The notes below the pieces were generated by a model. The model worked only from the letters and a program-made list of their open reading frames with translations, did not search any database and was not told where the DNA came from. A program made the position numbers and the translations under genes. This document shows positions 1-64,000 of a stretch of 64,000 nucleotides of DNA, piece by piece. This stretch comes from Adineta ricciae (taxonomy: Eukaryota > Rotifera > Eurotatoria > Adinetida > Adinetidae): assembly GCA_905250025.1 (NCBI GenBank), contig CAJNOJ010000244.1, forward strand, positions 62,001-126,000, written 5' to 3'. How positions within the stretch are numbered: position 1 is the stretch's first letter; each line of letters begins with the position of its first letter.

Positions 1-487
1 AGATACGTTCAGCCATATGTGCGACTTGTGGCGACCATGAACTAATATTGAATTCATGAACACGAGATAGAACACCAACATATCGAGGTGACCAACCGAA
101 GACGCAATGAGCAGCAGTTAAAACATGTTGAGGAGTTATTAAACTTGCTCCACAATATGATAGAGGAATTCCTTGGCTACTAAAATCGACGAGTAATAAT
201 TGCCATGGCCATGAATTTGGAACAGCTGCTTCACCATTAACAATTCTTGTCGTTATTTGCGGACTAATAGCAGGACAGCCACATTCGCATGGTTCGGCAA
301 GAGATACTGTTGATAATTGATTTCCATTATTATTATTAGTCGGTTTACCAATTGTAAATACAAGTGCTATACTAGCTGTCAATGCTAATGCCAGAATCGT
401 TGCGATAATTAGCACAACAATTGCTACATTCCTTGTCAGATTGCTTTTCACCGGTGGCGGATAGTTTGCTTCAGGTCCAACTTGCAT
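1..487 (-). CDS. Type II transmembrane trypsin-like serine protease (3' truncated by window edge)
   Basis: The minus strand reads from an ATG at 487 to the window edge without an intron or stop. The first ~20 residues are cytosolic and Pro-rich. A single hydrophobic segment (about residues 22-47) follows with no cleavable signal, so the protein is probably a type II membrane protein. After a short Asn-rich stem comes a Cys cluster (CECGCP) and the chymotrypsin-fold start [16 protein letters not shown], where RIVNG is the usual activation cleavage site. LTAAHC carries the catalytic His. The catalytic Asp and Ser lie outside the window. This is family S1A, like TMPRSS proteins and other membrane-anchored trypsins; the substrate is not predictable. 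It is divergently arranged with NOP58. Confidence 0.85.
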
Positions 488-1069
488 TGTAGTTTGTCAG
501 AATATAAAATGTACTGTTTCTTGTCTTTGTTCTACAAGGAGAACGTATAAATACCAGAATTAGAAATGAATTGCTACTGAATATCGTAAACTTCGAGATA
601 ATCTCATTTTATGATATGTATTATTATGCTACACTCGAAACAACAGCACTTTTCGAGATTCGATAAGTGCATTATCTCGAGAAAATGTAAAATAATTGTT
701 CGCTTTTTGTTATAGTTACAAAGATTAGGAAAGCCACACTATATACGTATGTATGCTCTTAAGATGAGCAATAAAATCCACAAAACGAAAATGCCGTTCT
801 CTCGATTTTTGTTGTTGTTTCCAAATTCTCTAAGTAATCAGATGGGTTGATGTCGACCTTCTCTCCAGTGTGTTTCTCAACATTCGTCATCAGCAACATG
901 CGATAGCGCCATCTATTTTCATCCAGTGGGCGATATAACGCTGCACGAAGATTGGTAAAACGATTGCTCGTATTGCGAAATAAACAACTCAACTTCAAAT
1001 AGAGACGACTTTGTGTGACTGTTCATCTTGAGTTGTCGATCTCTGGTTGATTAATTGACGTTTTGTATT
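488..1069. other. Intergenic region between divergent protease and NOP58 genes
   Basis: This 582-bp interval separates two divergently transcribed genes and probably holds both promoters. A 79-codon open stretch on the minus strand (759-998) has no in-frame ATG and is closed upstream by a TGA, so it was not called. No tRNA or repeat was seen. Confidence 0.5.
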
Positions 1070-3164
1070 ATGCTCGTTTTATTTGAAACAGCAGCCGGCT
1101 ATGCCATATTCAAAGTATATCATCACTGTACATTTTTCGAACAAAGATTTACAATTTCCTTGTTTAGCTACTCGACGAAAAGAAATTGCAAGAAACAAAG
1201 ACTTTGTATCTGGATTTTGAATCGTTAGAGAAAGCTGCTAATGTGTACGATCATTTGTCCAAGTGACGATATTAATTTGAACGTTTTCTTTGTAGTTTGA
1301 AATTGACACACTTCGAGAAATTCGAAGATACAACACAAGCTCTCGCTGCAGCAACAGCTACTGTCGAAGGGAAAATTTCTAAGCCGTTGAAGAAGTTACT
1401 TAAACAAGTTGTTAATCCAGATGCTCAAGAGAAATTGCTTGTTGCTGATTCAGCACTTGCCAAAGCCATCAAAGTATCTACATCTATCTTTCGTATGAAT
1501 CAATTGTTTTCATACGTGTTCGTTAACAATATTTTCAGGAAAAATTCGGTTTCGACTGCATTTCTAATAGTTCAGTTCAAGATCTCATGCGTGTTATTCG
1601 TTCACAAGCGGATAGTCTCTTACAAATCGATGAAAAAGAATTAGCTGCCATGCGTATTGGTCTTGCACATAGGTAGCAAGCATTGGATTGAAAATCATTT
1701 GCTATGGCATATCTATTTTAGTTTATCACGGTATAAACTCAAGTTTACTCCAGATAAAGTGGACACAATGATCGTTCAAGCTATTTGTATGTATTTGTCT
1801 ATGTGTTTATCGAATACAAATAAATTTATTACCGTTTTACAGCATTACTGGATGATCTTGATAAAGAAACAAATAATTACATAATGCGATGTAAAGAATG
1901 GTATGGATGGCATTTTCCTGAACTGGCGAAGCTAGTGCAAGATAACATTGCTTTTTGTAAAACAGTGCAAAAAATCGGTAAGGAACGTCATATTCATCTT
2001 TCTATTTTATGTGTACCAATCGTTTTCAGGCTATCGTACGAATGCAGCCGACGTTGACCTATCAGATATATTACCTGCAGATGTAGAAAGTCAAGTGAAA
2101 GAAGCTGCGGAAATATCGATGGGTACTGAAATCTCCGAAGAAGATATAACCAATATTCGCCATCTTTGTGCTCAAGTATGTTTAGTTGAATCGATTAAAG
2201 AATACATGTCTCATGTTCGAATCTAACATGAAGAACAGAAATTCTATGCGCATAGCCAATATATCTATGATGACGTTAGTTACCGCCCCAGTCTGAACAT
2301 AACACAGGTTGATCGGTCCCATACTGAGATTATTGGCCGGATGGTATTTTTATTAATGCACATGTTCACTATTTGTACTTTCGTAGGTTATTGAAATATC
2401 TGACTATCGTGCACAATTATTCGAATACTTGAAGAATCGAATGATGGCCGTTGCACCTAATCTAACAGTATTAGTCGGTGAATTAGTCGGTGCTCGACTT
2501 ATTGCACATGCAGGTTAGCATTTGTTTTTATGTTCGGAAAATCAGGAGATTTATTGGAAACTTCCAGGATCATTACTCAATCTTGCTAAACATCCATCAT
2601 CCACGGTGCAAATCTTAGGCGCTGAAAAAGCTCTCTTCCGTGCGATGAAAACAAAACATGATACACCGAAATATGGCTTGATCTACCACTCATCCTTAGT
2701 TGGTCAAACATCGGCCAAATTGAAAGGTAAAGTTAGCCGCATGTTAGCTTCGAAAGCTGCACTAGCGATTCGCGTCGATGCACTTGGTGAAGATACACAA
2801 GCAACGCTCGGTATGGAGCAACGTGCTGATCTCGAACGAAAATTCGCCCTGCTCGAACAAAACGCCGTATGTATACACGGTGTTGTAGACATCCGAAGGA
2901 AAAATCTTTACATTTCAGACGAAACGAATCTCTGGTGCGGGGAAAATGCAAGCAAAATTCGAAAAATATCAGAAAAATGCGTAAGTGATGTGATTTATGA
3001 GAAAATCTCATGAGATTTTTGCCTTTTATTTTAGTGAACAAGGCCAGTTCAATCAAGATCAAGCATCAACAATACCACACAAACGTCATTCAGATTTTGG
3101 TGGTCGTGGTGGCGCAAACAAACGTTTCAAGAGTGGCAACGTGAATAAATCCTTTGTGGTTTAA
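1070..3164 (+). CDS. NOP58: NOP58, core protein of box C/D snoRNPs
   Basis: Eleven exons join in frame to 469 aa: 1070-1114, 1168-1256, 1296-1473, 1539-1672, 1722-1786, 1843-1977, 2030-2175, 2387-2513, 2568-2866, 2919-2980, 3035-3164. NOP58 binds C/D snoRNAs with NOP56, 15.5K and fibrillarin in the nucleolus and scaffolds rRNA 2'-O-methylation. The N-terminal NOP5 domain starts [15 protein letters not shown]. The coiled-coil region and Nop domain follow, with [18 protein letters not shown] and the highly conserved [27 protein letters not shown] rather than the equivalent NOP56 sequence supports NOP58. The human protein has about 529 aa and ends in a long Lys/Glu tail; here the tail is short and Gly/Arg-containing. 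An AATAAA lies about 115 bp after the stop. Intron 7 (211 bp) is the longest and carries a snoRNA candidate. Confidence 0.93.
2255..2337 (+). ncRNA. Probable intronic box C/D snoRNA
   Basis: It lies in NOP58 intron 7. Box C ATGATGA is at 2267-2273 and box D CTGA at 2324-2327. The flanks GCCAATA (2255-2261) and TATTGGC (2331-2337) are perfectly complementary and would form the terminal stem. Internal D' CTGA (2293-2296) and a C'-like GTTGATC (about 2308-2314) are also present. The 13 nt ending at D', TACCGCCCCAGTC (2281-2293), are antisense to the conserved large-subunit rRNA segment GACUGGGGCGGU as I remember it. By the D+5 rule this would guide methylation of a G in that run. The second guide, before box D, was not assigned. 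Confidence 0.7.
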
Positions 3165-4383
3165 AATAATATCGAGAAAATCTACGAAATTTCTCGGTCC
3201 TTTACATATTGTTCGTTGTTATCTCTTTTCGTTCTGGCAACAGATGCTCGTAATTGTTACGTGTCTTTTTTTGTAATGAAATAAAGAAAACTCAAAACTG
3301 ACGAAAAATTCTATTTGTAGCAAAGCCTGACTTCTCGTCAACTAACACTCCGGTCTCGAGACGTCGAACATAGTCCCACGACCTTGTTTTCATATGATCT
3401 ATACGCCGAAGTGCAAATTTCAGGCTTTTATTTTTTCTTTTATACGAAGAAACAAAATGACTATAATTTACTTCTAGTGCTCCATGTCAATGGACAAATT
3501 CATACATGACATCCGTCGTGCTCTCAACATAATTATACTGTGCACACGTATTCAGGAAGATGAAACGGAAAAAGAAACTTTTGGGAGTACGTTAATGTAA
3601 GACTAACATGGCTACACGAACGTCATCGAGCATCTAAATATGGAGGAATAAAAAGCGCAAGTTTGAAAGTACCTAGAATGGTACATGATTTAACATTTAC
3701 GAACGAAATAAAAAACAGATTTCTTACTCGTTTTCCAATTCGACTATTTCGTATTCGAATGGATCTGAACTGATCGCGTGCGCAATGGAACGAATATTAC
3801 TTCCTTTATCTCGAAAAATCGCCTATTAGACATTTTGATGAGTACAAGGAACCTCACTTTTTCAAGGCTACATATGTGGAAGAATGAGAAGGGAACAGTG
3901 CTGTTTACTTCCAGCCAATGAGAACGCATTTTTCTCCGAACACCAATAAAACTACAGATTCTTTTTCTCTCCTTCTCGACTTCACCAATTGGATAAAAAT
4001 GTTCCGGTGAAAAGAAATGTGTTTCTCTCTGTCAAATTACTCGTATTCTTCGAAGCTAATTATTGCCGTTGAAATCACAGTGCATACTGCCATTCGCGAA
4101 CTTTCAAAAGTGGATCATTATCATTGAGTTAAATTGAACAAAGAAGACGACAAACACAATTTACTCACCGATTACTGATCGTTTGTCATCAATGCATCGT
4201 CAACCGTAATTACCGAAGACAAATTATACTTACGCTCGCCTAACTTCATTAATTTCTCATTCATTATCATACATTGTCTTCTCTTATCTATATTATTAAC
4301 CCAAGTCAAATTGGTATTCAATAAAAAACTAAACGATATTAAATTATTGTCAAATAAAAGAATTTTACCGGAAGAGACAAAAC
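3165..4383. other. Intergenic region upstream of the Dlx gene
   Basis: About 1.2 kb. It begins with the NOP58 3' UTR (poly(A) signal near 3279) and ends in the probable Dlx promoter and 5' UTR. Open stretches on the minus strand (3744-3929; 4172-4684, which overlaps the Dlx first exon) have no recognisable domains and were not called. Confidence 0.4.
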
Positions 4384-5364
4384 ATGATGCATAATGAGCC
4401 ATCAACACAAACACTTCCACCACCATTACCGTTACCATACGAACAAGACGCCAAATCCAATGGTTTCGCTGACTTTCCCAATCACCACCACCATCATCAT
4501 CATCAACCCATAGATTTAAACGATCCTCAACAACAATATTCGAATTTTGTTCAACACAATCCTTACCATCATCCAACACCTGATGAACAATTCTATTCAA
4601 CAACGCGAAACTCCTTCCCCACATATCCATATCCGTATTCCTTACCCTATCCTTCATTAACACTCGATACAGGTTGATCTTCATTCTTCATTTTCATGTC
4701 GAATATTCTTGTTATATTGATTTTATAGAAGAAAAGTGTCATTACGATGAACGTGATATTCCACCGAAGTTAACCATCAAAGGTAAAAAGATTCGTAAGC
4801 CAAGAACGATCTATTCCAGTATGCAATTGCAAGTGCTTAATAAACGATTTCAACGTACACAATATCTTGCTTTACCTGAACGCGCCGAACTCGCTGCGTC
4901 ACTTGGTTTAACACAAACACAAGTAGAAAAAAGAAACACATTCGATTTTGCCTTCATTTTCTCATCTATACTTTTAGGTGAAAATTTGGTTTCAGAATAA
5001 GCGAAGTAAACAAAAGAAAATCGTAAAACACGTTAGTTATCATTCATCGTCGTCGTCATCACCACCACCACCACCTCCACCTTCCCAGTCCCCCAACCCA
5101 AACCCATCACCAGCACATCGTATATCTCGAATAGTAGACAATAAACATAGCGCTTCTGTGTTTTTAGTAAAGCAAGAACAACATTCAGCCACATCTTCGT
5201 CTGCTTCTTCGTCGTTGTCAATACATTCTAATCCTATGGAAACAAACCCATGCAATCTCGATACAACTCTTTCATCAATATCTTCACCTCCATACGAACA
5301 TCGAGGATATCTAATGGAACCGAATTCATTTTGGTCTTTGCCACCATATGTGACCAGCAATTAG
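4384..5364 (+). CDS. Dlx: Distal-less/Dlx homeodomain transcription factor
   Basis: Three exons (4384-4672, 4729-4922, 4978-5364) give 289 aa. The homeodomain (about residues 118-177) is Dlx-type: [18 protein letters not shown], then [20 protein letters not shown], then [14 protein letters not shown]. The recognition helix is intact. The second intron falls between homeodomain positions 44 and 45, where NK-like ANTP-class genes commonly have one. The N-terminus has a run of seven His and a Pro/Tyr-rich stretch ending in [10 protein letters not shown]. After the homeodomain come Ser runs and eight consecutive Pro. Dlx proteins are nuclear DNA-binding factors used in appendage, sensory and neural patterning; the role in this animal is not known. 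The start is the first of two adjacent ATGs. Confidence 0.92.
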
Positions 5365-7830
5365 AGTATACACATTTTTTGGACGTTAAAGTTGTGAAAA
5401 GTTTTGTTTCTAAGTTCCTATCGATGTTCTTTGTCTGTATATGTATTTATATAAAGAAAAATGATTGCAGCACAATTGAAAACAAAGGTCTTATATTTGA
5501 CAAAAGATATACAATGAAAAGCTTTGTATCATGTTCGTGATGAAGCCAAGAAAGAAAGAAAGAACGATTAGATTCGTATTTAAATATACATTGCTTTCAC
5601 CTGATCTGAAGTGATGTTAATTCTTCTAGAAAACATCTGCTCAATTGAAGATGACGTTGTTTCTTGCTGCAAATTTTCAACGATGATTTCCGGTAGTAAT
5701 AAGCATTGTTGTTCTTTTTCGTTAATACTAATTACAACTCGACATATCTCCTCCTTCCATTAGTCGGCAGGCGATTCTATAATTAACCAGGTTTCAAAGC
5801 AAGAGGAGAAAAACTTGAACATCCGGCTTTTTTTTTCTTCAGTGAAAAAAAAAACAGAAAGACGAGCAATGTTTCTGACACGATTGAACATTTCTTCTTC
5901 TTCTCTTGTATCATTAGTTAGACAAACTAGATTCTTTTCCAGATGAACACATCTATAAGCTGATTAGATTTGTTTTGATCTTCGTTCAAGGAATTACAGT
6001 GAACACGTGTTGTAGAAGCATCCGGAAATATGATAATCAAATGAATATCGATAATCACTTTTGATCCATTCTTACAGAAGATTGAAACTGTTCTATTGAG
6101 ATTTATCCTTTTTTTCTCTCGGTGCATATTGTACGATTGGTGACAGGTGCACATTGAAACTGCCTATGACAGCAAAGACAATAAAGAGCAATTATATCGA
6201 TCGTCATTTCCATTGTTGTTCTCATTCATGCAAAGCGTTCGTTCTATTCTTGTGATAACGTGCGTACGTTGATATTGGTCACTGTTACTGTTGATCAATG
6301 ATTATACCGGCTGAATGAATGCGTGTGGATCTATAGAAGAATGGTGGAATCGTGAGAAAAAGAACGAATGTGTTCAAGTGTAATAAACGTTATTCTTCTT
6401 GTCGATAAAAATAGGTGCGATCAACAGATTTCGTTTCGTTCGAGAAGAAAAAAGAAGAATAGCGATTTGAAAGATTGCGTGCGTGTGGTTAATCCACACT
6501 AGGTGGTCGTATTTGCAATTCTAGTATCATGCTTGTTTTGTTTTATTTCTCAATTTTCCGATTTAAGTCATGTTTAGATGTAATTAGCCTTGTGAATGTC
6601 ATACTGACGTAATCGGGCGCATGGATGTTTATTTCTCTCTCTGTCTCCTTCTCGATATGTATCGAGCACAGGTTCATTGAGGTGTAAAAGGATACATATA
6701 TGTTTGTATTGATCGAAAAAGAAGATAATTATCGATGAGAAGAACATACTAATCGATACAGCTTACGGCATTTTTCTTCCTAACTCATCTGATATAACGA
6801 AAAAAAAAAGAAGTATAATTTGCGTGAGAGTGATGTTGGTAAATGATCGATTGAATTTCGACTGTATCTTGGAAATTATTATATCATCGACAACTGACAA
6901 ATGTGAACACTGTATTACGAAATAGCAAGCAAGAAAGAATCTTAACTTCGATTTGATCGTTACAAATAAATTCAAGTACTACTCCGTCGTATTTGTAGGT
7001 ACATCAAAATTGATTGGATTATCTTCGATCGAAACGAACGTAATGATTATCATGTCAGAAAATGTAGCCCATTTGGCAATAGAATGTTCTTCTTAACGAT
7101 CGTAACCTTACATTAGTGACATAATTAAAAAGCAGTGATTCAGTGAACGTGTGAAAATCTATGCCAATTTCAATGTAGAATTTGAAGACAATATTAATTT
7201 TTTGTTTACAAACGACGCAAAAAGTAATTATTCGAGACTACGTCGAACTACACGAAAACATGCCCGACAATCATGTGCGAAAACATGTTGTTTTCCATGC
7301 AAATAATTAGCCAAATGTGGAATGGTACAAAATCGAATTGAATGTCATTCATTTGATACTAATCATTCCCCATTATTTGAAGAACAATTCCGTCAAGAGA
7401 AAACAATAATCAATAGAAGAAACCTGGATTGAACTTAACTTTCATGCAATGATTAATCATCAATATCTTCGTAGTCATAGTCGTGATATAACTTATTTTC
7501 GTTCTATTTTCGAAAACAGAAAGTAAAAAAAAGCTAATGACGAGATAAATACTCATCAATCATGCATCTCATCATTGCGACATACGTGTAAAAAATATTT
7601 GTTCGTTCTTCGAACACACCGACGTATGCACAATAATCATACCATGTGCGTGTATAATAGAAAGGTGCAGTCCGTTTACTAGCTGACGCTGAAGGCTGCA
7701 CAAATGTTCTGCATGATCGATTTTTTTTCTCATCCCCTACGCGTTTTTTCTCTTATGCATGCACATTAAGTCGTCGGCGACAAACTATTCTTTTTCGAAA
7801 CATTAAACTGTTTTGTAATACACTAAAACA
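5365..7830. other. 2.5-kb gap after Dlx without a supported gene
   Basis: It contains the Dlx 3' UTR and only short open frames (e.g. 5927-6154 and 6763-6975, minus) lacking domains. No tRNA, transposon end or tandem array was seen. A regulatory role is plausible because of the neighbouring homeobox gene, but nothing in the sequence proves it. Confidence 0.35.
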
Positions 7831-10654
7831 ATGACAAGTAATGGTACTAGTAATGTAGCCAATGTCAATAATGTTGCTCACGAATTCGATCGTGATGTTT
7901 ATAATGGTCACCATCGTGTAGGCACAAGTGCAACTGAAATTGAACTTCTCAATGAACTTCCGCCGCTGTTTGCAGCAGGAACAACAGTGACTTCCGAAAA
8001 TGGTATTTTCCGTTTAGCTGAACGTTGATTTCGTCGACAAAAAAATTCATGTCTCTATATTTTTTGAATAGATAAACAAAAGCAGTCAAATAACTATAAC
8101 TTATTGTCAATGAATCGAGGACCACCGATGGCCAACGTAACTTATCAGGATGATCGTGATCAACAATTGAATCATGCTGTTGATAAACTCCTCAATAGAT
8201 ATGCACCAGAGTAAACAGCTTGTTTTTCTGTTAATGCATATTCGAAAATACAGTCTATATATTACTAATTTAGTGCTGCTCCACACAAAGTGCTTCACAC
8301 GACAGCGAATCGTCGGCCACCTACTCAAGCGAATGTTCCGACAGAGCATAATGAGCCATTCGTATCGACATTCCAAACCAACATTCCGCCTACCACTTCA
8401 CATGGTTATTCAAGTGTCATCCGACCAAACAACACTCAATTTGCACAATCTCAACCACAAGCTAATCCAAGCACCAACAATCGAAATACACAAGCACCAG
8501 GACAATCTCGTCCTACAAATCATTACGATAACATTCAACACAACGTTCAACAATCAAAAACAGCTATGCCTATTAAAACGAAAGATGGATTTATTACTCA
8601 AGTAGTACCCGGTAAATTATACACTCTAGAAGATGATCCACTTCATCTTCTCTACGACAGACAAGAACCTGCTTCTTCGACGCATCAACCTTCGTTTCAA
8701 TCTACTTTTCAACCATCGATGAATGCTCAAAATATTCAAGATCCCCTTTCGTCACACATTTATCCGAACGGATCACAACGATATCCACATCAATCCGCTG
8801 CTACGACGACAACAAATACGGTACCTAATGATCGTTTGCAACCATTCGATTTGGGAAATTTAATTAAACGTGTTCAAGAAGAATACCTTCGTGAGATTCA
8901 GCCGTTTGTATCCAGTGTGAAATTTGTGGAAAAAGATAGAGAATTCGGTCAGAATTTGAATGACGTTGGCTTTTCAACCCCAGTCACCGTTCGAAAAGGC
9001 TTTACCAGACAAGCAGATGATATTCTTCGAAACAGTTTTGGTGGAAGAAGACATCACCGAAAGCCAGGCAATCAATACGATTCAAAGGAATACTCTGACG
9101 ATGATGTCGATGAGCTTCGATCATCTGGTCCATATATTCCATTGCAGAAATTTGATTCCAAACAATCGTTCACTTCTGTAACATCAACATCATCCTATGA
9201 CGATGATTATGATGAGCGCGGACTGCCGATAGTTCAACCGAAGAAGAAGGTTACAGTACATGATCAAGGAACATCGCCACCTCGTAAGCAATTACCCATT
9301 TAGTTGAAATAGTATAAGCACTTGTATAAATATTCTAGCGAGACCTACTCAAGCAAGTATGCGAGCCACAGAATCACGTAAGAAATAATCTTTTCAATCC
9401 TTATAAATACCGTTGAGTCGATTTACAGACGAAAAGGAAATTTATTTTTGTTCTATTTAGAACCTTATAATGGATCTGCAGGTATCCCTTCGACTTCTGT
9501 TCCAACCAATCAGTTTAATGGAAATAGTGGAGCAGGAACAACAACAGATCGTTCCGGAGGTGTCAAACTTGCGCAACGTATTTCATCAGGTCAATACACA
9601 AGAAGCTCGTCAGGATCGGATTCGGAAGATGATTACACAGCTACGTACTATGACCCCGAACCACCGAGAAAGAGTCAAGGAATAAATGCAGTCGTGGCAA
9701 CTGAACCTCTTGCCCCACCAACAGCAAGTTCGCGTGAACGAGGCGCTACAAACAATCAAGTACCACAACGTAGTGAAGATATACGACCCACACCGCCAAC
9801 TATTCGCCCTGGAGCAAATTCTCAAAATGCTGGACGACATAGTGAAAGTGAAGGAAGTGGTAGCGAAATATCTGGATCCGATCAAGTCAGTGATAGTGAT
9901 GATGACAAGAAACCATCTGTACCTACAAATCAAGCAACGCCTACCACAACAAGCCGATCGAATGTTCCACAAAATGCATCTACTACACCGGGTGGACGAT
10001 CTGCAGCAGCTCCTCAATCCAATAGTCGAGATACAGTAGCAGCAAATCAACCGGTTACATCACGAAATCCTGCTGAAAGCAATGCTCGAGGTGCTCCTCC
10101 TGCCACTACCACAACCACAGCTCGAACCACAGTGGAAAATAATTCTCGAGGAGCTCCTCCTGCCACTGCCACAACCACAGCTCGAACCACAGTGGAAAAT
10201 AATTCTCGAGGAGCTCCTCCTGCAACCACCAATCCAACTACAACCGCTCGAACAACAGTTGAAAATAATGCCAGAGCAGCAGGCGCAGCCGGAAGTACCA
10301 ATCGTAAGTTTCCTCTTGTCGTTTGTTTCGCTTCTGCAATAATAAACATATCTATTTCTTGTTCAGTTCATTTTGTACCTCCAGACCAACGAAGCGCAGC
10401 TGCAAGTGGTGGCGATCGAGGTGCGCAGGCAGCACCCATTCAACCAAATGCGCCAAGCACAACTGCTGCTGCTCAGACCGGTGAGTTTTATTATTAGAAA
10501 AGATGTTTACTATGCAATATGATTTTATGGTCGACATTTCATAGGTTCAACTCGCTTATTTCATGGTGATAATGATCAAAAAGGCAAACGTTCATTGTTG
10601 GATAGTACATCCGTTGTTGGTAACAAAATCAAATCACTATTCCGTAAAAAATAA
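7831..10654 (+). CDS. Large intrinsically disordered protein of unknown function
   Basis: Seven exons (7831-8002, 8072-8210, 8274-9283, 9339-9377, 9461-10303, 10367-10480, 10545-10654) join in frame to 808 aa. I do not recognise a family. There is no signal peptide or membrane segment. Most of the chain is Asn/Gln/Ser/Thr/Pro-rich and probably disordered. Islands that look constrained are VVPGKLYTLEDDPLHLLYD, a charged stretch around LIKRVQEEYLREIQPFVSSV, and the C-terminal VVGNKIKSLFRKK, a possible amphipathic basic helix. Acidic-Ser clusters such as SDDDVDEL and SESEGSGSEISGSD suggest kinase CK2 sites. Three tandem copies of a 20-residue unit lie at 10081-10266. The intron at 10304-10366 is 63 nt with no in-frame stop, so retention would add 21 residues. 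Confidence 0.75.
10081..10266 (+). repeat. Coding tandem repeat, three copies of ~60 bp
   Basis: Copies at 10081-10140, 10141-10200 and 10201-10266 encode NNSRGAPPATATTTARTTVE-like units. Copies 1 and 2 differ at only a few bases; copy 3 is more diverged and has two extra codons. This points to recent in-frame duplication inside the disordered protein. Confidence 0.9.
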
Positions 10655-12062
10655 GCCGTCTCATATCAAGCTTCAACTGGAAATTGAACTGTTATTTATT
10701 TTCTGCTTTTGTATAACTTTATTTTTCTTTTATGAAATCTTCACACGATTTGAAAATACATACGAGTAAATCAAATAGGGTCAATCCGACACGGCTCAAA
10801 GACTATGTTTGTATCGTACAAAATAGATATTGAAGCTTGAGTGACAAGTGTTAACATTGGGTACAAACTCATCTACAGCCATAACAGTGACTAACGAGTG
10901 AAAAGTCCCTTTATCTCGAATTCAATCGATAATTACTGACTGCCAAGTATGATGTATCGGTACGCTCTACTCTCATCGACGATTTCGAAAGATAAAATCT
11001 GTAAAATCAAATTTACATTTATTGTCGGTTTCATTCGATCATCGCTCAATCTGATCTTTGACGTCCAAATATATTGCAGCTCATTTGATTTCGGGCTCAT
11101 ATCTCTTTCCTCATTGTACCTCTTGAGAATAGCATCGGCAAAATAGTATCATTACCTTAAAGTACACTGTTAGTGAAAAAAACATTCTCGCGTTTCGATT
11201 AAATCTCTACGGGCAGAGTTAAGCAATAATCATTCGCTGTTTTCCTTCTGACTTTAGCCATCAATAGAAACCATATGGTAGAAAATGATAGAATCTGCTC
11301 CGATAGAACATAGTCCAGAAGCCAAATACATTAATCATTATAGACAACCGCGAGAGACAGCCATGTCGGATGCGAACAGAACAAATGTATCGTTATCATA
11401 CTTGTTGCTGTAGAAAACGGCATTTTGCATGCCGTAGAACACATACAGATCTTTATGACATTTTGTCGTTTATTCATTTTTAAACACGTTTTATTCCTAC
11501 CATAACCAAATACATATTTATAAATCATTCCGTCCTTACTTTTTATCTATGCAAAATATCTCGCCATTGGTTTCGATGTTATTAATAATCTATATTCCAC
11601 ACTTTATTACTAAATGAGTAGAAAGAAAAGAACAAAGTATTCAGAGCACTCGTAAAACAAAAAAAAAGGCAAGAAGGATAAAAGAAGCATGATGATGCCG
11701 AGGTTAAAAACTGAAACAAACACGTCCCTTCGATAAAAATTTCCCATGATAATTATTCAATATACTATCACATATTCAAACTAGCATGAACGAAAAAAAA
11801 GAAGAAGAAGAAGACACTGTTCGTAGAATTTAGAAATCAAATGCACACTGTTATCAATAACTACAGGATTAAAAAGAACTTCTTTAGCCGAAAAAACACA
11901 CACCTTAAAACCGAATAGAAGCGTGTCATTCTCTGAAGATGATAACCTAGGCTTTGACTACATGTTTCTTGTTGTCGTTATCTGATGATTTATTTGTTGT
12001 GCGAACAAGACTAAATGAATCGAATACAAATGGAAGAAATTTGTGACATCATCATTGTTATC
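10655..12062. other. Intergenic region between convergent genes
   Basis: About 1.4 kb between the disordered-protein gene (+) and the basigin-like gene (-), so it mainly holds two 3' ends. Short open frames (10949-11146, 11331-11528) show no domain. Only A-rich simple sequence, such as around 11798-11815, stands out. Confidence 0.4.
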
Positions 12063-13123
12063 TTACGGGTCTCGAGTATTATCTTCATCATTTGTTGTTG
12101 CTGCTGCCTTTCGCGTTGTTTTTTGACGTTTTTCAAAGACTAATATAATGAAGACTAAGATGAGAACAACGCCAACAATACCCAAAAATGGCCAGAGAGC
12201 AGCAAGTCGATCTATACAGATGTATTTCACTGAAATCTATTAGTACAATTCATTTAAACAGACCTTTCACACGCAGTAAAACGGTAAAATATCGGTTATT
12301 CAGTCCACATCGATAGTAGCCACGATGAATTTTTTTTACCTCTTTAATTTTTAAAATAAAACGATTGTCTGCAGTTTCCTCTATTCCAGTAGGTAAAGGG
12401 CCGAAGTTATGATTGTCAGTACTAAATTCCCATCGAACTCGTTTAGGTCGATAGGATGTTTGATCTTCAGGTTCAACATTGCATGCAAAATTGACAGATT
12501 CGCCTTCAATTCGTCGTACAGAACTATCCGATGCGTCTAATACTTCCTTATCAGTAGTTATCCTTTGTGGTGACTGTATGACTAAAATTTAACGAACCAG
12601 AACGTTTTTCCTGATAGGAAAAAACACAATCGACTTTCCACTTACGACGGATTTGATTGAATCGACATGCAATTCCACCCGATGTAGGTTTCTTTGTTTT
12701 CACAGACCATGAGCGTACTAAACTGTCGTTTTTAACTAGAATATCGAATGGAAAAAGTTTTCGTTTCTCATGTCAAATATGGGACAATTACCGAAGATTT
12801 TTATCGTTAAGTTGGATTCTTTATCCGAGGTTTTTACCACATAATGTCCTGGTTTTTCGTCCTTTACAGGCATAGTGTCTCTATACCATTCAAGAAATTC
12901 ACCACTAGTATCACGACCGACATATTGACACGATAGAGTGAATTGTTGTTTCAAAGCTGCTTGAAGGTCTGCCGGATTTCTAGGCACATGGACGAATTGA
13001 CCATTTGAGTAGATCAATGTGTTCAAAACTAAATCATTGAATGAAAATATTACGCTGAGTAACAAACACAACAAAAATTTTCTAACCCAAAAGAAGACCA
13101 AGAAATTTGAATGTATTTGCCAT
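12063..13123 (-). CDS. Basigin/neuroplastin-like two-Ig-domain membrane protein
   Basis: Five exons (13123-13087, 13028-12792, 12735-12646, 12581-12264, 12229-12063) give 282 aa. A signal peptide (MANTFKFLGLLLVLNTLIYS) is split by the first intron. Two Ig domains follow, with Cys and Trp at FTLSCQY/EFLEWYRD and VNFACNVEP/RVRWEFS/GYYRCGL. The transmembrane entry DRLAALWPFLGIV is the basigin/neuroplastin/embigin signature, followed by a short tail starting EKRQK. Basigin-family proteins chaperone monocarboxylate transporters and mediate adhesion. The Glu normally present in the membrane helix is Val here (LGIVGVVLIL). Length is close to human basigin-2 (269 aa). The last intron is only 34 nt. 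The gene is divergent from PDHA. Confidence 0.85.
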
Positions 13124-13459
13124 AATATGAGAATTGAGGATTATGCTGCAGAATCTAATCCAATACGTTACGTTATTTATAATTGTTCTTATCGCACTTG
13201 TTTGTTTATTTTATAGTATTTTTCTATCTTCGTTGTTCGATAATTTCGAATTACGAACTGATAAGTTTTGACAATTGACGACCAGAAATCGGATATAAAG
13301 CGAAACCTGAGCTGACAAAAAAAAACCCTAAATTTACTTATTTACACGCATGCGATTGGTGAATCTATCTACCAATAGGATATCTGCGCAATATTATTTT
13401 TGTTTTTATCACAGGAATTAATATTTTTACATCACGAGCAACCATTGTTTGGTTTTGGG
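13124..13459. promoter_or_regulatory. Bidirectional intergenic region (basigin-like / PDHA)
   Basis: This 336-bp interval separates divergently transcribed genes and should contain both promoters. No clear TATA box or other motif was assigned. Confidence 0.4.
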
Positions 13460-14981
13460 ATGAATATCAATACGAAAATCGTATTACGTTTACAGCCGTA
13501 TGGTCGATGCCTTCTTCAACAACAGCTAAAACAAACCAGTTCTCCTGCGCCTCTGGTAAGAATTTCTCTTCGTTGAGATATTTCTATTGCGAAAACCATT
13601 GATTGTCTCTTCCATTAGCTTATCACTTCTATAAGAGAAGCAAGTAGCGGTGCAACACTTGAATACGATGCTCCAAATGCATATAAACTTCATATGCTTG
13701 AAAAAGGACCCAACACTCATGTATCATGTAATCGCGAAGAAGGTCTAGACCATTATAAGAAAATGCAGACTGTACGTCGAATGGAAGCATCAGCAAATAA
13801 CATGTACAAATCGAAATTAATTCGAGGCTTTTGCCATCTTTACTCTGGACAAGTTAGTTGATTCACTGAATAGAAGAGAATTTTTAATCGACGATATTTG
13901 TCTAGGAAGCTGTTTGCGTTGGAATGAAAGCAGCTATGGATAAGAACGATTCATTGATCACTGCTTATCGTGCTCATGGTTGGACTTATATGATGGGTGT
14001 ATCTGTAACCGGTGTATTAGCAGAATTGACAGGTAGAAAAAGTGGTTGTGCTGAAGGACGCGGTGGAAGTATGCATATGTATGCGCCAAATTTCTATGGT
14101 GGAAACGGTATTGTCGGTGCGCAAGTTCCACTTGGTGCCGGAGTATGTTTTTTTACACGTTGAACATCGTCATGAAAATATACCGATCGTCATCCTTTCT
14201 GTTTACAGGTGGCTTTTGCCCACAAATACCGCGGAGAGCCAAATGTATGCATTGCATTGTATGGTGACGGTGCTGCTAATCAAGGTCAAGTTTTCGAAGC
14301 GTACAATATGGCCAAACTCTGGTCGTTACCATGCATTTTTGTATGTGAAAACAATGGTTATGGTATGGGTACTAGTTCAGCACGTGCTAGTGCTAATCCA
14401 AATTTTTATAAACGATGCGAGTATATTCCCGGTATCTGGGTTGATGGTATGGATATTCTTGCTGTACGTGAAGCAACAAGATTTGCTCGAGAATGGTGTA
14501 CGTCTGGAAAAGGTCCAATGATTATGGAAATGGCCACATATCGTTATTTTGGTCACTCTATGTCCGATCCAGGCACAAGGTAAGAGAAGTGCTTTCCAAC
14601 ACATATATTTCACTGAGAAAAGTTGAATGTCTACGTATTTGTTTCAGTTATCGAACTCGAGAAGAAATTCAAGATGTACGTAAAAGTCGTGATCCAATAA
14701 CATCCTTCCGAGAGAAACTTGTTCAAGCCAAACTAGCCACCGAGGATGAATTTAAGGTAAATTTCATACACGAAAGATATTATCTGGCTCACAAATTTGC
14801 CTTTGTTATTTAGGCTATCGACAATGACGTAAAGAAGATCATCGAAGATGCAGAAAATCGTGCCCAAAATGATCCTGAATTACATGTCGATGAATTGTAT
14901 TCCCATGTGTACTCGCAACCACCACCAAAATTCAAAATTCGAGGATGCGATAATTTCACATTTAAAGAGGTCTCGAAATGA
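13460..14981 (+). CDS. PDHA: Pyruvate dehydrogenase E1 component subunit alpha, mitochondrial
   Basis: Six exons (13460-13555, 13619-13852, 13906-14142, 14209-14579, 14648-14756, 14814-14981) give 404 aa, close to human PDHA1 (390). It pairs with E1 beta in the mitochondrial matrix and decarboxylates pyruvate using thiamine diphosphate. The N-terminus is basic and hydroxylated, lacks acidic residues and fits a presequence. The ThDP/Mg motif is GDGAANQGQ followed by NN at the expected spacing (CENNGYGMG). The phosphorylation-loop sequence [12 protein letters not shown] keeps both regulatory Ser positions, and YGMGTSS keeps the third. [16 protein letters not shown] and [17 protein letters not shown] are also typical. 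All key residues are intact, so the enzyme should be active and regulated by PDH kinase. Confidence 0.96.
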
Positions 14982-15169
14982 AGATGTTGAGAACAAGAAC
15001 CGCCTTTGTCTCTTTCTCTCTTTTTTTCCATTGTGTTTGTTTTAACTTATATTTTCTCTCTCGTCACCGTCATATATATGTATTAGAAAAATGAAACAAA
15101 CTGAACAGTCCATTAATTTAGAATCAAAGACAAAAGTATACACCTTTATAAAATAATTTTAGATTGAAT

Positions 15170-16721
15170 ATGAACGCGAATTCTGAGGGACACGAACAAA
15201 CTGCGGTCGAACCATCACCAGCTGCTGCTGCTGCTGTAACCGAAACTGAAAACACTTCGACAATATCCGATACAACAGATGAGAAGTCAAGTGTGGAACA
15301 ATCTCCAGCTGTTGAAGAACATAAACCGCAAGTACCACTGGCAACAACAACAACAACATCAGCATCCTCATGGCTCAGTAATTTGGGCTTGTCGCCAAAT
15401 TTGACAAGTCAATTGACAAATATTAGTTCTTCATTGATACAAGCAACATCAAAAGTAACGGCTGCTGCAAATACACTGGTGCAAAAATCTTTACCCCAAC
15501 GTCCTACATCACCAACCGAAAATGAACAGGCAGAGCCGGTAACAAAAACTGAGGAGAATCAACAAACAGAGTCGCCAATCGAACAAACTTCTGGAATAGC
15601 TGGCATAAACAAAGATCTGACAAGTATGTCGTTCTTTATTGAAAGATAAAACAATGTATTGATTTGTGTTTATTCTGTTCAGCTATTTTTACGGATCTGA
15701 GTTCGACTGTGCTGAAAGGTGCTCAGCAATTAAAACATGCGGTCGAAGAAAAGTCTTTACTTGGCAATTTTACGAAAGAACACGACAAATTTGTCACAGA
15801 AAAACGCACACAACAACGTCGTGAAGAAGCTGCTGTCCCACCTTGGGTTGGTTATGTTGAAGAAGAAGAAATGAAAAAAGCAATCTTAGCGCTTTCAAAA
15901 GTTAGATTATCTTGAAATCTCAGTCGATCGATGAATATGTTTTGCCTTGTAGGAGAAACGCAATTTTCTGCGAAATCAACCACCGGGTGCTAATTTTCAT
16001 TTCGACATGGCTGCTGTCTTTCCCGTTGCATTAGCAACTCTCGAAGTGGATGAAAATCTCAAACAAATGCGCTTTGATCTTGTGCCAAAACAGTTAGTTT
16101 CTTTATTTTCATGTATGTATTGTGAACGGTCGAATTTGATTTTAGAATTAACGAAGAGACGTTCTGGCGCAATTATTTTTATCGTGTTAGTTTGATCAAA
16201 CAATCAACACAGTTATCGGCATTGGCAAACCAAAATCGTATGTTGTTATCATTTGTTTTGTTCATCGTGGTAATACAACTATTTTTCTCTCTAGGAAACA
16301 CAGAATCAGCTGATGGTAATTCTGATTTATCAAATGAACGTAGTAAGTTCAATACATCGATAAGAATAATTGTGAAAGAACTCCCGACGCTTCTATTCAG
16401 ATCGCAAACTGTCAGAATCCCAAGATCTAAATCAAGAATTTGTCAGTGAAGATTATGACACATCGGCTGTTAGTATGGATGACATTCGTCGTGAAATTGA
16501 ACAGTTGACTGTTACGAAGAAGAATCCTAACAAAAACAATGCAGGAAAAACTGGTAGTCCAGGTAAAATCATGGTCGAAAATTGATCCTATCCAAATGGT
16601 TTATTTCGATATTCTAGACGAGAGTGAATGGGATAAAGCATTAGCTGAAGATCTTGATAATGTTTCTCCTGAAGAACTTGAAGCACAAATTAATCAAATG
16701 TTGGAGAGAGACTCACAATAG
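15170..16721 (+). CDS. SYAP1: Synapse-associated protein 1 homolog (BSD domain)
   Basis: Seven exons (15170-15623, 15683-15900, 15953-16092, 16146-16237, 16295-16342, 16401-16553, 16618-16721) give 402 aa; human SYAP1 has 352. The N-terminus is disordered, rich in Glu/Thr/Ala with an Ala run. A helical segment, EEAAVPPWV and then the BSD domain follow: [32 protein letters not shown] and [18 protein letters not shown], with the conserved Phe-Trp pair. The tail ends in an acidic coiled segment ([13 protein letters not shown]), as in human. The family is linked to Akt activation by mTORC2 in vertebrate cells and to synapses in flies. The ATG at 15170 is the first with a suitable frame. It sits 188 bp after PDHA on the same strand. 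Confidence 0.93.
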
Positions 16722-16946
16722 ACACTCGCTTTCTCTTCGTCCATGTACATATTTTCAACAATAATATATACACAAATCATTATTCTCTTCATTCCCCATA
16801 ACGCGCAACCGTGATACAATGACGTTTTTTTTTATTTTCGTCTTATTACACATTTTATTGTAAATATCTAACCTGCTATTGATAAGAAACATTTCAAAAT
16901 AAACTAAACTAAAATCATAAAAATATCTTTCGTCTTTTAGACAGAT

Positions 16947-19162
16947 ATGTCAGACGAGCGAATGAGTCAATTCTTTCCAAGAAAATCAAACGGTTTGTAA
17001 TATTGTCAACGAAGACTATGTAAATACAATTTATGTGTTTGAATAGCATCTATAGAAAACAAACGAAATGCAGGTGTGACGTATTTTCTTCCGTTCTTTA
17101 CTTCTCAACTGACATTTTGCACAACGTTTTAGCATCAAGCACAACACGACGTTCAGCTCGTTCGCGTATGATGAATGAATCAGTCGACGGTGCGCATTTG
17201 CATGATTTCCATTTAGAATCGATGAATCCGATTCGATCTCGTCAAGCGCAAAACTACGAAACAAAAAACGATTTTGTCGAAAAATCTTCGTTGACAGATT
17301 ACAGATATTGCTTTGATGCTCGTAAATAATTCTGAAATCTCTTGAAGAATCATTATTGATTTTCGCTTCTAGAGGGTAAACTGGTTTCGCTCGACGATGG
17401 CAAACCGTTTCGATTTAACGTTTGTCGTAATGACCATGATAATCAGACACGGTACCATGCAATTGGTCGAGCAATCGATGAATACATTTACGAACAACTC
17501 GAGGGTCTATATCATCTTAAAAGAATACAAATACCGGTATGTATTGATTATTCCAACAAGTGTCTTTGAGATACATCGATAAATATCGGATAGGAAAGTT
17601 TATAATTAGTAATTGTTTGTTTATTCAGATTGATGCAAGACCTGGTGAACCCACTGGTTTCTTTTTTGCCAGTGAAGATTTTCAGGACGCTGACAAACTT
17701 ATGATTATTATTCATGGCACAGGAGTGGTACGAGCTGGTCAATGGTCACGAAAGTAGACGATTGTAAAACTGTTTTGAATTTCAACATATTTCTTTGTCA
17801 GATTGATCATCAATGAGAATATTCATGTTGGTTCACAATTTGAGTATATTCTGCATGCTAAACAACTTGGCTTCGCAGTTATTGTCACGAATACCAATCT
17901 GAATACGGACGAATCAACACGATTCATTCGTGTAAGTTTCATAGTAGTTCGTCTAAAATGTAATTGATGGTTGTGTTCAACCATGTGATGTGAGAAGATT
18001 AGAATGTCAGTCGCTGTCGAAACACTAGATAACTTTGACGTTTCGATAGTATCGATGGTAGGAAGTGAACACTTTCTGCGAGACTAAGCACAATCGTTAT
18101 GATTATTATACACGGAAGAAATGCAGATGTTCTTTCGTTTTTATTTCGATGATGAGCCTGAAAGTTGAACAATCGATTTTCAGCAATGCATTGAAAAAAC
18201 AGCGGTTTAATTACGAGAGCACAAGTAAAATATTTCAAGGATGCATTTCGAAATTGTCGAACAGTTTCCCGTCGTTTTCTCGGCAACACCCCATGTGCAC
18301 GTTGGTAATTCGAAGGTGATATCTTTCGAGTTGTTAACTTCATTGTCGCTAGCATTGATCGTTTCTCCGATAGATTCACAAACTTGTTTGTTCTTAATCG
18401 ATTATCATGAACAACATTGTTGAATGATTGATTGATAATAATATCTGTTCGCGTAATGAAAATACAAACTAATAATATTGAATGAATATCTTTGAATAAA
18501 AACATAAAAAGAAGATCAGTTTTATTCATAAGAACAAATTTCGCGCTTGCCGAGAACCTTAACATAAATTTTTGATCTGCTTGTAGGGTAGCGAGACTGC
18601 CGAACAGCATGGATGTTACGTATGGGAAAATTTTGTTCGACAAAGCGTAGCTCGTCACATCTGCATTGTTGCACATTCCTATGGCGGCGCTGTGATGTTA
18701 GAAATGGTTCGAGATATAAACATTGATCTCATCCATTATCGATGAATTTCCGTTTGCTAGGCATCACGATATACACCCGATTTCGACAAGCGTGTTTTCG
18801 CTGTGGTATTGACTGATTCGCCAATGAAATGTTATATAAAAAATGCACATCCCAATGTTTTGAAAGTCTTGAAAAAGGTTCGATTGATCGAAAGTATAAT
18901 ATCAATATCTGAAGATTGTTCTTTTAGAGAACAATAAATTGGGTAGCTAGCACAGCGAAAGTAAACACCAAGTTAGGCGATCGGGATTATGGATTGATAC
19001 GATCAGCTGGTAATTAGATAAACTGCTAGACGAATAAAACATCTCGAAAAAATCTGTTCTTTAGGTCATACTTTACATGAATGGACATCGCATACTGCTT
19101 GTGTAGACATTTTCCGATTCATCACAGAAGCATTCCAACAAGTTCAACGATATAAACATTAA
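16947..19162 (+). CDS. ARB2A: ARB2A/FAM172A-like protein (Arb2 domain, alpha/beta-hydrolase-like)
   Basis: Ten exons (16947-16992, 17047-17073, 17133-17321, 17373-17536, 17629-17753, 17802-17931, 18587-18706, 18761-18877, 18928-19009, 19065-19162) give 365 aa. Diagnostic segments are IIIHGTGVVRAGQWSRKLII, the nucleophile-elbow-like AHSYGG, VVLTDSP and HEWTSHTACVDIFRFITEA at the C-terminus. Vertebrate FAM172A is a nuclear Ago2/splicing cofactor; yeast Arb2 belongs to an Argonaute-binding complex. Compared with human, the charged linker before the YVWENF block is missing, so the protein is about 50 residues shorter. That gap coincides with a 655-bp intron (17932-18586), about ten times longer than its neighbours. 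Exon 2 is a 27-nt microexon. An Arg/Ser-rich N-terminus precedes the domain. Confidence 0.9.
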
Positions 19163-19830
19163 GCAAACGTAATTATTGTAGTGAAAACGCAAAATAATTG
19201 GATTAATTGATTTTTTTAAAATATAAATTTCAATTTTTTAATGCGATGTGATACCACACCAGGAATTGTCTTTTTTTTTACATAAAAAGTTGTGGCTTGC
19301 CGATGCGATTGTCTTAATCTACTCGAGAATACTCAATTAGGACATTCGACTCGCATACAACACATCGCGAAAAGTTAGAAATTACTTTTGAATACAATGA
19401 ACGACAAACGATGAAAGAGATTTACGAAATAGGCAAAAAACACTGCAATACGATCAATTAACAGCGCCAATCAAAATCGTATTTTGTGCTTTCTTTCACA
19501 AATCACATACACATGCATTTCGATTCATATTGTTTTTTGTTCGGACAGTATTGACAAAATGCGATAATTAACGATTTTGATATGAGAAATACTATCTTTC
19601 GATCATCACCTGTATTTTATCAAGACTGGTAGATGCCAACAGATATATTAATCAAAAGTGAGAATGAATATCTATCTCTCTGTTATTCTACACTGGAGTA
19701 TCGATTACAATTTGATTTGTTTCTAAAAATAACAACGTTATATGAGAAATTTATTTTTATTGACTGTATCGTTAATCGCTACTACGCAATTGAGACAAAA
19801 CTTGCAGTGAAAAACGATTGAGCTTTTCGT
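19163..19830. other. Intergenic region between convergent genes
   Basis: About 670 bp between ARB2A (+) and the antistasin-like gene (-). I see 3' flanks and AT-rich sequence, with no gene, RNA or repeat. Confidence 0.4.
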
Positions 19831-20640
19831 TTATTCATAGATGGTTTTGGCATCAACTAAAGTTGCCCAACGGCCAGTGGTTGTAGGTGGTCGAGTGACT
19901 CGGGTTGAAGTAGCAGGACGGCGAGTTGTTGCAGCTGGTGTACTGCTACGTGGAGCTTGGGTTGACGATCCTGATGATCCTCCTAACGAGCGAATCATTA
20001 AACGGTGAGTTGTTGTTGGTGGTCGAGTGACCCGAGTTGAAGTAGCAGGGCGGCTAGTTGTTGCAGCTGGTGTGCTACTACGTGGAGCTTGCGTTGATGA
20101 TCCTCCTAACGAGCGAATCATTGAACGGTGAGTGGTTGTAGGTGGTCGAGTGACCCGGGTTGAAGTAGCAGGACGGCTAGTTGTTGCAGCTGGTGTGCTA
20201 CTACGTGGTGCTTGAGTTGATGGTCCTGATGATCCTCCTAACGAGCGAAGCATTGAACGACCAGTTGTAGCACCTGTACCTGGATTAGCAGTGCTACCGC
20301 CTGTGGGAGTAGGAACGGTAGTGCTGGCACCACTGGATGGTTGACTGGTTGTTGAGCTAGATTGTTTCAAACAACATTGACCGAATAAACCACCGAAATC
20401 AATTTGACATTCATGTGTGCTTGGGCATTGATGTTGTGCGAGACTACCGCAATTATAGCCAAGAAGAGGTTGATCGCAGAGATTACGTGATCGACGACAT
20501 GTGCAATGTTGACAACCGTTAGCATCAACATCGAAACCATATGGACATGCTAACATACAGGTAACTGGTCGACATTGAAGAGCATTTGTGGCAGCAAAAA
20601 GAGCACAGGAGAGAGCAAAGAGAATAGCAATGGAATTCAT
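19831..20640 (-). CDS. Secreted antistasin-like protein with mucin-type Thr/Ser/Pro repeats
   Basis: A single-exon frame of 269 aa. It has a signal peptide (residues 1-20, MNSIAILFALSCALFAATNA) and then a Cys-rich module (CRPVTCMLACPYGF, GCQHCTC) matching the antistasin pattern of leech and cnidarian protease inhibitors. A second short Cys module (CDQPLLGYNCGS to FGQCC) resembles lustrin-type repeats. The last ~170 residues are almost all Ser/Thr/Pro/Ala/Arg and carry three near-identical ~40-residue repeats (RSSTPAATTSRPATSTRVTR), likely O-glycosylated. No membrane anchor is visible. It could be an extracellular protease inhibitor attached to a mucin tail; whether the module inhibits is unknown. 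Absence of introns is unusual here. Confidence 0.8.
   Translation of the reverse strand: MNSIAILFALSCALFAATNALQCRPVTCMLACPYGFDVDANGCQHCTCRRSRNLCDQPLLGYNCGSLAQHQCPSTHECQIDFGGLFGQCCLKQSSSTTSQPSSGASTTVPTPTGGSTANPGTGATTGRSMLRSLGGSSGPSTQAPRSSTPAATTSRPATSTRVTRPPTTTHRSMIRSLGGSSTQAPRSSTPAATTSRPATSTRVTRPPTTTHRLMIRSLGGSSGSSTQAPRSSTPAATTRRPATSTRVTRPPTTTGRWATLVDAKTIYE
19870..20270 (-). repeat. Coding minisatellite in the antistasin-like gene (three copies, ~126-135 bp)
   Basis: Three tandem units encode the Thr/Pro/Arg-rich mucin tail, each ending in (M/L)(I/L)RSLGGSS. They are nearly identical at the DNA level, so copy number could vary between alleles. Boundaries are approximate. Confidence 0.85.
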
Positions 20641-22342
20641 TGTTGTCGTTCTAGTGGTATACTTTTGGAAAAAGCGATTGAATATCCGACAAAGACACGG
20701 ATCTTATAGACTGCCAGTCGAATGCAATCATATGGTCAAATTCACAGACTGATAATATCCTGGGTTATTCATGATGATATTATTGTGATATTATTGACGT
20801 AAGAAGTGATATTAATTTTTGTCAAAATATGTTGTTGTTTCGAAAACAGTGGTGGGAGGAGACGCGAAATCATTCCTTAACTGGTTAGACTTTGACCCCC
20901 GAATAAGAAAAATCCTTCCAAATGATGACAAAGTTACCATCTATACGCTAAGAATCTTAACTGAAAGGGTTTAGAAACGTTCTCAATTATCGTAATGGAA
21001 CGATGCATTGTTATTAAATAAAGCCGATTTAATTCATGGAATTGCCATTGAAACCATTTACGTAAACATTTCATCAACAAAGTATCGTTTTTCCTTCTTC
21101 TGATGATCACCCGCTAGTTTTATTCTGTTCACATCGATTCATAAATTATTCACGTAACTCTCCGAACTTCAATTCTCCACAGACATGTAATATATTTATT
21201 TGAGAAAATAAGATATCTCGATAAGATAATAATTTAATAGAAAANAATTATTTATCATTGAGTGCAACAGATAATTAGTGAGACTTATGCTTGTCTTTTT
21301 TACTTTTGTATGTGTGTGCGTGTGTATGCATGTCTATGTGCTCGTGTTTCTCTATGACGATATCGTACATATAACGACGATGACTTATATTTTGTGTGGC
21401 ACCACATGCCAAAGAATCAGTAGTAGAAATGTATAGGGAGAATCGCAACAGCAGTAGTAGTAAAATAACAGAAAAGTCATATCGAAAAGTATTGACGATA
21501 GAAATAAGGGAAAAGAGAAAGCTGACAGAGGCGAGGGGGGGGGGGAGAAGGAGGGGAGGAGTTAGGCGAAAGAGAAAAAGAAAGAAATCAACTACTTGCA
21601 TTGTACGTAATCAATCGTGCTATGGCACTATTGCAACTGGTAGTAGTGTCGAGAGAAATTTTCTCCTTCATTTCTCTCCTGCTCGTTTGATCATCCATAT
21701 AATCACGATCACCCCAACAGTGTCTTGAACAATAATAATAAATAATAACAATAAATGAGGTGTACATCAGGAATGAGCAAAGTGAAAAGTAAGAGAAACA
21801 CTATCACTATCAAAGTCACGCCTTGCCTGAAACAAAAGAAGGAAAGTTAGGTGAATATCATAACAAGGCCATCTGTCCAAACTGATAATCACCTAAACAA
21901 TTAGGTTTTTCTTTTTTTTTATCCTCTTCTCTCTCTCTCTCTCTCTCTCGTTCGCTCTCTGTATGTATATAATCAGATTAGAGTAGGAACAGAAAAACTC
22001 GAGAAGTGACTGACCTTTTTCTTTATTCTCTGACATAGGCGCAAAGGCGGTGTCTTTGAATATGTCAAATTGTTTTTCTGACAATAGAGTAACAGAAGAC
22101 AGTTAATTATATATATATGTATATATGACAAACCTACTTTTCTTACAAAACAACGTCTTTTAGATCAATCAATTTCTCCTTTATTCGTTTATTTTTCGTT
22201 TAGATTAAACAGAAGAAATCTTGAAAGAATGAAATCGCTATTCAATCAAATATTTTTAGTAATCAACAATCGAATGCTTTCGTCTACTCTGAAGTTCGAC
22301 TTAACGTGAATATTTGCCTATCTATAGTGAATTAAAGCCAAG
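20641..22342. other. 1.7-kb gap between divergent antistasin-like and neurexin genes
   Basis: It should hold both promoters. Simple sequence includes an 11-base G run at 21535-21545 inside a purine-rich tract, a TG-rich patch near 21306-21327, and a CT array at 21929-21949. One undetermined base (N) is at 21245. The open frames at 21275-21728 are low-complexity products of these tracts. Confidence 0.45.
21929..21949. repeat. (CT)n microsatellite
   Basis: About ten uninterrupted CT units follow a T-rich stretch. Confidence 0.9.
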
Positions 22343-25300
22343 ATGTTCAAATTATTTTTTATTATTTATTTGACTTTATTTCTTTTTCATTCAACATTAT
22401 CCTCGTCATCGAATACATTAGTTTTCTCAGCTGGACCTAATTCATATGTTGCATTCGACTCTTGGCGTCCATGCCTTAACGGTTATGTACGTTTTGATAT
22501 ACGAACAACTGCACCTGATGGTACACTCGCGTACATCGACGATCGAGGAAAATTTGATTTTTTCTATTTGAAACTAATTGAAGGCAAACTACGTTTATTG
22601 TTTAATCTCGGCAATGATCGGCAAGCCTTAAATGTCAATATGAAAGTCAACGATGATCAATGGCATACAATTTTAATCAAACGTGATGGTCAGACAACCA
22701 TTCTCAATGTTGACAATGGTCTAGCGAGTAATTCGACAGTTACTCATTCGGACGATCTCTACTTCGGTGGATCGACACACAACGAATATCAGGCATCGTC
22801 ATTCTTTTTCGGAGGTATGTCTTCGGAGGAGAAAATATTCATATTAGTTGATTATATGTCATGAGATTTTCTAAGGTTATGTGGAAAAAAAGAAGCAGAA
22901 TGTCAAAACAGATAAACAATCAAATTACTAATAACGATTGCATAGAGAAAATCAATGTTTACTAGAATAATCATCATTATTGAAGATGTCATAGGAGATC
23001 TATCCGTTTCATTAAAATTTCATTAATCCTTTTCTTGACAATAGCATGTCGATCGTTCTTTTCCTTCCGTTTGCTCTTTAATAATGTAAAATTTCTTCGT
23101 TTTAGGCATACCGGCTGCTCTAGAACGGCCGAGCAGTGGAAATCTATCATCATTTGATGTTTACATGCAACCGCGTTTTCGTGGTCGATTACGTAATATT
23201 CTCTATAAAAATTGTACGAATTCTCATCTTGTTCAGCCTGTTCACTTACAAATCTCAGGCGGAGTGTCCATAATACCCAACCAACATTGTTCAACTCGTT
23301 CATGTGGTGTTGGCCTTTGTTTAATCACCGATACCAATCACAAATGTTTATGTGATGAAACGGATTTCTATGGCGAACGTTGCGAACTAGAGCGTCGACC
23401 AAATGAACTGACATTCAATGGTAAAATCTCTTTGCAATATCATCTCGAACATCCGATCGTAAGTTCCAATGAAGTTATTCAATTTCACTTCAAAACCAAT
23501 CATTACAATGCATTGTTATTCGAAATTGTCAAACAACAAATCTATATTAAAGTGAAGCAAGGACAAATCGTGATTGAATATCGTTTTAACAACCAATGGT
23601 ATGAATCATCGACGAAAGATCTTTATCTCATTGATAATCAATGGCATTACGTTCAAATCAAACGAAAATATGGACAAGTGACCATGATGGTCGATGAGTA
23701 TCATTTGCAATTAGAAAGTGATCTCAAAGTCGATCAATTGTTTAATTTTACAACAATTCTTCTCGGTGGAAACAACGATGAAACATCGGAGAAATTCTAC
23801 GGCTGTCTGAAAGACATACGACTGATTTTCAATAATGATCACACACTTGACTTGAGTAAACACTTTCTGGACAAACACTCCCATGAAAACCAATTACGTT
23901 GTTCATCACTGTTAAATCCAATTGAATTCCTTGTTTCACCATCGTTTATTTCGGTAGAATTATCCGATCATATTCAGCAGATGTTGACTTATCAACTGAA
24001 TATTTCCTTTCATTTCCAAACATACTCATCCGATGCCGTTTTGCTCTATGGAATCAACAAATTCAACGAAGATTTCCTTGGCTTAGATCTAATCGACGGA
24101 TTTTTTTATCTGACGATCAATTTCAATCAAAAAACAGAACGACATGAATTATTTCAACAGCGTCTCAACGATGGACAAACACACGGAATATTTCTACATA
24201 TTCAAGGTTATCAAGGTGGTTTGGAATTTAATATAACCGTCGACCATCGACAGAATAATCGTGTTGTTATTCGAAATTCTCCATCAAAAATTCATGTACG
24301 TATCATAATGCATTGGCAAGGTTAACGGAAATTTTCATCGAAGAAGATTAGCTGTCAGACGAGATTTCCGAAAGAAACCATCATTCGACTGAATGATGTA
24401 TTCGATTTTTGATTAGAAATTATGGTGCTACTCTTTTTCTTGCTTATTGTATGTGACATCCAATGACAATTGAATTTTCGAAAATAATATTTTTAGTCGA
24501 TCTAATCATATACATGTCAAAATGCAAGTAAATAACATATTATCCCGGCTAGCAAGCTCTCCGTTGAAAAATAAACAAAGGATATTGAGTTCAATTAGGT
24601 AGCCTTTGCCAGCAACCTTGATTTACCCATCTGGTGGAATTATGTTGAGCAAGGACAAACAAATTCTCATAGTCTTCAATGTTGATAGATGCATAATTAA
24701 TCAAGACGAGCTACAAATTTGACTTCTCTATGCATGAATTCATTGATAATCAACTAGAAATCAAATCAGACATTGTTTTCTTTTCTAAACGCATCTTTAT
24801 TTATATTTCAGTTACACACATTAACCATCGGTGGTATTAATCCTTCTCTGCAATGGCTACCGAACAATTATTGGGCAGGTATCATGCATCGTGGACTCAT
24901 TGGCTGTTTCTCCGATCTGGAATTGAATAGTGAAGCAATTAATTTAACGAAATACATCAATTATACAAATACGAACTTAACACCGAAAAGTGGACCATGT
25001 TCAACATTCTTGTCGACGAAACGGGAATGTTTATGTGAACACGATGGAGAATGTCGATTGAACAACGGTGGAGCATGGTCATGCGATTGTTCCAAAACGG
25101 GTTATACTGGTCGAAGATGTGAACAAGCTACTTATTATATTGATCTCACGCCTATTCAAATCTTTGAGTTCAACACAAATTTGCAATGGAGTGAACAAAT
25201 CAATGATATCGCATTTGGCTTACAAGTATGCTGACCTTCTACATAGAAGAGATTGACTCTGCGGTTTTTCATTCTAGGCAACACATGATCAGAGAAATTT

Positions 25301-27919
25301 CCTTCAATTTCGTCCTTGTCGGCAATCAATGGACTGTGATTCACTTGACTTCTCTATTCGCAATGGTCTATTACATATAACATTTGCTTTTACAAATCTA
25401 ACGGTCAACATCACAGGTGAATATCCGTTCTTACTCGATAATCAATGGCACTATATTCACTTACATCGAATCGACACAAAATTATTGTTACATATCGATC
25501 ATCACATTGCCCAACAGCGATTGAATCTGTTGGAAACGAATCTTTCATCTTCAACCATTTGGGTCGTTTTCAATGGAAATCAAGACATTCGAATCGAAGA
25601 TTTACGTATCTACGATCAATCGATCAATGCACGACATTTCCTGAATAATCAATACGAACAAATCCAATTGAAACAGCGACCATGGAAACCTCTAAACTCG
25701 ATCTCATTCTATGAGCAACAAGATTCTTATATCGCAGTACAATTAAACGATATCGTCTGTCAAGAGTGCGAATTAGATACGATATATTTCGATTTTCGCA
25801 CGACAGAATTGACTGGTCTGATTCTCTTTGCAAATATCCAAACAGTCAATCCCAAAACTAGGTAAATAGATAACATCTGCTTTTGTCCGTCATCTGAGAA
25901 AAGAAAACCGAACAGAAGCTCACATCTCCTTCTCTTGAGAATAACATAGCTATGTAACAAATAGATTAAGAACAAGGATAATGACAAACATTATCTTCGA
26001 ACATACGGGAATAATGAGAGAAAGATAAAAAAAAATGAAAGTTATGCTATGCAAGGTCAACATGAAACATTTTTATTGAATTTTTGCGTCTTATTTCAGT
26101 TATAACTTGGATAATACCATCGATAAAGATAGTCAATACTTAGTTATGAAACTAGTCGATGGTCAATTACATCTAATCGTACTTGTTGCTTCATTGAACG
26201 AAGATGAGGATGAAATACATCAAATTCAAACTCAAACACGATTAAATGATGGCCATTGGCATCATATATCCCTCTACCGTGCTAGTGATCATCATTTAGA
26301 GTTAATTATCGATTCACGAGTTTATTATCTCTTGACATCAATCTACTTCATGGATACAATCTATTTCGGCCGTCCAACGTTTCTCTCGTCCGATAGTTTA
26401 CCATTTAATCATATCAATACATTGAAATTATGTTTAGCATCATTGACAATCAATGATCGAACGATAAACCTACGCGAATATATCAAAAGTAACTCACAGA
26501 TTCGGAATGACTGCTTTCTCGATTCTCAGTGTCCATTGCGACATTGTATGAACACGGGTCGTTGTCAAGAACGAATTCAGTGTGATTGTAGACATACAAG
26601 TTTTCAAGGAGAATTTTGTACAGAATTACGTACGGGATATTTTTTTAATCAATACACATCGGGTTTGATATTCGATCAACCATATCGATCGGATAAGAAG
26701 TTTCTGAATTACAAAATCTCGTTCGGGATTGTTTCTAAAATGGTGACAGGGGAGATAATACGTGTCAGTGATCAACTACAAATAGAATTATATCGTGGAT
26801 ATATACGAATAAAGTTTGCTGGAAATATTAACAATGATAACGAATTTATTCAAAATGATCTTGTTATTAATGATGGTCATTATCATTTGGTACAAATTGA
26901 ATATAATACTACAGGTTATTTACAACTGAGTGTTGATAATAGGAAAACTTTCAAAGAATTAACTTATCGATTATCGTTTGAGAAGCCATTACTATTACTC
27001 ATCGGACAAAATCCTGCATTCAGATATGGATTTCAGGTAGGAAATATTGAATTGTAATTGGATGGAGGATCGAACTGATTCCAATGTGTCTATTCTTTGT
27101 TAGGGTCAACTCTACGGACTCGAATCCGATATCTATTCAGTATTCGATTTGATCTCTTCAACATTCCAACGAATATCATATTCACCAAATCAAGATAAAA
27201 TATTGTCTCCGACGACTTCATTGATTATTCATTCATCATTTCATCCTGAAACTGATTCGGTCCCTCCACTTTGTTCATCTCAGTCATATGATGATATATG
27301 CATAGTTCCATCTGATACGAGTTCAAGTCCATTGTTGTATCCTAATATAACTCTTTTGACTTCTCTACCAATGAATAAGTCCATGTCAGTACGATTATCT
27401 AGTCGCTATTCATCAAAATTTTCGACATTATCTACTACTCTATCGACGTTTTATTCACATACGAACCTTTCAACATCAATACCATCGAACTATACATCGA
27501 ATTCAACTTTATATCCAGATAACCCACCATTGATTGTCTCGATTCGAACTCCATTTACAAGACGATTTCGTAAACTATTTCATTGGCAGAATCTATGGGT
27601 CATTTTAGTACCTGTCCTTTGTGGCATCGTCCTTTGTATCATGTTTGCTGTATTTGGTTTTATAAAATATCGACGAAAAGATGTCGGCGTTTACGAAGTT
27701 GAAGAAGCTCAACGTTTTCGCCCACTGATTGTTGAATTGTCTCCATCGCCCGGTGAACATACTCAAGACAATCTTCATTCAGCAGTCATCCGAACTTCTC
27801 TATCAACATCATCAACGGCACATTCATCAAAAAAAGACGTTGGCCATTCACAGAAAAAACGTCGACGAAAGAAATCGTCTTTGACTTCAGCGAACGAACA
27901 GCGCGAATTTTATATCTGA
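22343..27919 (+). CDS. NRXN: Alpha-neurexin, presynaptic adhesion receptor
   Basis: Six exons (22343-22814, 23106-24295, 24812-25225, 25278-25861, 26100-27036, 27104-27919) give 1470 aa, matching human neurexin-1 alpha (~1477). After a signal peptide (residues 1-20) the order is the alpha-neurexin one: LNS1, EGF (about 218-254), LNS2, LNS3, EGF (625-659), LNS4, LNS5, EGF (1030-1061), LNS6. A Ser/Thr-rich stalk, one membrane helix (about 1362-1387, VILVPVLCGIVLCIMFAVFG) and a cytosolic tail follow. The juxtamembrane YRRKDVGVYEVEEA matches the neurexin form. The C-terminus REFYI corresponds to the PDZ-binding REYYV bound by CASK and Mint. Six-cysteine EGF patterns are visible (e.g. CSTRSCGVGLC, then CLCDETDFYGERC). 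It acts at the presynaptic membrane with neuroligin-type ligands. The gene is very compact for a neurexin. Confidence 0.95.
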
Positions 27920-29151
27920 ATCTTCACTTCTTCGTCGTCTCTACTCTGTTTTCTACATAATTACTTCTTATACTCTATTTTTGTTTGTTTGTTTGTTTCA
28001 TTTTGAACATAACAGATCTAGACTAGATGCAAAGAATATGATATGTGAATGTTGTATAAACAATGAGATCATTGATTGACTTACGTCGAAATTATTGATG
28101 AGCAGTTAATTAGGACTGACACATTTTTCCTATCAATCATTTTACCATACAGACGGGGTGATAAATAATCTTCGACAAGACAAAACATAACGTTAGACTA
28201 TCGGATACGTCGATAAATCAGAGGGATTTCGATCGAACTTTTTTAACCTGAGGAGAACTCGAATTTCTATGTCAAATAAGAAATGCAAGAACTAGAACGG
28301 TAAGTCTACTTCATTTTAACATAATTACACTATTTTAGAATCATTATGCAAGATTAAATCAGAATGGCCTAGTTGTATTTCGATCAGCAGTTTTTCGATG
28401 TTTTTGATGTTACTGACATGTCAATCACTTCAAAAGTACAAGTGATAATCTGACATTTACTTATGCAGAAGACATTTTTTTCGCCATTTGTAAATTAGCG
28501 CCATCTATAAGTACAACAAGTGAAAAGTTCACCGAGAAATTTTGAATTTTATGTCGAATTGCTCATTGTAAAATAGATGCGTGAATTTTCTCACAATTTC
28601 CATGGATTGAAATGATTCGAAAATACTGTAAAAAAAGTCATGTGAATAAAAACCTCATCCAAGACTAAAGATCCAACGCGCATGTAGATTCCGACATCGA
28701 TTGTCCCGCCTCATGTAATCATAGTTATCTTTGAAATATGTTATATACTAATAAACAGAACATGAATCATGTTTTTGTCTGCCGGTTTTCTCCGTATAAA
28801 CAAGTCTTCAGACCAATGGATTTTTGCGTAAACGAAGTGAGATGAATAACAGGTTTTTTCGAAACAATACACAATCACGCTTTGCGATTGATTATTGTTC
28901 CATCAATGTATGACTAAGTCGAGAATAGAATGTCATTCGTAAACATGAGTAACCTTATCAGATTTTACTCGTGTCCTTTTTTTTTTATATTTGTACTTCG
29001 TCAATAGAAAATCTTTTCTCTTCAGCAACATCTACTTTTTTAGATTTATTATGTATTTTAAAACCTCTTTACTATCCTATACATCTTTATGCATATAGAT
29101 TATTGTTATTAGTAGAATTTTATAGAGGACAAAAAAAAACATTCGATTAGA
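27920..29151. other. Intergenic region, neurexin to PP2C
   Basis: About 1.2 kb on the same strand. It contains the neurexin 3' UTR (GTTT repeats near 27983-27998) and the PP2C promoter. No open frame, RNA or repeat worth calling. Confidence 0.4.
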
Positions 29152-30553
29152 ATGGGTCAAACACTATCTGGTAAATACTTTTCGGACATAATTCGTTTAG
29201 TTATGCTAAGATTTTCTTTTTTTAGAACCGGTTACTTCGAAAGATTCTCAAAAAGTCGAAAATCATATCTATTCAGTTGGAAGTAGTAGTATGCAAGGAT
29301 GGCGTATTAGTAAGTTCGATATGTAAAATCGCAGTTTGATATTCATTACATGTCTGCCTCTGTTTTTAGACATGGAAGACGCACATACACATATTTTGAC
29401 GCTTCCCGAAGACCCAACATGTGCATTTCTCGCCGTTTATGATGGACATGGAGGTAAAACGATGTCACATGACGAACTTATTCAAATAGTTTGCTGTTTT
29501 TATTCGTAGGAGCAAAAGTTGCCCAACATTCATGTAAACATCTTCATACTCGCATTGCTAATCAACCAGAATTTAGTGCGTTGATTCAATTAAGCTAGAT
29601 ATCTATTTGATTTCTGTTTAGAAGAGGGAAATATCGAAGCAGCTATTCGAAAAGGTTATTTGGAATTCGATAAAGAAATGTCCGTGGATGAAGATATGAG
29701 AGAAGATCTCGCGGGTACAACAGCTATTTGTGTTCTAGTTAAAGATCAAAAACTTTATTGTGTAAGTCTATAAAAGCTTTTCTAAAAAGCAGCGAAGAGA
29801 CATTGTCCTATGTTTCAGGGCAATGTTGGTGATAGCCGAGCAATCGCATCAGTGAATGGAAATGTAGAGACATTATCTGTTGATCATAAGCCAAACAATG
29901 ATGACGAAAGAAAACGAATCACAGCTGCTGGAGGATGGGTAGAATTCAATCGTGTCAATGGTAGGGAAAGAATTTTGATTTTGATGAATTGAGACATTTT
30001 TTTTTTGCATAGGTAATTTGGCATTGTCGCGAGCACTTGGTGACTTTATATTCAAACGCAATACGGACAAACGAGCGGAAGAACAAGTTGTAACAGGTAA
30101 GAAAAATGATCAAATCAGTTTTTAGTCACTAAATTATTTAGCTGCGCCGGATGTAACTGTAAAAACCGTTACTGAAGATTGGGAATTCATTTTACTTGCA
30201 TGTGATGGTATTTGGGACGTACTGAGTAATGAAGAAGTATTGAAATTTGTTCGAGCCCGTGTCGCTCAACAAATGCCACCAGAAACGGTAAACAAACACC
30301 GACAGATTTTCTTCAGGCGAATATGTTTTCACTCTCCCTTATTTAGATCTGTGAGGAGTTAATGACGCGTTGTTTAGCGCCAAATTGTCAAATGGGTGGT
30401 CTGGGTTGTGATAATATGACAGTTGTATTATGTCTTCTACTTCATGGACAACCGTACTCCGTCCTGGCCAGTAAATGTTCAAAGAATCTAGCAAATGGTG
30501 ATGTGTCATCCTCGTCGTCGTCATCGCCTACTGAAACAATCCCATCGAAATGA
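29152..30553 (+). CDS. PP2C-type Ser/Thr protein phosphatase (PPM1-like)
   Basis: Nine exons (29152-29170, 29226-29309, 29370-29453, 29510-29575, 29622-29761, 29819-29960, 30013-30096, 30142-30287, 30347-30553) give 323 aa. Gly2 in MGQTLSEP makes N-myristoylation likely. PP2C motifs in order: MQGWRINMEDAH (metal-binding Asp region), FLAVYDGHGG, GTTAICVL, GNVGDSRAI, AAGGWVEF, LALSRALGDF, ACDGIWDVLSNEEV and GLGCDNMTVVL. These give the metal-binding Asp residues of an active Mg/Mn-dependent phosphatase. The closest form I recall is the nematode/insect PPM1A-G group, with NCQMGGLGCDNMT. The tail has a Ser run before the stop. The first coding exon is only 19 nt. Substrates are unknown. Confidence 0.93.
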
Positions 30554-31745
30554 AGATGAGTTCATTGAATTCAGTAATTGAACAATTTTCGTTTTCTTTT
30601 TCATACTTGATAATATCGCTGTGTTCCATCATTTTTGAACAGTATGACCTACTGTTATCGGTGACGAGATCAAAAAACAACCACAAAATCCGACTCTCTT
30701 TTTTTTTTCTTTTCTTTTTCTTTATCTATTTCTTTCCTCCAAAAAAATGAAAGACTATTGATGTATAGGTATGCATCAGTGGTGTAAATTAATTTATATG
30801 CAAACAAGCGCGCGTGTGTGTGTATTCTGTATGACTATTATATATATAAATATATATACATGAGAGACATCGACTGTTGATTTCCAGGAACATAATAAAG
30901 AGAAAAAAGAATGATGTTGACTTTAACCGGATTTTGTTTTTTCCTTTATTCGACGGTTGATTAAAATTGAAAATAGAACACACACACACACACATATTCA
31001 TATTTCTCAGTGTGCCGTTCGAGAGTATGTGCGTGTCTTTTGAGTTGCAAGAGCGTGTGTGTGTGTGCGCTTGAAGTTTCAAACTTCCCTTCTTTCCGAC
31101 GCGCATGTGTTTCTATCTGCTTCTTTTGTTCATTGTGTGATAAATAACTGAAACAAATCACGAACTAAATGAAGACAATCTTTGCTCCAAAGTTCATGAA
31201 TTAATTATATGCACTAATAATAAGATTACCCAGACTAGAATGTTTTACTTCAAGATAACGAATAACAAAAGAAAAGATCAATCAAATTTAGATAAGAGGA
31301 GAATAATGCTGAGCTTTTGTTTCGTATGATCATCACCGGGCCGGAACAGAGTGACTGTAATCTGAATTGAGATATATCAGGTTACATGAAAGATTCGGAT
31401 GTTAAATATAGTTTTTGAAAGCCTTTTAATTGTATGTATTCATACAATAAATGATTCCTTTCATGAATATAAAAGTTAGCTGATTATCATTGGAGCATGT
31501 TCTTTGTCTTTATATGGAGAATTAATTCGTATTATCCAGGATAACAGGCAAATATGTTAAGATCCAGTAATCATGTGGTATTGTCTTGGAAAACAAGTAC
31601 TTAAACTCTGATTATGGAGAGTGTGTGTATGAATTTAGCAGTTTGATTGGTGATTTTCATCGTTTTTTATTTTTGATAATACAAAACACAAAATAGTAAA
31701 AACAACCAATAGATTTCTTCCGTATGACCACAATTTTGATTAGTT
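30554..31745. other. Intergenic region with GT/CA microsatellites
   Basis: About 1.2 kb between convergent loci. GT-type repeats lie at 30808-30823 and 31051-31070 and a CA repeat at 30978-30994. The CA and the second GT array could pair as a hairpin. No gene was seen. Confidence 0.5.
30978..31070. repeat. Inverted CA / GT microsatellite pair
   Basis: A (CA)n run at 30978-30994 is followed ~57 bp later by a (GT)n run at about 31053-31067. On one strand these are complementary. It is simple sequence with no other visible function. Confidence 0.7.
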
Positions 31746-33000
31746 TTAATCGTCTTCGACTTGAACTGTACCACGTATGCGACCCATACGAAGAGCAGCA
31801 ATGAGACCAGCCTAGAGAGGATTAGATATCGATCGTAAAATTGATAAGTCAGGGAAAATCAAACAAACCTTGTGACCAGGTGGAGTATATCCACTGACTA
31901 TTGATGGTTGCCACCACCGAAAGAATGGTCGACAGACTAAAAATCGAACAGTTCTGATGGATGCATAGAGAGATTGATAAATACTGCTTACACTCATAGC
32001 AATACCGCGAACTCGAGGGCATTATTTTCGTTTCACTTTATATTTATGATTTAATTCCCCAGTTTTCAAGATTGATTTATCAATACGCCCTCTACCAGCG
32101 ATAATGCCTACATCATAAAAAAACCTGCATATCTTTTATTCTAGTAGATTCAGTTGTATCTATATGTATACATATATGCCTTCAGTAAAAGCCTCTAGAT
32201 ATCGTTTCTTGATCATTCAACGTGTCAGAAACAAGAATTGGAGTATCGTTCATCATGTAGCATATATGTATTGAAAAAGAATTCTGCGTTATATGGATAC
32301 ATACCGATCATAAAGCTATTTGTTGATGATCGAATTTTCTTGGCACCTTCAGGATTGTGTGAAACTATAGTAGGTTAATTACCTAAAAAAGAAAAACGAA
32401 GATGGTTGAATAGAAATGTTGAACTCAGAAAGCTTTTAGTCATCAAAATATAGATCAGTAGTCGAAACAACAGCTTAGAAAAATCTCATCATAGTTCAGA
32501 CACTTACCACCAGGTGCTTCCGCTAATTTACCACGATCACCAGTTGTTTGTTCAATTTGGCAACGATCGTACCTTCTGGCATTTGTCTTAACAGCATTGC
32601 ATTACCAATGGTCAAATGCAGCTATTAAAGAGAATAGCATTTCGAATTAGTTAATGCAAAAAAACACATTCTCAGTCGTTCGTTTACCTTTTTTACCGTA
32701 GTGAATAAATTGTCCAGTGTACATGTCTTCAGCAGCAATTAATAATTCTTTTCGTCTTTTATATCGGTATGGGTCACGGAAGTGTACAAATGCAAGCGGA
32801 GCACCACGACCTGCATCGGGGATAATATCCGACGAAATCTGGTACTACTTGGACCATCCGAAGCGTTGTTGAATTACTTTAACAACATCGTGTAAATAGC
32901 CCTGCTGTTCAGCATAGTCCAAGGCACGCAATTTAGCTGGACCCTTGCGATGGAAAGTGGTCGATATGCTTGTTCACTGAGCGAGAATGACTCGATTCAT
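31746..33000 (-). pseudogene. RPL8: Decayed ribosomal protein L8 (uL2) gene with introns
   Basis: Minus-strand segments match cytosolic RPL8 in order: MNRVILAQ, then [63 protein letters not shown] and MPEGTIVAKL, VSHNPEGAKKI, GIIAGRGRIDKSILKTGE, PRVRG, DHSFGGGNHQ and AGLIAALRMGRIRGTVQ. Lesions are many: TGA after the first eight codons with loss of the next stretch, a frameshift after GTIVAKL, TAA where GNYAT should continue, loss of the TRVKLPSG region, TAA before CPRVRG, and a TAG plus deletion removing HIGKPST. Intron-like gaps with GT-AG ends remain, so this is a decayed duplicate rather than a retrocopy. An intact copy must exist elsewhere. Confidence 0.85.
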
Positions 33001-33598
33001 CATATCCAAAAGATAGAATCGATAGTTCGATAGCCGAAAAAAACCCGATTTCTAGTCTCTTCTTTCGAAACAGTGGAGGAAATTCATGCATTGGCTACTA
33101 TCGATTACTGTTCAGTTTCGGCCTCTATCATCGATATAATTTCGAAAATTCCAATGAACTTTTCAGTTCATTTATTAAAAGAAATTTCCTGTATCGAAAA
33201 TAAATTAAAATATAAGATTTTTTCTTGAATAAAACGAACTACGAGCGCTACTATCGGCAAATAAAGAAAATCAACCAATCAGAAAATTCGATATATATTC
33301 TAATGACGTTTATTTGTTTTGCTTATAGATGAAAGCCATAACTAAGAGTTTCCGTTATGTATGATCACGAATATTCCCAATTCTACTCACAAATAATAAC
33401 GAGATTGTATTTTTTTCTCTAATTTGACAAACTCGTACTGTTATTTACTCACGGATTAAATCTAACCTATAGTTAGTTAGTATTAAAGTTTTGAATTGCT
33501 TTCACAAGAAAGGAGCATTTTTTTTTATCAATCGGATAGCCTTCTCCATAATCGTCCGCTGTTTAGTTCATTTCAGATTAGTCAAATTACCGGTTCAA
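33001..33598. other. Intergenic region upstream of V-ATPase G
   Basis: About 600 bp. An acceptor-like TTTCAG just before the V-ATPase G start (about 33571-33576) hints at an intron in the 5' UTR. No separate gene is visible. Confidence 0.35.
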
Positions 33599-34065
33599 AT
33601 GCTTCAATCTCGTGGTGTTTCGGATTTGCTCGCTGCCGAAAAGAAAGCACAGGAAATCATCGAAGAAGCTCGCAAACGTACGTTCTGCTATTAAACTTTT
33701 TTTCTTCCTAATTATTCGCCTTGCCGTACTCTAGGTAAAAACAAACGTATCAAAGATGCCCAAAACGAAGCAAAACATGAAATCGAACAATTTAAAGGCG
33801 AACGCGAACGACGATACAAAGGATTAGAGCAACAAGTAAGCTCTCATTCCTCATTGACAGTTGTCAAAAATGTTTCTTGCGCTTCTCTCGATAGCAAATG
33901 GGCAATCGAACTCAAATGACCGAAGAATCGAATAAAGAAACTCAAACGCAAATAGCTGCATTAAAATCTCAATACGATACAAACAAACAAGATCTCCTCC
34001 AACGTATAATCACACTTGTGTGTGATATAAAACCGGAGACACACATCAATGCCCGTCTGGAATAA
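33599..34065 (+). CDS. ATP6V1G: V-type proton ATPase subunit G
   Basis: Three exons (33599-33677, 33735-33835, 33895-34065) give 116 aa, the usual length (human G1 is 118). The N-terminal half carries the conserved GVSDLLAAEKKAQEIIEEAR and RKNKRIKDAQNEAKHEIEQ. The C-terminus has VCDIKPETHINAR, matching the human VCDIRPEIHENYR pattern. Subunit G pairs with subunit E in the peripheral stalk of V1 and joins the catalytic head to the membrane sector of the proton pump in endomembranes. The whole chain is predicted helical. Confidence 0.95.
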
Positions 34066-34876
34066 AATACAATACGAACATTCTCATTTTCTTGGTGTTT
34101 CCTTTTTGTACTCATTCCAATATATCAACCTATCGTCTTTATGTATTTATTCATTCTATTTCACAGTTTTATTACTAGAGAACAATTGTCTGTGTCTTTC
34201 GTAATATATACATATATATCTCTGTTTTATCATAAACTAAATATATAGATCTATTTCATTTAATCAATGACGAAAACAAAAGTTTGAACATAAAAAAGAT
34301 GCGAATATTGTGTTGTTCGCAATGAAGAACTCTTTTCGAATATCTCTTCATCTTTTTCTCTTCTACATTATTATTCATTTGTCTGCTGTTTATGGCAATC
34401 AAGTATGCATTCTAATTGCCCATTATAGAAATGATCTTTTCGAGTTTGAAGGCTATTCATTTGTACTACATTTTTTGCGCCACAAGCGACATTCATTTAA
34501 AAAACCTTAGTAAACAAGTATTCATCAGATTGTACTTTGCTATCGACTTCAAACGATCTGTTTAGATGTTATAATCTTGCAAAATCCACGCTAGTCCGTA
34601 CAACAGAAACTTTGTGTACCGGTGTATTTGTCAAACGAATACTTTTTTCAGTGACTCAGCAGAAGATAAAATAGAATTCAGTTGGGAAATATCATATTTA
34701 TGTATAACTGGCTTCTTTGTTATTAATGTCTTTCTTTGAACGAAAGCACAATGATAGAGAATAAAATACAAACACACAGACAAACAAACAAACATGAGCA
34801 CACGTACAAACGAAAAATAACAACAACAACATCAACAATAGACAACATTGACTAAAAATATTTTCCAATTTTTCAT
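34066..34876. other. Intergenic region between convergent V-ATPase G and sim
   Basis: About 810 bp holding two 3' ends. A 66-codon frame at 34310-34510 starts with a signal-peptide-like stretch but has no other support and was not called. A GTTT-type repeat on the minus strand lies near 34780-34795. Confidence 0.35.
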
Positions 34877-37841
34877 TCAGAAGGCGGTCGTTCCATTCCA
34901 TCCATTGAGAAAATACTGTGGGCTGTCGACAATCACCGACGTATGATGATACGGATGCTCCGTTGGATAATTTGTTGCTACATAGCAATTGTTTGTTGAC
35001 GAATAAAGATCCATTTTATCGGACGGTAGGTTCGTTCCGTAGTCCATGTGAGATAGATGATGATTTTGAAGAGAATGGTCATTATCAAGACGAACTCGTT
35101 TATTATTTACATCACACAGTGATAATGTTTCACTTGTCGAACTGCGTTTGTTTTGCTGAGATATTAGTGGAGTTTGGATAACTTGTTTCTTCTTATCTAT
35201 CATAGTTGAAGGATGTTGTTGTTGTTGTTGTTTTGAAGGAACCATTTTCGATAAATGAAAATCATTGGTTGAGATTGGTTGTTGCTCATAGTAAAGTGAA
35301 TTGTACATTGATAATGAAGAAGATTTGTTATCATCATCTAGATTTGCATATGTAGGAAATGTTGACGGTGTGGTATGTGAAGTTAAGGATGGATAAAGAG
35401 GATAGTTGCAATAGTTCGTTTGAGGATGATGATGAGGATTGTAATAAATGTCGTCTGAATTATAAGATGTACTAGTCGGTATCGATGAATAATCATCCGA
35501 AATTATGGTTGGTGAAGGAATCAACTCCGTTTTAGTCGATAGTTTTGGTGAGGATTTACGTTGTTTCATTGCACGATTAGTTTTCAGAACTTTATTTATA
35601 CATATTCGATTGGTTGTAGATGAAGATGAAGAATTCAAACTTGTATTCGTCGATGAACACTTATCATTATCACCTGAATTGGCAGCTAAAGTCGCTAGAG
35701 CTTGTACCGAACGCATATAGTCCGAAGGCGTTTTCTCTACTTGATCGATAGACAAATGTAAATGTTTCGCTTCCACATCGCTTGAAAAAGCGAAAAGACA
35801 AATTGATGGAATTTGAAACAAATCAAAACTGAACTTTACCTCAAAGCGTGATTTACACTAACGATCACTTCTGGTCGAGACGAACGACTATTGTGAACAA
35901 GTGTTGCGTAGCTTTGTACTAAATAGAAGAATTTGTATGCAATGACATTTATTCGTGGAATTGCAGCTTACTCCATATCCAACCACCATTTCGCGAAAGA
36001 AAACGATAGTATCGAGTTGTTACTTGTCCTTTTGTAAGTACTAGAATATATAACGCAAATGAGAATATTCAGTGAACAGCAAAATAGATTCAGTTTGCTT
36101 CTTTTCTAGTGAATGATAGACATAGTAGACTCAATTCGTCTCCTTCTATCACGAAATATTTGAAAACGAACAGACAGCAGAAGAAAGAAATCATTACGTA
36201 CAAACTTGATGAGCCCATCTTAATGCCATTAAATCTTGTGTATGTACATAATGATATAAGGTTCTGTCGACCAGGTCTTGTGGTTCGTATCCGGTGATTT
36301 GCGCCACTCTATCAAAACAACGAAAGTAAATAGATCGATATCAACCTATACTCTTTTAAAATGATTGAATTACACACCTCGAATCAAGAAATAAGAGTTT
36401 CAAATCTTGCCCGGCACGAAACATGAACATATTGGAATAAAGACGTATCTCCGTGATTGAACAACTCGGCAGAGAGTACCCATATGCAATAAGCCCAACA
36501 TTTTGATAGCAATTTTCATTATTAGTCGTTGATCCATAACATGATAATGTATCAAGATTAAATTGTTTGACTTTTAAATATCCAGAGCAGTGAATAACTT
36601 TAAATCCACTTGCCGTTAAGCCAGCATTTCGCTTGGCCAGTACACATTTCATACGTATGAAAAAGGAACGTTCGATTTCATATTCGCCATTCGCACATAT
36701 GGTTTGACTATATGATGGCAATGGCGCTGTTAACACTGCGGCCATCTCTTCGTGATCAATCGGATGAATATATTCATAAATCGAATTTCCTGTTAATTCG
36801 ACTTGCGATAAACCAAGATGTGTGGATGCTGTTTCGGATATGTACATGATTTTACCATCGGGACTGACAACAAATAGGAATCCATCTAAAATCTAAAGTT
36901 CACAAAGGAAAAGAAACAGAATGACAGGAGATTCGTTGTTCTTTTTCACTAACTTGAGTCAATTGAGAATTGACTTCACGTTCGATTGCTGTTTGGGTGA
37001 GAGAACGTGAACCCCAGGCATTGCCGAGTCCTACGAACAAAGAAATACTACACATGTAGATCAAACTGATGACATCGATTCGATTTCGACGAATTTTTCT
37101 GTCCGAGAAATATAATCCAATAGAAATTGAGGAAAATATCTATGCAAAGAGGAATGATGTATTTCAATTACACAGTGAATAATACCAATGTTCATTTTAG
37201 TTCAACTAGAAGATTCATCATCAACGTGTGAAATCTGATTTGAATTTATTTTTATATTGAAATATGAAACATAAATACTGGCATCATTATTGAGAAAAAA
37301 ACTCTTCGGATGAGATAAGAAAGAGAGAAAGATTGATTTCAAACTAAACTGATCAAAGTTAGAACGTAGAGAGAAGAAAATATCTTCGAACATCAAGCTG
37401 ATCTTTTCTGCTATTTTTAATATAAAACAGCTCGGATAGAATTGTCATGCACAGCAAATAAACTTTTGCCATTTTAATTGTTCCTTTTCCTTCGGTCTAG
37501 AAGAGCGAATCATTTGTAAAGCAACAGAACTCTCTTCTCTTCTCTCTTCTTCAAATGAACTAGAACATGATTTGATGAATGAATATGTGAAAACTGTCGA
37601 TCTAGTGTCAATGATGTCATCTTAGCAGTAAAGACGATAGTGAGATGTTCTAGATCATTAGATTACCTTCGGGTACAATAGCACGCATTTTGAGATAGCT
37701 TGTCGTGAGGCGAATAACCGATGCTTTATCCAATTGATCAGTAATTGCATGTGGTAAAGGTAAAAGCTTGGCCAGTTCGAAAAACTCGGCATTCTCTTTC
37801 TCCCGTCGACTTCGCGCTGCATTCTTGGACTTTTCTTTCAT
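34877..37841 (-). CDS. sim: Single-minded bHLH-PAS transcription factor
   Basis: Seven exons (37841-37667, 37030-36954, 36892-36378, 36308-36202, 36040-35972, 35918-35840, 35780-34877) give 641 aa. The start [16 protein letters not shown] and the bHLH segment [19 protein letters not shown] are SIM-type. PAS-A contains [20 protein letters not shown] and [16 protein letters not shown] long conserved linker ([19 protein letters not shown]) leads to PAS-B ([47 protein letters not shown]). The second half is Ser/Tyr/Asn-rich, with a Gln run, and probably holds the activation or repression region. SIM proteins pair with ARNT/Tango in the nucleus and specify midline and other neural cells. A 5' UTR intron is likely because an AAG acceptor-like site precedes the ATG. 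Confidence 0.94.
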
Positions 37842-38857
37842 TGCTTCGATTCTTAAAGTAGAAAAATAAATGTATTTATACCTAAACATGAAAAACAAAG
37901 ATCATTTTTGAAAACTCGTTTATGACTCTTCAATTAATTCACAATTGTCTACGAACATTCAAACATCTACACACGTTTGCTTCTTTTTACCCTAGTAAAT
38001 CGTGCCGATTTGTTTCATTGTCATCTGAGAAATGAATTTCTTGTTTAATGAGAAAAGACGAGAGAAAGGTCTCAGGAAAGAAATTAGCATTGTTAACTAA
38101 AAAAAATCGACATTCTACTTAACGGATCCATCTCATTTGACACGCGCATCTCTGTACATCATTTTCTATTTTTATTTCAAAGCGGCAATCATCTCATCAA
38201 CATTGCCTACTAATTAGTTCAATTTTAGAAAGAATCTAATGCCATACATGTTCATTTCAATCAAAGACTCACTTACCTTAAAGTAGTAAATAATCAATAA
38301 AAACAAGAACAAGAAGAACAACAACAACAACGGTTTATTAATCCGCTGATGTTGCTGCTATGCTTATAACGCATATGAAACGTCTCTTTTTCTCTTTTTC
38401 TTCTTTCTATATTCATCAGTGAGATGATGTCCGCTATGCACTTATACTCGCATTTCTATTCGCCGACTTAATTCTTCTCATTTTTCTCTTCTTTTTCTTT
38501 CTTTCATAAATCTCATTCATATGATATACCAACAAGCTTAATAATACCAATTTATGAGGAGAATAGTTGTCAATAATCTCTCGAATTGTTTAGGTCGGAG
38601 GAACAACGATAACGAAAACTGCAAACCATAATGACAATAATAATAATAATAAATTGATCAGACTCTATTTAGGATCTAATAGGCCGAAATAAAACTTTAA
38701 ATGTGATTGACCTTCGAAATCGTATATCTTTATCATTTGAGCGTGACCAAATCTCGACATTTTCTTCTTTCTGATAAGTTTCATATGAAGACGAATAGCT
38801 TCTTTGCCTGCTCTATCTCGTTCTTACTCTTGATTGATTTGTCTAACAAGAAAAAAA

Positions 38858-38878
38858 GAAGAAGAAGAAGAAGAAGAG
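38858..38878 (+). repeat. (GAA)n microsatellite
   Basis: About seven GAA units follow an A run. Confidence 0.85.
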
Positions 38879-38996
38879 ACCATGTACTACGTTAACTTTT
38901 CTCACTTCAATTGATTGTATATCCTTTTCTTCTCTTTCAAACACGCGGAGAAAAAGAGGAATTAGAGTGAGATTAACACGAGATACACCTCAACAG

Positions 38997-39227
38997 GTTC
39001 AAATACAAAAGAAAGCGGTAGTTGAATCTCTACACAAACGTCTTGTTTTTTTTTATTGAATTACTTGTAACGCAGTTGGCTAATGAAATTGAATCGAGTC
39101 GATTCAAAGATATATCTACAGCTACACAAAAGCTAGATCGAATAAAGGGTATTTTGCATATATTGCTAATTCTTGTTATTTTGACATTAACACATCAGAG
39201 AATGTTTGTCAATTGAAAAAGCGATAG
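38997..39227 (+). CDS. Possible 3' end of a small coiled-coil protein gene (weak)
   Basis: Three stretches with splice-like ends join in frame: 38997-39044 (VQIQKKAVVESLHKRL), 39076-39148 (starting LANEIESSRFKDIS) and 39199-39227 ending ENVCQLKKR and a TAG. The product would be helical and charged, like the end of a small coiled-coil subunit. Against it: the first intron would be only 31 nt, no start exon was found, and I recognise no family. Confidence 0.25.
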
Positions 39228-40957
39228 GGAAAGGAAGAGAAGGAGAGCTACCTGTGTAGGGGAACGATGAAAAGCAAATATAATCTTTCTGTGAAAAGAG
39301 ACATTGATCAATCGAGCTAGTCTTAGACAAAGAAAAAAGTCAACATTATTATTAAACTTCTGATCAAGCAAGCAATATACATAGGTGGTACGCGTGTCAG
39401 ACAAAATACTTCATCTTTTTTTATAGGACGAACGTTTTAAGGTTTGAAATTTGCATGTGAATCATATGGCCGAGTGCAAAATATACGAATAGAAGAGACT
39501 ATGAAAGTGCACATGTTGGTTAAAGTTATGAGAACTGTCGTTTTGGTTCATAAGGTTTTGTTTGAAGTTTGTAAATAAAACAACGAAATTTTCAGAATTG
39601 GAAAAAGTCAGACGATTGATAACAGGTCAAAGACAGGCGATAAAGCTCGTTTTTGAAAGCTGATTCCTTCAATCTCGTAAACTCAATAGTTCTCTTTCAA
39701 AATTTGCTTTTATTCATTATATACAAAGTGTAGCATATTCTACGAATTTGACTTGATAGTTCAAACTAAAATGTGTTGTATGTGCTTTGATCAACTCATT
39801 AAATCTAATAGCGATATCGACAAGAGATGGCGCTTGTCGTTCATCTTGTATGTCATATTGATAAATCCTGAAGAGGGACCCACCTATCGACATATTTCAC
39901 ACGAATATTGTAGTTAACTTTTCCATGATATTCAGTACACTCGAATAATATCTGCTCTCGTATCTATTATATCTAAAGACCACGTTATCGGAAAAGCGAT
40001 TATTCTCGTGTGACAGGATACTAAAACATTCCTGCCATGACTGACGAGTTATATCAATCGTAGATCTATACTTGCCAATAGACATTCGGCATTAGTTTCT
40101 AGTTTGTGTTTAAACTACTATGGGAAATGAAGGTCGTAGTGCTGAAAACATATTCGATTTCACTTATTCTATAATACATTATAGCTCCTACAGAATTTCA
40201 AAAAGAAAAGATATCACAACATCTCAAAGTCACGTTCTGTTTTTTTTCATTCATTCCTCATACAATTACGATTCGAAGTAATTCCCATTATGAACACTGC
40301 GTTCGAAATTTAATCGAATATTTCACACTAACCTCTACCTCAAGTTTTGAACTTCTATGAAGCAAATTCATCATACGAGATATTCCACTTTGAAAGCAAT
40401 ACAAACACTGGACTATATCTAAGTTCTAATAGATATCTTTAAAGACAAAACCTATTCTTGAACTCTCACAAGCATTTGCAAAGTATTCATCCATCTATTC
40501 TTCTTCACTGCATTGTAATCATGTCTAGCATACCTGTCAAAATCATTTGTCGTCATATTTGTATCGCCGTCCATATGCACTTGTTGAATAAATGTATGAT
40601 TTTGTATCATATTTTCATTGTTAATATCGATCATTGATGATATTCGTATAAATTGAAAGCAAATCGAATAATCTTGAAAAGAACTCGCTTGGACACCAGG
40701 TTTTTCTGTCTAGATATGTTGTGTATAGAATTCAGTCACATCATCATCATGTTCAAGTAAACAACCGTTTGTCGTTGCCTTTTGTCTGTCTTGTCGATTC
40801 GTTCGCTGATTGCTCGTTTTACTTGTACGATAAATATTCTTCTCCACGAATCACGTTCGACAAAGTTCAACGTCTCGTTCTTTTTTTGCTACCGTTTAGT
40901 TTTTATTTTACCGACGCTAAAGAGAAAAAAAAGAGACAATTGATCTATTAGTTTATT

Positions 40958-40961
<4 letters not shown>

Positions 40962-40988
<27 letters not shown>

Positions 40989-41050
40989 ATCGATTTCGTT
41001 ATTCTTTGTTAACAGTGATGGATAATGGAGAGAAAGAGAGAGAGAGAGAG
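40962..41050. repeat. Facing CT and GA microsatellites
   Basis: A CT array (40962-40988) is followed ~40 bp later by a GA-rich array (about 41028-41050). They are complementary and could form a hairpin in DNA or RNA. Confidence 0.8.
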
Positions 41051-42407
41051 CTTACATTACTCGCCGACATTACTAATGACAAATATTTAATCTCTTGTGC
41101 GAAGGAGGAGTATACACATATAAACGATGAACGTAGGAGAAAGAGGAAAAAAATCGATTTTCTACCAATCGAATTGAAATCGATCTGAATAAGAAACGAT
41201 CACCAATCATTTTCTCATACGACGCTTGATATTTGTTCAGTTTAATCAAGAATTCTGTCTAGTTTAGTAATGATTAGATCATAAAAGACTTGAATTCATT
41301 TGAAGCAATATCTTTTTCTCACAATTTGCTGTTAGAAAATATTATCAATGATAGTGGTACTTCATAGAATTTTTTGCTTGTTCCCATTTATTCTTTTGTT
41401 GATTGAACATGACAAAATCTCGATGGATATTGCTTACCTATTTGAAGAAAAAAAAATAGACGGACAGAGAAAATTGTTCGTTCTCGCAGTAGCTCGATTC
41501 TTTAGATGTTGAATGTGAAATGAGAAACTATGTTTGTTAATCATTTACGAACGCCAGCAACAATGTCAATGCTGCCATCCTATTGTATAGCAGACAAGGA
41601 TATGTTACACAAACCGGAAGAAGTTTAAACATCCGTTTTTTCTTATTTAAAACAATAGATCGATTGAAAGCTAATATGAACAACGCTTCTTCACACCTTT
41701 TGGATATTTATCAACAATCAAGGCATACAGTGATATGTATATAGAAACATATACATGAGAAAAACTGAACGTAATGCAGTTGTAATTATCGAGTATATGA
41801 CATCGAATCAAGATTGATGGTTTTGTTTTCACTTTCGAAATCACAGTGTTAAGGTTATCAGTAAGTAAATGGCATTTAGAGAAAGAAATCGATCGGCTGC
41901 AGTTTGTGAGTCAAGGAACTATCGAATGATTTATTAGGAATGAATATATAACTTTCTGTCTGAGCATGTATAGAGAATGATTCGATAGAAATGAGCAAAT
42001 ATAGTTCGTTACTAAGTGTATTCGAGCTTCTACAACTCCTGTATATTGTACCGTCGGCTGTGAAAATATATGACGGATACTTTAATTGAATCTATACGAA
42101 AAACTGTATACTGTTGATTACACATCTGAATAATTAGTCCAGTCTAGTTTTCTATTAGAGATTAATGATGAACGAATTGTTTGATCATGGTTTCGCATGT
42201 ATGAGAGGTCTATTAACGTCCATCTATCGAACAAGCTTTTGCTTTCGCAAAGAACTGCTAGTGCCTATTAGACAAGAATCTGATTGGTAGATGATCTGTC
42301 CAGTCGCGGCACATCATCAACATCCCGAATTTGTTGTTTGTTTTCTTCTTTCTCACTGCTACTCTATCTTTTATTGCTTATTTGTTTGAAATATAGAATA
42401 ATCAAAC

Positions 42408-42735
42408 ATGCAGTATTGGCGTTTAGCTGGTTTAAAGTTCGTTCTATTAAGTCTCATTCATATCTAATTGATAATCTTCCATATGTGTCTATTTAGCTAC
42501 ATTCAATTTTCCGCAGTATGTGCACGAACATTACGTCGATGTTTGAAGTCATCCGTAGCTAAAGATGCCTTGAAACGCGAAGAATCCTATGTTCGTGTTA
42601 ATAAGTGGCAAGGTGGAAAACTCACCGATCAAGTTTATCCTGCTAGTAAGAAAATTCTTTTTCTAACGAGCTCTCTCTCTCACATCAATGTTTTATTTTT
42701 CTTTCTCATTCATAGAAACGGAACAGTCATCATAG
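42408..42735 (+). CDS. ATP5F1E: Mitochondrial ATP synthase subunit epsilon
   Basis: Three exons (42408-42436, 42497-42645, 42716-42735) give 65 aa. The N-terminus MQYWRLAGLNYIQFSAVCAR aligns with the human [20 protein letters not shown], the family signature, followed by a Leu/Lys-rich helix. The subunit sits in the F1 central stalk with gamma and delta, in the mitochondrial matrix. The human protein is 51 aa; the extra residues are at the C-terminus (KWQGGKLTDQVYPAKTEQSS). The first and last exons are only 29 and 20 nt, so automated gene finders could miss it. Confidence 0.85.
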
Positions 42736-43812
42736 AATAGTTCTCATTTTGGTTTTCAGTAGTTACATAGATACAAATCTATTGTTCTCCTAATGGTGCA
42801 GTGATTTTTTAACACACAGTCCTCGGTTTTCTGTAGTAGACAAATAAAACACCATCATCCCGTATGATTCTCTTTGAATGATACTCAAAGGAACGCTTTT
42901 CGTCGCTCCAGGCAAAGAAATAAATAAGCAAGTACCATATTTAGTCTGAGACTCTTTCATAAAAATATTAGATTTATTGATTGTATTCTTGTTTATATGG
43001 TGCGATAGTTCATTATTTCTCAGTGCGAGAGGTAGCAAAAGGAAGTTCAGAGGGTCAACATGACAATTAAATCGCGTGAATACTGATATTTACTAATAAA
43101 AAAATGACACGACGAAGTACAACTGGATCCGGAACTCTAGCGGTTCAAATAGAAGATCTTTGCCAACTATCGTAACATTTGCCTTGAACATAGATCGCGT
43201 GATCACTTTCCTGGAAAGTCAAAAGGATTTTCAGACGAAGAAGTGACATACAATGTTGTAGTGCATATTAGGCGGCATACTGGGAGTATGTTGCATCTAG
43301 AGCAAAGTGAATACCTGTAATGGATATTCTCGGAGATATAATTTCAATCGTAAATAATAATTTCTATGTTAAAAAATTCAGGTGAGTCGAGAGCTTGAAA
43401 AAGAACATGTTATTAATGACAAAAGACATACTGATTAATTGAACGGACGACTGAATATATCCATCTCATAAATAACGTTCCACTGAGCTTCGTTCTGATG
43501 TATGGGCTGAATCTGAGGGTGTGTGAGGTAGTATTTTTATCTGAATTTCAATCTCAGCAATAAACCGGAGCAACATCAGGTCATGTCAAGCTTTTAATTC
43601 AATCATTTTCTCGTCAGCTTCTTTTCCTGTGTTGCATTACGATATCTTTGAATTCGATTTCAAATCTAAGACTAATGTATCTTTCAATTTTATATTTACA
43701 TCTTTATTATTTTCTTTTTTCAAATATGAAATAAAATGAAAATATCCAGATTGTATTTTCTCTAATAAAATAATTCACATGAAAAGAAAAGAAAAACGCT
43801 CATATCATTTAT
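42736..43812. other. Intergenic region between convergent ATP5F1E and the GPCR
   Basis: About 1.1 kb. One open frame (42790-43038, minus) lacks a domain. I see nothing else. Confidence 0.4.
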
Positions 43813-45958
43813 TTAATTTTGCATGATCCTACTATGTTCCGTCGTGTATCGACGTTTTGTCGCTCTTTTCACCATATTAGGAAACAACAGTCGTTTAAAC
43901 GCAGTACGAAATTCGACATTAAATATCGTGTAGATCAGTGGATTAACAGCACTATTGACATAGCCAAGCCAAAGTATCAGTGTTGGAACTGGTTCTTTGA
44001 TGTACAGATGCATATCAATGAATGCTGATAGGATATAAACAACGAAAAATGGTAACCAACAAAGAAGAAACACACTAATGATAATGCCAAGTGTTCGTGA
44101 AAGACGACGTTCTCTGGTCAAAGAGATTTTCTGTCGTTCATGCATTAATGTGGCTAAACTTTTGCCTTTGAACAAGGTCTTTCGATTGTTTTCTCTTGAC
44201 GGGAATTTTAACGGAAAATATTTGAGTTTTCTTGTCACTTTACCTGTTTGAATCGACACACTTTGCTGTTGAATTTCTTCATGTGTCTCACAGATACATT
44301 CAGGAGCGGATACTGGACTTGGCGTTGGAATCGTTGAACCGTTGTTTTTTGTCAGAGAATCACCAACTAGATTAAAAAATTGATTAGGAAACGATCACAG
44401 TATGGAAAGATATTCTAAAGTCGATAAGGAATTTTCTATAAATAGTCCTGATAAGCAAGAGATAGTTTCGAGATGTTTATCATTTTTCTTTTGGTAAAAA
44501 ATAGGAGTTGGATAGGTTTTTTTTAGCGGGAAGCAATTGCGTTGGAGAAAAGAATTTTTCGAGGAAATAGTTGACTCACTCATCGGAAACATTCGATTTT
44601 CATCAGTATTAATTATTAAAGAATTTTGTGAATGATTCGTTTCCGATTGTTGAGATTGAACACCATTGTTATTTATCAACGTGTTGTTATTATCATTGTG
44701 ACTAAGACTAGACGATGCAACTGTTTTAACATATTCTTGTTGGAGACATAACATTTCTTCCATATCATCGCTACTGAAATTCTCGACTCCACTCCCATTT
44801 GAAGCTGAATATTTCAAAAGGCAAGCTGTGGGATTAATAATTGGTGAACTTAAACTTTGATGAATCGTATGTTGAAATTGTTCGTTTAAACAACTCGTCA
44901 TCGTACTACTTTTGTGTGCACGAGTGGCATTGGCTAATTTCTCGGCAGCTAAATGAAACGCATAATCAAAATCGGCCTTCGCTAGTCGATAAACAAACCT
45001 TTGGCGCGTTCACGAAAACGTTTTCTTGTTTCGATGAAAACTTCAGCATAGACCACAGTCATAATTAAGGCAGGAATATAGAATGAACCACAAGCAGAAT
45101 AGATAACATAAGCTTTATTAGTGGACAATTCACACTGTTGTAGTTCATTAAAATTTTGTAATTCATGTGAGCCGAGAATAGTAGCGATGATCGGCGGGAT
45201 AGATATTGTTGCCGACAATGCCCAAACGATGAAAATCATCAGAAGTACACGTCGTATGGTACGTTGCCGTGCGTACTGTATCGGATCACTGATAGCCCAA
45301 TAGCGATCCAGCTAAGAAAAAGATTCAATTATCTTCAATTGAGCTCTTCAAGTCAGAACTTACCGCTATAGCACAAAGATTCAATATTGATGAAGTACAG
45401 AGAAGGACATCAGAGGTGACAAATATTTGACAGAAAATTTGTCCTAAAGAAAGACATTTCAATTAGTGATTTGGAACTGGAAGATGCTAATTAGAAACGT
45501 TTTACCGAATATCCATCGTTTGAGTATATGGGTAACAATATGAAATGGCATTACTATGACAGCAACTAACATATCGGAGAACGCCAGCGAAACAATGAAA
45601 AAGTTTTGTACAGTTCGTAGTGGTCGAAATGTAAAGACAGAGAGAATAACAAGAATATTACCACATATGCACAGAATAACAATAGTTGAAAGAACAAATA
45701 CCAAGGGTAACATTTCGCTCACTGACATGGACTTTTGGATAGCTGCTACTGCTGTTGCTGTGCTACTGCTCGTCGTTGTCGTCGATAGATTGATTCGATT
45801 GAACGGCGAAGGTAAAACATTTGGCATGTTTACATTCGTAGATGATATTAAATACCAATCGATTGTATTGTTAGGAAGCGGTAAAAGAATATGATCATGA
45901 TCGACATAAAGATCCGATGGCAATAGTCCTTGATGAGGATATGAGTTTGTGAGTGGCA
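43813..45958 (-). CDS. Biogenic amine GPCR, octopamine (alpha2-adrenergic-like) type; first exon not found
   Basis: Five exons (45958-45506, 45443-45364, 45311-44999, 44948-44580, 44366-43813) encode ~589 aa and need one more 5' nucleotide, so the start codon lies in, or is split by, an upstream intron. There is a class A fold. TM1 is [20 protein letters not shown] and TM2 is [19 protein letters not shown]3 has Asp in [14 protein letters not shown], the amine-binding position, then LDRYWAI. TM5 is [14 protein letters not shown], followed by [14 protein letters not shown]. The third loop is very long (about 200 residues, Ser/Asn-rich). TM6 is [20 protein letters not shown] and TM7 is [20 protein letters not shown]5 and its Arg-rich exit most resemble protostome octopamine alpha2-like receptors; a serotonin- or dopamine-type ligand is not excluded. 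N-terminal Asn sites could be glycosylated. Confidence 0.85.
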
Positions 45959-48900
45959 CTGGAAAATGAAATAAAAATATGAGACTAGTGTACTTTTGTT
46001 TCTATCAGTATATTAAAAGCTTTCTCAGACGCCTATCTATTTTTTTGCAAAATATATTTTATTTTCCTGAAAGAATTCTAGTAAAGAAAACTTCGGAAGA
46101 TGCCTCCTCCTTATTTTCCGCTCCGTACTCTTTGTGCACATTCATATCCGGCCACTTTCCCACCTATCGTCAACAACTCCTGATTTTTTCTTTCTCTCCC
46201 TCTCTCTCTTGTTTAACAGCGAGGAAAATAATAACAAGAACAGCAGCAGCTAATGACCCCACCTTTTTTCGTTGAGAACCACTCATGTAATCAACTCGTT
46301 TTGTTCTTCTAATAGAAGAAAAAGCGAAGGAAAGTTTTTCATTCAATACATTCAATATTAAGTAATCAACACTCGCTAATACTTCTTTTTTTCATTGGAT
46401 ATGAGAAGGTCACAATCACTTGTCACGACTAACACGCTTACAAAGAAAAAAATCGAAGAGTATTGTCACACTTATAAACGGACTATATTAACGAGGAAAA
46501 CGATATAGGATGAACCTTTGGGAACTGGGAATGAATCATATTCATTGTGCCATTGACTTCGTCTCCCACTTGGTCGCTAGACATGGGAATACTATCGATA
46601 TACGAGTATGATTCAAATCGATAATCATTTCTCACCACGATGGATTCTCCGTTTGCTTTCTCTTTCCGTTTCTCTTACTTCCTATGCAGAAGAATAATAC
46701 GCCGATCATGATATATCTTTCGACAATGGTTTTTATTTCTGGCATTCTATTTGAATAAATTCGATAAAATATTTATTTAGGCCTTATTAAATAATTATGT
46801 CGAAGATCTTTTTTCTTGTCTCGAGTAGGCGTTACATCGTTGGAAATAATCAAAGAGTCAAGTTTGTTTAATGCGAATGTACACATCGTACGGTAACGAT
46901 GAAATACACTGCAGTAACGGACATGCATCGATTGCAACATTTCAAAGTCAATACTTACACACAGAGAAGTTCGATTAACGGATGTTTTTCTTTGTATGAA
47001 TGTCTGCAAATCAAATATCTATTGTCAATAAGGATTAGGTTTGAATATGAAAACAACGTATTGCATCGTGACAGATATTTAATTACATGTCGTTTCAAAC
47101 TCTGATGAATTACTTACATACGAATTCCTATCATCGTTCGCCTTGTTAACTGAATCAACGGCTCGATATTGAAAAAGAGAAAGAACTTACAATAATGGCT
47201 GGAATTAAATGAGAACGATAATAAGTGAACAATCCAATAATCTGAATGCTTATGAAAAAAGGGCAAAACGATAGTATTCGTATGATTTCTTCGTTCAGTT
47301 TTCTCGATCTCTACGAGACGAGTTATCCGATAAGAAAAAGAGAGAAGAAGAGGAAGACGGCAACGAAGACGAAGAATAAAGAGATGAATGTTGTCTTGAT
47401 TTTGCTATTGTTTACACTATGTAAATAAGAATTGTAACTTCGTCGTCCTGACTTAATTACGCACGAATAAGAAATGTTAATAATTTGTTTATTGTACTAT
47501 TCATCTGTGTTCCATCGACAAATCTCTCTTCTTCCATACGACGTGCGAACCAAAATAAATCTCTTTGATAATATTATTCATTCTCTTTACAAGATTATGA
47601 CAGACAAGAGGAAGAAAACCTACTCAATTCATTAACTTTTAACTAATAAATACCGTTAATAAAAACAACAAACAAATCGAGATAATTGGATTCATTGGAA
47701 CAGAAAGCTGTTTCTCCGCTTCCATCGTACTTACTGTTGAACTGATCAATTATTGAGATTTCAGTCGACCATAAGATCACGTATGAAGTCCATGCTGGAA
47801 TTCTAAAACAAAGACGACAATTTACTCGGAAATTCTATTCAGAGCTAGACTTTATCAAAGCTCATCTTCTTTTCATTGAAGAACTACAATCTTTCTAGTC
47901 ACGATTTTCCTATGATAATGTATTGACAAAATTCAATTCATTGAAAGAATGTGTCGATGGAAGCACTAACCCGCCCTTGCTACATAATAAAACTAATTAT
48001 AGAAAATCCTCTTGCTCTAAACGTTTTTCATCGACTTTTTAAAAGTATAGATTAGTGATACCAAAATACTTGAGTTCAATGATATTTCTGAGCAAAATTA
48101 GCACTGGCTTACCTCTAGCTGCACGATAGGCACATAATTAAACGTGGGATTTTCTAAAAGAGCTGTTTTTCATGGATATACATGTGTTTTGTTCTACATC
48201 GATCATAAATTTCCTAAGAAATGAGTAAATATTCTCCTTATCGTCTTATAGAACTTGAAGACTGTCATGCAATGACCGATAATTGCTTTAGCATTCTACT
48301 TTGAGTTTTTACATTTTTATAGTTCTTTGCCTTTGTCAATTTAGAGATTTTCCTTTCTCCTTCTCCCTCCCTATTTCTCTTGTTTGTTTTTTGATCATGA
48401 TGAAATTACTTTCGACATCCTGAGATATAGACATTAAAAGAAAAGATGGCATACGAAACATCATTGATGACATCGACTAACTAATGTCATTGGCGAGTAA
48501 CGAGAGAAAACTGCACATGATCGATTTATTGTTACGTTCGTTATTCTTTCACAATTGTCTAACTGAAGAGTACATGACTTCATAGACACTAGCCGAGATC
48601 TTTTTTTGATTGAGGTCGTTATTCTGTTTATTTTTGTGAATTACCATTTGAATCACATCGTACATGACCTAAATATAATTGTAAAAGGATTTTAGTTTCG
48701 ATTAATAAATCATTATCGTTTTTCTCTCTCTCAAATGAATACGTTTATTTAAATATGACAAATGTCATGGACGATTATCCTTTTGAACATACTCATTTAA
48801 TATGAACGAGTGAAATGTTTAGTACATTAGAATTTTATCTATGATTGACAATTGCGCAGAGGTCAAGAGCAGTTATTTTTACATATTTCTAATCAATATT

Positions 48901-50380
48901 ACTTAGACGAGAGGACCAGTGTGGGGGATTAGAGAGACTGACAATGATTATCGAGAAGGAAATGAAGAAAAGAGATCAACTTTTGATGATTTCTATTCAT
49001 AGATTTCGATGGTTCAATAAGCCTTAAGTAATTTGTTCATAACGATAGCAACTAGTACCATAGTCGAGATATCATCGACAGACTTCAAATTACTGGAAAA
49101 AGTCTTCTTCGACACCCTAAAATGTCATGTTTTTCGTCTGATCATTTGGTAATATTCATCAATATTCATATTTCTATCATTATTAATAGTACTCATATTC
49201 TGCTGAGGATATACTTTATATGAAGGTCTGACTTACGTATGAAAGTAATCAAAAGACAGTCCTGTCATCTTCTCTGCTTAGCAAACTTGCCTGTAGGATT
49301 CACTTTCCAATATGAAATTCTCATGCAATTGATGTTTTTCCTTGTGATCGATTAGACATCGGATGAGAATAATTAGCTTTCCCTGGATTGTAATTATTAA
49401 AAATAGAAAGCATAGAACAAATCATTGATTGGAACGAATAATTGTGACGGATGACCCATGACTTTATTTGCATTTGCTTTTGACTGAAAATATAACTTGG
49501 GTACACTCAACATAGAACAGAAAATATTTGCCTCTTTTGTAGTTCATTGTATAAAAAAAATTCTGCAAGATTAATATGGTTGCATAGCTACGTGTAAAAC
49601 TCGATGCACATATTGAGTATTTCTAAGTGCTGGAGTCGTTTGCTGTCCGCTGTACCTAAAAGAATCATATTACCTCGATAACAGTCAATAATGTTTTACT
49701 CAAAAATGATAATTCACAGCTGTAACACATGCGACAAGTATTAGCGTTATAAAGTGAATAAAGCATCGCATAACAATGAGTATAAAGCTATAAAGTATCA
49801 ATGAACGATAAGAATTTCATAATTTCACAATTCGACCGGGCTCTCTTTCCCTTTCTTTTTAAGTACATGGACTATTTGTCTAAGATATGGAAAAAATGGT
49901 TGAATTAAACAAGTAAATTAATTAATGAATCAGAAACAGAAAGAACATGTATTCTACAATAACAGTCTGCTTGTGACGCTTATCCTTTTGGAGACATGCT
50001 CGCATCGATCTATTCAAATCGCTCGCCTATTCATCGCATAGCCTCTTTAAAAGTTGAGTACATCTAAATGTAACTGACAATGTGATTTGCGTTCAGAATA
50101 GCGTCAGCAATTCAGTAATAAATCCTATTTAATTGAAAGAGTGGATAATGAATAGTTTTATTCAAGTAGATATACTTGTTGTACAATGTAGAAAGCAGAA
50201 CAATCATACCAAAATGAAAGATGTCGCTAGTGAGATGATTGAGGGTGATACCTAGGCAATATTCTTCTTATGGCAACGTTTACACTTTTAGCATCAGACA
50301 GACTGATCCACAGAGCATAGGTCGAATCTTTTTATGACAATCCTGACAAAGCGTTCTTAAATAATTAATTGTGTTTATCA
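45959..50380. other. 4.4-kb gap between the amine receptor and Rab28
   Basis: Divergent flanks: the GPCR (-) on the left and Rab28 (+) on the right. It should include the missing first exon and promoter of the receptor. Only short, low-complexity open frames occur. No tRNA, transposon or repeat array was recognised. Confidence 0.4.
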
Positions 50381-51259
50381 ATGTCGGATTCTGAAGGTGA
50401 AACATACGAAAAACAAGTCAAAATCGTTCTCGTAGGCGATGGTAGTTCCGGCAAGGTAAAACATAATTCGTCATTTGATGGATTAAATCTAGGACATTCT
50501 AGACATCCATCTCCGAGCGATTTTCAAAAGATTCCTTTAATCGTGATTACAATCAAACCTTAGGAATTGATTATTATTTGAAACGTATCAACCTGACACG
50601 TAATTACTTTGCATATTTCCTTCATGAATTGAAATCATTGTTGTAGGAAGCTACAATGTAACACTAGCAGTCAACGATGTCGGTGGCCAAACACTAGGCG
50701 GTGCCATGTTAGACAAATACATATTTGGTGCAGATGTAAGTTTTCATTTTCTGTATTCATGTCTGAAATCCAAGACATCTCTTGTTGCAGATTGTTTTAC
50801 TTGTTTATGATATAACAAATTTACAAAGTTTTGAAAATCTCGATGATTGGTATCACACAGTAACGAAATACTGTGCTAGTCGGAAGCCCCTATTCGCACT
50901 CGTTGGTAATAAAAGTAAGTTTCTATTTCAAAGAAGTCTGTCTATGAATTTATCATCGGATTCATTCAGGTGATCTCGAACATTTACGTACTGTTAAAGC
51001 TGAACGGCACCAACGTTTTGCTAAAGAACATGATATGTTATCATATTTTGTTTCTGCGAAGACAGGTGAATCGGTGGAAAATCTCTTTCGACAAGTGACT
51101 GCACATTTGATGCATATCGTTCTTCCGAAGAATGACTATGACGCAACACGTGTTATTACTGCTCCGATTGTCCGACAAGAACAAAATAACGCATCAACAC
51201 CTGCGAAAGCATCTCCGACGACAAATACGACACGTACATCAATTTGTAGCTTACAATGA
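50381..51259 (+). CDS. RAB28: Small GTPase Rab28
   Basis: Five exons (50381-50455, 50503-50599, 50647-50735, 50791-50914, 50970-51259) give 224 aa; human RAB28 has 221. It starts [20 protein letters not shown] with P-loop GDGSSGKT across the first splice. The switch II region [19 protein letters not shown] follows, then [31 protein letters not shown] (base recognition) and SAKTG. It ends in CSLQ, a CaaX box for farnesylation, as in human (CAVQ), instead of the double-Cys geranylgeranyl tail of most Rabs. Rab28 acts with the BBSome and intraflagellar transport at cilia and in photoreceptor outer segments, which fits a ciliated animal; the KIF17/OSM-3 motor gene is 8 kb away. Confidence 0.95.
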
Positions 51260-51468
51260 CATCGAATCGTGCAATTTATTTGGAAGAATGTATGAATTTG
51301 TTTATTTTAAAAGAGATTCTCAAACGGAAAATAATGAATGAATGTCCTTACAGCTTGTTGGGTTTGTTTTTCTTCTTAAAATACTTGTATTTTCTCGTAT
51401 TGAACCAGAAATAAAATTTACACAAAAGTGTTTTCTTCATTCTGCTCTGTTTCTCGTCATCGGAGTGG

Positions 51469-51690
51469 TTAGTAATCACGAGTTTTTGCAGCTTTTCTCA
51501 TTTCCAAAGAAGAATTAACTAATATATTAGCACTTCTATCTTTGAAATAAGAAGATTACTTACGGATATGCCCAAGTTCAATAGAATGCCGTTCTTCTTT
51601 TAATGTCAAGCCCGTATGCTTTCCTTCTTTAACAAAGTTATAATTATTATTAATTAACTTAAACCGCTTGAAGGAAATCTCTCGAAACAT
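51469..51690 (-). CDS. Small [15 protein letters not shown] protein, 58 aa
   Basis: Two exons (51690-51564 and 51518-51469) join at GT-AG sites and close in frame: MFREISFKRFKLINNNYNFV ... GHILNSSLEMRKAAKTRDY. The intron is 45 nt and has strong ends (GTAAGT ... TATTAG). An acceptor-like CTTACAG lies upstream of the ATG, so a 5' UTR exon is likely. The protein is basic, has no signal peptide or membrane helix, and I do not recognise it. Good splice phase, dense charged residues and the position between two genes argue for a real gene, perhaps a small mitochondrial or ribosome-associated subunit, but that is a guess. Confidence 0.5.
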
Positions 51691-52051
51691 TCCTGATGAT
51701 CTGTAAGATGAGATGCATTGTATTGTATGGGAAAGATTCTCATTATCAATGCAAGGATCACGTTTCAATCCTACATTGCAAAAGAGAAAAACCGCATATT
51801 CTTTCTCTACCAGTCAACTATGTTTGGATTTCATTTTCATGTGTTAATGAAAAAAGATTGATCTGTGAGATGATCATGAACTTGATTCTAGCTTCGATGA
51901 CGTACACTGCATATGTAACTTGATCGTCGACGAGCGACATCATTAGTTTAGGTCGATCTCAATAGGTGATTATGAGGCAATCAAAGATAATATTCTTTTT
52001 TTTCTCCTTGTATAACTGCGTGACGTTCAGTTCAGATGGTTTGATTTGATC
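51691..52051. other. Intergenic region upstream of Crk
   Basis: About 360 bp between the small unknown gene (-) and the Crk-like gene (+), probably both promoters. Nothing else was seen. Confidence 0.4.
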
Positions 52052-53010
52052 ATGCCAGTAAATGGATATGAATTTAATGCAAACGACGAGACTAGGTAGA
52101 GAACATATTTTTCGAGATGAATGATAGACATTTTTTCCCGTTAAGTTGGTACTTTGGTCAACTATCTCGATCGGAAACGAATGATCTGTTACATGATCAA
52201 GAACCTGGAACATTTCTTATTCGTGATTCGGCAACCTTGAAAGGTGATTTTGTACTCTGTGTTCGGTATGACGACTAACTGGATAGGAAAGACTAGAAAA
52301 AATCGTTGTTTCGCTTGATTCTAGGGAAGGTACGAAAACAATGCATTATATAATCAATAAAATCGAAGAAGACGGCGAAACACCACGTTATAAAATTGGT
52401 AGCAACTTTTTTGATAGTATGCCTACACTTCTTCGACATTACACAACCCATTATCTTGATACTACTCAATTGCTTAAACCAGTACGACTTTATTTCACCT
52501 TCTTACCAACATATCATCCATCCTTCACCCATTCTTTTAGCTTCCAAAACCAAATACGTTAACAACTAGTCAAAATCAAAGAGATAGTATATCATCTTCT
52601 ATCACCAATGTTGATGTAAGTTCAATGTTGTGTACCTGTGGAAACTTCTTTTCTATTTTTAGACGAGTTTAAGTGAAGAATCTACAAAGGTCGACAGTCC
52701 ATGTCATCATTCATCCAAAGTGATATCTCAAGTATGTATTTATCCTTGATTGAAAGGAAAAAACATTGTTTTTCCTTAGGCGACTCTTATCTTACCCGCA
52801 AAAGCTCGTGTTATTAAGGATCGCATCCCAAGTCTCTATGATAAACGCTCACTACGTCTACAAATAGGTGATCTGCTAATTGTGAATCGTGCTGAAAGTA
52901 ATGGTCAATGTGAAGGCACATTAATCAAAACAAATCGTCAGGGAACGTTTCCATTCACTTATGTGGAATTTCTCGATGATGAGAATGAACAAACAAGTCA
53001 TCAGCTATGA
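52052..53010 (+). CDS. Crk-like SH2-SH3 adaptor lacking the N-terminal SH3 domain
   Basis: Six exons (52052-52095, 52146-52265, 52325-52481, 52541-52615, 52663-52731, 52780-53010) give 231 aa; human CRK-II has 304. The SH2 domain (about residues 15-107) is Crk-type: SWYFGQLSRSE, FLIRDSA with the phosphotyrosine-binding Arg, MHYIINKI and FFDSMPTLLRHYTTHYLDTT. After a 48-residue Ser/Thr/Asn-rich linker comes a domain like the Crk C-terminal SH3: KARVIKDRIPSLYDKRSLRL, GDLLIV and TFPFTYVEFLDD. No ALYDF-type N-terminal SH3 lies between them, and the introns (59, 47 and 48 bp) are too short to hide one. The first signature Trp of the SH3 is Cys (GQCEG). Crk normally links phosphotyrosine proteins to C3G and DOCK through the missing domain. 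Confidence 0.88.
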
Positions 53011-53209
53011 ATTCTTTTCGTAATATTTAATCCTCTCTCTTGCATGATTTTTCTGTAAAATAAAATAAAATCAAGCAGTTGAAGCCTAAAACAATCATAT
53101 TTTCTCTTTTTTTTGTATATGTACTTTGATTTCTAGTCAATTCTTTATTGAATCATGGAGGAAGGAATAAAAATAATCTTTTCGAATTCTTGCTTGCAAA
53201 AATACATGC

Positions 53210-55318
<2,109 letters not shown>

Positions 55319-56578
55319 CTTGGAACTTGAAAAAAAGAATAATGGAATTAATTGCTTACTCTATTTTTATTATATAGGATCATTCGTAAACTGATACGAA
55401 TGGTTTAGTAGAGAAGCAGGCAGCTGCTCAGGGTGTGGTAGGATTAGCGTAAAAAAGGCGAACTTGCGAGAAGGTATCATTAATATAACATCGATTTTGC
55501 TTGGAGATTAAATTTTATTCTAAATAATATTTTTATCACCGAAAAGAATCACAATAATTGTTTTCCATCGAAAGCACTTTTTTGTTGAGCTGCACCATTT
55601 GATAGTGCTTACGTATCCAAATTTTCTTTGTTATATCCGATGACATTCGATATAATGAAAAAAAAACAAAATTTAGAAGCAAAACAGTATGGCGTTGTTA
55701 TCAAATCGTCAGTGAATAATACATGTACCAAAAAAAGTGCGTTGTCATTGTTTATTATTATTGATTTTTTTTTCAAGAAATCGTGCTACAAATCATTGAG
55801 AAAACCATTCCTTCGGTGTTCGATAGGAAACGGTATATTTTCCAATCACGATTCAATCAAATTCTTATTAACAAAACACAAGAAAGATTAGATTTTAATG
55901 TAGTTTGCAACGATTCTATGAACAGTTGTTCTTTTTTTTTGTTTTCAAACAAGAAAAATTCTTATTCTACTCATTTTGATTAATTCATCAGACACATCTA
56001 TTTGATAAAATTTTCCAAGTGTCTGTCATATCCCTGATGAATAAGACGAGCCGTTCTTTCCATTGTTATTATATACATCCAATAGCAAATGAGAGAATTG
56101 CTTTTCTCATCATGTCATCTCTATCAATCAGCAGTATAATACACATTTGAATCAAAAGGCCGATAATACGATTGTAACATCATCATCAGTCGTTTTCCAC
56201 TCAATCAAGTTTCTCGAATGACATACGAGCAAATCGATTCTTTGCTCTTTTATTCATTTCAAAAACGGATATACTTGAAAAACTAGTTCCACGTTCATCA
56301 ACCGACCAGCTCTACTTATTGAAAACACAAATCAACGAGTTATCCATTATAAACACGGCATCAGGTGTATATGGGAGACATACTTGTATATGGCGTGTCT
56401 CAGCTGGATGTCTCTCTCGTTTTTTTCATTCCCGGAGTGTGTGTATACCGTTAATGAAATTGAATATACGAAAGCAAATTGACACTGATTCGATTGCGTG
56501 TATTGATACTAGTTTTAGTCATCATCGGAAGTGATAACTATAGCGAACGCACAGCGAGAAATCATCTCCTGTCCAGCT
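55319..56578. other. Intergenic region between divergent amylase and FoxQ2
   Basis: About 1.3 kb, probably both promoters. Open frames at 55628-55983 and 56319-56534 are AT-rich and lack domains. Confidence 0.4.
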
Positions 56579-57830
56579 ATGGCAGTTCCGTTGATGACAC
56601 CATCTCCACCTGCCTATCGATATGAAAATATTGTCGCCATCACTCAGNGTGCTGATATTTCACTTCCTCAACCATCACCATCACTAGTTCATCATCCAAA
56701 TTACCCAATGTTACTTGCTGCTCAACAACAATTATATGATTACGCTGTCCGTCTTCGATTCGGAGGAGGACCTCCTCCAACACCACTACCACCCGGATCA
56801 GCAACATTAGCTGTCGGACCTGGTCCACATCATCCATCATTCAGTGATCCACATTCCCTCTATGCGTTTCATCAACGACATGATCCTCGACTACGTTGTC
56901 TTCTACGTGAAGAACCCAAGCCGTCCTATTCCTATATTGGATTGATTGCCATGGCCATTCTAAGTTCACCCGAACGAAAACTCGTTCTGTCGGATATTTA
57001 TCAATGGATACTAGATCATTATGCTTATTTTCGTGCACGAGGTCCCGGATGGCGAAATTCAATTCGACACAATCTTTCTTTGAATGACTGTTTTATTAAA
57101 GCTGGTCGTTCAGCAAATGGCAAAGGCCACTATTGGAGTATCCATCCAGCTAATCTAGCTGATTTCAGTAGTGGAGATTTTCGACGACGGCGAGCACAAA
57201 GACGTGTCCGGAAGAGTATGGGCTTATCCGTACCTGAGGACGAAGAAGACGACGACGAAACCTTACCGACGAACGGAGCTGACCATCATTTCGAACAGTA
57301 AGTGGATTTGAGCACAAGATATTTCTTTTTCAATTAGACCATATTTTTTCTCTTCTAGTCCCCTAACGAAATATCCATCTGATGAATTACGTCCGAATGT
57401 AGCTGATCTCTCACTGTCTTCATCATCATCTTCTTCAACAACAACGACAGCAAACAGTACAGGTGTAACACCAAACTTATTACAACGATATTTTGATGAC
57501 ATGCAACGTGTTGTTGCCTCTCGACTAGAACAGCAACAACAGCAGCATAATCAACAACATCATAATTCACAATTATTCTTTCCATCACCGCCACAATCAC
57601 TAAACACAAGTCGAAATCCAAATATAACAACGACAAATACATCAACACCACTTCGGCCACTATCAACTACACAAAATCAACGAAAACGTTGCTTCGATGT
57701 CGATAGTCTTCTAGCACCTGAACAACCATGTTTAATCAAACGACATAAATCGAGTTTCGATGGTAATGAAGATATTTGTAGTCCAGATTCCAAGTCAGAC
57801 GGTTCAACCGATACAGACATATCAGCATGA
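56579..57830 (+). CDS. FoxQ2: Forkhead box transcription factor, FoxQ2 type
   Basis: Two exons (56579-57297, 57359-57830) give 396 aa. The forkhead domain (about residues 110-207) reads [60 protein letters not shown] and [18 protein letters not shown], ending in [14 protein letters not shown]. The [16 protein letters not shown] and [12 protein letters not shown] sequences are typical of FoxQ2. An acidic stretch and Ser/Thr and Gln runs follow. Near the C-terminus [12 protein letters not shown] resembles an EH1 motif that binds Groucho. FoxQ2 proteins pattern the anterior neuroectoderm/apical organ in many animals. One undetermined base (56647) leaves one residue unknown near position 23. The start is the ATG at 56579; the open frame extends further upstream without a usable ATG. 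Confidence 0.9.
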
Positions 57831-59250
57831 ATATGTGTATGTGTATATTTATATATATAACTAAATATGTGTGTATTGTGTTTCTTATGTCTTACTCAAT
57901 AATAATTTCTTTCGTTTTCCTCTTTTACTCTGTCTCTCTCTCTCGTTCTCCTTTTCTCTGACGAGTGCAATCATAGACCGGCTGGTGCAATCTCTTTTTT
58001 TTTCATCATTCTCAGCAGGATTCATACACGCACACACCAATCAAGACGGTTGACGAAGAAAAAAAAAGTGACGATTGCTATCGCGTCTTCTGTTCTTTCT
58101 CTTCATCGTCTTCAATTGACCTATACACGTATGCATACTAATCGTATGCATTAGACGTATGTTACCTATCTCATCTTTTCTCTCTCTCTTTTCCTATTGA
58201 ATTTTACTTGTACATTAACACTCTATTATCAGTCTATAGAAATAATTCATTCAATGACTTCTGTTCTGCTTATTGAGAGATATAAGATGAAGAGAAACGA
58301 ACAATATTGACACATTTTGTTTTTAACAATAATGACTGACAAGGTGTGAATATACACGAGCCCGGCATGGGTGAGAATTATTGGATCATCAATCAAAAGA
58401 GACGACAAAGATTTTTCTCGCTTTCAATTCTATAAATACACATGCAACATCGTCAATGACTAGAAGAAATATTTTTCAGTTTCTTTCTCATCTATTTGTA
58501 TCAGAGATCTTTTCTACAATCCTTTCTTTTTTAATACGATTAATTCTCGATTAAAAATATATCTATTTCCGTCTTCATCAGTCCATTATTGAATCAAACA
58601 ATATTTTTCTTTGTGCATCTATAATATAATAAGATATTTAGCATTATAGATCAGTAAAAATACATTTATAAATAAATAATCGAATTCATGGCACTTTGCA
58701 TATATTAAATATTCAACAATCTATATATACATGCATCATCCTTTCCGTATGATTCAATATCTGTTTGACAAAATAAGAATAGTATTCTCTTTTGTATCCA
58801 AAAGATCTGGATTGAAAATTGTCTTGTGGCCATGTTCTCCTCGCTTATAACGGATCTACGATGTACTGGAAGGAATCAACAGATCTATTTAAAACATGTT
58901 CGTGATATCTTTACTGTCATTATGATCCTGTTTCGAATATGAAAATAACGATTCGCCATATCTGATAAAGCTTTTATTGAAATATAAGCAGTACAACGAA
59001 ATGATGACTTGTATATTTTCCATATATACAGACAAGCAAAAAACATGATGTATATATTATGGTGTAGAATGTGAGTTCACCAAAAAAATTAGCGGATTTA
59101 AATGAAAGTGTTATTCGCATATATATTGAGCTTAAATAATATTGAGAAAAAAATACGAATGTGACTAGTAGCGAGAACAGGTAGGTTAATGATCACCGAG
59201 ATAAAGATAAAAACCAAGTGTTTTATTGCACGAAGTTGAATTATATTTTG
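57831..59250. other. 1.4-kb gap between convergent FoxQ2 and KIF17
   Basis: It holds two 3' UTR regions and AT-rich sequence with short CT runs (57930-57945, 58170-58190). No gene, RNA or mobile element is recognisable. Confidence 0.4.
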
Positions 59251-62200
59251 TTATTTATCTGCGGATGGGCCATACCGACGGGTAAGTCGAGGTATTGGCG
59301 ATTCATAAGGACTAAGACGACGAGTGAAATAATCATTATCATTCGTTTGACTTGGGTGTATTTTGATACTTTGAAAAAGAGCGTTTTCATTTAATAATTG
59401 TTCTTGTCGTTTATTCCGTGTTGTATTCAATGGAACAGTCGAAGGATCAGTATTCCGCGCGTAACGTCGTTCGACTTCGTCAGGATCGAGATTAGCAAAT
59501 TGATTTTGATAATTATAATTCAATGGTGATGGCGAATGAAAATCATTTTGAGCATTACGATTACTACCTGACAGTGGTAGATTTGCTACTTGAGGAAATT
59601 GAACTTCTTCTCGAATGGGATCTGGAACATAGTAAACATTTCTCTCTTCGTCATAACGTGCTTTTTCAATAATCTTATCGAGATTGCTGTAATTACAATT
59701 ACGTTCCATAACATTACTCATCTTTTCAAGCATTGTACGAAAGAGAAGCAGTTGCTTTTCTTGAGCACGCATTATATTGAAATAATTCTGACGATCGCTT
59801 TCGAATTCGTGTAGTAAGTCTTCATTATCCTGTTTTAAGCGTTTATTTTCCAAACGTAATTGTTCGAGTTGTTTAGATGTGAAGTGCAACTAAAATGAAA
59901 AGGATGTATTTGTTCTTTATGAAGCAAGAACAAACCTCTTCTTGAGCATTGTCAAAAACGCGCATCATAACATCATCATCATTGCTTTCGATTGCTTTCG
60001 TCAATAACTTGCGTTGTTCTTGTTTTTCACGCATTTCATTCAATCTCTTCTTTCGTTTCTTTTTCTGTTCTTCATTGTTAATTTCTTCTCCACCGATCAG
60101 TTTATGTTCTAATTCGTATAACCGTTTCAGTTTTTCTTCGGAATTCATTGCTCTTGGTGTACGATCATTTTCATCACTGGATTGTTTACCAGATCTACCT
60201 TTCTTCTTCTCCTTACTCGGAGCAGTCTGTTTGTTCAAAGCGTTGATATCACCATCATATTGCTCTTTCAAATCATTGTATCTGTGTTGCAATTCTTGAT
60301 TAGTTAAACGTTCTTCTTCGCATTGTCGACGCAATTCTGCTGCTTCACGTTCGAATTCCGTGCGCAATCTTTCCTTTTCTTTTTCGATTTCTTCATCGTA
60401 TTTGATCTGCGAACCCTTAACATATGAAGCATATTTGCATAAAAATGATTCGACATTCCTTTTTACTCATTCTATCCTGTAACGAACACATTTACTTTTT
60501 CACAGCTAGGATAAGATAAGAGTACTGCAAATGGCTTCCAAAACGAAGAAAGTCTACGTTTCGTACAATCAATTGCATGATATCATCCAACAAACGGTTC
60601 AACGAACGAAACTTTGTGAAAAATTTTCCCCAACACTTCTCATTGCTATAAGTGCAGGTGGTTTTCTACCGGCAAGGATCCTACGAAATATTCTCAAAGG
60701 AGAGCTCGGTGGTAAATCATTACCTATTCAAACTATTGGCTTATGTTTGTATGAAAGCGAATCAAATGAAATCTACAAAACTCAATGGATTGCAACCGAT
60801 CTCGTTAATGATCCGTTAGCAATATCATTCAGTGGTCAACGGATTCTTATTATTGATGAAGTCGATGAAACGCGCACAACGTTAAGCTATGCTGTAAGTG
60901 AACTTGAAAAAGATATTGCTAAACAGCGAGCAACATCAAGTCAAGAATGGATTGAACCCAAATTAGGCATTTTTGTTGTACATAACAAATCTGTTCCTAA
61001 ACGTGGGAAACTACCTGACGAGATTATGACGGATTCTTATTTTTGTGGTGAAAATGTCGGTGGAGAATGGATTGTTTATCCTTGGGATGCTTTAGATATC
61101 GATGAACATACACGTTTGGCAACGAGTGAAATGAAAGCAAGCGAACTTACTCTTCCATCGGATGAAAACGATTGAGTTTCACGATTCATATTTCCAGCAT
61201 CGAGAAGTTCTTGTTTAAGACGATTGATTTCTTCTTGTAAGATTCTCATTTGTGCATCGCGTGGATCTTCATTTATATGTGGCTTATTCTTAATATTTTT
61301 CGCTCGATTCGCATCTAAACAGATATATTATGCAATGATTTGTAGAATGTTTTTCGAATATAATCATACATCGTAATGTCGAAAGTGTTTCTTCATAATT
61401 ATCGTGTGCTGGACTTATAGCCGCAATCTTTCGAGAAAGGAAAAGGATACGAATGCGAACAATGAATAAACAGAAGAATAGTTGTTTACCATCAATGTTT
61501 TAGTATTGCCACCAAGTGAATCTTGTAACAGACGTGTTAGTTTGGAATCTCGATAAGGTATGTGCTTTGAGCGACCATCAACCAAGGCAGATATGACATT
61601 ACCCAAGGCACTCAGTGATAAATTAATTCGAGTCGCTTCACGAAGACGATCACCTTCCGCATCTGTATAGGGCACAGAAAAGGATTTTATTGAGATGAGA
61701 AATATTCTGTCTACATACGTGTTTTCGATTGCCGTTCGCTGCCGGCTAAATCGACTAGATTCAATTTCCCTGCACGAATATGTTCTTTTCCGTCCAATTC
61801 ACTTTGCGTGCACATTTCCGTCATAATAGTAAAGATCGAATGGGATCGAGATGAATCCTTATTCATCAAGGTAGCACCAGTCGCGCGATTCTTGTTACCT
61901 TTATCCATCAAACGTTCGCAATCCTTGACACTTATACATTGATGCCATGTTAAATTCGGAACAAAAACACCTTTATCTACATGTTCCTGCAAACATTAAC
62001 AACAATCAAATTTCGATTTTTTCCTCTCGTTTCAGGGCTTACTTTGAGTTCAAGTACCGCTTTCGCATCTTTACTCAAAAGATCACGAATACTCTCATTG
62101 TAGATTTCGAGATATGATGCGCGAATAAGATATTTGGTACCCGCTGTTACCGATGACGCTTCGAATATATGCTAGAAATTACTCGCAGATAGAACATTGT

Positions 62201-62761
62201 TCGATTGAAGTTTAAATATTCTCACTTCAAACGATCGAGGTATAACACCACGTTGTAAAGGTCCGGTTGTATTCATTCCTTGCATAGTGAATGATTTCCC
62301 GCATCTAAATAGGAAAACTTGAGGTTAAAATACATTTTGAAAACGAAGTATATCAGTACCCTGTTTGACCATAAGCAAATACAGTTGCATTGTATCCTTC
62401 CAATACCTAACATAAATCATAACCTTCCTGTCTTTAGGGTGTGATGGTTTTCATCTGTCAACATACACTTTCTACTAGTGGAAAGACGGAATCTGTGTAT
62501 AAAGTTTCTGTATTTGAGTTCTCAGGGTACACTGCATCAAATGTGAATTGTTTGGGTGGTTCATTTCGTTCGTCGATTGTTTCCAAGAGAACTTGATTTA
62601 ATTGCGTATTCATAGTAATAACAGTCTACGAAAGGCAGATAAATGACGATAAACTATCGACAGATTTGTCTTACTCGACATGCAAGATCTAGCTCACGTT
62701 GGTTCATCGGTCGACAACGAACTATAACACGGACTGCTTCACCTGTATTTGATGCCGCCAT
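59251..62761 (-). CDS. KIF17: Homodimeric kinesin-2 (KIF17/OSM-3 type)
   Basis: Eleven exons (62761-62675, 62625-62467, 62406-62360, 62304-62226, 62171-62043, 61986-61719, 61662-61490, 61427-61370, 61314-61151, 60415-59936, 59889-59251) give 760 aa. The motor (residues 1 to ~340) has [11 protein letters not shown]-loop GQTGCGKSFTM, switch [12 protein letters not shown], switch [15 protein letters not shown] and the [20 protein letters not shown] helix. The neck reads [20 protein letters not shown], diagnostic of kinesin-2. A coiled coil follows, then [19 protein letters not shown] near the C-terminus, a KIF17-like element. This motor moves intraflagellar transport trains toward ciliary tips. 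One intron (61150-60416, 735 bp) is far longer than the rest and contains a complete gene on the other strand. Confidence 0.92.
60531..61175 (+). CDS. Xanthine phosphoribosyltransferase-like protein, fungal Xpt1 type, nested in a KIF17 intron
   Basis: A single uninterrupted frame of 214 aa. It resembles yeast Xpt1, which makes XMP from xanthine and PRPP in purine salvage. Matching blocks are [43 protein letters not shown], the PRPP loop [40 protein letters not shown] and [18 protein letters not shown]. The Asp-Glu-x-Asp-x-Thr-x-x-Thr PRPP loop is complete, so activity is plausible. Metazoan HPRT is not similar beyond this loop. The gene has no intron and runs opposite to the kinesin around it. 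Its last 25 nt overlap kinesin exon 9, and the C-terminal ~16 residues extend past where yeast Xpt1 ends. Horizontal acquisition is inferred. Confidence 0.88.
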
Positions 62762-63713
62762 AGATTACTATATATTTTTAACGAAGTGTTTATAAGCTAG
62801 AAACGAAGATAACAGCATACATGTACACATTTATTGCAAAAAAAAACGAGTGAAAACTCCATCATTGAACACGACAGAATTACTTATGCTTCGAGCTCAC
62901 TTGGTTTCAAGTGTTTTTCTTTAATAAAAGAGACATAAAGATTACATGCGTAACATGAAGCATCACCATGATGAGTTAGGTTGCTGTTCGAGATGATTTG
63001 ATGTGCCTTCACGGATACGAAAGAGGCCGCCTTTACTCATATCGTACCGTATGCGTTATGACAGGAACGTTTTCCAGTTAAGAAAACGAACATCATAGGT
63101 GTATCAATAACCAGATCTCGTTCATGTATTCAAAGATTGTCTTCAAACAGTTGTTGTGTACTATTTAAACTCGAAATATTAGTCAATAGTAGTATTAGAT
63201 TGAATTGCATGTGTCACGTATTCTAACTATCGTACAAACGATCTTTGCAGCTTGTTGTTTACCGGTTACCTCTTTTTTTCATCTTTATCATAAATTCAGA
63301 CGGTAATGTTTTATGAATAATGAATCGCTTTTCGTGTTGAGCTTGTTACATGTAAGTGTAAAAATAGTTTTGTTAATAGTAAACTCTACTGAGAAGTAGT
63401 TTAGTGATTATTTATAGTGTTTTATTTATCGGGGGCGTTTCTTGAAATAAGTATTTATGAGAAGAGATCAGCAAAGCGCCTCTCTGTGTTTATTTCGTTC
63501 ATAGTCAATGATTGTAAACACATTTTGACAATACGTAGATAATAGACTTTATTTCACCATTATAATCTATTCAGTACATCATTTCGAGATGTGGACATGT
63601 AGCTTTAGACCGTTAAAAGTTTCTGTCTGATTTTATCAGAGATTAAAAAGTGTGCAAAGAAACTGCGGCTCAAACAAATGTCCTATATAAAATTTCAGCG
63701 TGATTGGTTGTCA
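62762..63713. other. Intergenic region upstream of KIF17 with a coding-like remnant
   Basis: About 950 bp including the KIF17 promoter. A coding-like stretch on the minus strand (62884-63006) is listed separately. The remainder shows only AT-rich sequence. Confidence 0.4.
62884..63006 (-). CDS. Possible terminal exon or gene remnant, unknown family
   Basis: After an acceptor-like GTGAAG the minus strand reads 40 codons to a TAA: AHQIISNSNLTHHGDASCYA, then CNLYVSFI and a Lys-rich end KHLKPSELEA. The composition looks like real protein (HHGD, CYAC) rather than chance. Upstream sequence to ~63160 gives more protein-like text (LVIDTPMMFVFLTGKR) but in a different frame and with stops, so a decayed gene is as likely as a spliced one. 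Confidence 0.3.
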   Translation of the reverse strand, partial: AHQIISNSNLTHHGDASCYACNLYVSFIKEKHLKPSELEA

Positions 63714-64000
63714 TCAATGTGTGCATTGACATATATATTCAACGAGATGGCAATAAGGTCGATCTCTGTCAACCCCATGGCGAGTGCACGTAGCACCAGA
63801 TGTTTTTACATAACCATTTTTATCATATTGCCAGTCACAACAACGCTTACAGTTTTCACAGGAACGACCATTACAAAAATCATTGTACTGTGCTTGATAA
63901 TGTGAGACGATAGGTCCTATCAATTATATATCAGAAACTATTTAGAAAAAAAATCTATATTTTAATCAGCTTACTTTCCGTTGGACCACAGCTTTGGAAA
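63714..64000 (-). CDS. Cysteine-rich, probably secreted protein (5' part beyond window)
   Basis: Two exon pieces on the minus strand, 64000-63975 (open at the window edge) and 63916-63714, join in frame at GT-AG sites. They give about 76 residues with eleven or twelve Cys (SCGPTE ... DFCNGRSCENCKRCC ... CTRHG ... YICQCTH). The spacing suggests a disulfide-rich extracellular domain. I do not recognise the family, and the signal peptide, if any, lies outside the window. Confidence 0.55.

Follow-up and report, generated by a model that had tools for sequence, protein, structure and literature searches.

A yeast Hpt1-like phosphoribosyltransferase gene, probably acquired horizontally, lies antisense in a kinesin intron of a bdelloid rotifer

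A gene related to yeast Hpt1, one of the eukaryote-type 6-oxopurine phosphoribosyltransferases, lies antisense within an intron of one of two homeologous KIF17-type kinesin genes of a bdelloid rotifer. The explanation that we favor, with a probability of roughly 0.7, is that the gene was horizontally acquired by the bdelloid, became lodged in a short intron that already existed, took its last nine residues from host DNA, and is probably capped by a spliced leader. Bdelloids are the best-known animals for frequent uptake of foreign genes. The features first needed are listed here, numbered within the window (the whole 64-kb stretch of DNA that was analysed):

60531..61175, + strand: open reading frame (ORF) of 214 amino acids, ATG to TGA, without introns; yeast Hpt1-type 6-oxopurine phosphoribosyltransferase
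59251..62761, - strand: OSM-3/KIF17-type kinesin, the host gene; first ATG placed by eye from the frame
60416..61150, - strand: kinesin intron enclosing the ORF, 735 bp; its donor, GTAAGT, spans 61150-61145, and its acceptor, an AAG picked via allele comparison, ends at 60416
56519..57827, + strand: forkhead gene, open segments with approximate ends; adjoins the kinesin, in an order repeated in the homeologous region on contig C129

The gene and its host intron

The ORF is unbroken from start to stop, in keeping with the preliminary description, which had reported a complete intronless gene. It is linked to animal genes, being nested in the kinesin near the forkhead gene, and is found in this setting on two contigs. 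Its GC content (38.2%) is near that of the window (35.8%), and composition is therefore no sign of foreignness.

The minus-strand gene matches Pfam Kinesin, and its best solved relative is OSM-3 (E 2.1e-86), in line with the original naming of the host as a KIF17-type kinesin. The intron that holds the ORF retains a donor consensus and an AG end, and the length given for it earlier, 735 bp with the ORF antisense inside, was recovered. The acceptor reads AAG followed by GGTTCGCA, placing the intron end at 60416. The initial choice of acceptor, a CAG at 60409-60407 that would give a 744-bp intron, was dropped because the allele on contig C116 reads CAA; as that allele lacks the CAG, the AAG ending at 60416 is taken as the shared acceptor. 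The three bases at 60407-60409 (CAG here, CAA in the other allele) fall just within the kinesin exon, and the CAG is a possible allele-specific acceptor, whose use would take nine bases off the exon. The nine other gaps among the 11 kinesin exon blocks measure 45-63 bp, accurate to a few bases, with exon edges placed by hand and mostly not exactly GT..AG; the earlier figure was about 40-75 bp. The assembly has single N bases at window positions 21245 and 56648, the latter within an open segment of the forkhead gene.

Enzyme family

The best PDB match to the ORF is 2xbu, yeast Hpt1 (E 4.8e-40, ORF residues 5-212), and the predicted model of the protein has the yeast Hpt1-type fold. The name first given to the gene, a xanthine phosphoribosyltransferase resembling Xpt1, is not supported as it stood: the nearest solved relative is an HGPRT, and no chain named Xpt1 is among the PDB matches. 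The score against NCBIfam NF006613 (bacterial xanthine phosphoribosyltransferase) is 28 bits, below the curated cut-off of 138, and that against Pfam PF00156 (Pribosyltran) falls just under the gathering cut-off (25.4 versus 26.3 bits). The ORF contains a motif, aligned with yeast VLIVDEVDDTRTTL, which we take to be PRPP-binding:

60840..60896, + strand: PRPP-binding motif region, residues 104-122; aligns to yeast NVLIVDEVDDTRTTLHYAL

Two loops also resemble those of yeast. The loop R49-Y74 has 26 residues in the ORF and 25 in yeast, versus 19 in 48 of 49 prokaryotic loci and 24 in the remaining one; the loop E124-G146 has 23 and 28 residues, versus 11 in all but one of the 49 and 12 in the exception. 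These 49 were kept from 60 loci after removal of L074, whose frame was broken, and of the more remote L075-L084; they include L102 and L037, which come from the same genome (G001) and agree in protein ends, length and score, as well as the nearly alike L097 and L099.

The preliminary description had also set the gene apart from animal HPRT, and no animal HPRT is among the nine PDB sequences that match the ORF up to E = 1. A separate gene of this genome, on contig C90, matches human HPRT (1bzy, E 1.1e-30). Because this gene, the one tested of four loci, has a human-type match, two quite different HPRT families appear to be present in one animal. The four loci with phosphoribosyltransferase-domain matches (L020, L021, L024 and L025) lie on contigs C90/C26 and C38/C115 and are apparently two allelic pairs. 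At two further loci, L026 and L029, perhaps homeologs, a PRPP-synthetase-like gene adjoins a gene that, by reading alone, is thymidine-phosphorylase-like. The ORF enzyme probably moves ribose-5-phosphate from PRPP onto hypoxanthine and/or guanine, possibly also xanthine, beside the animal-type HPRT.

Alleles and an empty homeologous intron

The genome holds two copies of the ORF, the one in the window (contig C244) and one on C116, with 96% identity in DNA and 94% in protein and with the kinesin and forkhead genes colinear around both. Across some 7 kb the two regions diverge by about 5-6%, and the frame is intact in each. No third copy above noise was found in the genome's contigs (1033 contigs, 130 Mb); a weak match on C127 (E 0.13, two stops) was dismissed as noise. 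Comparison of the alleles shows the ORF to be under constraint, with 25 of 642 coding bases differing and 12 codons altered (dN 0.026, dS 0.089).

A diverged second kinesin gene and a forkhead gene occur in the same order on C129, which constitutes the homeologous region. For one motor exon of the kinesin, dS is 0.165 between alleles and 1.76 between homeologs. A published comparison (PMC5916493) gives corresponding values of 0.14 and 1.27 for A. ricciae and, for A. vaga, 0.05 and 0.61; the values found here, from a single exon, are nearer to those of A. ricciae and perhaps point to that species or one close to it.

The preliminary description had suggested looking for an empty kinesin intron in related rotifers, and one is present at a related locus of the same genome: the C129 kinesin has an intron at the matching position and phase, 126 bp long and with consensus ends, in which no relative of the ORF was detected. 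Searches for homology between this intron and the ORF or its flank were likewise negative, with shuffles scoring as high in 59 of 200 cases for the whole intron, 87 of 200 for the flank and 28 of 200 for the ORF part. Without such homology, the exact insertion junctions are not placeable. The simplest history is a gain after divergence of the homeologs and before divergence of the alleles, although the direction, gain rather than loss, is inferred.

Overlap of the ORF with the kinesin exon

The ORF runs past the kinesin donor and overlaps the adjoining exon by 25 bp (61151-61175), as expected from the earlier remark that it extends slightly beyond the intron:

61146..61175, + strand: TGA of the ORF and the nine codons before it (residues 206-214); the opposite strand carries the kinesin donor (61145-61150) and exon (61151-61175)

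The homeolog, which lacks the gene, carries the identical antisense frame and TGA, reading LTLSLVRYD before the stop where the ORF reads LTLPSDEND. The distance from a shared CAATC motif to the donor is also equal at the homeologous exon end. Since the same antisense frame and TGA occur in the homeolog, ORF residues 206-214 and the stop overlie a kinesin donor and exon that existed beforehand. Residues 207-214 have pLDDT values under 50 in the predicted model, as would be expected of an added, non-conserved tail.

These features suggest how the acquired Hpt1-like gene might have settled in the host. It would have inserted antisense in the short kinesin intron, beside the splice donor, and its frame would then have crossed the donor into the exon and ended at the antisense TGA already present, giving nine host-derived residues. 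We propose tentatively, and at slightly less than even odds, that an incoming enzyme gene lacking a 3' end of its own was in this way finished by host DNA. The same bases would then act both as kinesin splice site and exon and as enzyme codons, and the two genes would have been linked by this antisense overlap from a time before the alleles split.

Transcript signals and the spliced leader

Two candidate signals flank the ORF, and each is found in both alleles:

60491..60505, + strand: acceptor-like TTTACTTTTTCACAG, 25 bases upstream of the ATG; identical in both alleles
61465..61470, + strand: AATAAA, about 290 bp past the stop

The upstream element is a possible spliced-leader acceptor and the downstream one a possible poly(A) signal. 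The window has about 2.4 sites resembling TTTACTTTTTCACAG per kb on each strand, and at that frequency the site alone proves nothing.

The bdelloid spliced-leader sequence used as a query has no exact match in the genome; 41 places match with one mismatch (the first base) and three more with two, compared with none for the reversed control. These near-matches agree with the bdelloid host that the preliminary description had presumed. According to PMC1925144, a 23-nt leader is common to bdelloids of two families and none was found in the monogonont Brachionus. The copies on contigs C6, C8, C43, C77, C79, C99 and C146 are clustered, with many head-to-head pairs about 150 bp apart and a few at 371-467 bp. 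A bdelloid spliced leader would probably cap the ORF transcript, and such capping would make the ORF independent of kinesin transcription.

Source of the gene and alternative explanations

Among prokaryote genomes, 46 loci related to the ORF were found, 38 of them in Neisseriaceae and spirochaetes (29-38% identity over the best segment) and 8 more distant; within one spirochaete's phylum, 63 of 392 sampled genomes have matches at E <= 1e-15. Trees pair the bdelloid ORF with yeast, the sole other eukaryote in trees that include no other animal sequence, with support of 95/91 (30 rows, with 27 of the 60 prokaryotic or viral loci) and 96/97 (22 rows, with 19 of the 60). In AU tests, neither a spirochaete placement (p 0.158) nor one with Neisseriaceae (p 0.156) is rejected. 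No closer source was found in a phage search, and a plasmid collection yielded only two records, both from Neisseria at about 33%. Two scans of viral contigs returned the same two loci (L083 and L084, 23% identity), and a viral-protein structure search returned Pithovirus LCPAC304 (BFVD A0A481ZAU6; 29%, TM 0.82 by target), no closer than yeast. The fungal-like origin first proposed therefore holds in part: the trees and the two loops back a yeast-like, eukaryote-type gene, but a fungal donor is not established, because bacterial placements survive the AU tests and yeast is the only eukaryote compared.

Those same placements, along with the many Neisseriaceae and spirochaete relatives and the lack of introns, count in favor of a spirochaete or Neisseriaceae-like donor. 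Such a donor is nevertheless quite improbable, since yeast is nearer in PDB search score (140 bits versus 91 for the Neisseria protein), in fold and in both loops, and bdelloid and yeast are joined with tree support of 95-96. Somewhat more weight goes to vertical descent, although we consider it unlikely: an old eukaryotic Hpt1-type gene would have been lost from most animals, would have been in the intron or moved there before tetraploidy, and would then have been lost from the homeolog. The eukaryotic relative, the host-like composition and the deep branches (0.94 changes per column for the bdelloid and 0.85 for yeast in the 30-row tree) would all fit this history, as would the length of the empty homeologous intron, which exceeds that of the other kinesin introns. 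However, an intron of 126 bp whose ends match the consensus and in which no remnant of the gene is detectable is more simply an unfilled site, and the genome already carries an animal-type HPRT. That the arrangement is an assembly artefact, or a contaminant spliced into the kinesin, is scarcely credible; nothing was found in support of it, and two contigs with the divergence described above repeat the arrangement with both frames intact.

Significance and relation to known systems

If the gene was transferred, it is one further case of the known bdelloid foreign genes, and the nested, overlapping site with its empty homeolog is the noteworthy part. To our knowledge, integration sites are seldom seen alongside an unfilled copy. 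Here one genome holds a filled allelic pair and an empty homeolog which, if the proposed history is true, bracket the time of gain. It would also follow that an incoming frame can survive through a host stop codon, and that one animal can have two different enzyme families that probably serve a single salvage step.

Among the matches listed from the openly licensed literature, no title or opening of an abstract names this gene or foreign genes nested in introns. In the portions available, the sole phosphoribosyltransferase of PMC12220480 is a single mention of nicotinate phosphoribosyltransferase, "phosphoribosyl" has no occurrence in the main text of PMC3499245, and "phosphoribosyl", "purine" and "intron" have none in that of PMC4632278.

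Compared with yeast Hpt1 (PDB 2xbu, 2jky and 2jkz), the ORF product is alike in identity (44-46%), fold, approximate length, the DEVDxTRTT motif and the two longer loops. It differs in its animal host, its nesting in an intron and a C-terminal tail that lies antisense over a host exon, and its substrate is predicted. The Neisseria gonorrhoeae protein (5vog) and its spirochaete and Neisseriaceae kin have shorter loops, with a lower identity to the ORF (39%). Animal HPRT1, which this genome encodes as well, likely carries out the same overall reaction from a different branch of sequences. In A. ricciae, 28 of the 58 EC numbers of purine metabolism are represented among foreign transcripts (PMC3499245), and 6.2-9.1% of genes in four bdelloids pass a clan test for foreignness (PMC5916493). 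Like the foreign genes described there, the ORF encodes a non-animal-type enzyme, is intron-free and is linked to animal genes; unlike them, it is nested in an intron and overlaps its host gene, and the corresponding homeologous site of this genome is empty.
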